Origin: Novosphingobium sp. Chol11
Lineage (GTDB): Bacteria > Pseudomonadota > Alphaproteobacteria > Sphingomonadales > Sphingomonadaceae
Direction: 5' to 3'
DNA: 64,000 bases
Assembly (NCBI RefSeq): GCF_945870625.1
Contig: NZ_CAMBTS010000005.1
Span: forward strand, 1 to 64,000
Shown here: positions 1 to 64,000 of the stretch, piece after piece
How positions within the stretch are numbered: the stretch's first letter is position 1
Layout of the letters: the number at the start of each line of letters is the position of its first letter
Translations under genes and position numbers: made by a program
The notes under the pieces: model-generated
What the model saw: the letters and a program-made list of their open reading frames with translations, nothing else
Told to the model about the DNA's origin: nothing
Databases searched by the model: none

Positions 1-1106
1 TACGGGTTGGCCATCGCGTCGGGGAAGCGGAATTCGACGCGCTTGGCCTTGGTGCCCGCGCCATAGGGGATGCGGCACGAAGCCGAACGGTTGCGCGCCG
101 AATAGGCGAGCAGCACTGGCGCTTCATAGCCCGGAACAAGCCGCTTATAGCTGTTGGTGGTCGGGTTGGTGAAGGCGTTCAGCGCCTTGGCATGCTTGAT
201 CACGCCGCCGATGTAGTAAAGGCACATGTCGGACAGACCGGCATAACCGTTGCCCGCGAACAGCGGCTTGCCGCCTTCCCAGATCGACATGTGGGTGTGC
301 ATGCCCGAGCCGTTGTCGCCCTTGATCGGCTTGGGCATGAAGGTGGCCGACTTGCCATAAGCATGCGCGACCTGCTGAACGACGTACTTGTAGACCTGCA
401 TGCGGTCTGCCGTTTGCACCAGGGTGCCGAAGGTGAGGCCCAGTTCGTGCTGGGCTGCGGCCACTTCGTGGTGATGCTTGTCGCAAGGCAGGCCCATGTC
501 GATCATGGTGCGGACCATTTCGCCGCGGATGTCGACGCAGCTGTCGATCGGGGCGACGGGGAAATAGCCGCCCTTCACGCCGGGGCGATGGCCCAGGTTG
601 CCGCCGTCATATTCCTTGTTGGTGTTGGTCGGCAGCTCGACATCGTCGATGCGGAAGCCGTTGCCGTCATAGCCGTCGTAGAACTTCACATCGTCGAACA
701 GGAAGAATTCGGCTTCCGGGCCGACATAGACCGTGTCGCCCACGCCGCTGGCGATCACGAAGGCTTCGGCGCGCTTGGCAGTGGAGCGCGGATCGCGCGA
801 ATAGAGCTCGCCGGTCGAAGGCTCGACAATGTCGCAGCAGATGATCAGCATCGGCGTGGCCGAGAACGGGTCCATGAACACCGAGCTCAAATCGGGCTTC
901 AGGATCATGTCGCTTTCGTTGATGGCCTTCCAGCCTTCGATCGAGGAGCCATCGAACATCAGGCCGTCCTCAAGCTCGTCTTCGCCCAGCACGCTTGAAA
1001 CCATCGTCAGGTGCTGCCACTTGCCCTTGGGATCGGTGAAGCGCAGATCGACCCACTCGATTTCCTCTTCTTCGATGCGGGCGAGGATTTCTTTTGCAGT
1101 AGCCAT
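1..1106 (-). CDS. glnA: Glutamine synthetase type I, 3' part beyond window (partial)
   Basis: Reverse-strand reading from ATG at 1106 gives [36 protein letters not shown]...[22 protein letters not shown]...[20 protein letters not shown]..., typical GlnA. Absent from the ORF track because it has no stop inside the window. Confidence 0.97.
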
Positions 1107-1230
1107 TGTTGGTCCTTTTTTTTGCTCCAGCTCTACCCGGAGCGATCAACGGTTCAATTCAGCAGCGTTCGGTATTCGCAAAGGCAAGTGCAAAGCGCTG
1201 GTAAATCTTGATGCTTCTCAAGTCAGCAGG

Positions 1231-1632
<402 letters not shown>

Positions 1633-1635
1633 TCA

Positions 1636-1651
1636 TCCAAGAAGCGTGCCA
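1636..1651 (-). promoter_or_regulatory. Sigma-54-like promoter element upstream of glnB
   Basis: Minus strand reads TGGCACGCTTCTTGGA; matches TGGCAC-N5-TTGCA except the -12 GC is GG. About 67 nt upstream of glnB ATG. Confidence 0.35.
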
Positions 1652-1821
1652 TTACCTATTGCAATGCAATAAGCCAAGATCGCTTGCAGCGAAAGCCGCA
1701 ATTGCGCGGATTCGGCAACAAAGAAACCGCTTTGGCGCGCGCGCCATTGCGCATGTTGCGCAGTGGGAGCTGAATAATGCTGCTTATTTGCGCATCCTGT
1801 GCCTGATTTTTAGGCAGTCTT

Positions 1822-2664
1822 TCAGCCAGCGTAAGGCGGGCAATGCAGCCCGGCCGGGCTCGTCGTGAAAATCTCGTGGCCCGTCTCGGTTATGCCGATC
1901 GAATGTTCGAACTGCGCGGAAAGCGAGCGATCGCGGGTCACGGCCGTCCAGCCATCGTCGAGGATCTTCACCGCCGCCCTGCCCAGATTGATCATAGGCT
2001 CGATCGTGAAGAACATGCCGGGCTTCAGCTCCGGCCCGGTCCCGGCGGTTGCGGCGTGGATCACTTCGGGCGAATCGTGGAACAATCGCCCCAGTCCGTG
2101 TCCGCAAAATTCGCGCACCACGCCGTAGCGCTGGCGTTCGGCATGCGCCTGAATGGCTGCGCCGATATCGCCCAGCCGCGCGCCGGGCTGGGCCTTTGCG
2201 ATGCCCAGCATAAGGCATTCATACGTCACCTCGACCAGCCGCCGCGCCTTGAGCGGCACATCGCCGACCAGATACATCCGGCTGGAATCGCCATGCCAGC
2301 CATCGAGCAGCGGGGTAACGTCGATATTGACGATGTCGCCATCCTTCAGCGCGCGGCCTTCGGATGGGATACCGTGGCACACCACGTGATTGATCGAGAT
2401 GCAGCACGAATGGGTGTAGCCCCGGTAGCCCAGCGTGGCGGGCACCGCGCCGCCGTCCAGCGTCATCTTGCGCACCACATCGTCGATGGCCGCCGTGGTC
2501 ACGCCGGGGCGCACCAGCGGCACCAGCGCGTCGAGGATTTCGGCAGCCAGCCGCCCAGCCTTGCGCATGCCGTCAAAACCGGCAGGGCCATGGAGTTTGA
2601 TCGTCCCGTCGCGCGGGAGCAGGCCGGTATCGTCAGCGATTACATAGTCAGTCATGGCGACCAT
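1822..2664 (-). CDS. map: Type I methionine aminopeptidase
   Basis: GYRGYTHSCCISINHVVCHGIPSEGRALKDGDIVNIDVT...EFCGHGLGRLFHDSPEV; metallopeptidase M24 signature. Start may be 2655. Confidence 0.95.
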   Translation of the reverse strand: MVAMTDYVIADDTGLLPRDGTIKLHGPAGFDGMRKAGRLAAEILDALVPLVRPGVTTAAIDDVVRKMTLDGGAVPATLGYRGYTHSCCISINHVVCHGIPSEGRALKDGDIVNIDVTPLLDGWHGDSSRMYLVGDVPLKARRLVEVTYECLMLGIAKAQPGARLGDIGAAIQAHAERQRYGVVREFCGHGLGRLFHDSPEVIHAATAGTGPELKPGMFFTIEPMINLGRAAVKILDDGWTAVTRDRSLSAQFEHSIGITETGHEIFTTSPAGLHCPPYAG

Positions 2665-2738
2665 ATAGAGCGCGCGCGCGCGAATGGCGAGATCGCTCGC
2701 GCCTCATTTTCCGCTCGCGCTCGCCGCGCTGCTGCGCC

Positions 2739-4136
2739 ATGTACAACAACACGATGACAGACCCCGCAGCGCTGATCCAGCCCGACCTTGGCCAGACGGC
2801 CATTCCGCTCCACATCCTTGATAAATCCGGGCTTGCCGATTGGCTGGCGGGCCTTAGCGCGGGGCAGCAGGCGGTGCTGGCCGCGCAGAAGTTTGAAGGC
2901 GGCGCGGGCGAGACTGCGATCGTGCCCGATGGCGCTGGCTGGTTTGCTGCGGGCGGTGTTGCCGACGCCGCGGCGCTGGGCGGCTGGTGCCTCGCGCGTC
3001 TTGCCGAAGTGCTCCCCGGCGGCACTTACCGGCTGGTTGGCGGCAACGATGATCGCGCGCTGCTGGGCTGGACCGCCGCGCAGTATCGTTTCGATCGTTA
3101 TCGCACCGCCGCCAGCACGGCCGCGCCGCGTGTACTGCTGAGCAAGGCGGAAGCGGCGATTGCGCCTGCGCTGGCCGAAGCGGCAGCGGTGAACATGGTG
3201 CGCGATCTGGTCAATACCCCGGCCGAAGACATGGGGCCGGCGCAGCTTGAAGCCGAAGCCCGCATGCTCGCCAGGCAGCACCACGGCGTCGTCCATGTGA
3301 TTTCGGGAGAAGCGCTGGAGCGCGATTACCCGATGATCCACGCGGTAGGCCGCGCCGCCGCGCGCAGCCACGCGCCGCGCCTGATCGAGCTTGAATGGGG
3401 CGATCCCGATCACCCGCGCATTGCCGTGGTGGGCAAAGGGGTGTGTTTCGATTCGGGCGGGCTGGATATCAAGCCATCCTCGGGCATGGCGCTGATGAAA
3501 AAGGATATGGGCGGCGCGGCGCATGCGCTGGCGCTGGCCGGGCTGATCATGGCCGGGGGGCTGAAAGTGCGGCTGCACCTGCTGATCCCGGCGGTCGAAA
3601 ATGCGATTGCGGGCAATGCCTTTCGCCCCGGCGACATTCTGCGCGCGCGTTCGGGCCTCAGTGTCGAGATCACCAACACCGATGCCGAAGGGCGGCTGGT
3701 GCTGGGCGATGCGCTCACCCGCGCCTGCGAGACGCCCCCTGCGCTGATCCTTGATTTTGCGACATTGACCGGCGCGGCGCGCGTCGCGCTCGGCCCCGAT
3801 CTGCCCGCGCTGTTCACCCGCTGCGATGCGACCGCAGAGGCGCTGCTGCGCGCAGGGTTAGCGAGCGATGATCCGTGCTGGCGTCTGCCGCTGCACGAAG
3901 CTTACCGCGAATACGTCAAATCCGATGTTGCCGACTTGCAAAACAGCCCGGCCAACGGCTTTGCCGGGGCGAGCGCGGCGGCGCTGTTTCTCGATCGGTT
4001 CGTGGGCGACGGGATCGATTGGGCGCATTTCGATACGTTCGCCTGGCGTCCGGTGGCAAAGCCGGGGCGGCCCAAGGGCGGCGAGGCGCTGGGCCTGCGG
4101 GCGGCGTGGGGATTGTTGCAGGAGAGGTTCGGATGA
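2739..4136 (+). CDS. Leucyl aminopeptidase family (M17) protein
   Basis: VVGKGVCFDSGGLDIKPSSGMALMKKDMGGAAHAL...NTDAEGRLVLGDAL, M17 signature. Confidence 0.94.
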   Translation: MYNNTMTDPAALIQPDLGQTAIPLHILDKSGLADWLAGLSAGQQAVLAAQKFEGGAGETAIVPDGAGWFAAGGVADAAALGGWCLARLAEVLPGGTYRLVGGNDDRALLGWTAAQYRFDRYRTAASTAAPRVLLSKAEAAIAPALAEAAAVNMVRDLVNTPAEDMGPAQLEAEARMLARQHHGVVHVISGEALERDYPMIHAVGRAAARSHAPRLIELEWGDPDHPRIAVVGKGVCFDSGGLDIKPSSGMALMKKDMGGAAHALALAGLIMAGGLKVRLHLLIPAVENAIAGNAFRPGDILRARSGLSVEITNTDAEGRLVLGDALTRACETPPALILDFATLTGAARVALGPDLPALFTRCDATAEALLRAGLASDDPCWRLPLHEAYREYVKSDVADLQNSPANGFAGASAAALFLDRFVGDGIDWAHFDTFAWRPVAKPGRPKGGEALGLRAAWGLLQERFG

Positions 4137-4203
4137 ACCGGGCGAAACGGTGGAGGTCTTGAACCCCTCGCCCTCTGCCTCTAAGCGCACGGGCTTGTTC
4201 TTT

Positions 4204-4584
4204 ATGGAACCGAACGCATTGACCCGAGAAACTGAGCTTATCGTCGATCCTTCGCTGCCAGCCTTGCGCAAGTTTACGCTGTCCGTGCCCAGCACCCGAG
4301 TCGATCCCTTGCGCCGCCCGGTGCGCGGAGACCTGGCGCACATCCGCTGCGCCGGGGACGTGTTCGTGCCGCATTATGCGGTGCCCATGCCGTTCGTGGT
4401 GGGGCCGGACGGCGCATCGCTCCATCTTGCCGGCAATGCGGGGAGCCAGGTGCTTGCCGCGTTGGCCGGGGGCAGCGCGTTTCAGGCGCTCGATATTGCG
4501 GGCGGCTGGGTCTGGGGCCAGGTCGGCGGGCCGGATGACGAAGACGGGCTGGTCGGCTATGTGCCGCAAGGCGCGCTGGCATGA
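4204..4584 (+). CDS. SH3-like domain protein resembling the N-terminal part of C40 (NlpC/P60) peptidases, without a catalytic domain
   Basis: MEPNALTRETELIVDPSLPALRKF...RGDLAHIRCAGDVFVPHYAVPMPFVV...GGWVWGQVGGPDDEDGLVGYVPQGALA; overlaps argC start. Confidence 0.65.
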   Translation: MEPNALTRETELIVDPSLPALRKFTLSVPSTRVDPLRRPVRGDLAHIRCAGDVFVPHYAVPMPFVVGPDGASLHLAGNAGSQVLAALAGGSAFQALDIAGGWVWGQVGGPDDEDGLVGYVPQGALA

Positions 4585-5519
4585 GCGTCAGCGTGTTCAT
4601 CGATGGCGCGGCTGGCACAACCGGCCTCGAAATCGCGCAGCGGCTGGCCGAGCGCAGCGAATTTGCGCTGATCACGTTGGACGATGAGCAGCGCAAGCAG
4701 GATCGCGCCCGCGCGCAGGCGATCAACGACGCCGACGTGGTGATCCTGTGCCTGCCCGATGATGCCGCGCGCGTCGCAGTGGCGATGATCGCCAACGCGC
4801 GCACCTGTGTGATCGATGCCTCTACCGCGCACCGGGTGGCGCCGGGTTGGACGTATGGCTTTCCCGAACTGATCGGGCGCGATGCGGTGGCGGCGGCCAA
4901 GCGCGTTTCCAATCCGGGATGTTATCCCACCGGCTTTCTTGCGCTGGTCGCGCCGCTCGTCCACGCCGGTCTGCTCCCGGCCGACTGGCCCTATACGGTG
5001 AACGCGGTGTCGGGCTTTTCGGGCGGCGGCAAAGCGCTGATCGCGCGTTTTGAAGCCGAGCCCGATATCGCCTTTCGCAGCTATGGGCTGGGCCTTGATC
5101 ACAAGCATTTGGCCGAAATGCAGCAGTTTGCCGGGCTGAAACATGTCCCGCTGTTCGCGCCTGCCGTGATCCCGGCCTATCGCGGTATGGTTGTCGAAGT
5201 TCCGCTACCGCTCGCCGCCATGCCCGGCGCCGCCATGCCCAGTGCCGCCGCGCCCGATGCGCTGCGCGGCGCGCTGACCCGGTTTTTTGCCGACGCGCCG
5301 CTGGTCCGGGTCCATCAGGAAAGTCCCGCTGAGCTGCTCTTGCAGGCGGCCATGCCGGCGTGGGACGGGCTCGATCTTTATGTTTTCGGCGCGGCCGACG
5401 GCGCGCAGGCGCGGCTCATTGCCGTGCTCGATAATCTGGGCAAGGGCGCGAGCGGGGCAGCAGTCCAGACGCTCAATCTGATGAGCGGCCTCGAAGAAAC
5501 GGCTGGCCTGCGCGTCTGA
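4581..5519 (+). CDS. argC: N-acetyl-gamma-glutamyl-phosphate reductase
   Basis: MSVSVFIDGAAGTTGLEIAQRL...VSNPGCYPTGFLALVAPLV...SGFSGGGKALI; ArgC type 2 signature. Confidence 0.93.
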   Translation: MSVSVFIDGAAGTTGLEIAQRLAERSEFALITLDDEQRKQDRARAQAINDADVVILCLPDDAARVAVAMIANARTCVIDASTAHRVAPGWTYGFPELIGRDAVAAAKRVSNPGCYPTGFLALVAPLVHAGLLPADWPYTVNAVSGFSGGGKALIARFEAEPDIAFRSYGLGLDHKHLAEMQQFAGLKHVPLFAPAVIPAYRGMVVEVPLPLAAMPGAAMPSAAAPDALRGALTRFFADAPLVRVHQESPAELLLQAAMPAWDGLDLYVFGAADGAQARLIAVLDNLGKGASGAAVQTLNLMSGLEETAGLRV

Positions 5520-6917
5520 TCACTCGCTGATGGCGAGCGGTGCTTTCTCGGCGTCGGGCAGGTTGCCGCCCATCACTTGCGCCAGCGTCGGCGCAATCGC
5601 GCGCATATCGATCTCGCCCAGATTCCTGGCCTGCGCCACGCCCTTGCCCATGATCATGAAGGTGGAGCGCATTTCGGGAGCGGCCGGGAAGTAGCCGTGC
5701 ATCCCTTTGACCGGGGAGGGGATAACCAGCGGCAGCTTGTCGTTGACATAGGGTACCGCAATCGCGCTTCGCTGCAGGTTCACGTAAAAGCTGGCTTGGG
5801 GATTGGCTCCTGCCGCCACAATGGCCGGGCCGGTCAGGATCTGGTCGATCTTGGCGGCGGGATCGGCTTGCAGCTTCACCAGCAGATCGGCCACTTTGGC
5901 TTTCAATGCCGCATCATCGGGGCGGGCGAGAACAATCGCAAAGGAGCCGCCCGAAGCCCATGGCTCAGCGTCCCACCCGGTGATTTTGCCGGCGCCATCG
6001 GTTTTGACCAGCCCTGCATCAATGAAGGCACGAAACAGGTTGATCCCGGTATCGACTGCCGCAAAGCCATGATCGCTCACCACCGCGATCACCGCATCGG
6101 GATGCGCCTTCAGTTCGGCAGCGACAAGGTCGCCAACCAGACCGTCGATCACTTCCAGCGTGGCATGCGCCTCGGCCGAACCGGGCCCAGCGCCGTGCTG
6201 CTCATGGTCCAGCGCGGTGAGATAAGAGGTGACAAACCCCGGATGGTGGCGCTCGATCAGCTTCACGCCAAAGCGGGCGCGGTTCCGGTCGCTGTCCAGG
6301 CTCTCGTCCTTGCCATCGGCGTAGGCGGTTCCGGCGTCGGCTTCGAGTTCGCGGGTCAGGCCGGGGGTCGATAGCGCGCGCAGTTCCTTGGCATCGTCGG
6401 CATGGCCGGTGCGCCAGATCTGCGGCAGGTTCCACGTTACATTGCGAGCGCCGACCGTGACCGGCCAGTGGATGTTGCTCGTGGTCAGCCCGGCATCGTG
6501 CGCCGCATCCCATAGCGTGCGCGCCTTGTTGTCCTCGGCATACCAGAACCAGCCACCGTGATTGATCGCCAGCGGATCGAACGTGGTGTTTCCCACAATG
6601 CCATGCCGCGCGGGGGAAACCCCGGTGAGCAAGGTGGTGTGGCTGGGATAGGTCACCGTGGGAACCACACCGACCACACCCGAGGCATAAGCACCCTTGG
6701 TCACGAAAGAACGCAAGTTGGGCACTTTAAGCCCGCGCTGCGCCGCTTCGATCACATCAGCAGGGCGCAGTCCGTCGATCGAGATCAGCAGGACCGGACG
6801 CCCCGGTTGTTTAAGAATGGCAGCTTTGGAAGGCGCGCGCGCTTCCCCCATGCCCGGCACCGCAGCGATGCCGAAGGCGAGAACAACGGAGAGGGCAGAG
6901 GAAAGCGCGCTTTGCAT
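5520..6917 (-). CDS. Secreted alkaline-phosphatase superfamily / ectonucleotide pyrophosphatase-phosphodiesterase family protein
   Basis: Signal peptide then RPVLLISIDGLRPADVIEAA...VPTVTYPSHTTLLTGVSPARHGIVGN...VVSDHGF; ENPP/AP superfamily motifs. Confidence 0.88.
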   Translation of the reverse strand: MQSALSSALSVVLAFGIAAVPGMGEARAPSKAAILKQPGRPVLLISIDGLRPADVIEAAQRGLKVPNLRSFVTKGAYASGVVGVVPTVTYPSHTTLLTGVSPARHGIVGNTTFDPLAINHGGWFWYAEDNKARTLWDAAHDAGLTTSNIHWPVTVGARNVTWNLPQIWRTGHADDAKELRALSTPGLTRELEADAGTAYADGKDESLDSDRNRARFGVKLIERHHPGFVTSYLTALDHEQHGAGPGSAEAHATLEVIDGLVGDLVAAELKAHPDAVIAVVSDHGFAAVDTGINLFRAFIDAGLVKTDGAGKITGWDAEPWASGGSFAIVLARPDDAALKAKVADLLVKLQADPAAKIDQILTGPAIVAAGANPQASFYVNLQRSAIAVPYVNDKLPLVIPSPVKGMHGYFPAAPEMRSTFMIMGKGVAQARNLGEIDMRAIAPTLAQVMGGNLPDAEKAPLAISE

Positions 6918-9208
6918 CAGAAACCAGCCTTTAATGTAACGAACACCTGCCGCGGGGCACCGGTCAGCAGCGTCTGGTTGTCGCCGCTGTTGCCAAAGCC
7001 GTTCGAGCCGATGGTCGAGATATAGGACTTGTCGAACAGATTGGTGACATTGATCTGGAGTTCGACCGGCTTGCGCATGCCGACATCCATCCGGTAACCG
7101 ATCGCGCCGTCGATGATGGCGCGGTCTGGCACAGACTGGTCGTTAGTGAACGAGAAGAAGCGCTTGGACATATAGTTCACCGCCAGATTGCCGAAGAATG
7201 GACCCTTATCATAGTTCCATTCGAGGTGCACCAGATGCTTGGGCGAGTCCGGCACGGTCTTGCCCTTGAGCGGAACGACAGTGCCGGCGACGACCAGATC
7301 GTTGCGGATGGTGTTGTCGTTGTAGCTGTAGGAGCCTTGCACCGACCAGCCTTCACCGATCTGGTATTCGGCGCTGAGTTCAACACCTGCCGAGCGCACG
7401 CCGCCGACATTCTGCAGCGCTGCCGGACCGCCGACAATGCCGACCGTGGTCGGAATGCCGAGCAGGCGGTTGCGGAAATTGACCAGATATCCTGCCAGCA
7501 CGCCGCGCAGCGGGCCGGTGCCAAAGCGAAGGCCTGCTTCATACGTGTCCGAGGCTTCCGGCTTCAGGATCGGCTTGATCGCGTCGAACCCGACCTGGGT
7601 CCCCGAGAATGGGCCGGATGTGGAAGCGGAGGTGAAGGCGCGCGTCACTTGGGTAAAGCCGGCGAAGGCTTCCAGGCCATCGGCAAACTTGTAGTTCACG
7701 CCGGCATGCGGCTGAAACCAGTCCTGCACCGAAATCGTGCCCGAGGTGCGCCCGCCGCTGACGATGGGCGTGGACTTGTTGTCAACCTTGAAGCCCTTCC
7801 AGCCGAGGCTGATGGTGGCGTCGCCCAGCTTGATCTGGTCTTCGACATAGTACTGCAAGGTCTTGGTGTTGAACTGGAAGTCCCACTGCGTGAAGAACGG
7901 ATCGTTCTGGAATTTCAGATGATCGCGGCCCGGCTGGGTGCGGCTTTCATAGCCGTAGAACCGGCGCGCCTGACGGAAGTCGTTGTTCTCATACCATCCG
8001 CCGACGGTGATGTTGTTCATCCCCAGATCGGCATTGACGCTGCCGAACAGGCCCTTGCGGTTGATGCCATATTCGGTGGTGCGCAGCGCCATCGGCACGC
8101 CGCTCGGGCTGGCGACATAGGGCGTGCCCCACGTACCTTGGCCAGAGTTGCGGTGGTAATAGCCCTTGAGCTTGACCGTCACGTTCTCGCCAAGTGGCGC
8201 GGTGATGCCCAGCGATGCCAGTGTATCGCGGCGCAGGCCCGAGGCGTCGTAGTACGAGTCGTCAGCCGTGCCGATGGGGGCCGGATAGATTGTGCCCGCA
8301 GCCGGGTTAAGTGGCGTCACAGGAGTATCGCCGCGGTTGGCGGCGATGTCGGCAACGCGGACGGCGAGGACATAGTTCGACGGGCCGAAGTTGTCTGCGT
8401 TAAAGCCAAGCCGGGCAATCTGGCCGAGCGAGAGATCCTGATAATCCTGCTCCGCGCGGTCGGAATAGCTGATGAAGCCGTCAAGGATCACATCGCCGAT
8501 CGGCAGGATTGCCTTGCCATTGATGTTGAGCTGGCGCTGCTTGCCGTCGCCCTTCCACTTGTCGGTGCTGGCATAAGCGACCGAGCCGAAGACGCGGGCG
8601 CCATCGCGCGAGCCGATCCCGGCGCGCAGGAAGCCGCGATAGGTGTTGTTCGAACCATACGTGCCGCTGGCATCGACGCCCAGCGCATCGCGCGGATCGA
8701 TCGAGTTGAACAGCAATGTGCCGCCGAGGTTATTGGTCGCTTGCGTGTCGATCGAGCCCGAACCCTGCGAAACGACGGTCGAGCGGATGTTTTCGGCCGA
8801 GATCGCGCGCGAAATGTGCAGACCGTTGGTGTTGCCATACGACATGTCGCCTAGCGGGATGCCGTCAAGGTTGAAGCCCAGCTGGTTCTGGTTGAACCCG
8901 CGGATCGTGATGCGCGTCGACCATTCATAGGTGCCGAATGCATCGGCCGACTGGAAGTTGACGCCCGGCAGCTTGGCAATCGCTTTGAGCGGGCTGGTGC
9001 CCGTTACCGCGATGGCGAGCTGGGCGCCGGAAATTTCCTGCACCTGGCGGGTCTTGCCGGTGCCATAGACGATGATGGCCGGGGCTTCGCCAGCTTCGGC
9101 GGCATCCGCTGCGGCGGGTGCATCGGCAGGAATCGCGTCATCGGCGGCAAACGCTGGGTGCGCAGCAAAAATGGCGGCCGAAGCCAACAGGACAGTAGCA
9201 AGACGCAT
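6917..9208 (-). CDS. TonB-dependent outer-membrane receptor
   Basis: Signal peptide, plug-domain motif (ITIRGFNQNQLGFNLDGIPLGD), long beta-barrel, C-terminal ...GAPRQVFVTLKAGF. Confidence 0.93.
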   Translation of the reverse strand: MRLATVLLASAAIFAAHPAFAADDAIPADAPAAADAAEAGEAPAIIVYGTGKTRQVQEISGAQLAIAVTGTSPLKAIAKLPGVNFQSADAFGTYEWSTRITIRGFNQNQLGFNLDGIPLGDMSYGNTNGLHISRAISAENIRSTVVSQGSGSIDTQATNNLGGTLLFNSIDPRDALGVDASGTYGSNNTYRGFLRAGIGSRDGARVFGSVAYASTDKWKGDGKQRQLNINGKAILPIGDVILDGFISYSDRAEQDYQDLSLGQIARLGFNADNFGPSNYVLAVRVADIAANRGDTPVTPLNPAAGTIYPAPIGTADDSYYDASGLRRDTLASLGITAPLGENVTVKLKGYYHRNSGQGTWGTPYVASPSGVPMALRTTEYGINRKGLFGSVNADLGMNNITVGGWYENNDFRQARRFYGYESRTQPGRDHLKFQNDPFFTQWDFQFNTKTLQYYVEDQIKLGDATISLGWKGFKVDNKSTPIVSGGRTSGTISVQDWFQPHAGVNYKFADGLEAFAGFTQVTRAFTSASTSGPFSGTQVGFDAIKPILKPEASDTYEAGLRFGTGPLRGVLAGYLVNFRNRLLGIPTTVGIVGGPAALQNVGGVRSAGVELSAEYQIGEGWSVQGSYSYNDNTIRNDLVVAGTVVPLKGKTVPDSPKHLVHLEWNYDKGPFFGNLAVNYMSKRFFSFTNDQSVPDRAIIDGAIGYRMDVGMRKPVELQINVTNLFDKSYISTIGSNGFGNSGDNQTLLTGAPRQVFVTLKAGF

Positions 9209-9279
9209 CGAAAATCTCCCTCAGGATGCGGTGGTAATACTGCACCTGCTAGGAGCGAGTTATTGCAACTTTAGGTTGA

Positions 9280-9292
9280 ATTTGTTACAAAT
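9280..9292. promoter_or_regulatory. Inverted repeat ATTTGT-T-ACAAAT upstream of the TonB receptor
   Basis: 6-1-6 dyad in the AT-rich leader of the receptor gene; possible operator. Confidence 0.3.
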
Positions 9293-9355
9293 AAAGTCAT
9301 GTGAAGCCGTGATAATTGTGCAACGCAGCAGTATTAACCCTCAGGATTAGCGCGC

Positions 9356-9390
9356 AAAAAGCCCGCCCCCCTTTGCCGGGAGGCGGGCTT
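9356..9390 (-). terminator. Rho-independent terminator of the ferredoxin gene
   Basis: Minus strand AAGCCCGCCTCCCGGCAAAGGGGGGCGGGCTTTTT: GC stem followed by T run, just downstream of the ferredoxin stop (9422). Confidence 0.85.
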
Positions 9391-9421
9391 ATGGCCCAAT
9401 GGGCTCAGTAACTTAAGGCGA

Positions 9422-9739
9422 TCAGTCTTCCGGTGCGATGGTCACGCGCAGCCCGTCGAGATCCGACGTGAGCTGGACCTGGCACGAGAGGCGCGAGGTC
9501 GCGCCGCGGTGGTCCGAGCTTTCCAGCAGATCGTTCTCGTCTTCGCTCATCGGCGGCAATTTGTCGGCGAACGCGGGATCGACGAAGATATGGCATGTGG
9601 CGCAAGAGCAGCAGCCGCCGCACAGCGCAAGCAGCTCGTCAAAGCCATTGTCGCGGATCGCTTCCATCACGGAGAGGCCTTCGCCCGCCTCGACGGTGGA
9701 TTCTTCGCCCGACCGGTGTACCACTACAAGTTTCGGCAT
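9422..9739 (-). CDS. 2Fe-2S ferredoxin (adrenodoxin-like)
   Basis: [72 protein letters not shown]; cysteine cluster of [2Fe-2S] ferredoxin. Confidence 0.95.
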
Positions 9740-9874
9740 TTTCCCAATCTCCTGGTGGGGCGCGGTGCCCGGTTCACGTTTGGCCTGTCAGCCACTCCTG
9801 CGGGCTGCTATCGCGTGGGCTGCGCTTTGGCAAGACTGCCGCTGCGACCTAAGGAAAAGGGAAGAGCCGGGCAC

Positions 9875-10492
9875 ATGGGGCTGAGCGCGGAGCAGATCGC
9901 ACAAGGGCTGGATCACATTGCCTCCCTCACGCCTGCGATGGGCGCGGCGCTGGAGCGTGTCGGCTATCCCGAACCGCGCATCCGCCCCACCGGCTACCGG
10001 ACTTTGCTGCGCACGATTGTCGGCCAGCAGGTGAGCGTTGCCGCCGCCGCTTCGGTCTGGGGCAAGCTTGAGGCCCTTCTTGGCGAGGATACGCCTGCAC
10101 CCGATCTGCTCGCCGCCGATTTCGACGCGCTGCGCGCCTGCGGCCTTTCGCGCCAGAAGCAAGGCTATGCGCGCTCGCTGTGCGATCTGGTGGTCTCGGG
10201 CGAACTCGATCTCACCGCGCTTCCCGCCGATGACGAGGAAGCGATTCTCCAGCTCACCCGGATCAAGGGGATCGGGCGCTGGTCGGCGGGAATCTACCTG
10301 CTGTTTGCCGAAGGCCGCGCCGATATCTGGCCGGCGGGCGATCTGGCAGTGCAAGCGGGCATGGCCAAGCTGCTGGGCTTGGAAGAGCGGCCGAGCGAGA
10401 AAGAGGCGCGCGCACTGGCGGAAAGCTGGCGCCCGCACCGGGGCGCAGCGGCGATCTTCACATGGCACTGCTACAACAATCCGGCGATGTAG
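9875..10492 (+). CDS. DNA-3-methyladenine glycosylase (AlkA-type HhH-GPD)
   Basis: TLLRTIVGQQVSVAAAASVWGKLEAL...LTRIKGIGRWSAGIYLLFAEGRADIWPAGDLAVQ; HhH-GPD motif. Confidence 0.92.
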   Translation: MGLSAEQIAQGLDHIASLTPAMGAALERVGYPEPRIRPTGYRTLLRTIVGQQVSVAAAASVWGKLEALLGEDTPAPDLLAADFDALRACGLSRQKQGYARSLCDLVVSGELDLTALPADDEEAILQLTRIKGIGRWSAGIYLLFAEGRADIWPAGDLAVQAGMAKLLGLEERPSEKEARALAESWRPHRGAAAIFTWHCYNNPAM

Positions 10493-10526
10493 CGCGCCCC
10501 GGCGTAGACCGGTGTGCGCCCCGCGC

Positions 10527-10820
10527 TTACCCCGCAAACCCATCAATCGCAGCCGCCAGCGCCACATCGCGCGCGCTCAGCCCGCCCGCATCGTGCGTCG
10601 TCAGCGTGATTTCGACTCGGTTGTAGACATTGAACCATTCGGGATGGTGATCGGCCTTTTCCGCCAGAATCGCCACCCGGGTCATGAAACCGAACGCCTC
10701 GGCAAAATCGCCAAACCGGAAGGTGCGCACGACGGCCGCGCCATCTTCGCGCAAAGCCCATTGGGGCATCGCCGCAAGGGCAGTGTCGATTTCGGCAGGG
10801 GTGAGGCGGGCAATCGCCAT
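10527..10820 (-). CDS. phhB: 4a-hydroxytetrahydrobiopterin dehydratase
   Basis: [21 protein letters not shown]...[46 protein letters not shown]/DCoH motif. Confidence 0.93.
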
Positions 10821-10869
10821 TTTTCGCTCTCCTTGGCAGCTTGTCCGCTTTCCCCTATCGCTCGCTGCG

Positions 10870-11445
10870 ATGCAACCCTGCCGTCTCGCTGCCTTTGATC
10901 TTGCCTGCCGCCGGGGCGACCGCGTTTTGCTGCGCGGCCTGTCGTTCGAGCTGGCGCCCGGCGAGGCGCTGCAATTGGGCGGGCCGAACGGGATCGGCAA
11001 ATCCAGCCTGATCCGCATGCTCGCCGGGCTGCTGCGGCCCTTTCATGGCCATGTCGAACATAGCGGCGGGCTGGCGCTATCCGATGAACGGGCCGCGCTC
11101 GATGCGCATCGGCCGCTTGGCGAAGCGCTGGACTTCTGGCGGCGGATCGATGGGGCTGGCCCGCCCACCGCCGATTTCGGGCTGGAGGATCTGCTCGATG
11201 TGCCAGTGCGGTTTCTTTCGACTGGGCAGCGCAAACGCGCCGCGCTGGCGCGGCTGGCGGGCAGCGGCGCGCAAGTGTGGTTGCTCGACGAGCCGCTGAA
11301 CGGGCTGGACACGCATTGGGGCGCGAGCGCTCAGGCGGCGATCGAGGCGCACCGCGCGGCCGGCGGGATCGCGGTCATCGCCTCGCACCAGCCGCTCGAT
11401 CTCAAACGGTTGCGGACCATCCATCTGCTTGATTACCAGCCATGA
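10870..11445 (+). CDS. ccmA: Heme exporter ATP-binding protein
   Basis: [52 protein letters not shown]...[13 protein letters not shown] ATPase, followed by ccmB. Confidence 0.88.
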
Positions 11446-12104
11446 GCGGGGCGATCTGGGCGATCTTCTGCCGTGATCTCGGCCTGCTGGTGCGCGGCTC
11501 GCTGGGCCGGGGCGGGGCGCTTCTCCCGCTGCTGTTTTTCGTGGTGGTCGCAATGCTTTATCCCTTCGCGGTGGGGCCGGATGCCAAGCTGCTCGCGCGC
11601 ACCGGGGCCGGGGTGATCTGGGTCGCGGCGCTGCTTGCGGCGATCCTGCCGCTCGACCGGCTGGTGGAGCCCGATGTCGAGGCGGGCATGTTCGATCAAT
11701 GGGCCTTGCGCGGCCTCAGCGAAGAAGTGCTGCTGCTGGTGCGCATTCTGGCGCACTGGCTCAGTTTCGGCCTGCCGCTGATGCTCGCCGCGCCGATTTC
11801 GGCGGGCCTGCTCTCGCTCACAGGCGAGCAATTGCGCGTGATCGAGATTGGACTGCTGCTGGGCACGCCTGGGCTCGCCGCCATCGGCGTGACCATTGCC
11901 GCGATCACCGCAGGGCTGCGCGCCGGCACCGCGCTGGGCGGGCTGCTCGCCATACCGCTGGCCGTGCCGCTGCTCATTTTCGGCGCAGGCTCGCTCCAGC
12001 CGCAGGGCGCGGGCGGATTATACCTCCTCGCCGCCGCTTCGATGGCGGCGCTGGCCATCGCCCCTTTTGCCGGAGCGGCCGCCATCCGAGCGGGGCGCGA
12101 ATAG
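11442..12104 (+). CDS. ccmB: Heme exporter membrane protein
   Basis: Multi-TM protein with LPLLFFVVVAMLYPFAVGPD and IWVAALLAAILPLDRLVEPDVEAGMFDQWALRGLSEEVLL; overlaps ccmA. Confidence 0.9.
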   Translation: MSGAIWAIFCRDLGLLVRGSLGRGGALLPLLFFVVVAMLYPFAVGPDAKLLARTGAGVIWVAALLAAILPLDRLVEPDVEAGMFDQWALRGLSEEVLLLVRILAHWLSFGLPLMLAAPISAGLLSLTGEQLRVIEIGLLLGTPGLAAIGVTIAAITAGLRAGTALGGLLAIPLAVPLLIFGAGSLQPQGAGGLYLLAAASMAALAIAPFAGAAAIRAGRE

Positions 12105-12182
12105 CATACTGGGAGCAGGGCTTGTGTGCGCCAAAGCGTAAATGCATTGCCGGAGAGACGCGCGCTGCCTATTTCGGATCGT

Positions 12183-13193
12183 ATGACAGCCATTCCGCCC
12201 GCGCCCGCCCTCGATACCCTCTCGCTCATCGGCAACACGCCGCTGGTCCTGCTCAAGGGGCCGAGCGAGGCCGCCGGCTGCGAAATCTATGGCAAGTGCG
12301 AATTTGCCAATCCCGGTGCTTCGGTTAAGGACCGCGCCGCCTTGTGGATCGTGCGCGATGCCGAGGAACGCGGCATCCTGCAGCCGGGGGGCACGATTGT
12401 CGAAGGCACGGCGGGAAATACCGGGATCGGCCTTGCGCTCGTGGCCAATGCGCTGGGCTACAAGACCGTGATCGTCATGCCCGAAACCCAGTCGCGCGAG
12501 AAGATGGACACCTTGCGCGCGCTTCGCGCCGAACTGGTGCTCGTGCCCGCCGCGCCGTTTTCCAATCCGGGCCATTTCGTCCACACCTCGCGCCGCATTG
12601 CCGAGGAAACACCGGGCGCGATCTGGGCCAACCAGTTTGATAACGTTGCCAATCGCCGCGCGCATGTCGAAGGCACCGCGCCCGAAATCTGGGCGCAGAT
12701 GGAAGGGCGCATCGATGGCTTCACGTGCGCGGCCGGCACGGGCGGGACCATTGCCGGGGTTGGCCTTGGCCTTAAAGGCGTCGATGAGAACGTGACCATC
12801 GCGCTGACCGACCCGCACGGTGCCGCGCTCTATAATTACTACGCCAATGGCGAGCTCAAGTCCGAAGGGTCGTCGGTCGCGGAAGGGATCGGGCAGGGGC
12901 GCATCACTGCCAATCTCGAAGGCGCGCCGATCGATACGCAATTTCGCATCTCCGACGAGGAAGGGCTCGTCTGGGTAACCCGGCTGCTCGCCGAAGAGGG
13001 GCTGTGTCTGGGCCTTTCCAGCGGGATCAATGTCGCGGGCGCGGTCGCGCTGGGCAGGCAGCTCAGCCAACAGCGGGGGCCGCGCGCGCGCGTCGTCACC
13101 ATCCTGTGCGACACCGGCTTTCGTTACCTTTCATCGCTTTACAATGCCGAATGGCTTGCCGCAAAGGGTTTGCCGGTCTTCCCTTGGCTCTAG
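12183..13193 (+). CDS. cysK: Cysteine synthase A
   Basis: LSLIGNTPLVLLKGPSEAAGCEIYGKCEFANPGASVKDRAALWIV...EGTAGNTGIGLALVANALGY; PLP fold II signature. Confidence 0.93.
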   Translation: MTAIPPAPALDTLSLIGNTPLVLLKGPSEAAGCEIYGKCEFANPGASVKDRAALWIVRDAEERGILQPGGTIVEGTAGNTGIGLALVANALGYKTVIVMPETQSREKMDTLRALRAELVLVPAAPFSNPGHFVHTSRRIAEETPGAIWANQFDNVANRRAHVEGTAPEIWAQMEGRIDGFTCAAGTGGTIAGVGLGLKGVDENVTIALTDPHGAALYNYYANGELKSEGSSVAEGIGQGRITANLEGAPIDTQFRISDEEGLVWVTRLLAEEGLCLGLSSGINVAGAVALGRQLSQQRGPRARVVTILCDTGFRYLSSLYNAEWLAAKGLPVFPWL

Positions 13194-13214
13194 TGATCGG
13201 CTAATATCCCTCCG

Positions 13215-13619
13215 ATGGCATTGTTTGGCACGATATTCGCCCGCAAGACGTCGGCAACGTCTTTGCCTCTGGCCAAGAATGGCCCGGCTGGCGGCTCGCC
13301 CACCGCATCATCGCTCGATGCCTCGCTGCGCAGCGCCGCCACCCAGCGTGAGTTGCGGGCGCAGGCGGTCCACCGGCTGCAGGTCGGCATGTTCGGGCTG
13401 GCGGGTATGTTGCTGCTGGTCAGCCTTGCCAATGTGATCATGGACCGGGCGCAGAGCGCCGATGCCGGTCTGCTCAGCCGGACCAACCCCGCCGCAATCA
13501 GCGCCAGCGCCTCCCCCGCCAGCGATCCGCTGGTGGACATGGGCGTCGCTCCTGAATTGCCGGTTAGCGGCGAACCAGCCAAGGCCCCGCCTGCCGCGCG
13601 CAAGCCTGCCAACCCATAG
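13215..13619 (+). CDS. Hypothetical single-pass membrane protein
   Basis: ORF with one TM segment (VGMFGLAGMLLLVSLANVIM), between cysK and the next ORF. Confidence 0.6.
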   Translation: MALFGTIFARKTSATSLPLAKNGPAGGSPTASSLDASLRSAATQRELRAQAVHRLQVGMFGLAGMLLLVSLANVIMDRAQSADAGLLSRTNPAAISASASPASDPLVDMGVAPELPVSGEPAKAPPAARKPANP

Positions 13620-13624
13620 CGCGC

Positions 13625-14365
13625 TTGCCCCTGATCCGCTCTTGGGGTCATCGCCGCTGGCGCATCATTGCCGTGGTCGCGGCTCTGGCGGCGGCGGCGC
13701 TGATCGCAGCGTCGCTTCCGCTTCGATCCGGCGCGCGAACGCCCCTGGGCGTTTTTACCAGCTTGCCGCTCATCTGGAACGAAACAACCGGGCCCGCCGA
13801 GATGATCGGCACGCATGCCGCGCCGCCATGGCCGCGCACTGCGCTCGAAACCCGCTTTCGCCTCGTCCCGCTCGATACCTTGCTCAAGCTTGATCGGCTT
13901 GGCGACCTGTTGATCGCGCAGCCGCGCCCGCTGGCGCCCCAAGAAAACGTCGCGCTGGATCGCTGGGTGCGCCGGGGCGGCCATCTGCTGCTGTTTGCCG
14001 ATCCGATGCTCACCGCGCCGAGCCGGTTCGCGATTGGCGATCCGCGCCGCCCGCAAGATATCGCGCTGCTCTCGCCGATCCTGAAGCATTGGGGGCTGTC
14101 GCTCAATTATGATGAGGCGCAGCCCCTAGGTTTGCGGGAAATTGCGGGAAGCACCCTGCCAATTAACCTTGCGGGGCATTGGACAAAGCGGCCGGGCGGA
14201 GAGGCGGACTGCCGAATCGAGCAGGCTGGGCTGGTCGCAAACTGCCGGATTGGCGCGGGCCGCGCGCTGATGGTGGCCGATGCGGCGCTGTTTGAAGCCG
14301 CGCCCGATCCGGCGGCGCAAGCCGGACTGCTGCACACACTGGCGACAAAAGCGTTCACGCGCTGA
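13625..14365 (+). CDS. Membrane-anchored protein, DUF4350/GldG-like
   Basis: N-terminal TM then periplasmic domain PLGVFTSLPLIWNE...LDRWVRRGGHLLLFADPML. Confidence 0.55.
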   Translation: MPLIRSWGHRRWRIIAVVAALAAAALIAASLPLRSGARTPLGVFTSLPLIWNETTGPAEMIGTHAAPPWPRTALETRFRLVPLDTLLKLDRLGDLLIAQPRPLAPQENVALDRWVRRGGHLLLFADPMLTAPSRFAIGDPRRPQDIALLSPILKHWGLSLNYDEAQPLGLREIAGSTLPINLAGHWTKRPGGEADCRIEQAGLVANCRIGAGRALMVADAALFEAAPDPAAQAGLLHTLATKAFTR

Positions 14366-14546
14366 CGCGAATTGCGCGAAGATCGCGTTTTGCACGGGAA
14401 AGAGTGGCAATGCGCCGGAGCGCGGTGGTGCTGACCTGCATGACATTGAATCAAAGATATTTTTCCGCTGATCCGCGCTTCGTGGCAGCAGAGATAAGCT
14501 CTGAAAATCTTCAATTGTCCGCAATTATGCGCTGATTGGGGATCAA

Positions 14547-14584
14547 TTCCCATACTTTCCCCCTTTTCACCCGCGCTTTCCCGC
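14547..14584 (-). promoter_or_regulatory. Candidate MraZ box (GGGAA-type direct repeats, ~10-bp period)
   Basis: Minus strand GCGGGAAAGCGCGGGTGAAAAGGGGGAAAGTATGGGAA: GGG blocks (plus-strand CCC) beginning at 14549, 14559, 14570 and 14580. Confidence 0.4.
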
Positions 14585-14699
14585 GTTAACACCAAAATCA
14601 TCGAGACGAACTTCATGTCGCATCCACAGGGGATGAGTCGGCGAGCGCGATGCGCGCGCCGGGATGGAAGGCTTTTGTCCGTTCACTTGGGGTGCTGGG

Positions 14700-15200
14700 G
14701 TGACGGGAACGCCGTCAAATTATCGGGGTCAGGGGTTCTCGCCGCGCGGCGACAAGAACCGCTTTGTCCTGCCCACTGCGTTCCGCTCCGCCATCCGCGA
14801 AGCTTCGGGCGGCCAGCCGATCCTGTGCCTTGATAAGCATCACAATTTCAATTGCCTCGTCGGCTTCGGGCTGTCGCGCGTCGATACATTTGCCGATGTG
14901 CTCGATCGCGAAGAGGTCAATGCGATCAAGCAAGGCACACCTTTCGACCGCGATACGCGCAGCGGCCAGCTCTATGCTTATTACGACGTCGGGTTCGACG
15001 ATTCGGGCCGCTTCATCTTGGGCGATTCCATCGCCGAGCAGGCGAAAATCACCGATGCGCTCTATTTCAACGGCGGCGGCGAGCTGATCACGATCTGGGC
15101 GCCCGAAGAGCTGTTCAAAATGGACGCCGGGTGGGACAGCGCCAAGGCCAAGTGCCGCGCGTTGATGAGTGAGGCGGCTGCCAAGGCGAAGCGCAAATGA
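14700..15200 (+). CDS. mraZ: Transcriptional regulator MraZ
   Basis: [30 protein letters not shown]...[30 protein letters not shown]; first gene of dcw. Likely GTG start (14700), or ATG 14664. Confidence 0.92.
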
Positions 15201-16168
15201 GCGCGCCGCACATCCCCGTGCTCCTCGAAGAGGTGATCAGCGCGCTGAACCCGCAGCCCGGCGATATCGTGGTCGATGCCACGTTCGGCGCGGGCGGCTA
15301 TACCCGCCGCCTGCTCGATGCCGGGGCCACGGTCCATGCCTTTGACCGCGATCCCGACGCGATTGCCGCCGGACGAGGCTGGGCCGAGGCGGCCTGCGAG
15401 CCTGCTCGGCTGGTGCTTCACGCGCGCCGCTTTTCCGAGATTGTCGCCTCGCTGGCCGAAGCTGGCCTTGCCCGGGTGCAGGGCGTGGTGTTCGATATCG
15501 GGGTGAGCTCGATGCAGCTCGATCAGGCGGCGCGCGGCTTTGCTTTTTCCAGCGACGGTCCGCTCGATATGCGCATGTCGCAAGACGGTCCAAGCGCCGC
15601 CGATTTCCTAAACGAAGCCGCCGAAGAAACGATCGCCGATGTGCTCTATACTTTCGGCGATGAGCGCCAGTCGCGCCGTCTGGCCCGCGCCATCGTGGCC
15701 GCGCGCCCGCTGTCGAGCACTGGCGAGTTTGCCCATGTGGTGCGCAAAGCGCTGGGATATCGCGCCAATGCCAAAGGGGCAGGCGCGCAAAAAGACCCTG
15801 CAACCCGCAGTTTTCAGGCCGTTCGCATCCATGTCAATGGCGAGCTTGACGAGCTTGCGGCTGGGCTGGCCGCCGCCGAACACGTGCTGGAGCCGAGCGG
15901 AAAGCTCGCCGTGGTCAGCTTCCACAGCCTGGAAGACCGGATCGTGAAGCAGTTCCTGCGTGAAGCCTCGGGCGCTGTGCCCGCAGGATCACGGCATTTG
16001 CCGGTGCGTGCGGCGGCCGGTGCGCCGGTGTTTGAAAAGCCTTCTGCTGCGATCCGGCCCAGTGCCGAGGAAGAAGCGCGCAATCCGCGCGCCCGGTCGG
16101 CCACGCTGCGCTGGGCGATGCGTACGAGCACCGCTGCGCGCGCTGAGAGCGGAGCGGCGGGCGCATGA
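15197..16168 (+). CDS. rsmH: 16S rRNA m4C1402 methyltransferase
   Basis: [40 protein letters not shown]...[17 protein letters not shown]. Confidence 0.97.
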
Positions 16169-16836
16169 TTACCAAGGCGCAAAGCTTTCGCTCGATTGGC
16201 TGGATGGCATTGCTGGCGGTGTGCATCGCATTGGTGATGGTGCTGGCGTTTCGGGTGAACGCACTGCGCAGCCAGGTGAAACGGACCGAAGACAAGATCA
16301 TCGCGCTGCGGCTTGAGCAAAGCTACCTCCAACTCGAATTTCAAACCCGCGCCAGCCAGCAGCAACTCAGAGACTGGAATACGCTCGAATTTGGATATGC
16401 CGCGCCCACGGCAGGGCAATATCTGGAAAACGAGCGGCAGCTGGCGCAATTTGCCCGGCCCGATGCGCCGGGCGCGCCGGTGCCGATCCGGGTTGCCAGC
16501 CTCGATGATACCGTGGCCGCAAACGCGGCATTTCCGGCGTTGGTCTCCCCGCTGACGGGCAAACCGGCGGCCGCTGAAGCGCCTGCGGGAGAAGTCGGCG
16601 AGGGCGAGGCGGCACCTCGCGATCACGGTGCTGCAAAAGCAGCGCTGGGCGCGCGATTGGCGAGGGTTTCTGCGTTGCCGGGGGCGGACGATGCGGCGGA
16701 ACCGGCCGCCCGCCCGGCGAAGGACAAGCCTGCGCGCGCGCTGGCTGCGGCGGCAAAGCCCAAAGTGCTGGCTGACGCTAAATCGGCTGGCATGAAGCCC
16801 GCGCGCATGGCGACCGAAACGCGGAGCTACAAATGA
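16165..16836 (+). CDS. ftsL: Cell division protein FtsL with long C-terminal extension
   Basis: Position between rsmH and ftsI; N-terminal TM then coiled-coil ([42 protein letters not shown]) and Ala/Lys-rich tail. Confidence 0.82.
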
Positions 16837-18572
16837 ACGGGATGACCGCCTCTGCTGCCTTGGCCTCGGGCCGGGTCAGGCTCGCCAATGTGCGGCAGAT
16901 CTCGCTGGTCACGGCCAAGATGCGCGTGCTGTGGGTGCTCGGCGGGTTTGTGTTCATGACCTTTGTCGCGATCATTCGCATCGGCCAGCTGGGCATTTCC
17001 GAAGTTGCGCCCGAACGCACCTCGATGGCGCAGGCGCTGCTCCCTTCGCGCGGCGAGATCGCTGATCGCAACGGTCTGGCGCTGGCCCGCGCGTTTGCGT
17101 CCTATTCGCTGTGGTACAATCCCAAAGCGCTCGGCGCGGAGGGTTCGCCTCTGGTCAAAACGCCCGAGGAAATCGCGCGCGCTTTGCTCGAGATCTTTCC
17201 GGACGCCAATTTTGCCGATCTGGTCAAGCGGCTGAAAGCCAAGAACGGCAGCTATCTGCATCGCCGCGTCCTACCCGAAGAAGCCAACCGGGTCTTTGCC
17301 CTGGGCGAGCCTGCGCTGGAGTTTCCGCGCGAGGAGCAGCGTTTCTATCCGCAAGGCTCGCTTGCCGCCCATGTGCTCGGCTATGTCGATCAAGAAGGCA
17401 AAGGCAAAGTTGGCATGGAAAGCGTTCTGGAGCAGCGGCTGCTCGATCCGGCGCGGCGCGGCGCGCCTACGCCGCTGGCGATAGACGCGCGCGTGCAGGG
17501 CGCGCTCGAAGACGAGCTGATGCATGGTATGCTGGAAACCAGCGCGAAGGCGGCGGCCGGGCTCATCCTTGATGTCGATACCGGCGAAGTGATCGCGCTC
17601 GCCTCGCTTCCTGCGTTCAACCCCAATCGTTCCGATCTGGCGTTTAACGAACTGGTCTCCAATCGCGTTTCCACCCGGGTGTTTGAGCTTGGCTCGACCT
17701 TCAAGCCGATCACGATTGCTGCCGCCATCGACGCCGGGGTGATCACCGATCTTGCGGTGCGCTATCCGACGGCCCCGTTCAAGATCGGCGGGTTCACCAT
17801 TCACGACAGCCATGATTTCGGCGCCTTTCTCAATGTGCCCGAGGCGCTGATCCATTCATCGAACGTCGTAACCGCCCAAGTGGCGGACAAATTGGGCGCA
17901 GGGGCGCTGCGGCGCACCATGATGCAGCTCGGAATGAATGAACGCCCGACGATCGAACTGCCGGCGCGGGGCTTTCCGCTCTGGCCGCGCGGTGTCAATG
18001 CTGCGGGCGATTGGTCGCAGATCACCACGATGACGGTCAGCTATGGCCATGGCATCGCCGTCACCCCGCTGCATCTCGCGGCGGCTTATGCCGCGCTGGT
18101 CAATGGGGGCATCTGGCGTCCGGCCACGCTTTACAAGCTGGATCCGGCGCATGTGCCCGCTGGCCGCCGGGTCTTTAAAGCCTCAACCAGCGCGCGGATG
18201 CGCCAGCTTTTGCGCATGATCGTGGCTGGCGGCACAGGCCGGCGGGCCAATGCGGCCGGTTTCCGGGTGGGCGGAAAGACAGGTTCTGCGGAAAAGTCCG
18301 GCGGGGGCGGCTATCGCAAGACCTCGTTGATCGCGACATTTGCCGCAGCCTTCCCAATGGATAAGCCGCGCTATGTCGTGATCGCGATGCTCGATGAGCC
18401 GCAGGCCACGCAGACCACTTCAGGCCAGCGCACGGCGGCCTATAATGTGGCGCCGATTGTCAAGCGGGTGGTGCCGCGCATCGGGCCGATGCTGGGGGTG
18501 GTTCCTGATAGCACGCGCGATGTCGATATCTCGGATATAAGCCCGCTCGTCAGAAGCGGAGAGGGCGAATGA
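16833..18572 (+). CDS. ftsI: Peptidoglycan transpeptidase (penicillin-binding protein 3)
   Basis: GSTFKPITIAAAIDAG (SxxK-type), SSNV, KTGSAEK motifs; dcw context. Confidence 0.95.
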   Translation: MNGMTASAALASGRVRLANVRQISLVTAKMRVLWVLGGFVFMTFVAIIRIGQLGISEVAPERTSMAQALLPSRGEIADRNGLALARAFASYSLWYNPKALGAEGSPLVKTPEEIARALLEIFPDANFADLVKRLKAKNGSYLHRRVLPEEANRVFALGEPALEFPREEQRFYPQGSLAAHVLGYVDQEGKGKVGMESVLEQRLLDPARRGAPTPLAIDARVQGALEDELMHGMLETSAKAAAGLILDVDTGEVIALASLPAFNPNRSDLAFNELVSNRVSTRVFELGSTFKPITIAAAIDAGVITDLAVRYPTAPFKIGGFTIHDSHDFGAFLNVPEALIHSSNVVTAQVADKLGAGALRRTMMQLGMNERPTIELPARGFPLWPRGVNAAGDWSQITTMTVSYGHGIAVTPLHLAAAYAALVNGGIWRPATLYKLDPAHVPAGRRVFKASTSARMRQLLRMIVAGGTGRRANAAGFRVGGKTGSAEKSGGGGYRKTSLIATFAAAFPMDKPRYVVIAMLDEPQATQTTSGQRTAAYNVAPIVKRVVPRIGPMLGVVPDSTRDVDISDISPLVRSGEGE

Positions 18573-20020
18573 GGCTGGATGCGTTGGTGCAGGCGGCGGG
18601 CTTGGTCTGCGAAGGCCTCGGCGACGCGAATGTGACCGGGTTTGCAATCGACCACCGCAAAGTGGCCCCCGGCACCGTGTTTGGCGCGTTTGTGGGCGCC
18701 AGCTTCAACGGCGAGGACTTTATCGACGCGGCGATCGCGGCAGGAGCAGTGGCCATCGTCGCCCGCGCAGAGGCGCGTGTGGTCGGCGCGGTGCACTTGG
18801 CCGATCCGCTGCCGCGCCGGGCCTTTGCGCGGCTGGCAGCCGGTTTCTTCGCCCCCGTGCCCGCCACGATTGCCGCAGTCACGGGCACCAATGGCAAGAC
18901 GTCGGTTGCCGAAATGACCAGACAGCTTTGGCGGATGGCAGGGCATTCGGCCGCCTCGATCGGCACGCTGGGCGTAACTACCGCCGATGAAAGCGTGTCG
19001 ACCGGGCTCACCACGCCCGACATCGTCACGTTTCTATCGAACATGACCGGTCTTGCGCGCGAGGGCGTTACCCACGTCGCCTACGAGGCATCGAGCCACG
19101 GTCTCGACCAGTATCGCAACGAAGGGCTGCGCGTGAGCGCGGGCGCATTCACCAATCTCAGCCGCGATCATCTCGATTATCATGGCACGATGGAGCATTA
19201 TTTCAGCGCCAAGATGCGTCTTTTTGATGAAGTTGTCGCGGCAGATGGCGTCGCTGTGATCTGGGCCGACGACGAATGGTCAGCCCGCGCCGCCGAACAT
19301 GCGGCGCGCCGGGGCCTCCGCGTGCTCGGCGTGGGTGCGCAAGGCAAGGATTTGCGCCTGATCAGCCGCACCCCGACCCAGCTAGGGCAAGTGCTCGAAC
19401 TGGTTCATGAAAACATCATTACCAAGCTTACCTTGCCGCTAATCGGCTCCTATCAGGCTGCTAATGCACTTGTTGCGGCCGCGCTGGTGTTGGCGACGGG
19501 CGGCGAAGCGGCGCGCACGTTCGACAGCCTCTCGCGCCTTCAGCCGGTTCGCGGCCGGCTTGAGCGCGCGGCCATCAACCGTGCCGGAGCGCCGGTTTAC
19601 GTCGATTATGCCCATACCGCCGATGCTCTGGTGGCGGCGATTACGGCGCTGCGCCCGCATGTCAGCGCGCGTTTGATAACGGTTTTCGGCGCTGGCGGCG
19701 ACCGCGATGAAGGCAAGCGCCCGGACATGGGCCGCGCGGCCTGCGCCGGATCGGACGTGGTGATCGTCACCGACGACAACCCCCGCGGCGAGGATCCCGC
19801 CATGATCCGCGCGGCGGTTTTGGCCGGATGCAACGAAAAAGCCCGCGAAATCGCCGAGCGCCGCGCCGCCATTGCCGCCGCGATTGCCATGGCGGACGCA
19901 GGCGATATCGTGCTGGTGGCAGGGAAAGGCCATGAGCAAGGCCAGATTATCGGACGCGGCGCAGATGTTCGCGTCCTGCCGTTCGATGATGTTCAGGTTG
20001 CCCGGGAGTGCTCTGTATGA
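18569..20020 (+). CDS. murE: UDP-MurNAc-tripeptide synthetase
   Basis: AAVTGTNGKTSVAEMTRQLW...VAYEASSHGLDQYRNEGL...VTDDNPRGEDP; Mur ligase motifs. Confidence 0.96.
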   Translation: MRLDALVQAAGLVCEGLGDANVTGFAIDHRKVAPGTVFGAFVGASFNGEDFIDAAIAAGAVAIVARAEARVVGAVHLADPLPRRAFARLAAGFFAPVPATIAAVTGTNGKTSVAEMTRQLWRMAGHSAASIGTLGVTTADESVSTGLTTPDIVTFLSNMTGLAREGVTHVAYEASSHGLDQYRNEGLRVSAGAFTNLSRDHLDYHGTMEHYFSAKMRLFDEVVAADGVAVIWADDEWSARAAEHAARRGLRVLGVGAQGKDLRLISRTPTQLGQVLELVHENIITKLTLPLIGSYQAANALVAAALVLATGGEAARTFDSLSRLQPVRGRLERAAINRAGAPVYVDYAHTADALVAAITALRPHVSARLITVFGAGGDRDEGKRPDMGRAACAGSDVVIVTDDNPRGEDPAMIRAAVLAGCNEKAREIAERRAAIAAAIAMADAGDIVLVAGKGHEQGQIIGRGADVRVLPFDDVQVARECSV

Positions 20021-21513
20021 ATGCCCATCCAGCCCTGCTTAGCTGGCCCGCCGAACCCGGCGACGCGCGCGGCCTTGCGCTGTGGAGCGCCGAAGCGATC
20101 GCGGCGGCCACCGGGGGCACGGCGTCCGGCCGGTTCGAAGTTTCAGGCTGCGCGATCGACAGCCGTGAGGTGATGGAGGGCGATCTGTTCTTCGCCTTGA
20201 GCGGCGAGCAGGCCGATGGCCACAGGTTTCTGGACGGCGCTTTTGCGCGGGGCGCTTCGGCGGCGATTGTCGACCGGCCCATTGCGCAGCCGCACGTGCT
20301 GGTTAAGGACACCGCCAAGGCCTTGCACGATCTCGGCGCAGAGGCGCGCGCCCGGGTTGACGCGGCGATCATTGGCGTGACCGGTTCGGCCGGAAAAACC
20401 GGGGTCAAGGAGGCGCTCTTTGCCGCGCTCGACCGGGGCAGCAGGGGCCTGGCGCACCGCTCGGTCAAGAGCTTCAATAATCATGTCGGGGTGCCGCTCA
20501 GCCTCGCGCGGATGCCCGCGCGCAGCCGGTTTGGCGTGTTTGAAATGGGCATGAACCATGCAGGGGAATTGGCCGCTCTCACGCAGCTTGTACGCCCGCA
20601 TGTCGCCGTGGTGACGACGATCGCGCCTGCGCACATCGGCCACTTTTCAGGCGAGGATGCCATCGCCGATGCCAAGGCGGAAATTTTCGAAGGGCTGCAA
20701 GTCGGCGGCACCGCGATCATCCCGGCAGATAATCCGCATTTCGAGCGGCTGCGCGCCAAGGCGGAGCGCCACGCCGGGGCGGTGATCGGCTTTGGCCGCA
20801 GCGCGCATGCCGCTGTGCGGCTGCTCGATGCGGTGCCTGCCATGGGCGGCGGGACGATGGTCTGCGCCGAGTTTTCAGGTGAACTGGGACCGCGCAAGAT
20901 CTGCTATGTCGTGGCCCAGCCAGGCACGCATTGGGTTGCCAACTCGCTGGCCGTGATGGCCGCTGTCGCCGCAGTTGGCGGCGATCTGGGCGCGGCGGGC
21001 CTGGCGCTCGCGGAAATGCCGGGCCTGGCCGGCCGGGGCGTGCGCCACGAAGTACCCGCGATCGGCGGCGATGGATCGGGCAAGGCGCTGCTGATCGATG
21101 AAAGCTATAATGCCAATCCGGCCTCGATGAAGGTCACGATCGAGCAACTGGGGGCAACCCCTGCGGTGCGGCGCGTGGCGGTGCTGGGCGCGATGAAGGA
21201 GCTGGGCGCTGCCGAGGCGCAATATCATGCCGCGCTGGCCGAGCCGTTGCTGGCCGCCGGGATCGAGCGGATCGTGCTGGTGGGAGCGGAAATGGCAGCG
21301 CTGGCTAGCGCGCTGGGGAAAAGCGGCGATGCCGTGCTTGCGGGCAGAATCGAACTCGACCATGTCCAGACCACCGCCGAAGCCGCAGAATGCCTCGCTT
21401 CGGATGGTCCGCAGGGTGGCGACGCCATTCTTGTGAAAGGGTCCAATTCGGTCGGGCTGGGCGCGCTTGTGCGGGCCTTGACGATCAGGGAAAACGGGGC
21501 ACGGGAACGCTGA
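20017..21513 (+). CDS. murF: UDP-MurNAc-pentapeptide synthetase
   Basis: IGVTGSAGKTGVKEALFAAL...FEMGMNHAGELAAL...IDESYNANPASM. Confidence 0.96.
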   Translation: MNAHPALLSWPAEPGDARGLALWSAEAIAAATGGTASGRFEVSGCAIDSREVMEGDLFFALSGEQADGHRFLDGAFARGASAAIVDRPIAQPHVLVKDTAKALHDLGAEARARVDAAIIGVTGSAGKTGVKEALFAALDRGSRGLAHRSVKSFNNHVGVPLSLARMPARSRFGVFEMGMNHAGELAALTQLVRPHVAVVTTIAPAHIGHFSGEDAIADAKAEIFEGLQVGGTAIIPADNPHFERLRAKAERHAGAVIGFGRSAHAAVRLLDAVPAMGGGTMVCAEFSGELGPRKICYVVAQPGTHWVANSLAVMAAVAAVGGDLGAAGLALAEMPGLAGRGVRHEVPAIGGDGSGKALLIDESYNANPASMKVTIEQLGATPAVRRVAVLGAMKELGAAEAQYHAALAEPLLAAGIERIVLVGAEMAALASALGKSGDAVLAGRIELDHVQTTAEAAECLASDGPQGGDAILVKGSNSVGLGALVRALTIRENGARER

Positions 21514-22578
21514 ATGCTCTATCTTTTGGCGAAGTGGCTGCATTTTGAGGGCTTTGCCAACCTCATCCGCTACCAGTCGTTCCGGTCGGGCGCGGCGCTG
21601 CTGACGGCGCTTGCCATCGGGCTGATCATCGGCCCCCGCTTCATCAACATGCTGCGCGTGCGCCAGGGCAAAGGCCAGCCGATCCGCGAAGACGGGCCGC
21701 AAAGCCACCTCGCCAAGCGGGGCACGCCGACGATGGGCGGCCTGATGATCGTGATCGCGCTGATCGGCTCGCTATCGCTTTGGGTGGATGTGCAAAGCCG
21801 GTTCATCTGGGCCTGCCTCACCGTCACCTTGGGCTTTGGCTTGATCGGATTTCTCGACGATTATGACAAAGTCACCAAATATGCGCACAAAGGCGTTTCC
21901 GCGCGGGTGCGCCTGCTTGCGGAATTTGCGGTTGCAGGGATCGCCACCGCCATCGTGGTTACCGATACCAACCTTTATGTGCCGGTGTTCAGCAATCTCT
22001 ATATTCCGATGGGGCCTGCCTACTATCTGTTTGCCGCGTTTGTGATCGTGGGGGCGGGCAATGCGGTGAACCTGACCGATGGGCTGGACGGGCTGGCGAC
22101 CATGCCGGTGATCGTCGCTGCGGGCACTTTTGCGATCATCGCCTATCTGGCCGGACGGGCCGACTTTGCCGCATACCTTGGCATTCCGCATGTGCCGCGC
22201 GCGGGCGAGCTGGCGATCTATTGCGCCGCGGTGATGGGCGCAGGCCTTGCTTTCCTGTGGTTCAATGCGCCGCCGGCCGCGGTGTTCATGGGCGATACCG
22301 GCAGCCTAGCTTTGGGCGGCACGCTGGGGGTGATCGCGGTTTCGATTCACCACGAGATCGTGCTCGGCATCGTGGGCGGACTGTTTGTGATGGAGGCGGT
22401 CTCGGTGATCATCCAGGTGGCTGTTTACAAGCGGACGGGCAAGCGGGTGTTTCTGATGGCCCCGATCCATCATCATTTCGAACAACTGGGCTGGAAAGAA
22501 TCGACCGTGGTGATCCGTTTCTGGATCGTTTCGATCGTGCTTGCGCTGCTCGGGCTCGCTACGCTCAAGGTGCGGTGA
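21514..22578 (+). CDS. mraY: Phospho-MurNAc-pentapeptide translocase
   Basis: [19 protein letters not shown]...[10 protein letters not shown]...[15 protein letters not shown]; MraY motifs. Confidence 0.98.
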
Positions 22579-22585
22579 GCCTAGC

Positions 22586-23920
22586 GTGATCGTCTCCCCC
22601 GCCTTTGCCGGTAAGCGTTACGCGGTTCTTGGGTTGGCGCGCTCGGGGATGAGCGCGGCGCAGACTTTGCTGGCGAGCGGATCTGCTGTGACCGCGTGGG
22701 ATACGCGCGAAGAAGCGCGCGAGGCGTTGGACGGACGCGCGGTGATCGCCGATCCGCTGACGATTGATCTGGCGGGGTTCGACGGCGTGGTGGTGTCCCC
22801 CGGCGTTCCACTTAATCGGCATCCGATTGCCGATTATGCGCGCGGGTTTGGCGTGCCCCTGATCGGCGACATCGAGCTTTTCGCGCAGGCGAGGCCAAGC
22901 CTGCCGCCGCACCGCGTGGTCGCGATCACCGGGACCAACGGCAAATCGACGACGACCAAGCTGGTTCACCACATCTGCCTTGCCGCAGGCCTGCCATCGC
23001 GGATGGGCGGCAACATCGGCCTGCCGGTGTTGGAGCAGGATCCCTTGCCGCCGGGCGGGATTTATGTGCTCGAGCTGTCGAGCTACCAGATCGATCTGAC
23101 CTACAGTCTGGCGGCGGATGTGGCCGCGCTGATCAACGTGAGCCCCGATCACCTCGACCGGTATGATGGCTTTGCGCAATATGCCGAGGCCAAGGCACGC
23201 CTTTTTGCCATGCAGGCGGAGGACCAGGATGCGGTGTTTGGCTGCGGTGATGCGGTGACGCTGGAGTTTGCCCGCCGCGAACAGGCGCGAAAACCTTCAA
23301 ACCGAGTGCAAGTGGTCGATCCTGCGGGTTTGGCGGGGCAGGCGGATTGGCCCTCGCTGCAAGGCCCCCACAATCTTCAAAACGCGGCGATTGCGGCTGA
23401 GATCGCGCGGATGCTGGGCATCGGCGAGGATGTCTGGCGCGGAGCAATGGCCAGCTTCGTTGGCTTGCCCCACCGGATGGAACGGGTGGCCGATGCAGGC
23501 GGCGTCTTTTACATCAACGACAGCAAAGCGACCAATCCCGCCTCGACAGCGCCCGCGTTGGGCGCTTATCCGCGCATCCACTGGATCGTCGGCGGCTTGC
23601 CGAAAGGCGATGATCTGGATCCTTGCGTACCCTATTACGGGCATGTCGTGCAGGCCTACACCATAGGCGAGGCGGGGCCGCGCTTTGCCGAATTGCTCGA
23701 ACCCTTCATGCCGGTGGTGCGCAGCGAGATGCTGCCCAATGCAGTGCGGCAGGCGATGGACGCCGCCATGCCGGGGGATGTGGTAATGTTCTCGCCCGCC
23801 TGCGCCAGCTTTGATCAGTTCCGCGATTTCGAAGCGCGCGGTGACAGCTTTCGCGCCATCGTTGCGGCGCTGCTCGCCGAACGCGGCGCATCGGCTGCGC
23901 CAGCCGGGCAGGGCACATGA
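22586..23920 (+). CDS. murD: UDP-MurNAc-L-alanine:D-glutamate ligase
   Basis: GTG-start reading VIVSPAFAGKRYAVLGLARSG...VAITGTNGKSTTTKLVHHI...NDSKATNP; dcw context. Confidence 0.95.
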   Translation: MIVSPAFAGKRYAVLGLARSGMSAAQTLLASGSAVTAWDTREEAREALDGRAVIADPLTIDLAGFDGVVVSPGVPLNRHPIADYARGFGVPLIGDIELFAQARPSLPPHRVVAITGTNGKSTTTKLVHHICLAAGLPSRMGGNIGLPVLEQDPLPPGGIYVLELSSYQIDLTYSLAADVAALINVSPDHLDRYDGFAQYAEAKARLFAMQAEDQDAVFGCGDAVTLEFARREQARKPSNRVQVVDPAGLAGQADWPSLQGPHNLQNAAIAAEIARMLGIGEDVWRGAMASFVGLPHRMERVADAGGVFYINDSKATNPASTAPALGAYPRIHWIVGGLPKGDDLDPCVPYYGHVVQAYTIGEAGPRFAELLEPFMPVVRSEMLPNAVRQAMDAAMPGDVVMFSPACASFDQFRDFEARGDSFRAIVAALLAERGASAAPAGQGT

Positions 23921-25134
23921 GCATGACCAGCCCCACGCGGCTTGTGGCCAATCCGACACGCGATGGCGGCGTCGTCGTTTCCGGGCGCGCGAACCGTCCT
24001 CGCCGCAGCAGGCGCAGCGAGCTGCTGATCTGGTGGCGCGAGATCGACCGGGTTTTGCTCGGTCTGATCCTGCTGCTGGTGCTGGTCGGGGCAGTCGCCG
24101 TGGCCGCAGCTGCGCCGGCCGGCGCCAAGAAATATGGAACCAGCGATCTGCACTTTTTCTGGTTGCACTTGCGCTGGTTGACCGTCGGCCTGATCGCGAT
24201 GTTCATCGCCTCGCTGCTGCCCAAGGAAACCAGCCGCCGCCTGGGGATTCTGCTGGCGGCGGCCATGGTTGGCGCGTTGATGCTGGTGCCGCTGGTCGGC
24301 GGCGAAGTGAACGGCGCGCGGCGCTGGTTGTGGATCGGCTTCAGCCTGCAACCTTCCGAGTTTCTCAAACCCGGGTTTGCAATCGCGGTGGCGTGGATTT
24401 TGTCGTGGCGTGTGCGCGATCCCGGAATTCCGGTCATCTCGATCAGCATTGCGCTCGTCGGGCTGGTCGCTGCCTTGCTGATGGCGCAGCCTGATTTTGG
24501 CTCGACCGTGCTGTTTTGCGCGGTATGGTTTGTCTTGGTGCTGCTTTCGGGCCTGTCGCTGGCGCGCATCGGCTGGAGCCTTGGCGTCGGGATCGTGATC
24601 GTCGCGCTGGCGTATTTGTTTTACCCGAACGCGACCAACCGCATCGACGCGTTCATTTCGGGCGGCAGCGAATTCGATCAGGTCGACCTGGCCATGCGCA
24701 CATTGCTCAATGGCGGCTGGAGCGGCACGGGGTTATGGCTCGGCAGCCGCAAGATGGCGCTGCCCGAGGCGCATACCGACTATATCTTCTCGGTGATCGG
24801 CGAGGAATTCGGGTTGGTCGCGTGCGCGCTGACTGTCGTCATCTATGCCGCGATCGTGCTGCGCGTGCTGCTGCGGCTAATGGACGAAGATGATCTGTTC
24901 ACGATCCTGGCGGCGGCCGGCCTCACGGCCCAATTGGCGGGCCAGGCGTTCATCAATGTGCTGGTCAATCTGCAACTGTTTCCGTCGAAGGGCATGACGC
25001 TGCCGCTGATCAGCTATGGCGGATCTTCGACCATTGCGCTGCTGCTAGGTGTCGGCTTCCTGCTCGCTATCACGCGCAGGAACCCCTATCTCAGCCGCGA
25101 GACATTCGATTTCAGGGAGCCTTGGCGGCCATGA
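23917..25134 (+). CDS. ftsW: SEDS peptidoglycan polymerase
   Basis: Multi-TM; GARRWLWIGFSLQPSEFLKPGFAIAVAW...LPEAHTDYIFSVIGEEFGL...LPLISYGGSS. Confidence 0.96.
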   Translation: MSMTSPTRLVANPTRDGGVVVSGRANRPRRSRRSELLIWWREIDRVLLGLILLLVLVGAVAVAAAAPAGAKKYGTSDLHFFWLHLRWLTVGLIAMFIASLLPKETSRRLGILLAAAMVGALMLVPLVGGEVNGARRWLWIGFSLQPSEFLKPGFAIAVAWILSWRVRDPGIPVISISIALVGLVAALLMAQPDFGSTVLFCAVWFVLVLLSGLSLARIGWSLGVGIVIVALAYLFYPNATNRIDAFISGGSEFDQVDLAMRTLLNGGWSGTGLWLGSRKMALPEAHTDYIFSVIGEEFGLVACALTVVIYAAIVLRVLLRLMDEDDLFTILAAAGLTAQLAGQAFINVLVNLQLFPSKGMTLPLISYGGSSTIALLLGVGFLLAITRRNPYLSRETFDFREPWRP

Positions 25135-26315
25135 GTGCGGTTTCGCGGCATTATGTCCTCGCGGCTGGGGGAACCGGCGGGCATCTGATCCCCGCGTTTG
25201 CATTGGCGATCGAGCTGGAGCGGCGCGGCCATCACGTGGCGCTGGTCACCGACGAGCGCGGTGCGCGCATTCCGGGCAAGCCTGCGTTTCTGCCTGCGCA
25301 TGTCCTGCCAGCCGGGCGGATGAGCAAGAACCCGATTGGATTGGTCCGGGCAGTGCGAGCAATTGTTCAGGGCCGCGCGATGGCGATGCGCCTGTTTGAG
25401 AGCTTCGAGCCTTCGTGCGTTGTGGGGTTCGGCGGCTATCCGGCGCTTCCCGCACTGCTGGGCGCGCGGGCGGCGGGGGTGCCCACCATCATTCATGAGC
25501 AGAACGCAGTGCTGGGCAGGGTCAACCGCCTGCTGGCGGGGCGCGTTGATCTGATCGCGACATCGTATCACGAAGTTGAACGGCTCGATCCCAAACTGTG
25601 GGGAAAGGTGCGCCTTGTCGGCAATCCGGTGCGCGCGGAAGTGCTGGCGCTGCGCGGCGAGCCATTTCCCGAGTTTACCGAAGACAGCCTGTTTCGTGTG
25701 CTTGTGACCGGGGGAAGCCAGGGGGCCTCGATCTTGTCCGAGGTCGTGCCCGACGGTCTTGCTATGCTGCCCCCGGCGCTTCGCCACCGTTTGCAAGTGA
25801 CGCAGCAATGCCGGCCCGAAGACCTTGACGCGGTGCGCGCGCGCTATGCGGGGCATCAAATAACGGCGGAACTGGGCGCATATTTCGAGAACATGGCCGA
25901 GCGGCTGGCTGAGGCGCACCTGTTTGTCGGCCGCGCCGGCGCATCGACCATTGCCGAACTGACGGCGGTGGGCCGCCCGGCGATACTCGTGCCGCTGCCG
26001 ATAGCGACCGATGATCATCAGGCGGCCAATACCGCGGAGATGGTCAAAGCCGGCGGCGCGCGCGCCATCCGTCAGGATGGTTTCAACGCCAAGGAACTGG
26101 CCAAGCAGATTCAGGCGATGTCGCTGCATCCCAAGGCGCTGACCAATGCTGCCCACGCGGCGTGGAATTGCGGATTGCCCAATGCCGTGTCCGATCTGGC
26201 CGATCTGGTGGAGAGCTTTGGCGGTGAGCCGCTGATGGATGTCATCCGCATGGACGGCGCGCCTGCTGCCGCGGCTGCGACGAAGCAGGCGCTGGCAAGG
26301 GAAAACGCCGAATGA
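25131..26315 (+). CDS. murG: UDP-GlcNAc--MurNAc-pentapeptide-lipid GlcNAc transferase
   Basis: [22 protein letters not shown]...[16 protein letters not shown]...[16 protein letters not shown]...VTGGSQGA. Confidence 0.97.
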
Positions 26316-27724
26316 GGGGCGTGGGCATCGACATCGGCACGATCCACTTTGTCGGGATCGGCGGCATCGGCATGTCGGGCATTGCCGAGGTGATGCACAA
26401 TATGGGCTATGCCGTCCAAGGCTCTGACATGGCAGATAGTTATGTCGTTGAGGGCCTGCGGTCGCGCGGGATCACCGTGATGATCGGCCAGCGCGCCGAG
26501 AACGTCGAAGGCGTTTCGGTCGTGGTCACGTCGACGGCGGTGAAGCGCGATAATCCCGAAGTTGTCGCCGCGCTCGAGGCACGCGTTCCGGTGGTGCGCC
26601 GCGCGGAAATGCTGGCCGAGCTGATGCGGCTCAAGAATACCGTCGCGGTGGCGGGCACGCATGGGAAGACAACGACGACATCCATGGTGGCCTGCCTGCT
26701 CGATGCAGGCGGCATTGATCCTACGGTGATCAACGGTGGCATCATCAATTCCTATGGCTCGAACGCGCGGCTGGGCGACAGCGATTGGATGGTGGTCGAG
26801 GCGGACGAAAGCGACGGGTCTTTTCTGCGGCTCGATGGCACGATTGCGGTCGTCACCAATATCGATCCCGAGCATCTCGATCATTATGGCTCGTTCGAGC
26901 GGGTGAAGGAATCGTTCGTCGAGTTCATCGAGAATGTGCCGTTCTACGGCGCGGCGATCCTGTGCATCGATCATCCCGAAGTGCAGGCGATCATCCCCAA
27001 AGTGCGCGACCGGCGCGTGGTGACCTATGGCTTTTCGGCGCAGGCCGACGTGCGCGGCGAGGGGGTCACGCCGATCCCCGGCGGCAATCGGTTCACCGCC
27101 GTGCTGCGCCGCCGCGATGGCTCTTTCCGGCGCATTGAGGATATCGTGCTGCCGATGCCCGGCCGTCACAATGTGCAAAATGCGCTCGCCGCGATTGCCG
27201 TGGCGCGCGAATTGCGGTGCAGCGATGACCAGATCCGCGCGGGCTTTGGCGGCTTTGGCGGGGTCAAGCGGCGCTTTACCAAAGTGGGCGAGGTGGGCGG
27301 CGCGCAGATCATCGATGACTATGGCCACCACCCGGTCGAAATCCGCGCAGTGCTCGCTGCCGCGCGCGAAGGGGTGAAGGGCCGGGTGATTGCCGTGGTG
27401 CAGCCGCATCGTTTCACCCGCCTGCGCGATCATCTTGAAGCGTTTCAGGGCGCGTTCAACGATGCCGACGTGGTCTTTGCCGCGCCGGTCTATCCCGCTG
27501 GCGAAGCGCCGATTGCGGGGATCGACAGCGCCGCGATGGTCGAGGGGATGAAAGCACGCGGGCACCGTTCGGCGCAGCTGATCGCCGGACCGGAGCCTCT
27601 GGCGCAGGAACTGGCAGGATTGATCGAGCCGGGTGACATGGTGGTGTGTCTGGGCGCGGGCGACATTACCAAGTGGGCCGCCGGGCTGGCCGGTGCGATT
27701 GCGGCGCGAAGGGCTGCGGCATGA
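26312..27724 (+). CDS. murC: UDP-MurNAc:L-alanine ligase
   Basis: [23 protein letters not shown]...[18 protein letters not shown]...[10 protein letters not shown]. Confidence 0.97.
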
Positions 27725-28614
27725 CGACAGCCACAATGCCTCGGGTTCGCGGCAAACTCACGGCTAACGCGCCATTGGCTCCGTTGGTGTGGTTCAAGTC
27801 CGGCGGCAACGCTGAGTGGCTGTTCGAGCCGGCCGATCTGGCTGATTTGCAGGACTTTCTGCGCGACCTCGGTCCTTCTGTGCCGGTGATGGCGCTCGGC
27901 CTCGGGTCCAATCTGATCGTGCGCGATGGCGGGGTGCCGGGCGTGGTGGTGCGGCTGGGCAAGGCGTTTGCGCAAGTGGACAAGGCGGATGATCTGATAT
28001 TGGCCTGCGGTGGGGGTGCTTCGGGCATCCTCGTTTCTTCCACCGCGCGCGACAATGGCATTGCGGGGATGGAGTTCCTGCGCTCGATCCCCGGCACGGT
28101 CGGCGGTTTTGCGCGCATGAACGGCGGGGCCTATGGCGCTGAGGTCAAGGATGTGATGACCGATTGCGATGTGGTGCTGCGCTCGGGCGAGCTTGTGACC
28201 CTGCCGGTGGCCGAAATGGGCTACACTTATCGCCATTCGGCGCTGCCCGAAGGCGCAATCGTGGTGGCGGCGCGTTTTCGCGGCCGCGCGGGCGATCCGC
28301 CGTCCATTCAGGCCGAGATGGACCGCATCGCGGCCGCCCGCGAGGCTTCGCAGCCCTTGCGCTCCAAGACCGGCGGCTCGACCTTCAAGAACCCGGATGG
28401 CCATAAGGCGTGGGAACTGGTCGATCGCGCCGGATGCCGGGGCATGACGCTCGGCGGCGCGCAAGTGAGCGAAAAGCACACCAATTTCCTGATCAACACC
28501 GGCACCGCCATCAGCAGCGACATCGAAGCGCTGGGCGAGATGGTCCGTGATAAGGTGCGCCAGACTTCGGGCGTCGATCTGCAATGGGAAATCCAGCGGG
28601 TGGGCCAGCCATGA
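27721..28614 (+). CDS. murB: UDP-N-acetylenolpyruvoylglucosamine reductase
   Basis: [23 protein letters not shown]...[14 protein letters not shown]...SIPGTVGG...[23 protein letters not shown]. Confidence 0.96.
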
Positions 28615-29582
28615 CACTCCCCAAACTCCATATCGCCGTCTTGATGGGCGGCTGGTCGAGCGAGCGGCCTGTGTCGCTCATGTCCGGCAATGGTGTCGCC
28701 GATGCGCTTGAGGCCAAGGGCCACCGAGTCACGCGGATCGACATGGGCCGCGACGTGGCGCTGCGGCTGGCGGAGGCCGCGCCCGACGTGGTGTTCAACG
28801 CGCTGCACGGTACGCCGGGTGAAGACGGCACGGTGCAGGGCCTGATGGACTTGATGGGGCTGACGTACACGCATTCGGGCCTCGCCACCTCGGTGATCGC
28901 GATCGACAAGGAATTGACCAAGCAGACGCTGGTGCCGCGCGGCATCCCGATGCCCGGCGGGCGTATGGTGGCGAGCGAGGAACTTTACCTGCGCGATCCG
29001 CTGCCGCGCCCCTATGTGCTGAAACCGGTCAACGAAGGATCGTCGGTGGGCGTCGCGATTGTGACCGCCGAGGGCAATTATGGCCACCCGATCAGCCGCG
29101 ACAGCATCGGGCCTTGGCAGGAATTTGCCTCGCTCCTGGCCGAGCCTTTCATTCGGGGGCGCGAGCTGACCACGGCCGTGTTGGGAGACCGGGCGCTGCT
29201 CGTGACCGAACTGCGCCCCAAGTCGGGCTTTTACGATTTTGACGCCAAATATACCGACGGGATGACCGAGCACGTCTGCCCGGCGCAGATTCCCGACGAA
29301 ATCACCGAGGCGTGCAAGGACATCGCGCTGCGCGCGCACCAGCTGCTCGGCTGCCGGGGCACCAGCCGTTCGGACTTTCGCTGGGATGATGAGCAAGGCG
29401 TCGAGGGCCTTTTCCTGCTCGAGGTCAACACCCAGCCGGGGATGACCCCGCTCAGCCTGGTGCCCGAACAGGCGAAGGCGCTGGGCATGGATTATGGCGA
29501 TCTTGTCGAGGCGATTATCGCCGATGCGCTGGCGTGCCGGAATCCCCGCAGCGCCAGTGCGCTTGCGCAAGGGGGGGCATAG
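28611..29582 (+). CDS. ddl: D-alanine--D-alanine ligase
   Basis: [26 protein letters not shown]...NALHGTPGEDGTVQGLMDLMGL...LEVNTQPGMTPLSLVPEQ. Confidence 0.97.
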   Translation: MTLPKLHIAVLMGGWSSERPVSLMSGNGVADALEAKGHRVTRIDMGRDVALRLAEAAPDVVFNALHGTPGEDGTVQGLMDLMGLTYTHSGLATSVIAIDKELTKQTLVPRGIPMPGGRMVASEELYLRDPLPRPYVLKPVNEGSSVGVAIVTAEGNYGHPISRDSIGPWQEFASLLAEPFIRGRELTTAVLGDRALLVTELRPKSGFYDFDAKYTDGMTEHVCPAQIPDEITEACKDIALRAHQLLGCRGTSRSDFRWDDEQGVEGLFLLEVNTQPGMTPLSLVPEQAKALGMDYGDLVEAIIADALACRNPRSASALAQGGA

Positions 29583-29584
29583 CC

Positions 29585-30577
29585 ATGGCGCAGACCATCC
29601 GCCGCGGGGGCAAGAGCGTGCGCCGCGCAGCGGCGGCGAGCGGTACGCGCCGCAAAATGGATACCGCGCGCAAGCAAACGGGCACGATGATCGACACCAC
29701 CGTGCGGTGGCTGCCGGTGAGCGAGGATACGCTCTATCGCGTTTTGATGATGGCGATCTTGGCGGGCGCGGCGGTTCTGACATGGATCGTCGCGAGCATG
29801 GCTGGCCTGCCGGCGCTGGCCGAGGCGCAACTCGCCGTGGTGGCTGGGCAAACGGGATTTGAGGTCAAGCGCGTGGAAGTGCGCGGGCTCAATCGGATGA
29901 ACGAGCTCAAGATCTACGAGAAAGTGCTGAGCGAGCGCGATCAAGCGATGTCGCGGCTCGATCTGGCGGCGTTGCGGACCACGCTGCTTGATTTGCCATG
30001 GGTCAAGGATGCGCGGGTCTCGCGCCAGCTTCCCGATACGCTGGTGGTCGATGTGGTCGAGCGCGAACCGCATGCGGTGCTGCGCACCGGCGATAAGTTT
30101 ACGCTGATCGACAACACCGGGCATCCACTCGAAGCGGTGAGCGAAAAGCGCGCGCGCGGCATGCTGGTCCTGACCGGTGATGGCGCAGGGGCCCGCTCAA
30201 AGGATCTGGGCGCGCTGTTGGAAGCGGCCCCGGCGCTGAAGCCGCAGGTCGCGCAGGCCGAATGGATTGGCCATCGCCGCTGGAACCTGACCTTCAAAAC
30301 CGGCCAGATCCTCGCGCTGCCCGAAGGCGCGGATACTGCGGCGGCGGCGCTCCTCACTTTTGCGCGGATGGACGGGGTCGACCGGCTGATTGGCGGCAAA
30401 GTCGCCAGTTTCGACATGCGCGCGCGCGACCGCACCTATATGCTGGTGCCCGGCCGGGCGGCTGCGGCTGGCGCGCGGCAACAGGAAATCGCCGATGCCA
30501 AGGCTGCGCAAGCCAAAGTTGCGACCAGCAAGACGCGCAGCGAAAGCCCTTCCGGCAAAGCCGCGAAAGATCAATGA
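29585..30577 (+). CDS. ftsQ: Cell division protein FtsQ
   Basis: TM then POTRA-like domain (FEVKRVEVRGLNRMNELKIYEKVLSERDQ...LDLPWVKDARVSRQLPDTLVVDVVEREPHAV); between ddl and ftsA. Confidence 0.92.
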   Translation: MAQTIRRGGKSVRRAAAASGTRRKMDTARKQTGTMIDTTVRWLPVSEDTLYRVLMMAILAGAAVLTWIVASMAGLPALAEAQLAVVAGQTGFEVKRVEVRGLNRMNELKIYEKVLSERDQAMSRLDLAALRTTLLDLPWVKDARVSRQLPDTLVVDVVEREPHAVLRTGDKFTLIDNTGHPLEAVSEKRARGMLVLTGDGAGARSKDLGALLEAAPALKPQVAQAEWIGHRRWNLTFKTGQILALPEGADTAAAALLTFARMDGVDRLIGGKVASFDMRARDRTYMLVPGRAAAAGARQQEIADAKAAQAKVATSKTRSESPSGKAAKDQ

Positions 30578-30581
30578 CGGC

Positions 30582-31865
30582 ATGGCACCTGCGCGCATCA
30601 CCAAAGTTTTTGCAGCCGTCAATCTCGGCTCGTTTCGCGTCTCGGCGATGATCGCCGGGCTATCTGAAAACGGCGAAGTATTGGTGCTGGGCTCTGGCCA
30701 CCGCGCGGCGCAGGGCATCAAGCGCGGCTACGTCACCGATATGCAGGCCGCCACGCACTCCGTGCGCGATGCGATCGAGCGCGCGGAGAAGATGGCCAAT
30801 GCCAGCGTGCAGAGCGTGTGGATCGGCTGCGCCGGCGCGGGGCTCGCCAGCAGCACCGCGCAAGTCGAGGTTGATATCGGCGGGCGAAGGATCGAACAGG
30901 ACGATATCGAGCAACTGCTCATGGCAGGCCGCGAGGTGATCCAGCCCGATGGAAGGATTGTGCTGCACGCGCAGCCTGCGCACTATACGCTGGACGGCGC
31001 GCATGGTGTCCCCAATCCGCGCGGGCTCCATGCCGAACGGCTCGCAGTCGACATCCATGTCATGCTGGCAGACGGTGCGCCGCTGCGCAACATTACGGAA
31101 ACGGTTGAAAATGCGCATCTGCGGGTAGAGGCCGTGGTCTGTTCGCCGATCGCGGCGGGCCTTGCCTGCCTGACGCCCGAGGAGCGTGAACTGGGCGTCA
31201 CGCTGGTCGAATTCGGGGCCGAGGTCACCACGGTTTCGCTCTATGCTGCAGGTATGCTGCGCGGCATGAAGGTGATCGCTTATGGCTCTGGCGATATCAC
31301 CGATGCGATTGCTTCGGCATTTGGCATTCGCCGCTATCAGGCGGAGCGGCTCAAATGCATGTCAGGCTCGGCGATTGCCAGCCCGGCCGATCACCGCGAG
31401 ATGATCCCGGTGAACGCCCCCGGCGATCTTGAAGGCGCGGGGCCGATGGCGCGCCACGCCGATGACAAGAACCGGGTCCCCCGCGCCGAATTGATTTCGG
31501 TGATCACACAGCAGCTTGGCCACTTTACCGAAGAAGTGGCCAAGGCGCTCAAAGGCATGAACTTTGCCGGAACGCGCGGCCAGCAGGTGGTGCTGACCGG
31601 CGGCGGCGCGCAATTGCCGGGGCTGGCCGATTATGTGCAGGCCGCGCTCGCCCGGCCGGTGCGGATCGGCGCCCCGCCCACGATGCTGGGGCTTCCGCCC
31701 GGCCATGCGACGCCGAGCTCATCCACGCTGGTGGGGCTGGTGCTTTATGCCGCAGCCGATCCGATCGATATTCGCTCGATCGGTCCGGCGCATGATCCGG
31801 GGCGGCCCTACACCGGGCTCGGCCTCGTCAACAGGGTTTGCCGGGCCGTACGGGAGTATTTCTGA
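30582..31865 (+). CDS. ftsA: Cell division protein FtsA
   Basis: MAPARITKVFAAVNLGSFRVSAMIAG...GHRAAQGIKRGYVTDMQAATHSVRDAIERAEKMA...VVLTGGGAQLPGLADYVQ. Confidence 0.95.
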   Translation: MAPARITKVFAAVNLGSFRVSAMIAGLSENGEVLVLGSGHRAAQGIKRGYVTDMQAATHSVRDAIERAEKMANASVQSVWIGCAGAGLASSTAQVEVDIGGRRIEQDDIEQLLMAGREVIQPDGRIVLHAQPAHYTLDGAHGVPNPRGLHAERLAVDIHVMLADGAPLRNITETVENAHLRVEAVVCSPIAAGLACLTPEERELGVTLVEFGAEVTTVSLYAAGMLRGMKVIAYGSGDITDAIASAFGIRRYQAERLKCMSGSAIASPADHREMIPVNAPGDLEGAGPMARHADDKNRVPRAELISVITQQLGHFTEEVAKALKGMNFAGTRGQQVVLTGGGAQLPGLADYVQAALARPVRIGAPPTMLGLPPGHATPSSSTLVGLVLYAAADPIDIRSIGPAHDPGRPYTGLGLVNRVCRAVREYF

Positions 31866-32043
31866 TCATGCCGATCGCCCGTAGCTCGATGGATGCGCGC
31901 AAACCACGCGCTGTCTCGGACTCAACCTGTGGAAAAGCGCAGTTTGCCTTTGATTCGGTGAAACGATCCGTGCCAAAGCATTGCAGATATTCATTTTGCG
32001 GCGGACGCATCCGCGCCCAAGCACACCCTGACGGGAGAGCGAC

Positions 32044-33567
32044 ATGAGCATCAACATCGGACCGCCGGCAATTGACGAATTGCGACCGCGCATCACGGTC
32101 ATCGGGGTTGGCGGAGCAGGTGGCAACGCCATCGGCAACATGATCAACGCCAAGATCGAGGGTGTCGAGTTCGTTGTCGTCAACACCGACGCGCAGGCGC
32201 TGAACAATTCGATCGCGGAAAACCGCATCCAGCTAGGGCCCGACATCACGCAAGGTCTGGGCGCGGGCGCGCGCGCTGAGGTTGGCCGGGCGGCTGCCGA
32301 GGAAACGCTGGCAGAGCTGGAGCGCGCGCTTGAGGGCGTGCACATGTGCTTTATCGCGGCGGGCATGGGCGGCGGCACCGGCACTGGCGCTGCGCCAGTG
32401 ATTGCCGAGGCCGCGCGCCGCAAAGGTGTGCTGACAGTGGGCGTGGTGACCAAGCCCTTCCTGTTTGAAGGCACGCGCCGCATGCGCGCCGCAGACGCGG
32501 GCATCGAAGAGCTGCAAAAGCATGTCGATACCCTGATCGTGATTCCCAACCAGAACCTGTTCCTCGTCGCCAAGGCCGAAACCACCTTCAAGGAAGCGTT
32601 CCAGCTGGCCGACGAGGTGCTGCAGCAAGGTGTTCGTTCGATCACCGATCTGATGGTGATGCCGGGCCTGATCAATCTCGATTTTGCCGATGTGCGATCG
32701 GTAATGGGCGAGATGGGCAAGGCGATGATGGGGACCGGCGAAGGCGAAGGCCCGAACCGCGCACTCGAAGCGGCCGAACGCGCGATTGCCAACCCGCTGC
32801 TCGATGGTGTTTCGATGCAGGGGGCCAAGGGTGTGATCATCTCGATCATCGGCGGCGACGACATGAAGCTGCTCGAAGTCGATGAGGCGGCCAATCATAT
32901 CCGCGAACTGGTTGATCCCAATGCCAACATCATCTGGGGTTCGGCGTTCAATCCCGACCTTGGCGGCAAAATCCGCGTTTCCGTGGTCGCCACCGGGATC
33001 GAGCAGGCAGGCGAAATGGTCGAAATGATCCAGCGTCCGGCCAGCATGGGTTCGGCGCGTGGTCCACAGTTTCCCGGCGCAGGCAATGCCCGGTCAGCGC
33101 CCCCGTTCACGCCGCCTCCGGCAACCGCAGCACCTGAACCGGCCATGACCGTCAATCTTGGCAAAAGCCCAGACGCGCCGGACACGAGCGGGCAGTTTGA
33201 TCACTCAGCGGCCGGGGCATCGGTTGCCGCAGCCGGCCAGGGGACTGCGCCTGAGGAGGACGAGCTCGATCTGACTCCTCATCTCAGCAAAGGCGAAGGC
33301 GCGCCTGAGCCGTTTGCAGATGTTGACGACGAAGCCGATAGCGCCCCCGCGCCGCTGATGCCGCCTCGCTTTGGCCGCATCCAGACCGGCGCAGGCGATC
33401 CGCCCGCGCCGACAACGCCGGCTCCAGCCACCGGAAGCACCTTGTTCGAACGCATGGCCAATCTCTCGCGCGGCGGCGGCGCACCCAATGCGGATCCGGC
33501 GGACGATGGCGATGACGGCAGCGCGCTGAACATTCCTCGTTTTCTGGGCCGGCAGAACAACCAGTAG
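32044..33567 (+). CDS. ftsZ: Cell division GTPase FtsZ
   Basis: [19 protein letters not shown]...[20 protein letters not shown]; long disordered spacer and C-terminal [12 protein letters not shown]. Confidence 0.98.
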
Positions 33568-33658
33568 CAACAATTCGGGTCGTCCGGCTCGCTATATGGG
33601 CCGGGCCGCCGCGCTGGCTGTCGACGGGCAGGAACCTTGCCACTATAGGGACGGCTTG

Positions 33659-35875
33659 ATGAAGCCCCCAAGGTCTATGCTCCATGGCAGTTTACTGCTG
33701 AAAACACGCTTGCTTGCGCTTGCAACTTTGCGAGCAGCGGTGGTGTTCGGGCTTGTCGTGCCAGCGGCGCACGCCGCGAAGCAAAGCGCATCCCCAAGCA
33801 GCGGCGCATCGGCAGGCAGTTCGGGGACGCAAGCCACGGTTCAGACGACCGGGCCAAGCGCCGGGCAAAGCCTGAACGCCGCGCTGGCGCGTCTCTCGCG
33901 TGATCCGCAAAACACGGCGGCGTTGGTCGATGCTGGCAATGCGGCGCTGCAATTGGGCGATACCGATGCCGCAGTCGGTTTTTTTACGCGCGCCGATCAG
34001 GTTACGCCGAGCAACGGGCCAGTCAAGGCGCAGATCGGGCGCGCCATGCTGCAAGCTGGCCAACCGTTTGAAGCCATCGGCTGGTTTGATCAGGCAGAGG
34101 CGACGGGTGCGGACGCGGCCGCGATGGCCAGCGACCGCGGGCTCGCCTATGATTTGATCGGCGACAACGCCGCCGCGCAGCGCCAATACCAGCGCGCGCT
34201 CAGCCGGGGCGGTGATGAGGAGGCAACCCGGCGCTACGCGCTCAGTCTCGCCATCGCTGGCGATCGGCGGGGTGCCGAAGCGATCCTCGCGCCGCAGATC
34301 CAGCGACAGGACCGCCCGGCCTGGCGGGTGCGCACGTTTATCGTGGCCATTCTGGGCGATACGGATGAAGCCGTCGGGATTGCCAACGCTTCGATGCCGC
34401 CCGCGATGGCGCAAGGCATAACGCCCTATTTGCGCTACCTGCCCCGCCTGACGCCGGCACAGCAGGCCGCTGCGGCCAATCTGGGCAGGTTTCCCCGTGC
34501 GGCCGATATCGGCCGAGATGAGCCGCGCGTGGCGCAGTATGCGCTGCTTCATCCCCGCGCGCCGCGGATGGATAGCGGGCTTATTCCGGCAGGCGAAGCG
34601 CTCGGCGGCCGCGGACGGCAGAACGAGCGCGAGAGCCGTTCCAATCGGGCAAGAGGGCGGCGCGGCTCAGATAAGCAGATTGCGGCGGTTACGCCGTCTC
34701 CCGCGCCGAGCCCGCTGATGGTGACGACGCCGTGGGGCCTGCAACCTCGGCCGGCCGCAACGGCTGCAACGTCGGCACCGGGCGCGCCGCCATCGGTTTC
34801 TGCGGCACGGCCCACTGTTCTTTCAAAGCTTGACTTGCCGCCTGCTGCGCCGCGTGCGGCCAGTGCGGAGCGGGCTTTGCCCAAACCGCCGCCAGTCACA
34901 TCGCCGCTGCCCGAGACCCGGATTGCGAACGCAGCGCCGGTCGCCCCGTTGCCCGCTCTGGTGCCTGCGCCAGTCGCCGTTTTGCCCTTGCAGACATTGA
35001 CCCAGGCGCCGCCTGCCGGACCGCGCACAGCGGAGGTTGCGAGCCCGCCGATTGCCTTGCTGCCCGCAACCAGCGCGGCCCAGCTCGAACTGATCCCCCC
35101 ACAGGCCGCGCCGCTGCAAACGCTTTCATTGCCGCCAGCGCAGCTAGTGGCGCCAGCCACTTCAACGCCCGCGCAAGCGGACGGGTTCATGAGCGCGTTT
35201 ACGGACTTCAAGCCGCCAGCCGAGGAGCAGCAAACCCAAGTTGCCGCCGTTGACATCACCAGTATCAACCCGGTCCGGCCGCGTTCGGCAAAATCGGCGC
35301 AGGTAGCGGCAGTTACAACCGAAGTACCGGCCAAGGATGGCAAGACTGCGAGCGGCAAAGCGGCCAAAAGTGCAAAAGATGCAGCAGATGTGAAGAGCAA
35401 TTCCAAAGGCGCGGCGCGCGGCGAGCGGCCCGATGGTCCAACGTCTGTGGCGCGCATCAGCGATGCCGAAAAGGATCAGAGCGATGCCCGCACGGTCAAG
35501 GTCACCAAAGGCGCAAAAGGCGAGAAGGACCGCAAGGACGCCAAAGACGCCAAGGATTCCAAAGATGCCAAGGGCGGAAAGAATGCCAAGCCGAGATTGA
35601 CCCATCCCAGCCGGATCTGGGTGCAGGTGCTGACCGGGGCCAATCGCGATGTCATGGTCAAGGAATGGCGCACCATGTTGCGCGAGGCTGGGGGCCTTAA
35701 AGGACGCAAGCCTTACACGACGGCGTGGCGGAGCAACTTCCGGCTTTTGACAGGACCGTTCGAGAGCGGCGCTGCTGCGCAGGACTTCATAAACGGGCTG
35801 CGCAAGGATGGCGTCAGCGGGTTCCAGTGGACAAGCCCGGCGGGGCAAGCGATCGATACACTGCAATTGAAATAG
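33659..35875 (+). CDS. Tetratricopeptide-like protein with C-terminal SPOR domain
   Basis: Signal peptide, TPR-like N-terminal half (AALVDAGNAALQLGDTDAAVGFFTRADQVTPSNGPVKAQIGRAMLQAGQPFEAIGWFDQAE), Pro/Ala-rich linker, C-terminal SRIWVQVLTGANRDVMVKEW...FRLLTGPFESGAAAQDFINGL (SPOR). Confidence 0.8.
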   Translation: MKPPRSMLHGSLLLKTRLLALATLRAAVVFGLVVPAAHAAKQSASPSSGASAGSSGTQATVQTTGPSAGQSLNAALARLSRDPQNTAALVDAGNAALQLGDTDAAVGFFTRADQVTPSNGPVKAQIGRAMLQAGQPFEAIGWFDQAEATGADAAAMASDRGLAYDLIGDNAAAQRQYQRALSRGGDEEATRRYALSLAIAGDRRGAEAILAPQIQRQDRPAWRVRTFIVAILGDTDEAVGIANASMPPAMAQGITPYLRYLPRLTPAQQAAAANLGRFPRAADIGRDEPRVAQYALLHPRAPRMDSGLIPAGEALGGRGRQNERESRSNRARGRRGSDKQIAAVTPSPAPSPLMVTTPWGLQPRPAATAATSAPGAPPSVSAARPTVLSKLDLPPAAPRAASAERALPKPPPVTSPLPETRIANAAPVAPLPALVPAPVAVLPLQTLTQAPPAGPRTAEVASPPIALLPATSAAQLELIPPQAAPLQTLSLPPAQLVAPATSTPAQADGFMSAFTDFKPPAEEQQTQVAAVDITSINPVRPRSAKSAQVAAVTTEVPAKDGKTASGKAAKSAKDAADVKSNSKGAARGERPDGPTSVARISDAEKDQSDARTVKVTKGAKGEKDRKDAKDAKDSKDAKGGKNAKPRLTHPSRIWVQVLTGANRDVMVKEWRTMLREAGGLKGRKPYTTAWRSNFRLLTGPFESGAAAQDFINGLRKDGVSGFQWTSPAGQAIDTLQLK
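35525..35590 (+). repeat. 9-nt tandem repeat encoding K-D-A-type tripeptides
   Basis: aaggaccgc aaggacgcc aaagacgcc aaggattcc aaagatgcc aagggcgga aagaatgcc: degenerate 9-bp units in the SPOR-protein gene. Confidence 0.8.
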
Positions 35876-36048
35876 GCTCGGGCGCGAGACGGGCGGGTCG
35901 GCAGGGTACCTTTCCACAGCTTTTGCACAGGCTTGTCGAGTTTTGCCCAGCGGTGCGCGCTCGTTCGATTGTCCGATGGCGCTGGCTCCGCGATGGCTCT
36001 GCCCAGCCAGACGGGAAGGATCATCCAACCGTGCTAAGGGGATCTGCG

Positions 36049-36552
36049 ATGCGGACCGGTCACGACGACGGCGAACGCGACGATGCAGCGCCCGTCGATA
36101 TGCTCGCCTCGCTGTTCGAAGCGCGGCGTTGGCCTTGCGAGTTTGTTTCGGAAGACGAGATTCAGGGCGAGATTCAAGGCAGCTGGGCCAATTATCAGCT
36201 GCGTTGTATCTGGCGTGCCGAGGATCATGTCCTGCAAATCTTGTGTCTGCCCGATGTGCGCATCACCGACGACAAGAAGGCGTCTGTTTTTGAGTTAATG
36301 GCGCTGATCAACGAGCAGGTTTGGATTGGCCACTTCGATGTGTGGTCAAATGGGCTGGTGCTGCTCTATCGGCACGGGATGATGCTCGGCGATGATGGCT
36401 TGCTCAGCCTGGCGCAGGCGCAATCCACGATCGAGGCCGCGATCGATGAATGCGACCGGTTCTATCCCGCATTCCAGTTCATCCTGTGGGGCGACAAAAG
36501 CCCGGCCGAGGCGCTGGCCAGCGCCCTGGTGGATGCAGCTGGCGAAGCATGA
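36049..36552 (+). CDS. YbjN domain-containing protein
   Basis: DMLASLFEARRWPCEFVSEDEIQGEIQGSWANYQLRCIWRAEDHVLQILCLPDVRI...ELMALINEQVWIGHFDVWSNGLVLLYRH. Confidence 0.8.
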   Translation: MRTGHDDGERDDAAPVDMLASLFEARRWPCEFVSEDEIQGEIQGSWANYQLRCIWRAEDHVLQILCLPDVRITDDKKASVFELMALINEQVWIGHFDVWSNGLVLLYRHGMMLGDDGLLSLAQAQSTIEAAIDECDRFYPAFQFILWGDKSPAEALASALVDAAGEA

Positions 36553-37358
36553 TCCAGCCCGGCTCCGTTCTTCAGTTTGGCTGCGGCAATATGGGCGGGG
36601 CCATGCTCACCGGATGGCTCGCGGGCGGATTTGCGCCTGCGGCGTTTACGGTGGTCGATCCGTTTCTGGCATCGGCCCCGCCGGGGGTGCGGTTGCTGCG
36701 CGAGGGGCCTATTGGCGAAGCGCCCGCGCAGGTGGTGATGCTCGGTTTCAAGCCGCAGCAGCTGGCCGACGCCGCTGCCGCTGTCGGTCTGCATGTCGGC
36801 CCGCAGACTTTGGTCCTGTCGATCCTTGCCGGGGCTGATCTAGGGACGTTGCGCGGCTACTTTCCCGGTGCTGCGGCGATCGTGCGGGTGATGCCCAATC
36901 TGGCCGCTGCGCTCGGCAAATCCCCCATTGCACTGTTCGGCGATGCGGCAGTTGAGGCCCGGCAACTGACCGAAAGGCTCATGGCGCCTTTGGGCATTGC
37001 CGAATGGCTGGCGGACGAGGCCGACATGGATCTGGTAACCGCGCTTGCCGGGTCCGGCCCTGCGTTTGTCTACCGGTTTATCGACGCGCTTGCGGAGGCA
37101 GCAGCTAAGCTTGGCCTGCCACGCGCACAGGCCGACCGGCTGGCGCTGAGCATGGTGGAGGGCGCAGCGGCACTGGCGGCAGCATCACCGCATGCCCCAG
37201 GCGAGCTGGCGCGCCGGGTGGCGAGCCCGGGCGGGGTGACGCAAGTGGGCATCGATGTGCTGGATGCAGAGCGCCGATTGGTGCGGCTGATGGAAGATAC
37301 ACTGCGGGGCGCGCGCGATCGCAGCGCGGAGATGACCGCGCTGGCGCGCAAGGATTGA
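36549..37358 (+). CDS. proC: Pyrroline-5-carboxylate reductase
   Basis: VLQFGCGNMGGAMLTGWLAGG...VRVMPNLAAALGKSPIALFGD...ALAGSGPAFVYRFIDALAEA...VASPGGVTQVGI. Confidence 0.95.
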   Translation: MIQPGSVLQFGCGNMGGAMLTGWLAGGFAPAAFTVVDPFLASAPPGVRLLREGPIGEAPAQVVMLGFKPQQLADAAAAVGLHVGPQTLVLSILAGADLGTLRGYFPGAAAIVRVMPNLAAALGKSPIALFGDAAVEARQLTERLMAPLGIAEWLADEADMDLVTALAGSGPAFVYRFIDALAEAAAKLGLPRAQADRLALSMVEGAAALAAASPHAPGELARRVASPGGVTQVGIDVLDAERRLVRLMEDTLRGARDRSAEMTALARKD

Positions 37359-37472
37359 ACGCGCTGGCGCGTAGGGATTGACCGCAAATTCGCCGCGTTA
37401 CAATTTGCGACAGATCGATTATAGCGATCCTGCTTGAAACTGCGCGTCGCAAGCGCAATAGTGGCACTACAT

Positions 37473-37505
37473 GGCCCGTTCCGGGCCGTAAGCGGAGTTT
37501 GGTAA
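37473..37505 (+). promoter_or_regulatory. Leader hairpin immediately upstream of the Bax inhibitor-1 gene; possible ybhL-leader RNA
   Basis: GGCCCG-TTC-CGGGCC hairpin 37473-37487 followed by GTAAGCGGAGTTTGGTAAGTC then ATG; location matches the alphaproteobacterial ybhL-leader class. Confidence 0.45.
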
Positions 37506-37508
37506 GTC

Positions 37509-38270
37509 ATGGCAAACTGGAACGACCCTCAGCCCACCAACCGGGGCTTCGGTGGCTCTGCAAGCCCTGTCGGCCTTGGTCTTGGCGGCGCGAACGCGCG
37601 CCGCGGCGAAGTCTTTGATGCCGGCCTGCGGCAGCACATGCTTTCGATTTATAACTACATGGCCTCGGGCGTATTGCTCTCGGGCCTCATTGCGCTCGGC
37701 TTTGCCAGCAGCGGCATGGCCGAAGCGGTGTTCGGCACCCCGCTTCGCTGGGTGATCGCGCTGGCCCCGCTGGCGTTCGTGATGATCATGAGCTTTGGCA
37801 CGAACCGGCTCTCCACCTCGGCGATGCAGGGGATGTTCTGGGCATTCAGCGCGGCGATGGGCCTGTCGCTCTCGTCGATCTTTTTCGTCTACACCGGCCC
37901 TTCGATCGCGGCGACCTTCTTTGCCACGGCGGGTGCTTTTGCGGGCCTCAGCCTCTTTGGCTACACCACGCAGAAGAACCTGTCGGGCATGGGCACATTC
38001 CTGATCATGGGCCTTGTCGGCATCCTGATCGCGTCGGTGATCAACATCTTCCTGCAGTCGCCGGGCCTCGGTTGGGGCATCAGCTTCCTTGGTGTGCTGA
38101 TTTTCGCAGGGCTCACCGCTTATGACACGCAGAAGCTCAAAGAGCAGTATTCCTATGTTGCGGGGACCGACTTTGCCGGCAAGGCGGTCGTGCTTGGCGC
38201 GCTGACGCTCTATCTTGATTTCATCAACATGTTCACCTTCCTGCTGCAATTCATGGGTGATCGTCGCTAA
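37509..38270 (+). CDS. Bax inhibitor-1 / YbhL family membrane protein
   Basis: Seven-TM-like; AGLTAYDTQKLKEQYSYVAG...ALTLYLDFINMFTFLLQFMGDRR. Confidence 0.92.
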   Translation: MANWNDPQPTNRGFGGSASPVGLGLGGANARRGEVFDAGLRQHMLSIYNYMASGVLLSGLIALGFASSGMAEAVFGTPLRWVIALAPLAFVMIMSFGTNRLSTSAMQGMFWAFSAAMGLSLSSIFFVYTGPSIAATFFATAGAFAGLSLFGYTTQKNLSGMGTFLIMGLVGILIASVINIFLQSPGLGWGISFLGVLIFAGLTAYDTQKLKEQYSYVAGTDFAGKAVVLGALTLYLDFINMFTFLLQFMGDRR

Positions 38271-38320
38271 CTTGCGATTTTCTTCCGGCGCTTGTTGCGG
38301 CGCTTGAACACATCACACTG

Positions 38321-38354
38321 CCCGGCGGGCCATCTGGCCCGCCGGGTATTTTAT
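38321..38354 (+). terminator. Rho-independent terminator after the Bax inhibitor-1 gene
   Basis: CCCGGCGGGCC-ATCT-GGCCCGCCGGG perfect 11-bp stem followed by TATTTTATT. Confidence 0.9.
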
Positions 38355-38396
38355 TGACGAACCGATGAAACTAACTCAGCTAATGTCGGTTGCACT

Positions 38397-39155
38397 ATGC
38401 CGAGCCTGAGCGCAGCCAGCGAAGGCCGAAGCATTTTCGGGAGGGAAAGAGTGTTGCACCGTATCTGGGGTTTGGCCCCGCGCCGCCTTGTGGTTTCGGC
38501 GCTCGCCATGACGATTGCTGCTTGCGCCGCAAAGCAGTTGCCGCCGCCGCCCCCGCCGCCGCCCAAGGTGGTGGCGATCCCGCCGCGGCCTACGCCGCCC
38601 GATGGCGCAGCAGCCGGTTTGATGATCCCGCCCGCTGACGCTACCGGGCTGCGCCGTTCGGTCAACCGCGAAATCTCTCCTAATCAGATGTTGTGGAACT
38701 TGCGCTCGGCATTCAATGTCGCGGCGCTCAATTGCAACGCGCCAAAGCACGACGGAATTGTGCCCGCTTACCGCTCTTTCCTCAAAACCTACGGTAAGAA
38801 GCTCTCAGCGGCGAACAAGCAAGTCGATACAGAGTTCAAGAAGCAGCATGGCGCGCGCTATGCCGGGCCGCGCGATGTTTACATGACCACGGTCTACAAT
38901 CACTTCGCTCTCCCGCCCACGCGGACGCATTTCTGCGATGCCACGATGGCGGTGATGCGCGATTTGCAGGGCGTAAAGTCTGCCGAGCTTGAGGCCTTCG
39001 CGGTGCGCAGTCTGCCCAGCGTCGAGGTGGTGTTTGACGATTTCTATCGCCGCTATGCGGCCTATCAGGCGGATCTGGCCGCATGGCAGGCTCTCTACAA
39101 GCCAAGCGAGTTGCAGCCGCAATCCGCGCAGGCGCAGATCGTTCCGGCGGGATAG
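38397..39155 (+). CDS. Putative lipoprotein, function unknown
   Basis: Signal/lipobox LAMTIAACAAK followed by Pro-rich PPPPPPPPKVVAIPPRPTPP; start codon uncertain. Confidence 0.65.
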   Translation: MPSLSAASEGRSIFGRERVLHRIWGLAPRRLVVSALAMTIAACAAKQLPPPPPPPPKVVAIPPRPTPPDGAAAGLMIPPADATGLRRSVNREISPNQMLWNLRSAFNVAALNCNAPKHDGIVPAYRSFLKTYGKKLSAANKQVDTEFKKQHGARYAGPRDVYMTTVYNHFALPPTRTHFCDATMAVMRDLQGVKSAELEAFAVRSLPSVEVVFDDFYRRYAAYQADLAAWQALYKPSELQPQSAQAQIVPAG

Positions 39156-39258
39156 CAACCGATCAATTCACGCTTTGCATCCGCGGTGCGGCTGCGCTAT
39201 GCAAAATATCCCGAGCGGGCGCGATATTCGGTTTATCGGGCCGGAACGGTTCGGGATC

Positions 39259-39334
<76 letters not shown>

Positions 39335-39378
39335 ACTCAGCGATCCTTTAAGACGGGCGTCTGACGGCCGGGGCTTAG

Positions 39379-40506
<1,128 letters not shown>

Positions 40507-40590
40507 TCGGCGATCGGGGGGCATATCTGCGTGGTTAGCACTCCGCTCGGCCTTCCCGTTTCATGGTATTTCCCCTAAGCGGCGCGGACC

Positions 40591-41724
40591 ATGAAGATCA
40601 CTCGCCTTTCCAGCCTGTCTGAACCCGCGCTGTGCCCGCGGCTGGTGATCAAGGTCGGATCGGCGCTGCTTGTGGGCGCAGATGGCGCGCCACGGCGCGA
40701 TTGGCTGGCCGCGCTGGTTGGCGAGATCGCCAGTGCGCGCGGGCGCGGGCAAGATATCATTGTGGTTTCATCCGGCGCCATTGCGCTGGGCGCGCGCAAG
40801 CTGGGGCTGACCAAGGGCGGGCGCGGCAGTCTGGCCGATGCGCAGGCGGCGGCGGCAGTTGGCCAGATCGCACTGGCCGGGCTTTGGGCTGAGCTGCTCG
40901 GCACCCACGGCCTGACTGCTGCGCAAGTCTTGCTGACGCTCGAAGACCTCGAAGATCGCCGCCGCTACCTTAATGCCGCCGCCACGCTGGGCACTTTGCT
41001 GGGGGCAGGCGCTGTTCCGGTGATCAACGAGAACGATACCGTGGCAACCGAGGAAATCCGCTTTGGCGACAACGACCGGCTGGCCGCGCGGGTGGGTCAG
41101 GCGGCGGGCGCAAGCGGCGTGTTGCTGCTTTCGGACATCGACGGACTCTACGACCGCGATCCGCGCGAGGCAGGTGCGCAGCGCATTCCGGTGGTCAGGG
41201 GCGTTACCCCGGCGATACATGCCATGGCCACGGGCGGTTCTTCCTCAGGGCTCGGTTCGGGCGGAATGACCTCCAAGCTGCAGGCAGCCGAAATCGCAGA
41301 AATGGCGGGAATGGCGCTTGGCATCATTGATGGCAGGCCCAGCGCACCAATCGCCTGCGCGCTCGAAGCGGATCGCGGCACGCTGTTTCTGCCGCGCGGG
41401 CGCAAGCCGGCGCGCAAGGCCTGGCTGGGCGGGCGGATGCGCATGCGCGGCGCGGTTCATATCGATGCCGGCGCGGCGTCGGCGCTGGCGCGGGGGTCCA
41501 GCTTGCTCGCTGCCGGGGTAACGCAAGTCGAAGGTGCGTTCGCGCGCGGCGATGCGGTTGCCGTGGTCGGACCCGATGGCGCGGTGCTGGCGCGTGGGCT
41601 TAGCGAGTATGATGCCGATGAGTGCGCTCGGCTGATGGGGCATCCATCGCGCGCGCATGAGGAATTGCTCGGGTATGCCCCTCGTTCGGCGCTGATCCAC
41701 CGCGACCAGCTCGTATTGCTGTGA
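40591..41724 (+). CDS. proB: Glutamate 5-kinase
   Basis: PRLVIKVGSALLVG...DIIVVSSGAIALGARKLGL...VPVINENDTVATEEIRFGDNDRLAARV; PUA domain. Confidence 0.95.
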   Translation: MKITRLSSLSEPALCPRLVIKVGSALLVGADGAPRRDWLAALVGEIASARGRGQDIIVVSSGAIALGARKLGLTKGGRGSLADAQAAAAVGQIALAGLWAELLGTHGLTAAQVLLTLEDLEDRRRYLNAAATLGTLLGAGAVPVINENDTVATEEIRFGDNDRLAARVGQAAGASGVLLLSDIDGLYDRDPREAGAQRIPVVRGVTPAIHAMATGGSSSGLGSGGMTSKLQAAEIAEMAGMALGIIDGRPSAPIACALEADRGTLFLPRGRKPARKAWLGGRMRMRGAVHIDAGAASALARGSSLLAAGVTQVEGAFARGDAVAVVGPDGAVLARGLSEYDADECARLMGHPSRAHEELLGYAPRSALIHRDQLVLL

Positions 41725-42659
41725 TGTTTGAAGAAAATGGCAGCGGCGATTTGTTGGCGATTACCGGCGCGACCGGCTTTGTCGGGCAGGCGGTGCTCGA
41801 TGAGGCGCTGCGGCGCGGGATGGAAGTGCGCGCGCTGGCGCGGCGGCCGCAGCGCGCGCGCGCCGGCGTGGAATGGGTGCGCGGCGATCTGGGCGACGAA
41901 CGCGCGCTGAAACGGCTGGTGGGGCGCGCCAGCGTGGTGATCCATATCGCCGGGGTGGTGAATGCGCCCGATGCGGAGGGATTTGACGAGGGCAATGTGC
42001 GTGGCACGCTCAATGTGGTCAATGCCGCGCTGGCTTCGGGCGTGGGGCGGCTTGTGCATGTCTCGTCGCTGGCGGCGCGGGAACCCGGCCTGTCGCTCTA
42101 TGGCGCTTCCAAGCGCAAGGGCGAGCAGATCGTCAAAGCGTCCAGCCTCGATTGGACAGTGGTGCGCCCGCCCGCCGTCTATGGTCCGCGCGATACAGAG
42201 ATGTTCGAACTGTTCAAGCTGGCGCAGCGCGGGGTGATGCTGCTGCCGCCGCGCGGGCAATTGTCGATCATTCATGTCGTCGATCTCGCCCGGTTGCTGC
42301 TGGCGCTGATGCCCGGCGGAGAAGAGGTGACACACCGCATCTTCGAGCCCGATGACGGCGAACCGGGCGGCTGGACTCACGTGACTTTGGCCAAAGCGAT
42401 CGGCCTAGCGGTTGGTCGCAGTGTGACGCTGGTGCCGCTGCCGCAGCGCGCGCTCCATTGGATCGCATGGGCCGACAAGGCGTTTCGCGGGGCGGGCGCG
42501 AAGCTTACGCCGGACCGGGTCGACTATATGTGCCATCCCGATTGGATGGCCGAACTGGGCATGGCTCCGCCGCCGGGGCTGTGGCGCGCGCAAGTGGAAA
42601 CCGGCCTGGGCCTGCGCGCAACGGCGGCGTGGTACCGCGAGGCGGGCTGGCTCAAATAG
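41721..42659 (+). CDS. NAD-dependent epimerase/dehydratase family protein
   Basis: LLAITGATGFVGQAVLDEAL...VVIHIAGVVNAPDAEGFDEGNVRGTLNVVNAAL; SDR-extended fold. Confidence 0.9.
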   Translation: MMFEENGSGDLLAITGATGFVGQAVLDEALRRGMEVRALARRPQRARAGVEWVRGDLGDERALKRLVGRASVVIHIAGVVNAPDAEGFDEGNVRGTLNVVNAALASGVGRLVHVSSLAAREPGLSLYGASKRKGEQIVKASSLDWTVVRPPAVYGPRDTEMFELFKLAQRGVMLLPPRGQLSIIHVVDLARLLLALMPGGEEVTHRIFEPDDGEPGGWTHVTLAKAIGLAVGRSVTLVPLPQRALHWIAWADKAFRGAGAKLTPDRVDYMCHPDWMAELGMAPPPGLWRAQVETGLGLRATAAWYREAGWLK

Positions 42660-43977
42660 CTGGTGCTTCGGTGAGGCGGGCCGCGACCATGGCGAGCAGC
42701 GGCAATCTGGCCTGCATCTTGATCGCCAGCAGCGCGGTTCCGCTTACTTTGCGCTGCACGAACAAGGTATCCATCGGCGGAAGATGCCAGTTGCTGCGGT
42801 CTTTGGCGATGGGTTTGGTCAGTTCGCGAATGCCCTCGACAAAGCTGCGATCGGAAAAGTTGAATAAGCCCGGCTTGTTGCCGTGGGCGAGGATGATCTC
42901 GATGATGCCATCGAATGCCGGGCCATGGCTTTCGAGCAGGCCTTGCGAAATGAAGCCGACTTCCACCAGCGCATTGCGCATGGCGGGACGGTCTTGCTCC
43001 AGACCTGCGCGCATCAAGGTACGATAGGCTGCGATCGTGGCCGGGGGCACGGGCCGCGCCGCCCCGAAATCGAGCAGGACGATCCGCCCGGTTTCGGGCT
43101 GCCAGCGGTAATTGGCGAAATTGGGATCGGTCTGCATGAAGCCGAACACGAACAATTCGCGCAGTACCAGATCCATCAGCGCGCCCATGGTCTGATCGCG
43201 GACCTCTTGCGTAGCGCTTGCCAGTTCCTCGATCGGGCGCGCGGCGATGAAATCCATCGTCAGCACTTGCGCGCCGGTCAGCTCATCGACCGGGGCGGGG
43301 ACGAGGAACGCGCCTTCGCCCGCCAGCATTTGGCCGTAGCGGCGCATCTGTTCGGCCTCGCGCACATAATCGGCTTCTTCGTGCAGCTGGCGTTTGGCCT
43401 CGTCCAGCAGCGGCGAGATATCGAAATCGCCGGGTAGCAGGCCCGAAACGCGCAGCAATGTTGCGACATTATCGACATCGGCATCGATGCTGGCGGCAAT
43501 GCCGGGATACTGCACTTTGACTGCGACCAACCGGCCATCGGGCAGCTTGGCCCGGTGCACCTGGCCGATGGAGGCGGCCGCAATCGGCACCGGGTCAAAC
43601 TGCGCAAATCGGCGGCGCCAATCGCTACCCCATTGCGAACTAAGCACTTTTTGCAGTTGCGGTGGCGGCATGAAATGCGCGGAATCCCGCAGCCGCGCAA
43701 GAATGGCGGTGAGCTCGGCTGGCAGCAGATCGCCGCCATCGAGCGACATCATCTGCCCCATTTTCATTGCCGCGCCGCGCAGCTTCGATAACTGCTCGGT
43801 TACGCGCAGCGCATTGCCTGGTGTCAGCAAAAGCTCGGACATCTGCGGACGCTCGCCGCGTGCAAGGCGGCGCGCGCCTTCGGTCAGGACCCCGCCCGCC
43901 ACACCGCCCGCCAGTTGCCCGAACGAAGCTAGCCGGGCGAGGCGGCCCGAGGGAACCTTGCGATAGCGGTCGCTCAT
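42652..43977 (-). CDS. ABC1/UbiB-family atypical kinase
   Basis: LRGAAMKMGQMMSLDGGDLLPAELTAILARLRDSAHFMP...AAASIGQVHRAKLPDGRLVAVKVQYPGI...LLDFGAARPV. Confidence 0.92.
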   Translation of the reverse strand: MSDRYRKVPSGRLARLASFGQLAGGVAGGVLTEGARRLARGERPQMSELLLTPGNALRVTEQLSKLRGAAMKMGQMMSLDGGDLLPAELTAILARLRDSAHFMPPPQLQKVLSSQWGSDWRRRFAQFDPVPIAAASIGQVHRAKLPDGRLVAVKVQYPGIAASIDADVDNVATLLRVSGLLPGDFDISPLLDEAKRQLHEEADYVREAEQMRRYGQMLAGEGAFLVPAPVDELTGAQVLTMDFIAARPIEELASATQEVRDQTMGALMDLVLRELFVFGFMQTDPNFANYRWQPETGRIVLLDFGAARPVPPATIAAYRTLMRAGLEQDRPAMRNALVEVGFISQGLLESHGPAFDGIIEIILAHGNKPGLFNFSDRSFVEGIRELTKPIAKDRSNWHLPPMDTLFVQRKVSGTALLAIKMQARLPLLAMVAARLTEAPAI

Positions 43978-44321
43978 CGGACGAGCCTTTGAAGAGTGGG
44001 CCGCAGGCGTAGAAAGCGCAAGTATGCCGCCTCAAGCACGCGCAGTACCAGCCGGTTGCGTGCAGCAAGGCCTAGCGGGCGCAGCACGGGGATCGCCCGC
44101 CACATTGCGGCAAAGGCCGCTGCGCCCGATAGCAGTTGGCCATTCTCGCGGGCATGAAAGCGCGCCAGCAGCGCGGCGCGATCGATCGGACATGCCGCTC
44201 CCGGATCGCCCACATCGATAAAATCGATGCGCCGCGCCCGGTCAAGTTTGCGCATGAGGCTGATCTCCCGCGTGCAAAGCGGGCATGCGCCATCGAACCA
44301 GACGGTGAGATTTGCGGTCAC
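43974..44321 (-). CDS. DCC family thiol-disulfide oxidoreductase (DUF393)
   Basis: LTVWFDGACPLCTREISLMRKLDRARRIDFIDV; probable GTG start. Confidence 0.85.
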   Translation of the reverse strand: MTANLTVWFDGACPLCTREISLMRKLDRARRIDFIDVGDPGAACPIDRAALLARFHARENGQLLSGAAAFAAMWRAIPVLRPLGLAARNRLVLRVLEAAYLRFLRLRPTLQRLVR

Positions 44322-44416
44322 GGGCAAACTTTTTGAATAACCATCCCACCCCTGTTCACCCCGCCTTCGCGGCACGCAATCTGGCTTTAGGGGCGCAGGG
44401 CTATGCATTGCTCAGG

Positions 44417-45220
44417 TCAGAAAACCGGATCGTATCCCGGGGGGAGTTCGCCCGGGCCGTCCTTGGTCTCGCCGGTCGGCGCATGAATGCCGCACTCGAC
44501 TTTGTCCCAGCCCTTCCAGCGGCCCGAACGGGGGTCTTCACCCGGCGCCACTTTGGTGGTGCAGGGTGCGCAGCCGATGGAGGGATAGCCCTCTGCCACC
44601 AGCGGATGGCGGGGCAGATCGTGGTGCACCATATAGGCCTCGATATCCTGCTTCGACCAGCTGGCCAGCGGGTTGATCTTGAGGCGGCCATGCGGATCGG
44701 AACGGTCGATCTCGAAGCGCGGCAGGCCAGTGCGGGTGGCCGATTGAAAGCCCTTGCGCCCGGTGATCGAGGCATCGAAGCGCGCCAGCGTTATGGCTAG
44801 CGGAATGACCTTGCGGATCTCGCAGCAGCCATCAGGGTCCCACGACCAGCGCAAGCCCTTGTCGTCCTTCTTGGCCAAAACTTCGGCATCGGGCTCAACG
44901 ATCATCAGATGGGTGAGGCCAAGGCGCGCCATCAATGCGTCGCGATACGCAATCGTTTCGGCAAAGTGTTTGTGCGTTTCGAGGAAGATGACCGGCGTGG
45001 CCGGGTCGATTGCGGCCACCAGATGCAGCAACACCGCGCTTTCCGCACCAAAGCTGGAAACGACCGCAACTTCGCCCGCGAGGCTGTCGCGGAGCACGGA
45101 ACGGAGCATTTCGAGCGTTTCGGTGCCGCGAAACATGTTGTTGAGCCGGATTGCGTCGCTTTCCGAGAAGCGCGCGGTCGCATCGATCCGGTCGACATTC
45201 CTGATGGATGTTTCAGCCAT
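44417..45220 (-). CDS. cysH: Fe-S phosphoadenylyl/adenylyl-sulfate reductase
   Basis: VVSSFGAESAVLLHLVAAIDPATPVIFLETHKHF...DPDGCCEIRKV...GCAPCTTKVAPGEDPRSGRWKG...ECGIH; CC..CxxC ligands as in [4Fe-4S] APS reductases. Confidence 0.94.
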   Translation of the reverse strand: MAETSIRNVDRIDATARFSESDAIRLNNMFRGTETLEMLRSVLRDSLAGEVAVVSSFGAESAVLLHLVAAIDPATPVIFLETHKHFAETIAYRDALMARLGLTHLMIVEPDAEVLAKKDDKGLRWSWDPDGCCEIRKVIPLAITLARFDASITGRKGFQSATRTGLPRFEIDRSDPHGRLKINPLASWSKQDIEAYMVHHDLPRHPLVAEGYPSIGCAPCTTKVAPGEDPRSGRWKGWDKVECGIHAPTGETKDGPGELPPGYDPVF

Positions 45221-45656
45221 GGTCGGTCTCGCGATGACGAAGCGCCCAGATAGGCGTGCGGCCGTCGACGGTCTTTTGATAGACCTCGGGCCAGGTGGCG
45301 AATGCCTTTGCCGCAGCATCGGCGCTGATCGGCCGGTCGGGCGCGAAGGCATCGAAGCCGCAGCGGCGCATGTGGCTTAGCTGATCGATCAGCACATCAC
45401 CGACCGCGCGCAATTCCCCCGTATAGCCATTCTCGCGCAAGATGCGCGCCGCCGAATAGCCGCGGCCATCGCCAAAGGACGGGAACGCGATGTCGATGCG
45501 CGCAAGCTGGGACAGATGCGGCAGGAGCGCGCGCGCGTCGTCGCCGGGCTCGATCCGCACCGCCGCGGCATTGCCGGCATCGGCAAATGCGGCGAAGCTT
45601 ACCGCCGGGGCGGCCGAGGCTTCATCGCCGCGATACCGCAGCAGGGTCTCAACCAT
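45213..45656 (-). CDS. DUF934 protein
   Basis: LARIDIAFPSFGDGRGYSAARILRENGYTGELRAVGDVLIDQLSHMRRCGFDAF; located between sulfite reductase and cysH. Confidence 0.9.
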   Translation of the reverse strand: MVETLLRYRGDEASAAPAVSFAAFADAGNAAAVRIEPGDDARALLPHLSQLARIDIAFPSFGDGRGYSAARILRENGYTGELRAVGDVLIDQLSHMRRCGFDAFAPDRPISADAAAKAFATWPEVYQKTVDGRTPIWALRHRETDHG

Positions 45657-47283
45657 AGATTGCCTCCTTGAACGGGGCCATACCGATGCGGCGGTAAGTA
45701 TCGAGGAAGCGTTCGCCATCGCTGCGCTGCGCCAGATAGACTTCGGTCGCTTTCTCCAGCGCATCGACCACGCCGTCTTCGCTGAAGCCGGGGCCAGTGA
45801 TCTGCGCGAGCGATGTGTCTGCCGCTTCCGAGCCGCCAAACGACAGTTGGTAGTTCTCGGTGCCTTTGCGGTCGACCCCGAGGATGCCGATGTGGCCTGC
45901 GTGATGATGCCCGCAGGCATTGATGCAACCTGAAATCTTGACCTTCAGCTCGCCCAGATCGCGCTGACGGTCCATATCGGCAAAGCGCGCCGAAATTTTC
46001 TGCGCCAGCGGGATCGAGCGCGCATTGGCAAGGCTGCAATAATCAAGGCCAGGGCAGGCGATGATATCGCTGATCAGATCGAGATTGGCACTGCCGAGAC
46101 CCGCGCCTTCCAGCATTTGCCAAAGCGCATAGAGATCGGCCTTTTTGACATGCGGCAGCACGATGTTCTGCGTGTGGGTCACACGCAGCTCGTCGAAGCT
46201 GTAATCGCGCGCCAGATCAGCCATCAGCCGCATCTGGTCTGCGCTTGCATCGCCCGGGATGCCGCCGATCGGCTTGAGGCTGATCGTGACGACAGTGTAG
46301 CCCGGATGCTTGTGCGCGACTGTGTTCTGATCGAGCCAGACCGCGAAATCGGGGTCGCTGCGGTCGATGGCCTCCGGCAGTTCGGCTTCAAAGCTGGGAT
46401 CGGCAAAGAAGCTCTGGATGCGGGCGAGTTCTGCTGCTGGCGGCTCAAGGCCGAGGGTCAGGATGTGCGCAAACTCTTCCTCGACCTGGCGGCGATATTC
46501 GTCCGCGCCGATCTCGTGGATCAAGATCTTGATGCGCGCCTTGTACTTGTTGTCGCGGCGGCCGTAGCGGTTGTAAACGCGCAGGCACGCCTCGGCGTAG
46601 CTGATCATCTGCAGCGCGGGCACAAATTCGCGGATCACCGGCGCGATCATCGGGGTGCGGCCCATGCCGCCGCCGACATGGAACTTCGCGCCGATCTCGC
46701 CCGCTGCGTTGGCGACGATCTGGATGCCGATATCGTGGAGCCGCATCGCTGCGCGGTCGGTTTCGCTGGCGATCACCGCGAATTTGAACTTACGCGGCAG
46801 ATAATCGAATTCCGGGTGAAAACTCGACCATTGGCGCAGCAATTCGGCATAAGGACGCGGATCGACGAGTTCGTCGGCGGCGGCCCCGGCATACTGATCG
46901 GAGCTGATATTGCGGATGCAATTGCCACTGGTCTGGATCGCATGCATCTCAACAGTCGCCAAATCAGCAAGGATATCAGGCGTTTGTTCCAGCTTTATCC
47001 AGTTGTACTGGAGATTTTGGCGCGTGGTGAAGTGACCATAGCCGCGATCATACTTGTCGGCGATATCGCCGAGCAAACGCATCTGGCGGCTGCTAAGTGT
47101 GCCGTATGGTATCGCTACCCGCAGCATATAGGCATGCAATTGAAGATAGAGCCCGTTCTTCAGCCGCAGCGGCTTGAACTGGTCTTCGGTCAGCTCGCCT
47201 GAAAGACGGCGTTCCACTTGCCCGCGAAATTCCGCGACGCGCGCATCGACCATCGCCTGATCATAGTGGTCATATTGATACAT
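45649..47283 (-). CDS. cysI: Ferredoxin-type nitrite/sulfite reductase (hemoprotein)
   Basis: YGHFTTRQNLQYNWIKLEQTPDILADLATVEMHAIQTSGNCIRNI...ACPGLDYCSLANARSI...ISGCINACGHHHAGHIGILGV; siroheme/[4Fe-4S] motifs. Confidence 0.93.
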   Translation of the reverse strand: MYQYDHYDQAMVDARVAEFRGQVERRLSGELTEDQFKPLRLKNGLYLQLHAYMLRVAIPYGTLSSRQMRLLGDIADKYDRGYGHFTTRQNLQYNWIKLEQTPDILADLATVEMHAIQTSGNCIRNISSDQYAGAAADELVDPRPYAELLRQWSSFHPEFDYLPRKFKFAVIASETDRAAMRLHDIGIQIVANAAGEIGAKFHVGGGMGRTPMIAPVIREFVPALQMISYAEACLRVYNRYGRRDNKYKARIKILIHEIGADEYRRQVEEEFAHILTLGLEPPAAELARIQSFFADPSFEAELPEAIDRSDPDFAVWLDQNTVAHKHPGYTVVTISLKPIGGIPGDASADQMRLMADLARDYSFDELRVTHTQNIVLPHVKKADLYALWQMLEGAGLGSANLDLISDIIACPGLDYCSLANARSIPLAQKISARFADMDRQRDLGELKVKISGCINACGHHHAGHIGILGVDRKGTENYQLSFGGSEAADTSLAQITGPGFSEDGVVDALEKATEVYLAQRSDGERFLDTYRRIGMAPFKEAIYG

Positions 47284-47284
47284 G

Positions 47285-47581
47285 TCAGAGCACCCATCCG
47301 CTAATGTCGGTGTCAGCGGGTTTGAGAGAGAAATCGAGCCGGACAGTAGGGCCGAGCGCACGAATACGGTCTTTGATATGCGCCGGGCGCACGCCATCGG
47401 CCGTGCGCTGGGCATCGATCGCATAGCCTGCGTTCACGCGCAGGGCGGCGTCTTCGCGGGCTAGAATGGCGTCAGCCTCTGCGCCAACGTCGACCGCGTC
47501 GTTGACATCGCGCGACCAGTCTTGGCCGTCCCACCACACCACATCGCCGGTTTTGAGGTCGTTGCCGGTGAGAATTTTCAT
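47285..47581 (-). CDS. DUF2849 protein
   Basis: MKILTGNDLKTGDVVWWDGQDWSRDVNDAVDVGAEADAIL; sulfate-assimilation operon context. Confidence 0.88.
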   Translation of the reverse strand: MKILTGNDLKTGDVVWWDGQDWSRDVNDAVDVGAEADAILAREDAALRVNAGYAIDAQRTADGVRPAHIKDRIRALGPTVRLDFSLKPADTDISGWVL

Positions 47582-48348
47582 GCCGCGTTCTCCGCCAGCT
47601 GGAGGAGCGCTTTGGCGTCCTCCCGCGCCGTTACGTCACCGATCACGATCAGCGCCGGGCTCTTAACCTTCTCGCGCGCGATCAACGCACCTAGCCCGGC
47701 CAGCGGGCCACGCAGCACGCGCATTTGCGGGCGCGAGGCGTTTTCGATCACCGCCAGCGGCATATCGGGGGCAAGGCCATCGGCGATCAGCTTCTCGGCG
47801 ATCGCATCGCCGGTGGCGACGCCCATGTAGATCACCAGCGTGCGGCCAGCTCCGGCCAGACCGGCCCAGTTCTGCTCGGCCAGACCCTTGCACTGCCCGG
47901 CCACGAACGAGACGATCGAGGCGCTATCGCGGTGGGTGAGGGGGATCTGCGCGGCGGCGGCAGCACCCAGCGCGGCGCTGACGCCGGGAATGATCTCCAC
48001 CGGAACCCCTGCCGCGCGGCATGCCTCAGCCTCTTCACCGCCGCGACCGAAAATGAACGGATCGCCGCCTTTGAGGCGCACGACATCGCGCCCCATGCGC
48101 GCCTCGCGCACCAGCAGCGCGTTGATATCGTCCTGCTGCAAGGTATGGCGCGCACGGCTCTTGGCCACCGAGATATACCGCGCGCCGGGAGGCGCCATCG
48201 CGAGGATCGCGGGATCAACCAGACCATCATGGATGATGAGCTTCGCGCCCATCACCAGCCGTGCCGCGCGCAGCGTGAGCAAGTCCGGATCGCCCGGACC
48301 CGCGCCGACAAGGAAGACTGTTCCGATATGGGTAGGCGTAGTGTCCAT
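47578..48348 (-). CDS. cobA: Uroporphyrinogen-III C-methyltransferase
   Basis: GTVFLVGAGPGDPDLLTLRAARLV...VVRLKGGDPFIFGRGGEEAEACRAAGVPVEIIPGVSAALGAAA; SUMT signature. Confidence 0.94.
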   Translation of the reverse strand: MDTTPTHIGTVFLVGAGPGDPDLLTLRAARLVMGAKLIIHDGLVDPAILAMAPPGARYISVAKSRARHTLQQDDINALLVREARMGRDVVRLKGGDPFIFGRGGEEAEACRAAGVPVEIIPGVSAALGAAAAAQIPLTHRDSASIVSFVAGQCKGLAEQNWAGLAGAGRTLVIYMGVATGDAIAEKLIADGLAPDMPLAVIENASRPQMRVLRGPLAGLGALIAREKVKSPALIVIGDVTAREDAKALLQLAENAA

Positions 48349-48416
48349 GGCTGGCAGATGGTCGTTTGGCCCATCAATCGCCAGCGAGGAAAGCTAGGGG
48401 GCGGGCTAGATCAACT

Positions 48417-49388
48417 TTAGCGCGGGGCGGAAGGTTCGCCCACTCCGCGCTCCGCCAGCGCCGCCGCAAGCCGCTTGAGGCCATCTGAATCGCGCAGGGC
48501 CACGTCGGATTGGGGCAGGGGGATTTCCACGCTGTGGGCTTTCAGGCTGTGCCATGCTGCTTTGAGCACATCCGAGCGCACATTGGCGATGCCGTTCTCC
48601 GGGTCCTCGATCGTGACATAGATCAAGAGCTCGATCCCGCTCGCTCCGAAGGCGTGGAGCAGCACCGAAGGCTGAGGCTCTGCCAGCACACGCGGCACGG
48701 TCCGCGCGGCTTCCACCAGCAGCCGCTCGGCCAGCGCAATATCGCTGCCATAGGCGACGTTGATCGGAATGGTGATCCCCACCATGCGCGAGGCGTAAGA
48801 CCAGTTTTCCACTTGCGTGGTCATCAAGATCTCGTTGGGGATCAGGATCTCGCGGTTATCGAGCGTTGTCACTGAAACTGCGCGCACCCCGATGGTCCGC
48901 ACTTCGCCGATGGTGCTGCCCTTGGTATCGGTCAAGGCGATCACGTCGCCCGGCTTGATCGAACGATCCATGAGCAGGATCACGCCTGCAATCAGGTTGC
49001 CAAAGGTCTTTTGCAGGCCAAAGCCGACCGCGAGGCCAAACGCGCCCGAAAACACCGTCAAGGTGGTCAGGTTAATGCCCATCGCATCGATGCCGACCAG
49101 CACCGCGATGCTCCACACCGTCACCGTCATCAGCTTTTCGCCGAGCGCGCGCTGCGTTCCGTCGAGGCCTTTCATGCTGCGCACCAGCCGCCGTCCGACC
49201 CGGCTCACCACGCGGCCGAAGACGAACACCGCGATAACCACCAGTATCATCCACACTGCATTAAACAGCGAGATATGCGTGCGGCCGATATCGAAGCCGA
49301 CATCGTCGAGTGAACTTGCCCATTCGTTGATCTGCGTGTTTACCTGCCGGAGCAGCTTCGACCAGGTGCTCACGCTGCAGCGCCCCAC
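48417..49388 (-). CDS. MscS-family mechanosensitive ion channel
   Basis: AFGLAVGFGLQKTFGNLIAGVILLMDRSIKPGDVI...RTIGVRAVSVTTLDNREILIPNEILMT. Start may be GTG 49373. Confidence 0.92.
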   Translation of the reverse strand: MGRCSVSTWSKLLRQVNTQINEWASSLDDVGFDIGRTHISLFNAVWMILVVIAVFVFGRVVSRVGRRLVRSMKGLDGTQRALGEKLMTVTVWSIAVLVGIDAMGINLTTLTVFSGAFGLAVGFGLQKTFGNLIAGVILLMDRSIKPGDVIALTDTKGSTIGEVRTIGVRAVSVTTLDNREILIPNEILMTTQVENWSYASRMVGITIPINVAYGSDIALAERLLVEAARTVPRVLAEPQPSVLLHAFGASGIELLIYVTIEDPENGIANVRSDVLKAAWHSLKAHSVEIPLPQSDVALRDSDGLKRLAAALAERGVGEPSAPR

Positions 49389-50599
49389 ACGGCGAGCCCG
49401 CGCTCCAGATCAGCGATCAGGTCCGCAGGATCCTCCAGCCCGATCGACAGCCGCACGGCGAACCGGTCATCTGGGTCTGCCCCCGGCAGCGGCCAGACGC
49501 TCGCGGTGCGGATAGCAGCAGGATCGACCGGGGTGGCAAGGCTTTCGAACCCGCCCCACGAAAAGCCGATCCCGAACAGTTTCAGCGCATCGATAAGCGC
49601 ATCGCGCGCCGCCGATGTGCCGCCTTTCAGCACAAAGCTGAACAATCCGCAGCCCCCGGAGAAATCGCGCTGCCATAGCGCATGCCCGGGCGATCCCTGC
49701 AGCATCGGGCACAGCACCCGCGCCACTTCGGGCCGCGCGCTCAGCCACTCGGCAATCGCCAGCGCCGATGCGGTTTCCTGCGCCAGCCGCAGCGCCATCG
49801 TGCGCAGGCCGCGCAGCATCAGCGATGCGTCATCGGGCGAAGTGACCTGACCTAGCCCTTGCGCGCGCAGGCGCAATCTGCGGTGCCATGCGGGGCCTGC
49901 GCTGGCGCTTCCCATCATCGCATCGCTGTGTCCGCCGACATGCTTGGTCAGGCTCATCACCGCGATATCGGCCCCCATTTGCAGCGCCGGGAAGCCCAGC
50001 GGCGAAGCCCAGGTGTTATCGAGCAACACAGTGAGGCCGTGCGCATGGGCGAGCGCTGCAAAAGCGGGAACATCGCAGACTTCCATCGTCAGGCTACCGG
50101 GCGATTCGAGCAGTACCGCCTTGGTACGCGGGCAGATCGCGGCCTCGAACGCGGCGGCATCGAGAGGATCGAACCAGCGCGTTTCCACCCCGAAATCGCG
50201 CAGCAGCCCGCGCCCCATCGCGCGGCTGGGTTCATAGGCGTTGTCAGTCATCAACAGAACGTCGCCCGGGCGCAGAACGGCGAGCAGCGCACCCATGATT
50301 GCGGCAACGCCAGATGGATAGAGCACGGTTCCCTCTGCGCCGGGCTCCAGCGCGGTCAGCGCTTCGGCGAGCGCCCATTGGGTGGGAGCGCCGCGCCGGC
50401 CATAGTAAAACAGGCCGTCGACATTCGCTGGATGAGCCCGCAACGCCGCCATGTCGGGATAAAGATGCGTGCTCGCACGGTAGACCGGCGGGTTGACCAC
50501 GGCACCCGGATGGTCGGCGGTGCCGGTCCACGCCGACCGCCGCCCGGCACCGACAAGACGGGTGCCGATGCCCAACGCTTTGTTGTGCGGATCTTTCAT
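49370..50599 (-). CDS. metC: Cystathionine beta-lyase
   Basis: Cys/Met metabolism PLP enzyme: YYGRRGAPTQWALAEALTALEPGAEGTVLYPSGVAAI...ADIAVMSLTKHVGGHSDAMMG. Confidence 0.92.
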   Translation of the reverse strand: MKDPHNKALGIGTRLVGAGRRSAWTGTADHPGAVVNPPVYRASTHLYPDMAALRAHPANVDGLFYYGRRGAPTQWALAEALTALEPGAEGTVLYPSGVAAIMGALLAVLRPGDVLLMTDNAYEPSRAMGRGLLRDFGVETRWFDPLDAAAFEAAICPRTKAVLLESPGSLTMEVCDVPAFAALAHAHGLTVLLDNTWASPLGFPALQMGADIAVMSLTKHVGGHSDAMMGSASAGPAWHRRLRLRAQGLGQVTSPDDASLMLRGLRTMALRLAQETASALAIAEWLSARPEVARVLCPMLQGSPGHALWQRDFSGGCGLFSFVLKGGTSAARDALIDALKLFGIGFSWGGFESLATPVDPAAIRTASVWPLPGADPDDRFAVRLSIGLEDPADLIADLERGLAVWGAAA

Positions 50600-50656
50600 G
50601 CCAGACGGAAAAGCAGGATTTCCGCGCTCTCGCAAGCCGTTGTTCGGCCGCTTAGC

Positions 50657-51505
50657 CTACCTTGCGGCGCCCAGTTCCTTTGGCGCGTCGGGATCAGCAC
50701 CCCATTCGCTCCAGCTGCCGTCATAAAGCGCGACGTCCTCCTTGCCTATCAGATGAAGCGCGAAGATTAGCACGTTGGCGGTCATGCCCGATCCGCAGCT
50801 AGCCACAAGCGGCTTTTCAAGGTCGACACCCGCCTCGCCAAAAGCGGCACGCAGCGCTTCGGGCTTTTTCCAGGTGCCATCGGGTTCAAACAGGCTGGAA
50901 TAAGGCACATTGCGCGCGCCGGGGATGTGGCCGCTGGCAAGGCCGGGCTTGGTTTCCGCGACATCGCCAGTGAACCGGCCGGCCCCGCGCGCATCGACCA
51001 CTTGCTCGTCGCGCGAAGCCAGATTGGCCAGCATCTGCGCCTTGGTGCGCACGCTGCGGTTGTCGCTCCAGACGGTGAAATGGCGGTGACGCAGGGTATG
51101 CTTGCCTTGCGCGCAAGGCCGCCCCTCGGCCTTCCACTTGGCGATACCGCCATCGAGCAGCGCGACATTGGTTGCACCGAACATGGTCAGCATGAACCAC
51201 CCGCGCGCCGCCGACTTGATCGGGCTGTCATCATAGACAACGATCCGGCTGCCATCGCCAAGACCGAGGCTTTGCATGCGGCTGGCGAATTTCTCCGGCG
51301 AGGGGAGCATATTCATTCCCGGCTGCGCGGGATCGGTGAGATTGGCGATATCCATGAATACCGCGCCCGGGATGTGGCATGCCTCATATTCGAGGGCGGC
51401 GTCGCGGGCATGCTCGGGAAGAAAAGCACTCGCATCGACGATGCGCAAATCGCTCGCGCCCATTTCCTGGGCAAGCCAATTCGTCGAGACCAGCAAATCC
51501 ATGCA
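50657..51505 (-). CDS. sseA: 3-mercaptopyruvate/thiosulfate sulfurtransferase
   Basis: Two rhodanese domains; [29 protein letters not shown]...[21 protein letters not shown]. Confidence 0.92.
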
Positions 51506-51733
51506 ATCAAGCTCCTGCCGTTTTGGTGCGGCCCGGCTTTGCGTGGCTCGCTTGCGGTCCTGATTAACCCTCCGTTGAGCGGGCGTCACCCCCTAATGCG
51601 CCTCATGCCGATTAGAAAGATTGAGCAGGCGAGGCGGTGCGCTATTGACCAGCGCGTGCTGGCCCACCGCACCGTCTTGCCCTGCGCGCGCGGCGGGTGC
51701 ATGGGCCCGATTTTCTGCAGGAGTGCTGCGTCC

Positions 51734-52192
51734 ATGACTGATACTGGCGGCCCGCGTTACCTTGGCAAGGCCAGCGCAATGCCGGCCTCGCCCGAGGCGG
51801 CGGTGCTTGATTATGTGCCCAATCCCCGCCCTGGAGCGCTCTATCTGGTGCGCTTTGCCGTGCCTGAGTTTACCTCGCTCTGCCCTGTCACCGGTCAGCC
51901 CGATTTCGCGCACATCGTAATTGATTATGCCCCGGGCGAGACGATTGTCGAATCAAAGGCGCTCAAGCTGTTTTTGGGCGCCTTTCGCAATCACGCCGGG
52001 TTTCACGAAGATGTGACGGTCGGCATCGGGCAGCGCCTGTTTGGCGAAATGAGCCCGCGCTGGCTGCGGATCGGCGGTTACTGGTATCCGCGCGGGGGCA
52101 TCCCGATCGATGTTTTCTGGCAATCCGGCGCCCCGCCCGAGGGCCTGTGGCTTCCCGAGCAGGGCGTCGCTTCGTATCGCGGTCGCGGGTAA
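51734..52192 (+). CDS. queF: 7-cyano-7-deazaguanine reductase
   Basis: [54 protein letters not shown]; QueF signature. Confidence 0.97.
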
Positions 52193-52196
52193 GCGC

Positions 52197-52619
52197 TCAA
52201 TGGTGCCATCCGCGATCGAGGTGGCCGCTGACAGAATCGATCCGCGCATCGATGCGGCTGTATTCCCGCCCGATCCTGCGCGCTGAGCGAAAATCGCCCT
52301 GGCGGCATTCTCGTGCTTCCTGAAACCGCAGGCGATCAATATCGTTTTGAATGCGCCGGGCGTTCCAGCGATCGAGGTTGCCAAAGCGGATTTCGCGATT
52401 GAGGCGCCTTTGGACCTGAAGGCCGCGCTCGCCCGAACAGGTGGATTGCACGAGATATCCTGCGCGCTGGCCCCACCGGTCGCCGCCGATCACATCGCCG
52501 CGAAAGCCGTAGCCGCCATAGATGCTCTCGTCATGAGCGATTGCCGCAGGGCCGATCATCAGCGCCGCGCCCATTACCAGTCCGCTGGTGATCGCTTTAA
52601 GATAAGTCTTCATAGCCAT
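52197..52619 (-). CDS. Small secreted hypothetical protein, Arg-rich
   Basis: Signal peptide MAMKTYLKAITSGLVMGAALMIGPAAIA then Arg-rich helical sequence; convergent with queF. Confidence 0.6.
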   Translation of the reverse strand: MAMKTYLKAITSGLVMGAALMIGPAAIAHDESIYGGYGFRGDVIGGDRWGQRAGYLVQSTCSGERGLQVQRRLNREIRFGNLDRWNARRIQNDIDRLRFQEARECRQGDFRSARRIGREYSRIDARIDSVSGHLDRGWHH

Positions 52620-52768
52620 GTCCTTTGCTCTGGGGTTGGTCGGCGCGGTGCGGGTCAGCACGGGCCGATGAGCAAAGAATGCGCGATTCGCGCTGGCTTT
52701 AGCCTGAATAGACAGTTGGCTGTCGTTCAGATTTATAGGCTATATTATGAATGAAAGTGAAAGTGCTG

Positions 52769-52797
52769 GCGGTCAGGGGGCAACCCCGCCTGACCGC
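52769..52797 (-). terminator. Terminator-like hairpin downstream of aldehyde dehydrogenase
   Basis: GCGGTCAGG...CCTGACCGC 9-bp stem, 15 nt past the stop on the minus strand; weak T-rich tail. Confidence 0.5.
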
Positions 52798-52811
52798 GCA
52801 GCCTTCGGGTG

Positions 52812-54236
52812 TCAGGCGGGAGCGCCGCTGACAGCCTTGATTTCCATGAAGTCCTTGAGACCGAACAGGCCGCCTTCGCGTCCGTTGCCCGATTGCTTGT
52901 ATCCGCCAAACGGCATTCCTGCCGAAGGGCCCCAGTTGTTGATCGCTACCATGCCCGCGCGCAGCTCCGGTGCGATTTCCGCTGCCTTGGCCGGATCGCC
53001 CGAGATCACCGCCGACAAACCGTAGGCAGTGTCATTGGCGATATCGATCGCTTCCTCGATCGTGTCATAGGCCATGATCGTGGCAACGGGACCGAAGATT
53101 TCCTCTTGCGCGATGCGCATGTCGGGCGTCACGCCGGAGAACACCGTAGGCTTGATGTAAAAGCCGCGGTTGAGATCGGCTGGGCGATCGGTACCGCCGG
53201 TTTCAAGCGTTGCGCCTTCATCGATGGCGGACTGGATCAGCCCCTGGATCTTCTCGTACTGAGCCTTGTTGACAACCGGCCCGATGTGCATGCCTTCGAG
53301 CATCGGATCGCCGACCTTGGTGCCTTCGAACATCGCTTTGATGAACCCGGCAGCTTCGGTCGTGCGCTCTTTCTGGACGAGGATGCGGGTCGGCGCGATG
53401 CAGCTTTGCCCGGTGTTGATGAGCACGCCCTGCACGGTGGGCGGCAGAACTTCTTCAAAGCGGGCATCGGGCAGAACGATGTTGGGCGATTTACCGCCCA
53501 GTTCCTGATGGACGCGCTTGACCGTATCGGCAGCTGCTTTGGCGACCAGAATGCCGGCGCGGGTCGATCCGGTGAAGCTCACCATTTCGATGTCAGGGTG
53601 CGACGAGATGGCTGTACCGACCCCGACGCCATCACCCTGCACGAGATTGAACACGCCGGGGGGCACGCCTGCCGCATCGAGGATTTCAGCGAAGATCGCG
53701 GCGTTGCCGGGGCATTCTTCCGAAGGCTTCAAGACCATCGTATTGCCGCTGGCGATCGAAGGGGCAACCTTGAGTGCGATCTGGTTCAGCGGCCAGTTCC
53801 ACGGGGTGATCATGCCGACCACGCCCATTGGCTCGTAGACCACCATGTTTGGCCCCATGCGCTCGCTGAACGAAAAGTCCTTGAGCGCGGAAATCGTGCC
53901 GAGGAAGCCGCTGATGCCCGCGCCTACTTGCGCTGCTTGGGCAAAGCTGACCGGCGCGCCCATTTCGTTGGCCATCGAGCGGGCCAGATCGGGGGCGCGC
54001 TTCTGCATTTCTTCCACGATCCGCGTCAGCAGCGCAAGGCGCTCTTCGCGGGAGGTCTTGCGAAAGGTCTTGAACGCTTCGCGCGCGGCGGCAACGGCGG
54101 CATCGACATCGGCCTTCGTGCCGAGCGTGATTTCGGTGCAGGCCTCTTCGGTCGATGGCGAAATCACTTCGTGACGCGTGCCGCCGATGCTGTCGACCCA
54201 TTTGCCATTGATGTAGTGCTTCAGGTAGCTATCCAT
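52812..54236 (-). CDS. NAD(P)-dependent aldehyde dehydrogenase
   Basis: GVVGMITPWNWPLNQIALKVAPSIASGNTMVLKPSE...VSFTGSTRAG...HQELGGKSPNIV...NTGQSCIAPTRILV. Confidence 0.95.
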   Translation of the reverse strand: MDSYLKHYINGKWVDSIGGTRHEVISPSTEEACTEITLGTKADVDAAVAAAREAFKTFRKTSREERLALLTRIVEEMQKRAPDLARSMANEMGAPVSFAQAAQVGAGISGFLGTISALKDFSFSERMGPNMVVYEPMGVVGMITPWNWPLNQIALKVAPSIASGNTMVLKPSEECPGNAAIFAEILDAAGVPPGVFNLVQGDGVGVGTAISSHPDIEMVSFTGSTRAGILVAKAAADTVKRVHQELGGKSPNIVLPDARFEEVLPPTVQGVLINTGQSCIAPTRILVQKERTTEAAGFIKAMFEGTKVGDPMLEGMHIGPVVNKAQYEKIQGLIQSAIDEGATLETGGTDRPADLNRGFYIKPTVFSGVTPDMRIAQEEIFGPVATIMAYDTIEEAIDIANDTAYGLSAVISGDPAKAAEIAPELRAGMVAINNWGPSAGMPFGGYKQSGNGREGGLFGLKDFMEIKAVSGAPA

Positions 54237-54405
54237 TTTGGTTCTCCCATGTGTTTAACCGATAGCTTAACCCGTCCGGGCGGCCCCCCGCAAGCAGCGA
54301 ATTTGGGAGGGCGAAAGTCATCGATCGATTGCGCGTGTTTGCCCCTTAGGACGCGCAGCTTATAACAATCTTGCATTTAGTAAGCATGGTAGATAAATTG
54401 CTGCA

Positions 54406-54855
54406 ATGCAGGATAACATCGCGTTCATTGCCGCTGACGTTGGGCGCTTGTTTCGCAAGCGCTTTGACATCGCCGCGCGAAGATTTGGCGTCACCGGCCC
54501 GCAATGGCGGGTGCTCGTGGCGCTCACCCGCACGCCGGGCCTCAATCAAGTGGCGCTGGCCGCCTGGCTTGAGGTTGAAACCATCACGACAGGCCGGATG
54601 ATCGACCGGTTGGAAAAGGCAGGGCTGGTCGAGCGCCAATCGGATCCGGCCGACCGCCGCGCCTGGCTGCTTTATGTGACTCCCGCCGCCGGGCTTTTGA
54701 TGGACCGCCTCAGGGGCTGCGCGGACGAGGTGTTTGCCGAAGTCCTGCATGGCTTTAGCGAGGCCGAGCACACCCAGTTGCTCGATCTCCTTGGCCGCCT
54801 GCGCAGCAATCTCTCAGACGATCTGCCATTGGAAGGGAAGCAGGCGCATGGCTGA
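54406..54855 (+). CDS. MarR-family transcriptional regulator
   Basis: FGVTGPQWRVLVALTRTPGLNQVALAAWLEVETITTGRMIDRLEKAGLVERQSDPADRRAWLLYVT; MarR wHTH. Confidence 0.95.
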   Translation: MQDNIAFIAADVGRLFRKRFDIAARRFGVTGPQWRVLVALTRTPGLNQVALAAWLEVETITTGRMIDRLEKAGLVERQSDPADRRAWLLYVTPAAGLLMDRLRGCADEVFAEVLHGFSEAEHTQLLDLLGRLRSNLSDDLPLEGKQAHG

Positions 54856-55918
54856 GGCCGATCCCGTATCCGTGATCAATGCGGCGCCTGCGCCCGCCAT
54901 GAAAGCTAGGAACCAACCTCTGGCCCGCCGGCTGCGGCCCGGGCTGATGCTGATCGGCCCGGTACTGATCGTTGGCGGCGGCTTGTGGTACTGGTTCAGC
55001 AGTCCGGACGTGGTTTCGACCGACAATGCCTACATCAAGGCGGACATTGTGGCGGTAGCGGGCGAAGTTACCGGACTGGTTGAATCCGCCAATGTGCGGG
55101 AAAACCAGCAGGTTAACGCAGGCGATGTGTTGTTCACCATCAATCCTTCGCCTTACCGGGTGGCGGTGGCACAGGCCGACGCACAGATCGCGGCCGCACA
55201 GGCCCGGATAACCGGGCTTCAAGCGGAAGTGGGCGCGAATGCGGCCGAGCTGGCGGGCGCGCGCGACGATCTCGTGCTCGCGCAATCCACCCTCGCGCGC
55301 GAGAAGGCGCTGCTCGACCGCGGCTTCAACACCCGCGCGCGAATGGATATAGCCGAGCATGCGGTCGCCTCGGCGCGCGACCGGCTGGCCTCGGTCGAAG
55401 CAGAAGTCGTCAAGGCGCGCGCCCAGTTGGCCAACGGCAGTCAGGTTCCCGGCCTCAATCCCGCAATCGCGGCAGCGCAATCGCAGCGCGCCACCGCCGC
55501 GCTCAATCTTGAGCGCACCGTCGTGCGTGCGCCAGCATCGGGCCGGATCGCGCAATCGGGGCGCATGATGGCCGGGCAGATGGTGTTTCCCGGCGTGCCA
55601 ATGGTGAGCATTGTGCGCGCGGGCAGCGCACGGATCGATGCCAATTTCAAGGAAACCGACTTGGGCCGGATGCAGCCGGGGCAACCGGCGGACATCAGCA
55701 TCGACGCATACCCGGGCATGAAGCTCAAAGGGCATGTCGAGAGCATCGGCGCGGGGACTGGCTCGGAATTTTCGGTGCTGCCTGCGCAAAACGCCACCGG
55801 CAATTGGGTCAAGGTGATCCAGCGGGTGCCCGTGCGCATCACGATCGATGGGAAGGCTGATCGCCCGCTGATCGCCGGGCTTAGCGCCAAGGTAAAGGTG
55901 CATGTCGGCAAGCGCTGA
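54848..55918 (+). CDS. HlyD/EmrA-family efflux membrane-fusion protein
   Basis: SSPDVVSTDNAYIKADIVAVAGEVTGLVESANVRENQQVNAGDVLFTIN...TVVRAPASGRIAQSGRMMAGQMV. Confidence 0.93.
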   Translation: MAEADPVSVINAAPAPAMKARNQPLARRLRPGLMLIGPVLIVGGGLWYWFSSPDVVSTDNAYIKADIVAVAGEVTGLVESANVRENQQVNAGDVLFTINPSPYRVAVAQADAQIAAAQARITGLQAEVGANAAELAGARDDLVLAQSTLAREKALLDRGFNTRARMDIAEHAVASARDRLASVEAEVVKARAQLANGSQVPGLNPAIAAAQSQRATAALNLERTVVRAPASGRIAQSGRMMAGQMVFPGVPMVSIVRAGSARIDANFKETDLGRMQPGQPADISIDAYPGMKLKGHVESIGAGTGSEFSVLPAQNATGNWVKVIQRVPVRITIDGKADRPLIAGLSAKVKVHVGKR

Positions 55919-57503
55919 TTCCCCGGCCCGCAAAACACCGGTCAACGTTGAAGTGCCGGCGTTGGTAGTGAAGCATCGCGGTTGGCTGCTTGTCGGCGTG
56001 ATGGGCGCCATGGTCATGCAAGTGCTCGATACGACGATTGCCAATGTGGCGCTGCCACATATGCAGTCATCGCTCTCGGCCACGCAGGATACGGTCACCT
56101 GGGTGCTCACGAGCTACGTATTGGCCTCGGCGGTCGCGCTGCCTCTCGTGGGCTGGCTGGTCAGCAGACTGGGCACGCGGACCATGCTGCTGGGTTCGGT
56201 GACTTTGTTCACGCTGGCCTCGATCCTTTGCGGATTGGCGCAGAGCCTGGAGCAAATGGTGCTGTTTCGTGTGCTCCAAGGGCTTGCCGGTGCCTTTCTC
56301 GGGCCACTGGCACAGACCGTTACAATCGATACGAGCACGCCGTCGGAGCGGCCCAAAATGATGGCGCTGTTCACCCAAGGGGTCATGCTTGGTCCGATCG
56401 CCGGTCCGATGCTCGGTGGTTATCTCACTGAGAATCTCGATTGGCGCTGGGTCTTTTTCGTTAACATCCCCCTTGGCATTGCGTGTCTGGTCATCATCGC
56501 ACTGTGCATGCCCCGGACAGTGGGACCCGCGCGCAAGATCGACTTGTTGGGCTGGGCGCTGGTCGCTGGGGCGGTCTCGGGTTTGCAACTGTTGCTTGAT
56601 CGCGGACCTTCGCAGGATTGGTTCGAGTCGGGTGAGGTGGTGTCTTACCTGGTTCTCTCGCTCAGTTGCTTCTGGATGGGGGTGGTGCACTTTGCTGCTG
56701 CCCGGAACCCGTTGTTTCCACCTGCGATGTTTACCGACCGAAATTTCCTTGGCGGTCTGCTGTTCACGTTCATCATGGGCATGACCATGATGTCGGTGAT
56801 GGCGCTGCTGCCGAGCCTGCTCCAGACAATCTATCGCTATCCGGTGATCGATGCCGGGTTGCTGCTTGCGCCGCGCGGGGTGGGGACACTGCTCTTCATC
56901 ATGCTGTTTTCCCGGCTCATGGCAAAAAGCGATCCGCGCATGATGCTGGCCTGCGGCTTTGGCATTACCGGCTTTTCATTCTGGCTGATGACCGGATGGT
57001 CTGACATCATGCCGACCTGGCCAATAGTGCTGAGCGGGTTTGTCCAGGGGATGGGCATCAGCCTGGTGTTCATTCCGGCCAATTTGATCACGTTTGCGAC
57101 GCTGCCCCCTGCGTATCGGACCGATGCTTCGGGGCTGGTCAACATGATGCGCAATCTCGGTGCGTCGATCGGCATCGCGGTTGCCACCTTCCTGCTCGGC
57201 CGCGACATTCAAGTGAACCACGCGGAACTAGGCGCAGAGGTTACCCGGCTTTCGGTCCCCTTCGATCTAGACCGGATCACCGCCTATGGCGATGCCAGCG
57301 CCGCGATGATCGCGGCGGCCGATGGCATGATCAACCAGCAGGCCGCCATGATCGCCTACATAAACGATTTTCTGTTGATGGCGGTCGTCAGCTTTGTAGC
57401 CATCCCGTTGATCTTGTTTCTCAAGAGCGCGAAGAGCGCAATGCCCGTCACCAAGGAAGCCGCAGGCAGCGTGCCAGACGGAATGGCCGACGCGCTGCAC
57501 TGA
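55902..57503 (+). CDS. DHA2-family (EmrB-like) MFS drug efflux permease
   Basis: MVMQVLDTTIANVALPHMQSSLSATQDTVTWVLTSYVLASAVALPLVGWL; 14-TM DHA2 family. Confidence 0.94.
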   Translation: MSASADSPARKTPVNVEVPALVVKHRGWLLVGVMGAMVMQVLDTTIANVALPHMQSSLSATQDTVTWVLTSYVLASAVALPLVGWLVSRLGTRTMLLGSVTLFTLASILCGLAQSLEQMVLFRVLQGLAGAFLGPLAQTVTIDTSTPSERPKMMALFTQGVMLGPIAGPMLGGYLTENLDWRWVFFVNIPLGIACLVIIALCMPRTVGPARKIDLLGWALVAGAVSGLQLLLDRGPSQDWFESGEVVSYLVLSLSCFWMGVVHFAAARNPLFPPAMFTDRNFLGGLLFTFIMGMTMMSVMALLPSLLQTIYRYPVIDAGLLLAPRGVGTLLFIMLFSRLMAKSDPRMMLACGFGITGFSFWLMTGWSDIMPTWPIVLSGFVQGMGISLVFIPANLITFATLPPAYRTDASGLVNMMRNLGASIGIAVATFLLGRDIQVNHAELGAEVTRLSVPFDLDRITAYGDASAAMIAAADGMINQQAAMIAYINDFLLMAVVSFVAIPLILFLKSAKSAMPVTKEAAGSVPDGMADALH

Positions 57504-57650
57504 AAATTGCTTGGGAACATTGCTTGGGATGATCGCTTGGAACAGCAAGGATTGAGGCGTACATTCATAGTGCGAAAAGCGGCTCTGATCGCTTGAGTCT
57601 ATCTGGCTTGTGCCGCGGATCGGTCCCTGTCTGGACGAAGGAGAGATACG

Positions 57651-58103
57651 ATGCCCCTGTTCACCGCAGTTGCTCGAAAATCCACGAAATCGGCGCTTTT
57701 GGCCGCAGCAGTTCTTATCATGATCGGAGGCGCGCCTGCCGTGGCTGCTCCCGTCACGTTGACCGCAACCCTTGGCGGCGGAAATGAAACGGGTGGCGGC
57801 AGTGCGGAAGGCAGCGGCACTTTCAAAGTTGAGGCGGATGGCGAAACGGGAGACTTTTGCTACACGCTGACAGCCGCAAAGATCGGGACCGCGAGCGCCG
57901 CCCACCTGCATAGCGGAGCGGCAGGCAGCGATGGGGACGTGGTCGTGCCGCTTGCCGTAACCGGTGCTGGCAGCGATGAATGCGTTGCGATGGAGCCGGC
58001 CAAGCTCAAGCCCATTCTGGCCGACCCGGCTTCATACTATATCAATGTCCACACCGCCGAGTTTCCCAAGGGCGCCATTCGCGGGCAACTGACCAAGCCT
58101 TGA
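57651..58103 (+). CDS. CHRD-domain secreted protein
   Basis: Signal peptide; LTATLGGGNETGG...CYTLTAAKIGTASAAHLHSGAAGSDGDVVVPL...YYINVHTAEFPKGAIRGQL. Confidence 0.92.
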   Translation: MPLFTAVARKSTKSALLAAAVLIMIGGAPAVAAPVTLTATLGGGNETGGGSAEGSGTFKVEADGETGDFCYTLTAAKIGTASAAHLHSGAAGSDGDVVVPLAVTGAGSDECVAMEPAKLKPILADPASYYINVHTAEFPKGAIRGQLTKP

Positions 58104-58125
58104 ACGCGGCGAGCGGGCTGCCAGT

Positions 58126-59340
58126 TCAGCGACCCCGCTGCGCCAGCAGGCGAAGGCGCAGCGCATTGAGCTTGATAAAGCCGGCGGCATCCTTCTGATC
58201 ATAAGCGCCCGCATCGTCTTCGAACGTGACGTGCGCTTCAGAATAGAGGCTGTCGGGCGATTTGCGGCCGACGACCGAGGCCACGCCCTTGTATAGCTTG
58301 AGGCGCACGGTGCCGTTGACGCGCGTCTGGCTGTGATCGATCGCCGCCTGCAGCATCTCTCGTTCTGGCGTGAACCAGAAGCCATTGTAGATGAGCTCGG
58401 CGTATTTGGGCATGAGCTCGTCCTTCAGGTGCGCCGCGCCGCGATCAAGCGTGATGCTCTCGATGCCGCGATGCGCGCGGGCATAGATCTCGCCTCCCGG
58501 GGTTTCATACATCCCGCGGCTTTTCATGCCAACGAAACGGTTTTCAACGAGATCGAGCCGCCCGATGCCGTGCCTGCGGCCGAGATCGTTGAGCGCGGCG
58601 AGCAAGGCGGCAGGCGACATCGCCTCGCCATTCAGCGCGGTGCCGTCGCCCTTCTCGAATTCGATGGTGATGTATTCCGGCTGGTCAGGCGCGTCTTCCG
58701 GGTTGACGGTGCGGCTGTAGACGTAGTCCGGCACTTCGGCCCATGGATCTTCGAGCACTTTGCCTTCCGACGAGGTGTGGAGCAGGTTGGCATCGGTCGA
58801 GAACGGGCTTTCGCCGCGCTTGTCGGTGGGCACTGGGATCTGGTGCGCTTCCGCCCAGGCGATGAGGGCGGTGCGGCTGGTCAGGTCCCATTCCCGCCAC
58901 GGCGCAATCACCTTAATGCCGGGATTGAGCGCATAGGCCGAAAGTTCGAAACGGACCTGATCGTTGCCTTTGCCGGTTGCGCCATGCGCGACCGCGTCGG
59001 CACCAGTTTCGCGAGCGATTTCGATCAGACGCTTGGAAATCAGCGGCCGGGCGATTGAGGTGCCGAGCAGGTAATCGCCTTCGTAGCGGGCATTGGCGCG
59101 CATCATCGGAAATACGAAATCGCGAACGAACTCCTCGCGCAGATCATCGACGTAGATATGCTCGGGGCGAACGCCCATCAGCTCGGCTTTGGCGCGCGCA
59201 GGGCCGAGTTCTTCGCCCTGTCCGAGATCGGCCGTGAATGTGACTACCTCGCAGCCATAGGTCACTTGCAGCCATTTCAGGATGACGCTGGTATCGAGGC
59301 CGCCGGAGTAGGCAAGAACAACACGCTTGATATCGGACAT
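58126..59340 (-). CDS. argG: Argininosuccinate synthase
   Basis: [45 protein letters not shown]; ArgG signature. Confidence 0.98.
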
Positions 59341-59458
59341 GGCAGGTTGATCCCCTGAATTGCCGGACTGCTTTTCGAGCGGCGGCGCGTAACAGGCAGG
59401 CGCAATGATCGCAACCTATGCCTGCGTCAACCGCGCGGGCGCTGGGCAAGCCGGGAAG

Positions 59459-59740
59459 GCCGTGGCGGCACCAGCCCGATCAAACAGGCGCGGCCACGGT
59501 TTCCAGAAAGTGCTTTTTCGTCTCGACTTCAATTCTCAGCGAACACAGCGCGATCGAGGTGATCGCCCTGCGCGGGGTCAGCGGGTCGGGAGTTGGACCT
59601 CCCGACGGATAGCAGCTGCCGGGACATCCCAAGCCCGCGACAACCCTCCGGAGCAATGGCCAATCCGCCTTTCGCGTAACAGGATTAAAGCGCGGTCCGG
59701 TCCGAAACGCGCTGGAGAAGCCTGCCTAGAGGCGCAGGAT
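59459..59740. ncRNA. Hairpin-rich noncoding region, candidate structured RNA (strand and boundaries unknown)
   Basis: Inverted repeats: 59460-59466/59493-59499, 59550-59555/59561-59566, 59585-59592/59599-59606, 59690-59694/59708-59712, 59721-59725/59734-59738; no convincing ORF. Confidence 0.3.
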
Positions 59741-59917
59741 GATTGCCTAAGGTCATCTCTAGATTGCTCGAAATTGGATAGAGATTAACCATTGCTGGCC
59801 GTTTTGGCGCAATGTGAACGGTTCGAGCCTAGCTCAAGGTCCAACGTTGCCACGATCGTCAACGCCTTGCGGGTAGACCCGAAACGGACCTTTCTGCCAA
59901 AATGGAATCAGTTGGAG

Positions 59918-60403
59918 ATGCGCGGTGTCGGACGAACTGACATGATCGGCGCGAGGAGAACAGAAATAGCGGCGACTCATCCTGCGGATGGGCGAACAAC
60001 TCGCCTCTCATCTCGCCAAGCGAGTTGCATCGCGCTTGTCGCCAAAGGCTTTAGCTCAAAGGAGATCGCGCGCGAGCTTGGCATATCGCCATCTACCGTC
60101 GACAACCATATCTCGGCGGCCATGCATGCGGTTGGTTTGGCAAACCGGACTGCATTGGCGAACTGGTACAGTGAAAATCGCGAATCGGGGCACTCGGCTC
60201 CCTATGACAAAGAGCAGCCTGTCAACAGCGGCGCCCCTAGAATTTCAATCTCGCTTCCAGCCATGGGGGGGATTCGCAACTCACTTTCGTTGATGGAAAG
60301 AGTTTTCTCTGTTCTGCAGATCATTACTGTGTCGATAATGGCTGCATCTTCCCTGATTCTCGTCGTTCTTGTTTTGATCTTTTTCACGAACTGGTCTAAG
60401 TGA
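59918..60403 (+). CDS. LuxR/FixJ-type HTH regulator with C-terminal transmembrane helix
   Basis: TTRLSSRQASCIALVAKGFSSKEIARELGISPSTVDNHISAAMHAVGLANRTALANWY (LuxR HTH) and C-terminal VFSVLQIITVSIMAASSLILVVLVLIFFTNWSK. Start uncertain (TTG 59792, ATG 59918 or ATG 59942). Confidence 0.85.
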   Translation: MRGVGRTDMIGARRTEIAATHPADGRTTRLSSRQASCIALVAKGFSSKEIARELGISPSTVDNHISAAMHAVGLANRTALANWYSENRESGHSAPYDKEQPVNSGAPRISISLPAMGGIRNSLSLMERVFSVLQIITVSIMAASSLILVVLVLIFFTNWSK

Positions 60404-60412
60404 TTGTATAAT
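60383..60412 (+). promoter_or_regulatory. Candidate sigma-70-type promoter of the 114-aa ORF
   Basis: TTCACG (60383-60388), 18-bp spacer, TATAAT (60407-60412); the -10 lies within the inverted repeat TGATT-GTAT-AATCA (60401-60414). Confidence 0.5.
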
Positions 60413-60445
60413 CATGGCTCCTCTAAAGGAAGATAGGAGTTGTCC

Positions 60446-60787
60446 ATGATCAACTTTCGTGAAGCATCGGTCCGCGTCGTCACCAATGATGCTCAGGAAA
60501 TGAATGGCGCGATCGATCAGGCGCTGATCCAGCAAATGCGCCTTGCGACGAGCTTCATCGAAGCCACGCAGGAATCGCACCTTGCCATGCCGCTCACCCA
60601 GCCAGCCCTGCAAGCCATGGCCGAAGGCCTCGGCTGCTTGGTCGCGAGCCGGGAAAAGGTCTCTGACTCGATCCGCGAAATGAACCGCCTGTTGGCCCAC
60701 AGCAACCTCAAGGAGACCAATTTTGGCTGCCCGATCGGGATCTGGAAGCTTGTTTCAACCTCCAAACCCGAGCGCGCGGTAGCGTAA
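60446..60787 (+). CDS. Hypothetical soluble protein
   Basis: ATG with AGGAG 6 nt upstream; MINFREASVRVVTNDAQEMNGAIDQALIQQMRLATSFIEATQESHLAMPLTQPALQAMAEGLGCLVASREKVSDSIREMN. Confidence 0.8.
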   Translation: MINFREASVRVVTNDAQEMNGAIDQALIQQMRLATSFIEATQESHLAMPLTQPALQAMAEGLGCLVASREKVSDSIREMNRLLAHSNLKETNFGCPIGIWKLVSTSKPERAVA

Positions 60788-60809
60788 CGGCGGCGAAGGG
60801 AGTGCAGGA

Positions 60810-61244
60810 TTGCTGAACGTCATCGTATTTGTTCTTTTCTGGCTCAATCTGTTTTGCAACCTAGCGGCGGCATTTGCTTACGGGCTCGTTCTGGAACGAG
60901 CGATAGCCGCAGGACTGGTTGCGATCAGTGTTGTGTTGGTTGCGATGAGCTTGATGATGACGACCAGCGATTTGGCGTATCTGTCAATTTTTTCAGATTG
61001 CTTCATTTTGCTGGTCGCCTGGTCCCTTGCACTCACTTCGGATCGCTATTGGCCAATCTGGTTTGCAGCGATGCAAACTCTGACGGTCGCGACTTTGGCC
61101 TTGACCCCGACGCAGGCCGGAATGCCGCAATTCATCCTTTTGAACCTTGCGGGGTTCTGGTCTTTGCCTGCGTTGCTGGTGATGACCTGGGGCACGATAC
61201 TGGACTGGCGGGAGCGTGCTTCCGCCAGTCCTTCCTCGGTGTAA
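60810..61244 (+). CDS. Hypothetical multi-pass membrane protein
   Basis: TTG start after GGAG; several hydrophobic segments (MLNVIVFVLFWLNLFCNLAAAFAYG...LVAISVVLVAMSLMM...FILLVAWSLAL...LPALLVMTWGTI). Confidence 0.72.
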   Translation: MLNVIVFVLFWLNLFCNLAAAFAYGLVLERAIAAGLVAISVVLVAMSLMMTTSDLAYLSIFSDCFILLVAWSLALTSDRYWPIWFAAMQTLTVATLALTPTQAGMPQFILLNLAGFWSLPALLVMTWGTILDWRERASASPSSV

Positions 61245-61283
61245 GTCGCGAATTCTGAAGCCGCTGGGAATTGCTGTTTTGCG

Positions 61284-62534
61284 TCAGGCCGGAAGCTGTC
61301 GCAGCGCGGCGTAGCGATCTTCAGCTATCCCGATGTAATTGCGGGTAAGGGGCAAGGCATCGCGATTGCGCACCAATTGAAGCTGGAAATTGACCAGATC
61401 GCCATATTCGAACGCGGTGGCCGCCCCTGCGAGGTAGAATAGCCACATCCGGGTGAAGCGCGCGTCGTAAAGCTCTGTCAGGCGCGCTTCATGGGCCACG
61501 CAGCGCGCGTACCATTCGCGCAAAGTGGGTGCATAATGACGCCGTAGCACTTCGCAATCAGTTAGCATCAGCTTGCACGGTTCGACCGCGCGCATCGTCT
61601 CGCTGAGAGCCGGAATATAGCCGCCGGGAAAAATGTATTTCCGGGTGAAATCGTCGGTGATGCCGGGAGGCCCTGAACGGCCGATCGTATGCAGCAGCAT
61701 CACGCCCTGATCTTCGAGAAGATTGTGACATTTGCTGAAAAATGACGGGAAATTGGGCACGCCGACATGCTCGAACATGCCCACCGACACGATCCGGTCA
61801 AACCGCCCGGGCACATCGCGGTAATCTATCAGCTCGAACGTAACCTTGTCCGCGACGCCCTCCCGCGCTGCCCACGCTTTGGCATAGGCGATCTGCTCGG
61901 TGCTGAGCGAGATGCCATGAACCGCAGCGCCAGAAATCCGGTGCAGATGCAGCGCAAGGCCGCCCCAGCCGCAGCCGATATCGAGGACCTGCATGTCCGG
62001 CGCGAGCGTCAGCTTGGCAGCGATGTGATCCATTTTAGCAAGCTGGGCCTCCTCCAGCGAGCTGACCCCGTCGGCCCAGTAGGCGCACGAATATTGGCGG
62101 TTGGGATCAAGGAAGAGATCGTAGAGGCGGTCGTCCAGATCATAATGGTGCGCCACATTGCGGCGTGATGAGGCGCGTTGGTTGACCTGATCGATTCGGT
62201 TCATGATCGCGACGCGGATTTTTTCAATCATGCCAAGATTGTCGAGATCGCCAGCTTTATCCCACGGGTTGTTGCGCCGGATGAAGCCGACAAAATCCAT
62301 GATATCGCCGCCCTCGATCGTGAGGCGACCGTTCATGAACGCCTCGCCCATGCCAAGGCTGGGGTTGCGCGCAAGGGCGCCTGGAACGCCCTTGTCATGG
62401 AAATGCAGGCCCAGATCGGGCCAGCCCGCTGTGGCCATGCCATAGCGGTGTGCGCGGCCCGAGGCTTCCGTCACGGTCAGGGTGCCATGCGTAACCAGAC
62501 GTTTAAGCGCGGCACCGAGCAGGAGCATGCTCAT
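61284..62534 (-). CDS. Cyclopropane-fatty-acyl-phospholipid synthase family SAM methyltransferase (copy 1)
   Basis: RQYSCAYW, VLDIGCGWGGLALHLH, VSVGMFEHVG, LLHTIG, EWYARC: CFAS family motifs. Confidence 0.93.
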   Translation of the reverse strand: MSMLLLGAALKRLVTHGTLTVTEASGRAHRYGMATAGWPDLGLHFHDKGVPGALARNPSLGMGEAFMNGRLTIEGGDIMDFVGFIRRNNPWDKAGDLDNLGMIEKIRVAIMNRIDQVNQRASSRRNVAHHYDLDDRLYDLFLDPNRQYSCAYWADGVSSLEEAQLAKMDHIAAKLTLAPDMQVLDIGCGWGGLALHLHRISGAAVHGISLSTEQIAYAKAWAAREGVADKVTFELIDYRDVPGRFDRIVSVGMFEHVGVPNFPSFFSKCHNLLEDQGVMLLHTIGRSGPPGITDDFTRKYIFPGGYIPALSETMRAVEPCKLMLTDCEVLRRHYAPTLREWYARCVAHEARLTELYDARFTRMWLFYLAGAATAFEYGDLVNFQLQLVRNRDALPLTRNYIGIAEDRYAALRQLPA

Positions 62535-62547
62535 CGACGGGCGGTCC

Positions 62548-63825
62548 TCAGCCCTTTGGTTCGAGATGCCACTGCGGCGCCTCATCGAGCGCGGCCAACC
62601 GCGCGGTTTCTTGCTGGATGTAGTCCCGCGTCATCGGCAGGACGCCATGTTTCTTGACCGTCTGGACATGAAAATTGACCAGATTGCCGCTGCGAAAGCC
62701 TTGCTCGGCCCCCACCAGATAGAATTGCCACATGCGGAACATCCGGGCGTCGAACATGGCAGTAATCTCTGCCTGATGCAGCGTCGTGCGGCGATACCAT
62801 TCCGCCAGCGTATAGGCATAGTGGGTGCGCAGGATCTCGAAGTCTGCGACTTTCCAGCCGGTCCGCTCGGTCGCGGTGAGCACTTCGCTCATTGCTGGCA
62901 GGTGATGGCCTGGAAAAATGTAGGTGCGGGCCCATTTGTCGGTCGGCCCTGGTTCGCCCGCGCGGCCGATGGTGTGGGTCAGCATCACTCCGTCTTCGGC
63001 CAGCAAGCTGTGCGTTTTGGAGAAGTACTCTTTGTAGTGCGGCGCGCCGAGATGTTCGATCATGCCGACGCTGGAGATGCGATCGAAGGTGCCGGTGACG
63101 TCGCGATAATCCATCAGCTGGAATTTGACCTTATCCGCCACGCCAGCCGCAGCGGCGCGCTCGTTGGCAAAGGCCACTTGATCGGGTGCCAAGCTGACGC
63201 CGAGAACCTCGCAGCCGAAATGGTGGTGGAAGTAGAGTCCGAGCCCGCCCCAACCACAGCCGATATCGAGTACCCGCATGCCGGGGCCAAGCTGCAACTT
63301 GGCGGCAATCAATGCCTTCTTGTCGATCTGCGCGCGTTCCAGACTGTTTGCCGGATCGCGGAAGTAGGCCATTGAATAGACCCGGTCCACATCAAGGAAA
63401 AGTTCATAGAACTGCCGATTAAGGCCATAATGATGCAGGACATTCTTGCTCGACCGCGAGATGAAGTTGATCTGATCGAGCCGGGACTCTAGCTTATCGA
63501 AAAGTTGGCGCAGCAACCCGCGGGGTTTGAACGCGCTGCCTTCCCGATTGCCCTGGCCCATAATGTAGAGCACGAAGTCGCGCACATCGTGCGGCGGTTC
63601 GACCACCAGCCGGCCATCCATGTAGGCCTCACCGGCGCCGAGCCGCGGGTTTTTCGCGATGTGCAGCGCTGTGCCTTTATCGGTGAAGCGGATGCGCATG
63701 GGTTCGCCCGAACCGTCGCCATACTCGTATTGCGTCCCATCATGGTCGGTCACGATGAATCGGCCGGCCTTTACCAGTGGACGAAGCAATTTATCCAGTA
63801 GCCACATCGACTTCACCCCATACAC
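62548..63825 (-). CDS. Cyclopropane-fatty-acyl-phospholipid synthase family SAM methyltransferase (copy 2)
   Basis: RVYSMAYF, VLDIGCGWGGLGLYFH, SSVGMIEHLG, LTHTIG, EWYRRT: CFAS family with variant first motif. Start may be 63807. Confidence 0.92.
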   Translation of the reverse strand: MYGVKSMWLLDKLLRPLVKAGRFIVTDHDGTQYEYGDGSGEPMRIRFTDKGTALHIAKNPRLGAGEAYMDGRLVVEPPHDVRDFVLYIMGQGNREGSAFKPRGLLRQLFDKLESRLDQINFISRSSKNVLHHYGLNRQFYELFLDVDRVYSMAYFRDPANSLERAQIDKKALIAAKLQLGPGMRVLDIGCGWGGLGLYFHHHFGCEVLGVSLAPDQVAFANERAAAAGVADKVKFQLMDYRDVTGTFDRISSVGMIEHLGAPHYKEYFSKTHSLLAEDGVMLTHTIGRAGEPGPTDKWARTYIFPGHHLPAMSEVLTATERTGWKVADFEILRTHYAYTLAEWYRRTTLHQAEITAMFDARMFRMWQFYLVGAEQGFRSGNLVNFHVQTVKKHGVLPMTRDYIQQETARLAALDEAPQWHLEPKG

Positions 63826-64000
63826 CCGCCCTGCGGATGCCCTAGGTATAATCTATGGCCGGTGCAGACCAACCCGGCAAGCCACAAGCGCGATATGACT
63901 TATGCGTCAAGCATGCGGCAAAAGCCGCCCGCCCGGCCGGATATCCTGCCGTTTTGGCTATATCGGATAAATTACTTTCCTACAATAACCCATTTGGTTA

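Follow-up and report, generated by a model that had tools for sequence, protein, structure and literature searches.

The LytTR Regulatory Systems, for example HdrRM and BrsRM of Streptococcus mutans, consist of a regulator and a membrane inhibitor, with direct repeats located 5' of the autoregulated operon (PMC6193735). Among the transmembrane transcription regulators, for which a survey is available (PMC10269533), each of ToxR, CadC and TcpP is one protein with a DNA-binding domain and a single helix that spans the membrane. In ToxR/ToxS and VtrA/VtrC the gene of a membrane-bound regulator lies beside that of a membrane partner and the cassettes are spread; the partners meet in the periplasm, VtrA/VtrC being a periplasmic receptor (PMC9214523). 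The GerE-type helix-turn-helix (HTH) is also present in AHL-type LuxR regulators and in LuxR solos of sphingomonad hosts such as LuxR402 (PMC10413115). Here we describe a cassette of three genes from Novosphingobium sp. Chol11, designated P1, P2 and P3, and compare it with these systems. No published description of the cassette was found in the literature searched, most subscription journals lying outside it.

The stretch of DNA analysed (the window) comprised 64,000 nt and the coordinates of its features are given in Table 1. As initially annotated, three consecutive open reading frames were present on one strand, and all three reading frames are open in the window copy. The start of P1 had been placed at TTG 59792, which is too early, since relatives start approximately 12-14 residues before the HTH. 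When the starts of the relatives were used, the homologous start in the window lay near ATG 59942, its exact position being the ATA codon 59966, and AGGAGA (59954-59959) stands 6 nt before this codon. Judged from the sequence, the true start is probably either ATG 59942 or ATA 59966. The ATA codon could be a possible start or a decayed ATG. For P2, the good Shine-Dalgarno sequence reported earlier was found as AGGAG, but its length was 113 aa from ATG 60446 and not 114 aa. The start codon of P3 is TTG 60810.

Table 1. Features of the P1-P2-P3 locus and of related loci
Feature	Position	Strand	Basis or remark
argG	58126-59340	-	upstream flank of the trio; name from sequence recognition
Conserved block, multibranched RNA fold, 5' of P1	59576..59691	+	alignment and RNAalifold
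Three degenerate ~11-bp phased repeats, candidate operator 5' of P1	59757..59787	+	alignment with orthologues
P1, LuxR/FixJ-type HTH and C-terminal tail anchor (predicted)	59942..60403	+	153 aa from ATG 59942; GerE match, 56-homologue alignment
P1 transmembrane segment codons (predicted), VSIMAASSLILVVLVLIFF, then tail TNWSK (5 residues)	60329..60385	+	hydrophobicity
P2, soluble protein, predicted helical hairpin	60446..60787	+	AlphaFold2; 55 homologues aligned
P3, membrane protein, five predicted helices	60810..61244	+	AlphaFold2; loop conservation
Two cyclopropane-fatty-acid-synthase-like genes (cfa)	61284-63816	-	downstream flank; names from sequence recognition
Second cassette of the window genome, L129, near rpsL	contig C14:26700-28900	-	P1 frameshifted before anchor; P3 in-frame stop
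RadC-type JAB gene after P3, plasmid locus	L113:8503-9348		Pfam winged helix
RadC-type JAB gene after P3, plasmid locus	L114:8606-9418		matches P4 profile
RadC-type JAB gene after P3, plasmid locus	L118:8594-9433		Pfam winged helix
Family f53, full trio	L133
Family f53, P1-P3 pair	L132
Family f53, P2 with P3	L134
Family f53, P2-P2-P3	L130, L131

The trio had been described as less GC-rich than the surrounding DNA, and this was also what we found (approximately 0.55 across the trio vs approximately 0.60 in the flanks). The cassettes of relatives were AT-richer than their own flanks in 40 of 48 cases, with a mean difference of -2.9 points, and such a GC dip is typical of these cassettes. Low GC as a sign of recent import was rejected, because a composition richer in AT than that of the flanks was seen in most cassettes and, among the species examined, the position between argG and cfa was stable. 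Purifying selection acts on all three genes, the pN/pS-based omega against orthologues being mostly approximately 0.2-0.5. Since these values were found in all three genes and the order P1-P2-P3 on one strand was kept in 53 of 53 non-redundant cassettes, the trio is more than a chance arrangement.

The initial annotation had called the trio an orphan, which was wrong, as the set is widespread. Profiles of P2 and P3 each matched 76 of the 151 genomes of the order, and these were the same genomes for both, all in the window's family. The co-occurrence of the homologues in other genomes, on which the annotation had made its reading depend, was thereby found, and its suggestion of a conserved uncharacterised set was supported by the shared genomes, by the conserved neighbourhood and by the lack of convincing families for P2 and P3. 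When the whole genomes of 60 relatives were searched, several members of the window's genus proved to have the three genes next to one another. P2 was located immediately 5' of P3 on the same strand for 99 of 105 P3 genes, with a median gap of 86 bp as measured between matched stretches. When the P1 profile was applied to 101 genomes, 51 full-length tail-anchored LuxR proteins were recovered and P3 was present within 1.5 kb downstream in 50 of them. Each carrying genome had one to four copies of the cassette. The distances of P1, P2 and P3 were correlated (Mantel r 0.78-0.83, reached in 0 of 2000 permutations, host phylogeny not subtracted), consistent with inheritance as a unit. P2 used alone as the query on genome contigs gave no loci, being too divergent for that method.

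Among 290 genomes of the class, cassette genes outside the window's family were detected only in one further family (f53, Table 1). In two of its loci, L130 and L131, the P2-P2-P3 genes are followed by what was judged from sequence to be an XRE/S24-type regulator in place of the LuxR protein, and the P2/P3 pair thus again seems to stand beside a regulator. These P2-P2-P3 (and P3-P3) sets without a LuxR protein lie behind two thioesterase-like genes. P1-P3 pairs without P2 were found at four loci (L081, L115, L117 and L132). Because such rare natural pairs occur, P1 and P3 are taken to be the core of the module.

The LuxR/FixJ HTH recognised earlier in the first reading frame was confirmed for P1 by a match to Pfam GerE (E = 8e-14). 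P1 also ends, as had been noted, in a hydrophobic helix followed by TNWSK, a predicted anchor whose best 19-residue window, VSIMAASSLILVVLVLIFF, had a mean of 2.85 on the Kyte-Doolittle scale and of 2.46 on the GES scale. With a Kyte-Doolittle mean of at least 1.6 over 19 residues as the threshold, an anchor was predicted in 53 of 53 cassette P1 proteins, although the family profile itself includes the anchor and anchorless families could escape it. In 52 of the 53 the anchor window was inside the last 45 residues. Membrane insertion of this segment, the other condition set by the annotation, was thereby supported at the level of prediction. None of 24 non-cassette LuxR-type proteins found as controls with the same query had such a segment; a 25th control, L081, had one and is itself part of a P1-P3 pair. 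An excess of K/R was observed on the N-terminal side of the helix in 35 of 57 proteins and on the C-terminal side in 5 of 57, and the tail after the predicted helix had a median length of 9 residues. Because of this charge distribution and the short tail, the HTH is predicted to be inside, with almost nothing outside.

P1 homologues are 138-200 aa long with the HTH close to the N terminus. With a DNA-binding domain and at least one predicted membrane segment in one protein, P1 falls among the one-component transmembrane transcription regulators and is in this respect like ToxR, CadC and TcpP (PMC10269533). In contrast to these, P1 has no extracytoplasmic C-terminal sensor domain of the ToxR/CadC type, too few residues being left after the helix, and it is nearly always (50/51) paired with P3 and usually with P2. 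P1 is also unlike the AHL-type LuxR regulators, since no autoinducer-binding domain was found among the Pfam matches shown. No receiver domain was present among the profile matches shown, and P1 is thus not classed as a NarL/FixJ response regulator; no LytTR domain was present among the families shown, in which P1 is GerE. LuxR402 was rejected as a relative of P1, as it is 291 aa long and the term 'transmembrane' is absent from its paper (PMC10413115). RcgA/RcgR was considered as a comparison and set aside.

In agreement with the earlier statement that the second protein has no recognisable family, P2 gave no convincing match in Pfam, NCBIfam and PHROGs, and the same was found for P3. AlphaFold2 models of both were built from alignments without the plasmid rows. 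P2 was predicted to form a long helical hairpin (helices 6-44 and 48-84; mean pLDDT 84, most of the hairpin >90) followed by a tail which is predicted to be disordered and bears an FGCP motif. The third protein had been described as small and polytopic, which fits P3 with its 144 aa and five predicted helices (pLDDT 94.3, pTM 0.84). Fold searches of the PDB with the P2 and P3 models gave no match at E<=0.001, and P3 had no match to PDB sequences. When the model of P3 was compared with viral structures, the top matches were uncharacterised phage membrane proteins and were not significant (best E 0.065); a protein of Caulobacter phage phiCbK (TM 0.71, E 0.15) is a lead only. No match was obtained by tblastn of P3 against phage records.

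The two loops of P3 predicted to be cytoplasmic, with sides assigned from K/R content and helix count, were more conserved (2.38 and 2.88 bits) than the other two, periplasmic loops (1.03 and 1.26 bits). G25 is invariant, and D63, R79, W81, P82 and G128 are near-invariant. The position of the conserved loops suggests that P3 docks a partner in the cytoplasm and not a ligand from outside; the loops GGxPER and DRxWP would be candidate docking sites. The cassette resembles ToxR/ToxS and VtrA/VtrC in that the gene of a regulator, here predicted to be membrane-bound, lies beside that of a membrane partner and in its spread as a unit (PMC9214523). Unlike in those systems, the conserved surface of the partner is predicted to face the cytoplasm, and almost no part of P1 would lie outside.

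The window belongs to an orthologous subgroup of six species with P2 identity of at least 63%. In one of these genomes (G165), six CTGGAGAT-like repeats lie 5' of P1 with spacings of 11, 11, 11, 10 and 11 bp. Similar arrays were found in G033, G502 and G508, and the array is degenerate in G009 and in the window. The window copies of CTGGAGATCG are CTCTAGATTG (start 59757), CTCGAAATTG (59767) and ATAGAGATTA (59778); they were recognised only by alignment, every copy differing from TGGAGAT by more than 1 mismatch. Exact TGGAGAT-N3/4-TGGAGAT pairs occurred 8 times in the six subgroup genomes, all 8 just 5' of P1, and a reversed control pattern gave 0 pairs in the same genomes. That the exact pairs stand solely 5' of P1 suggests a dedicated candidate operator and thus autoregulation. 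Other cassette subgroups yielded nothing like this array, and a search around the array for a sigma-70-like promoter gave none. The array in helical phase is also what would be expected if several anchored copies of P1 faced one way, and together with a tail too short for sensing outside this would fit an anchor that merely positions a chromosome or locus at the membrane, with P2 and P3 as structural partners and little or no gene regulation. We regard this as very improbable, since proteins with a LuxR-type HTH are typically transcription factors, the array sits in P1's own upstream region and a second DNA-binding protein, P4, often follows the cassette.

Between argG and P1, a further block of approximately 100 nt (59576-59691) was conserved in the six species. 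RNAalifold with 7 sequences gave a multibranched fold with compensatory changes at 6 pairs, and no Rfam match was obtained. From these alignments the block is possibly an uncatalogued structured RNA. A related copy was found 5' of a P1-P2-P3 cassette in G637; another, in G113, lies 5' of an S46-peptidase-like gene and not of a cassette, and a weak copy in G822 lies in a mobile-element-like stretch, also not 5' of a cassette. The link of the block to the cassette is uncertain.

P4, a MarR-like winged-helix protein, was encoded directly 3' of the cassette in 22 of the 56 loci examined and was absent from the window and the closest relatives examined. Neighbours other than P4 vary by locus or recur only in few related loci, and no recurrent target gene was found beside the cassettes. 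With P3 of the window as the query no match was obtained in plasmids, and a divergent member of the P3 family recovered 12 sphingomonad plasmids; the named cassette-bearing plasmids are from Novosphingobium, Sphingopyxis, Blastomonas, Sphingobium and Sphingomonas, hosts which indicate that the family of the cassette is the Sphingomonadaceae. The cassettes of pBSY18_2 and pMC4 adjoin mobF and are oriented divergently from trbB. The fourth gene on these two plasmids and on pMI2 encodes a RadC-JAB protein, with a fused MarR-like winged helix on pBSY18_2 and pMI2, both of which were scanned with Pfam. Plasmid Spl of Novosphingobium sp. PP1Y carries P1 and P3 without P2, near mating-pair genes. Such surroundings, and the fusion of P4 to the RadC/JAB domain, could indicate a transfer-control module of sphingomonad plasmids and integrative elements with chromosomal descendants, in which P1 would regulate the divergent trb operon. 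This origin of the cassette seems unlikely to us, as most cassettes have chromosome-like surroundings without transfer genes and the place of the cassette between argG and cfa is kept from species to species.

The second cassette of the window genome (Table 1) appears from its sequence to be decayed, though sequencing error is possible in this draft assembly of 179 contigs; its P2 and P4 are open. An in-frame stop in P3 beside an intact P2 might be expected of a toxin-antitoxin or addiction module, with P3 as a membrane toxin, P2 as the antitoxin, P1 (and P4) as the autoregulator, and persistence because loss is punished. A patchy distribution with shifting locations, plasmid copies adjoining conjugation genes and a dedicated repeat array upstream could be explained in the same way. 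However, P1 of the decayed copy is frameshifted as well, and the natural P1-P3 pairs without P2 would amount to a toxin without antitoxin. P3 is also a large protein in which a Gly is invariant and Asp, Arg, Trp and Pro are nearly so, and purifying selection acts on it; a membrane-tethered regulator, too, is unexpected in such modules. When the proteins were compared with the defence models of PADLOC, P2 had no match, P1 had matches only in the HTH region and none at full length, and the single weak match, of a plasmid P3 (E 0.004), covered a partial stretch of the profile. We therefore consider an addiction module improbable.

The membrane-linked sensing module suggested by the initial annotation was partly supported, as to the conserved set and the predicted anchor. 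The reading we favour, with moderate confidence, is that the trio is a self-contained, membrane-linked and autoregulated transcription switch which moves between genomes as a unit and works like a LytTR Regulatory System. P1 would sit in the inner membrane through its last helix, with the HTH in the cytoplasm and few residues outside. P3 would be its polytopic membrane partner, with the conserved residues facing the cytoplasm, and most likely docks P1 and/or P2 on that side; depending on a membrane or metabolic signal, it may keep P1 in a single state of activity. P2, the soluble hairpin, could act between the two as an adaptor or an antagonist. Once released by P3, P1 would bind its own promoter, in the window's subgroup at the phased repeats of 11 bp, and would change how the cassette and few or unspecified targets are expressed, as in LytTR Regulatory Systems. 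We infer the interactions among the three proteins, the direction of control and the autoregulation; the picture in which P1 acts at the membrane and is held by P3, P2 serving as the adaptor, is drawn from layout, conservation and precedent. The confinement of the repeat array to one orthologous subgroup of six species, and its degenerate state in the window, were counted against the switch, as were the negative promoter search near the array and the absence of a recurrent neighbouring target.

Like the LytTR Regulatory Systems, the cassette combines a DNA-binding regulator with a polytopic membrane protein in what looks like an operon, P3 adjoining P1 in 50 of 51 cases. Direct repeats upstream may be a further parallel, the arrays being seen in one subgroup and degenerate in the window. 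Both have a wide, uncharacterised distribution (PMC6193735). In contrast to those systems, the regulator is of the GerE/LuxR and not the LytTR type and is itself predicted to be membrane-anchored, P3 matches no named family, a soluble P2 and often P4 are added, and the repeats are multi-copy arrays with a period of approximately 11 bp rather than a pair 12 bp apart. Because the regulator and membrane protein are unrelated and there is an extra soluble protein, the cassette was filed as working like a LytTR Regulatory System and not as a member. More tentatively, and at a little under even confidence, it may represent an undescribed signalling system in which a tail-anchored LuxR-type regulator is controlled in the plane of the membrane by the five-helix P3, of unassigned fold, via the hairpin adaptor P2 and acts on an operator of its own that is helically phased, the whole being dispersed within the Sphingomonadaceae on plasmids as well as chromosomes.

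About half of the genomes sampled from the order, all belonging to one ecologically important family, thus carry a regulatory cassette. The libraries searched yielded no convincing family for its P2 or P3, and it is probably an undescribed, self-regulating switch. If P1 truly works while anchored in the membrane and has no sensor on the outside, P3 must be the route by which the signal is read, either within the membrane or beneath it. If true, this would be a testable and unusual coupling of membrane state to transcription.
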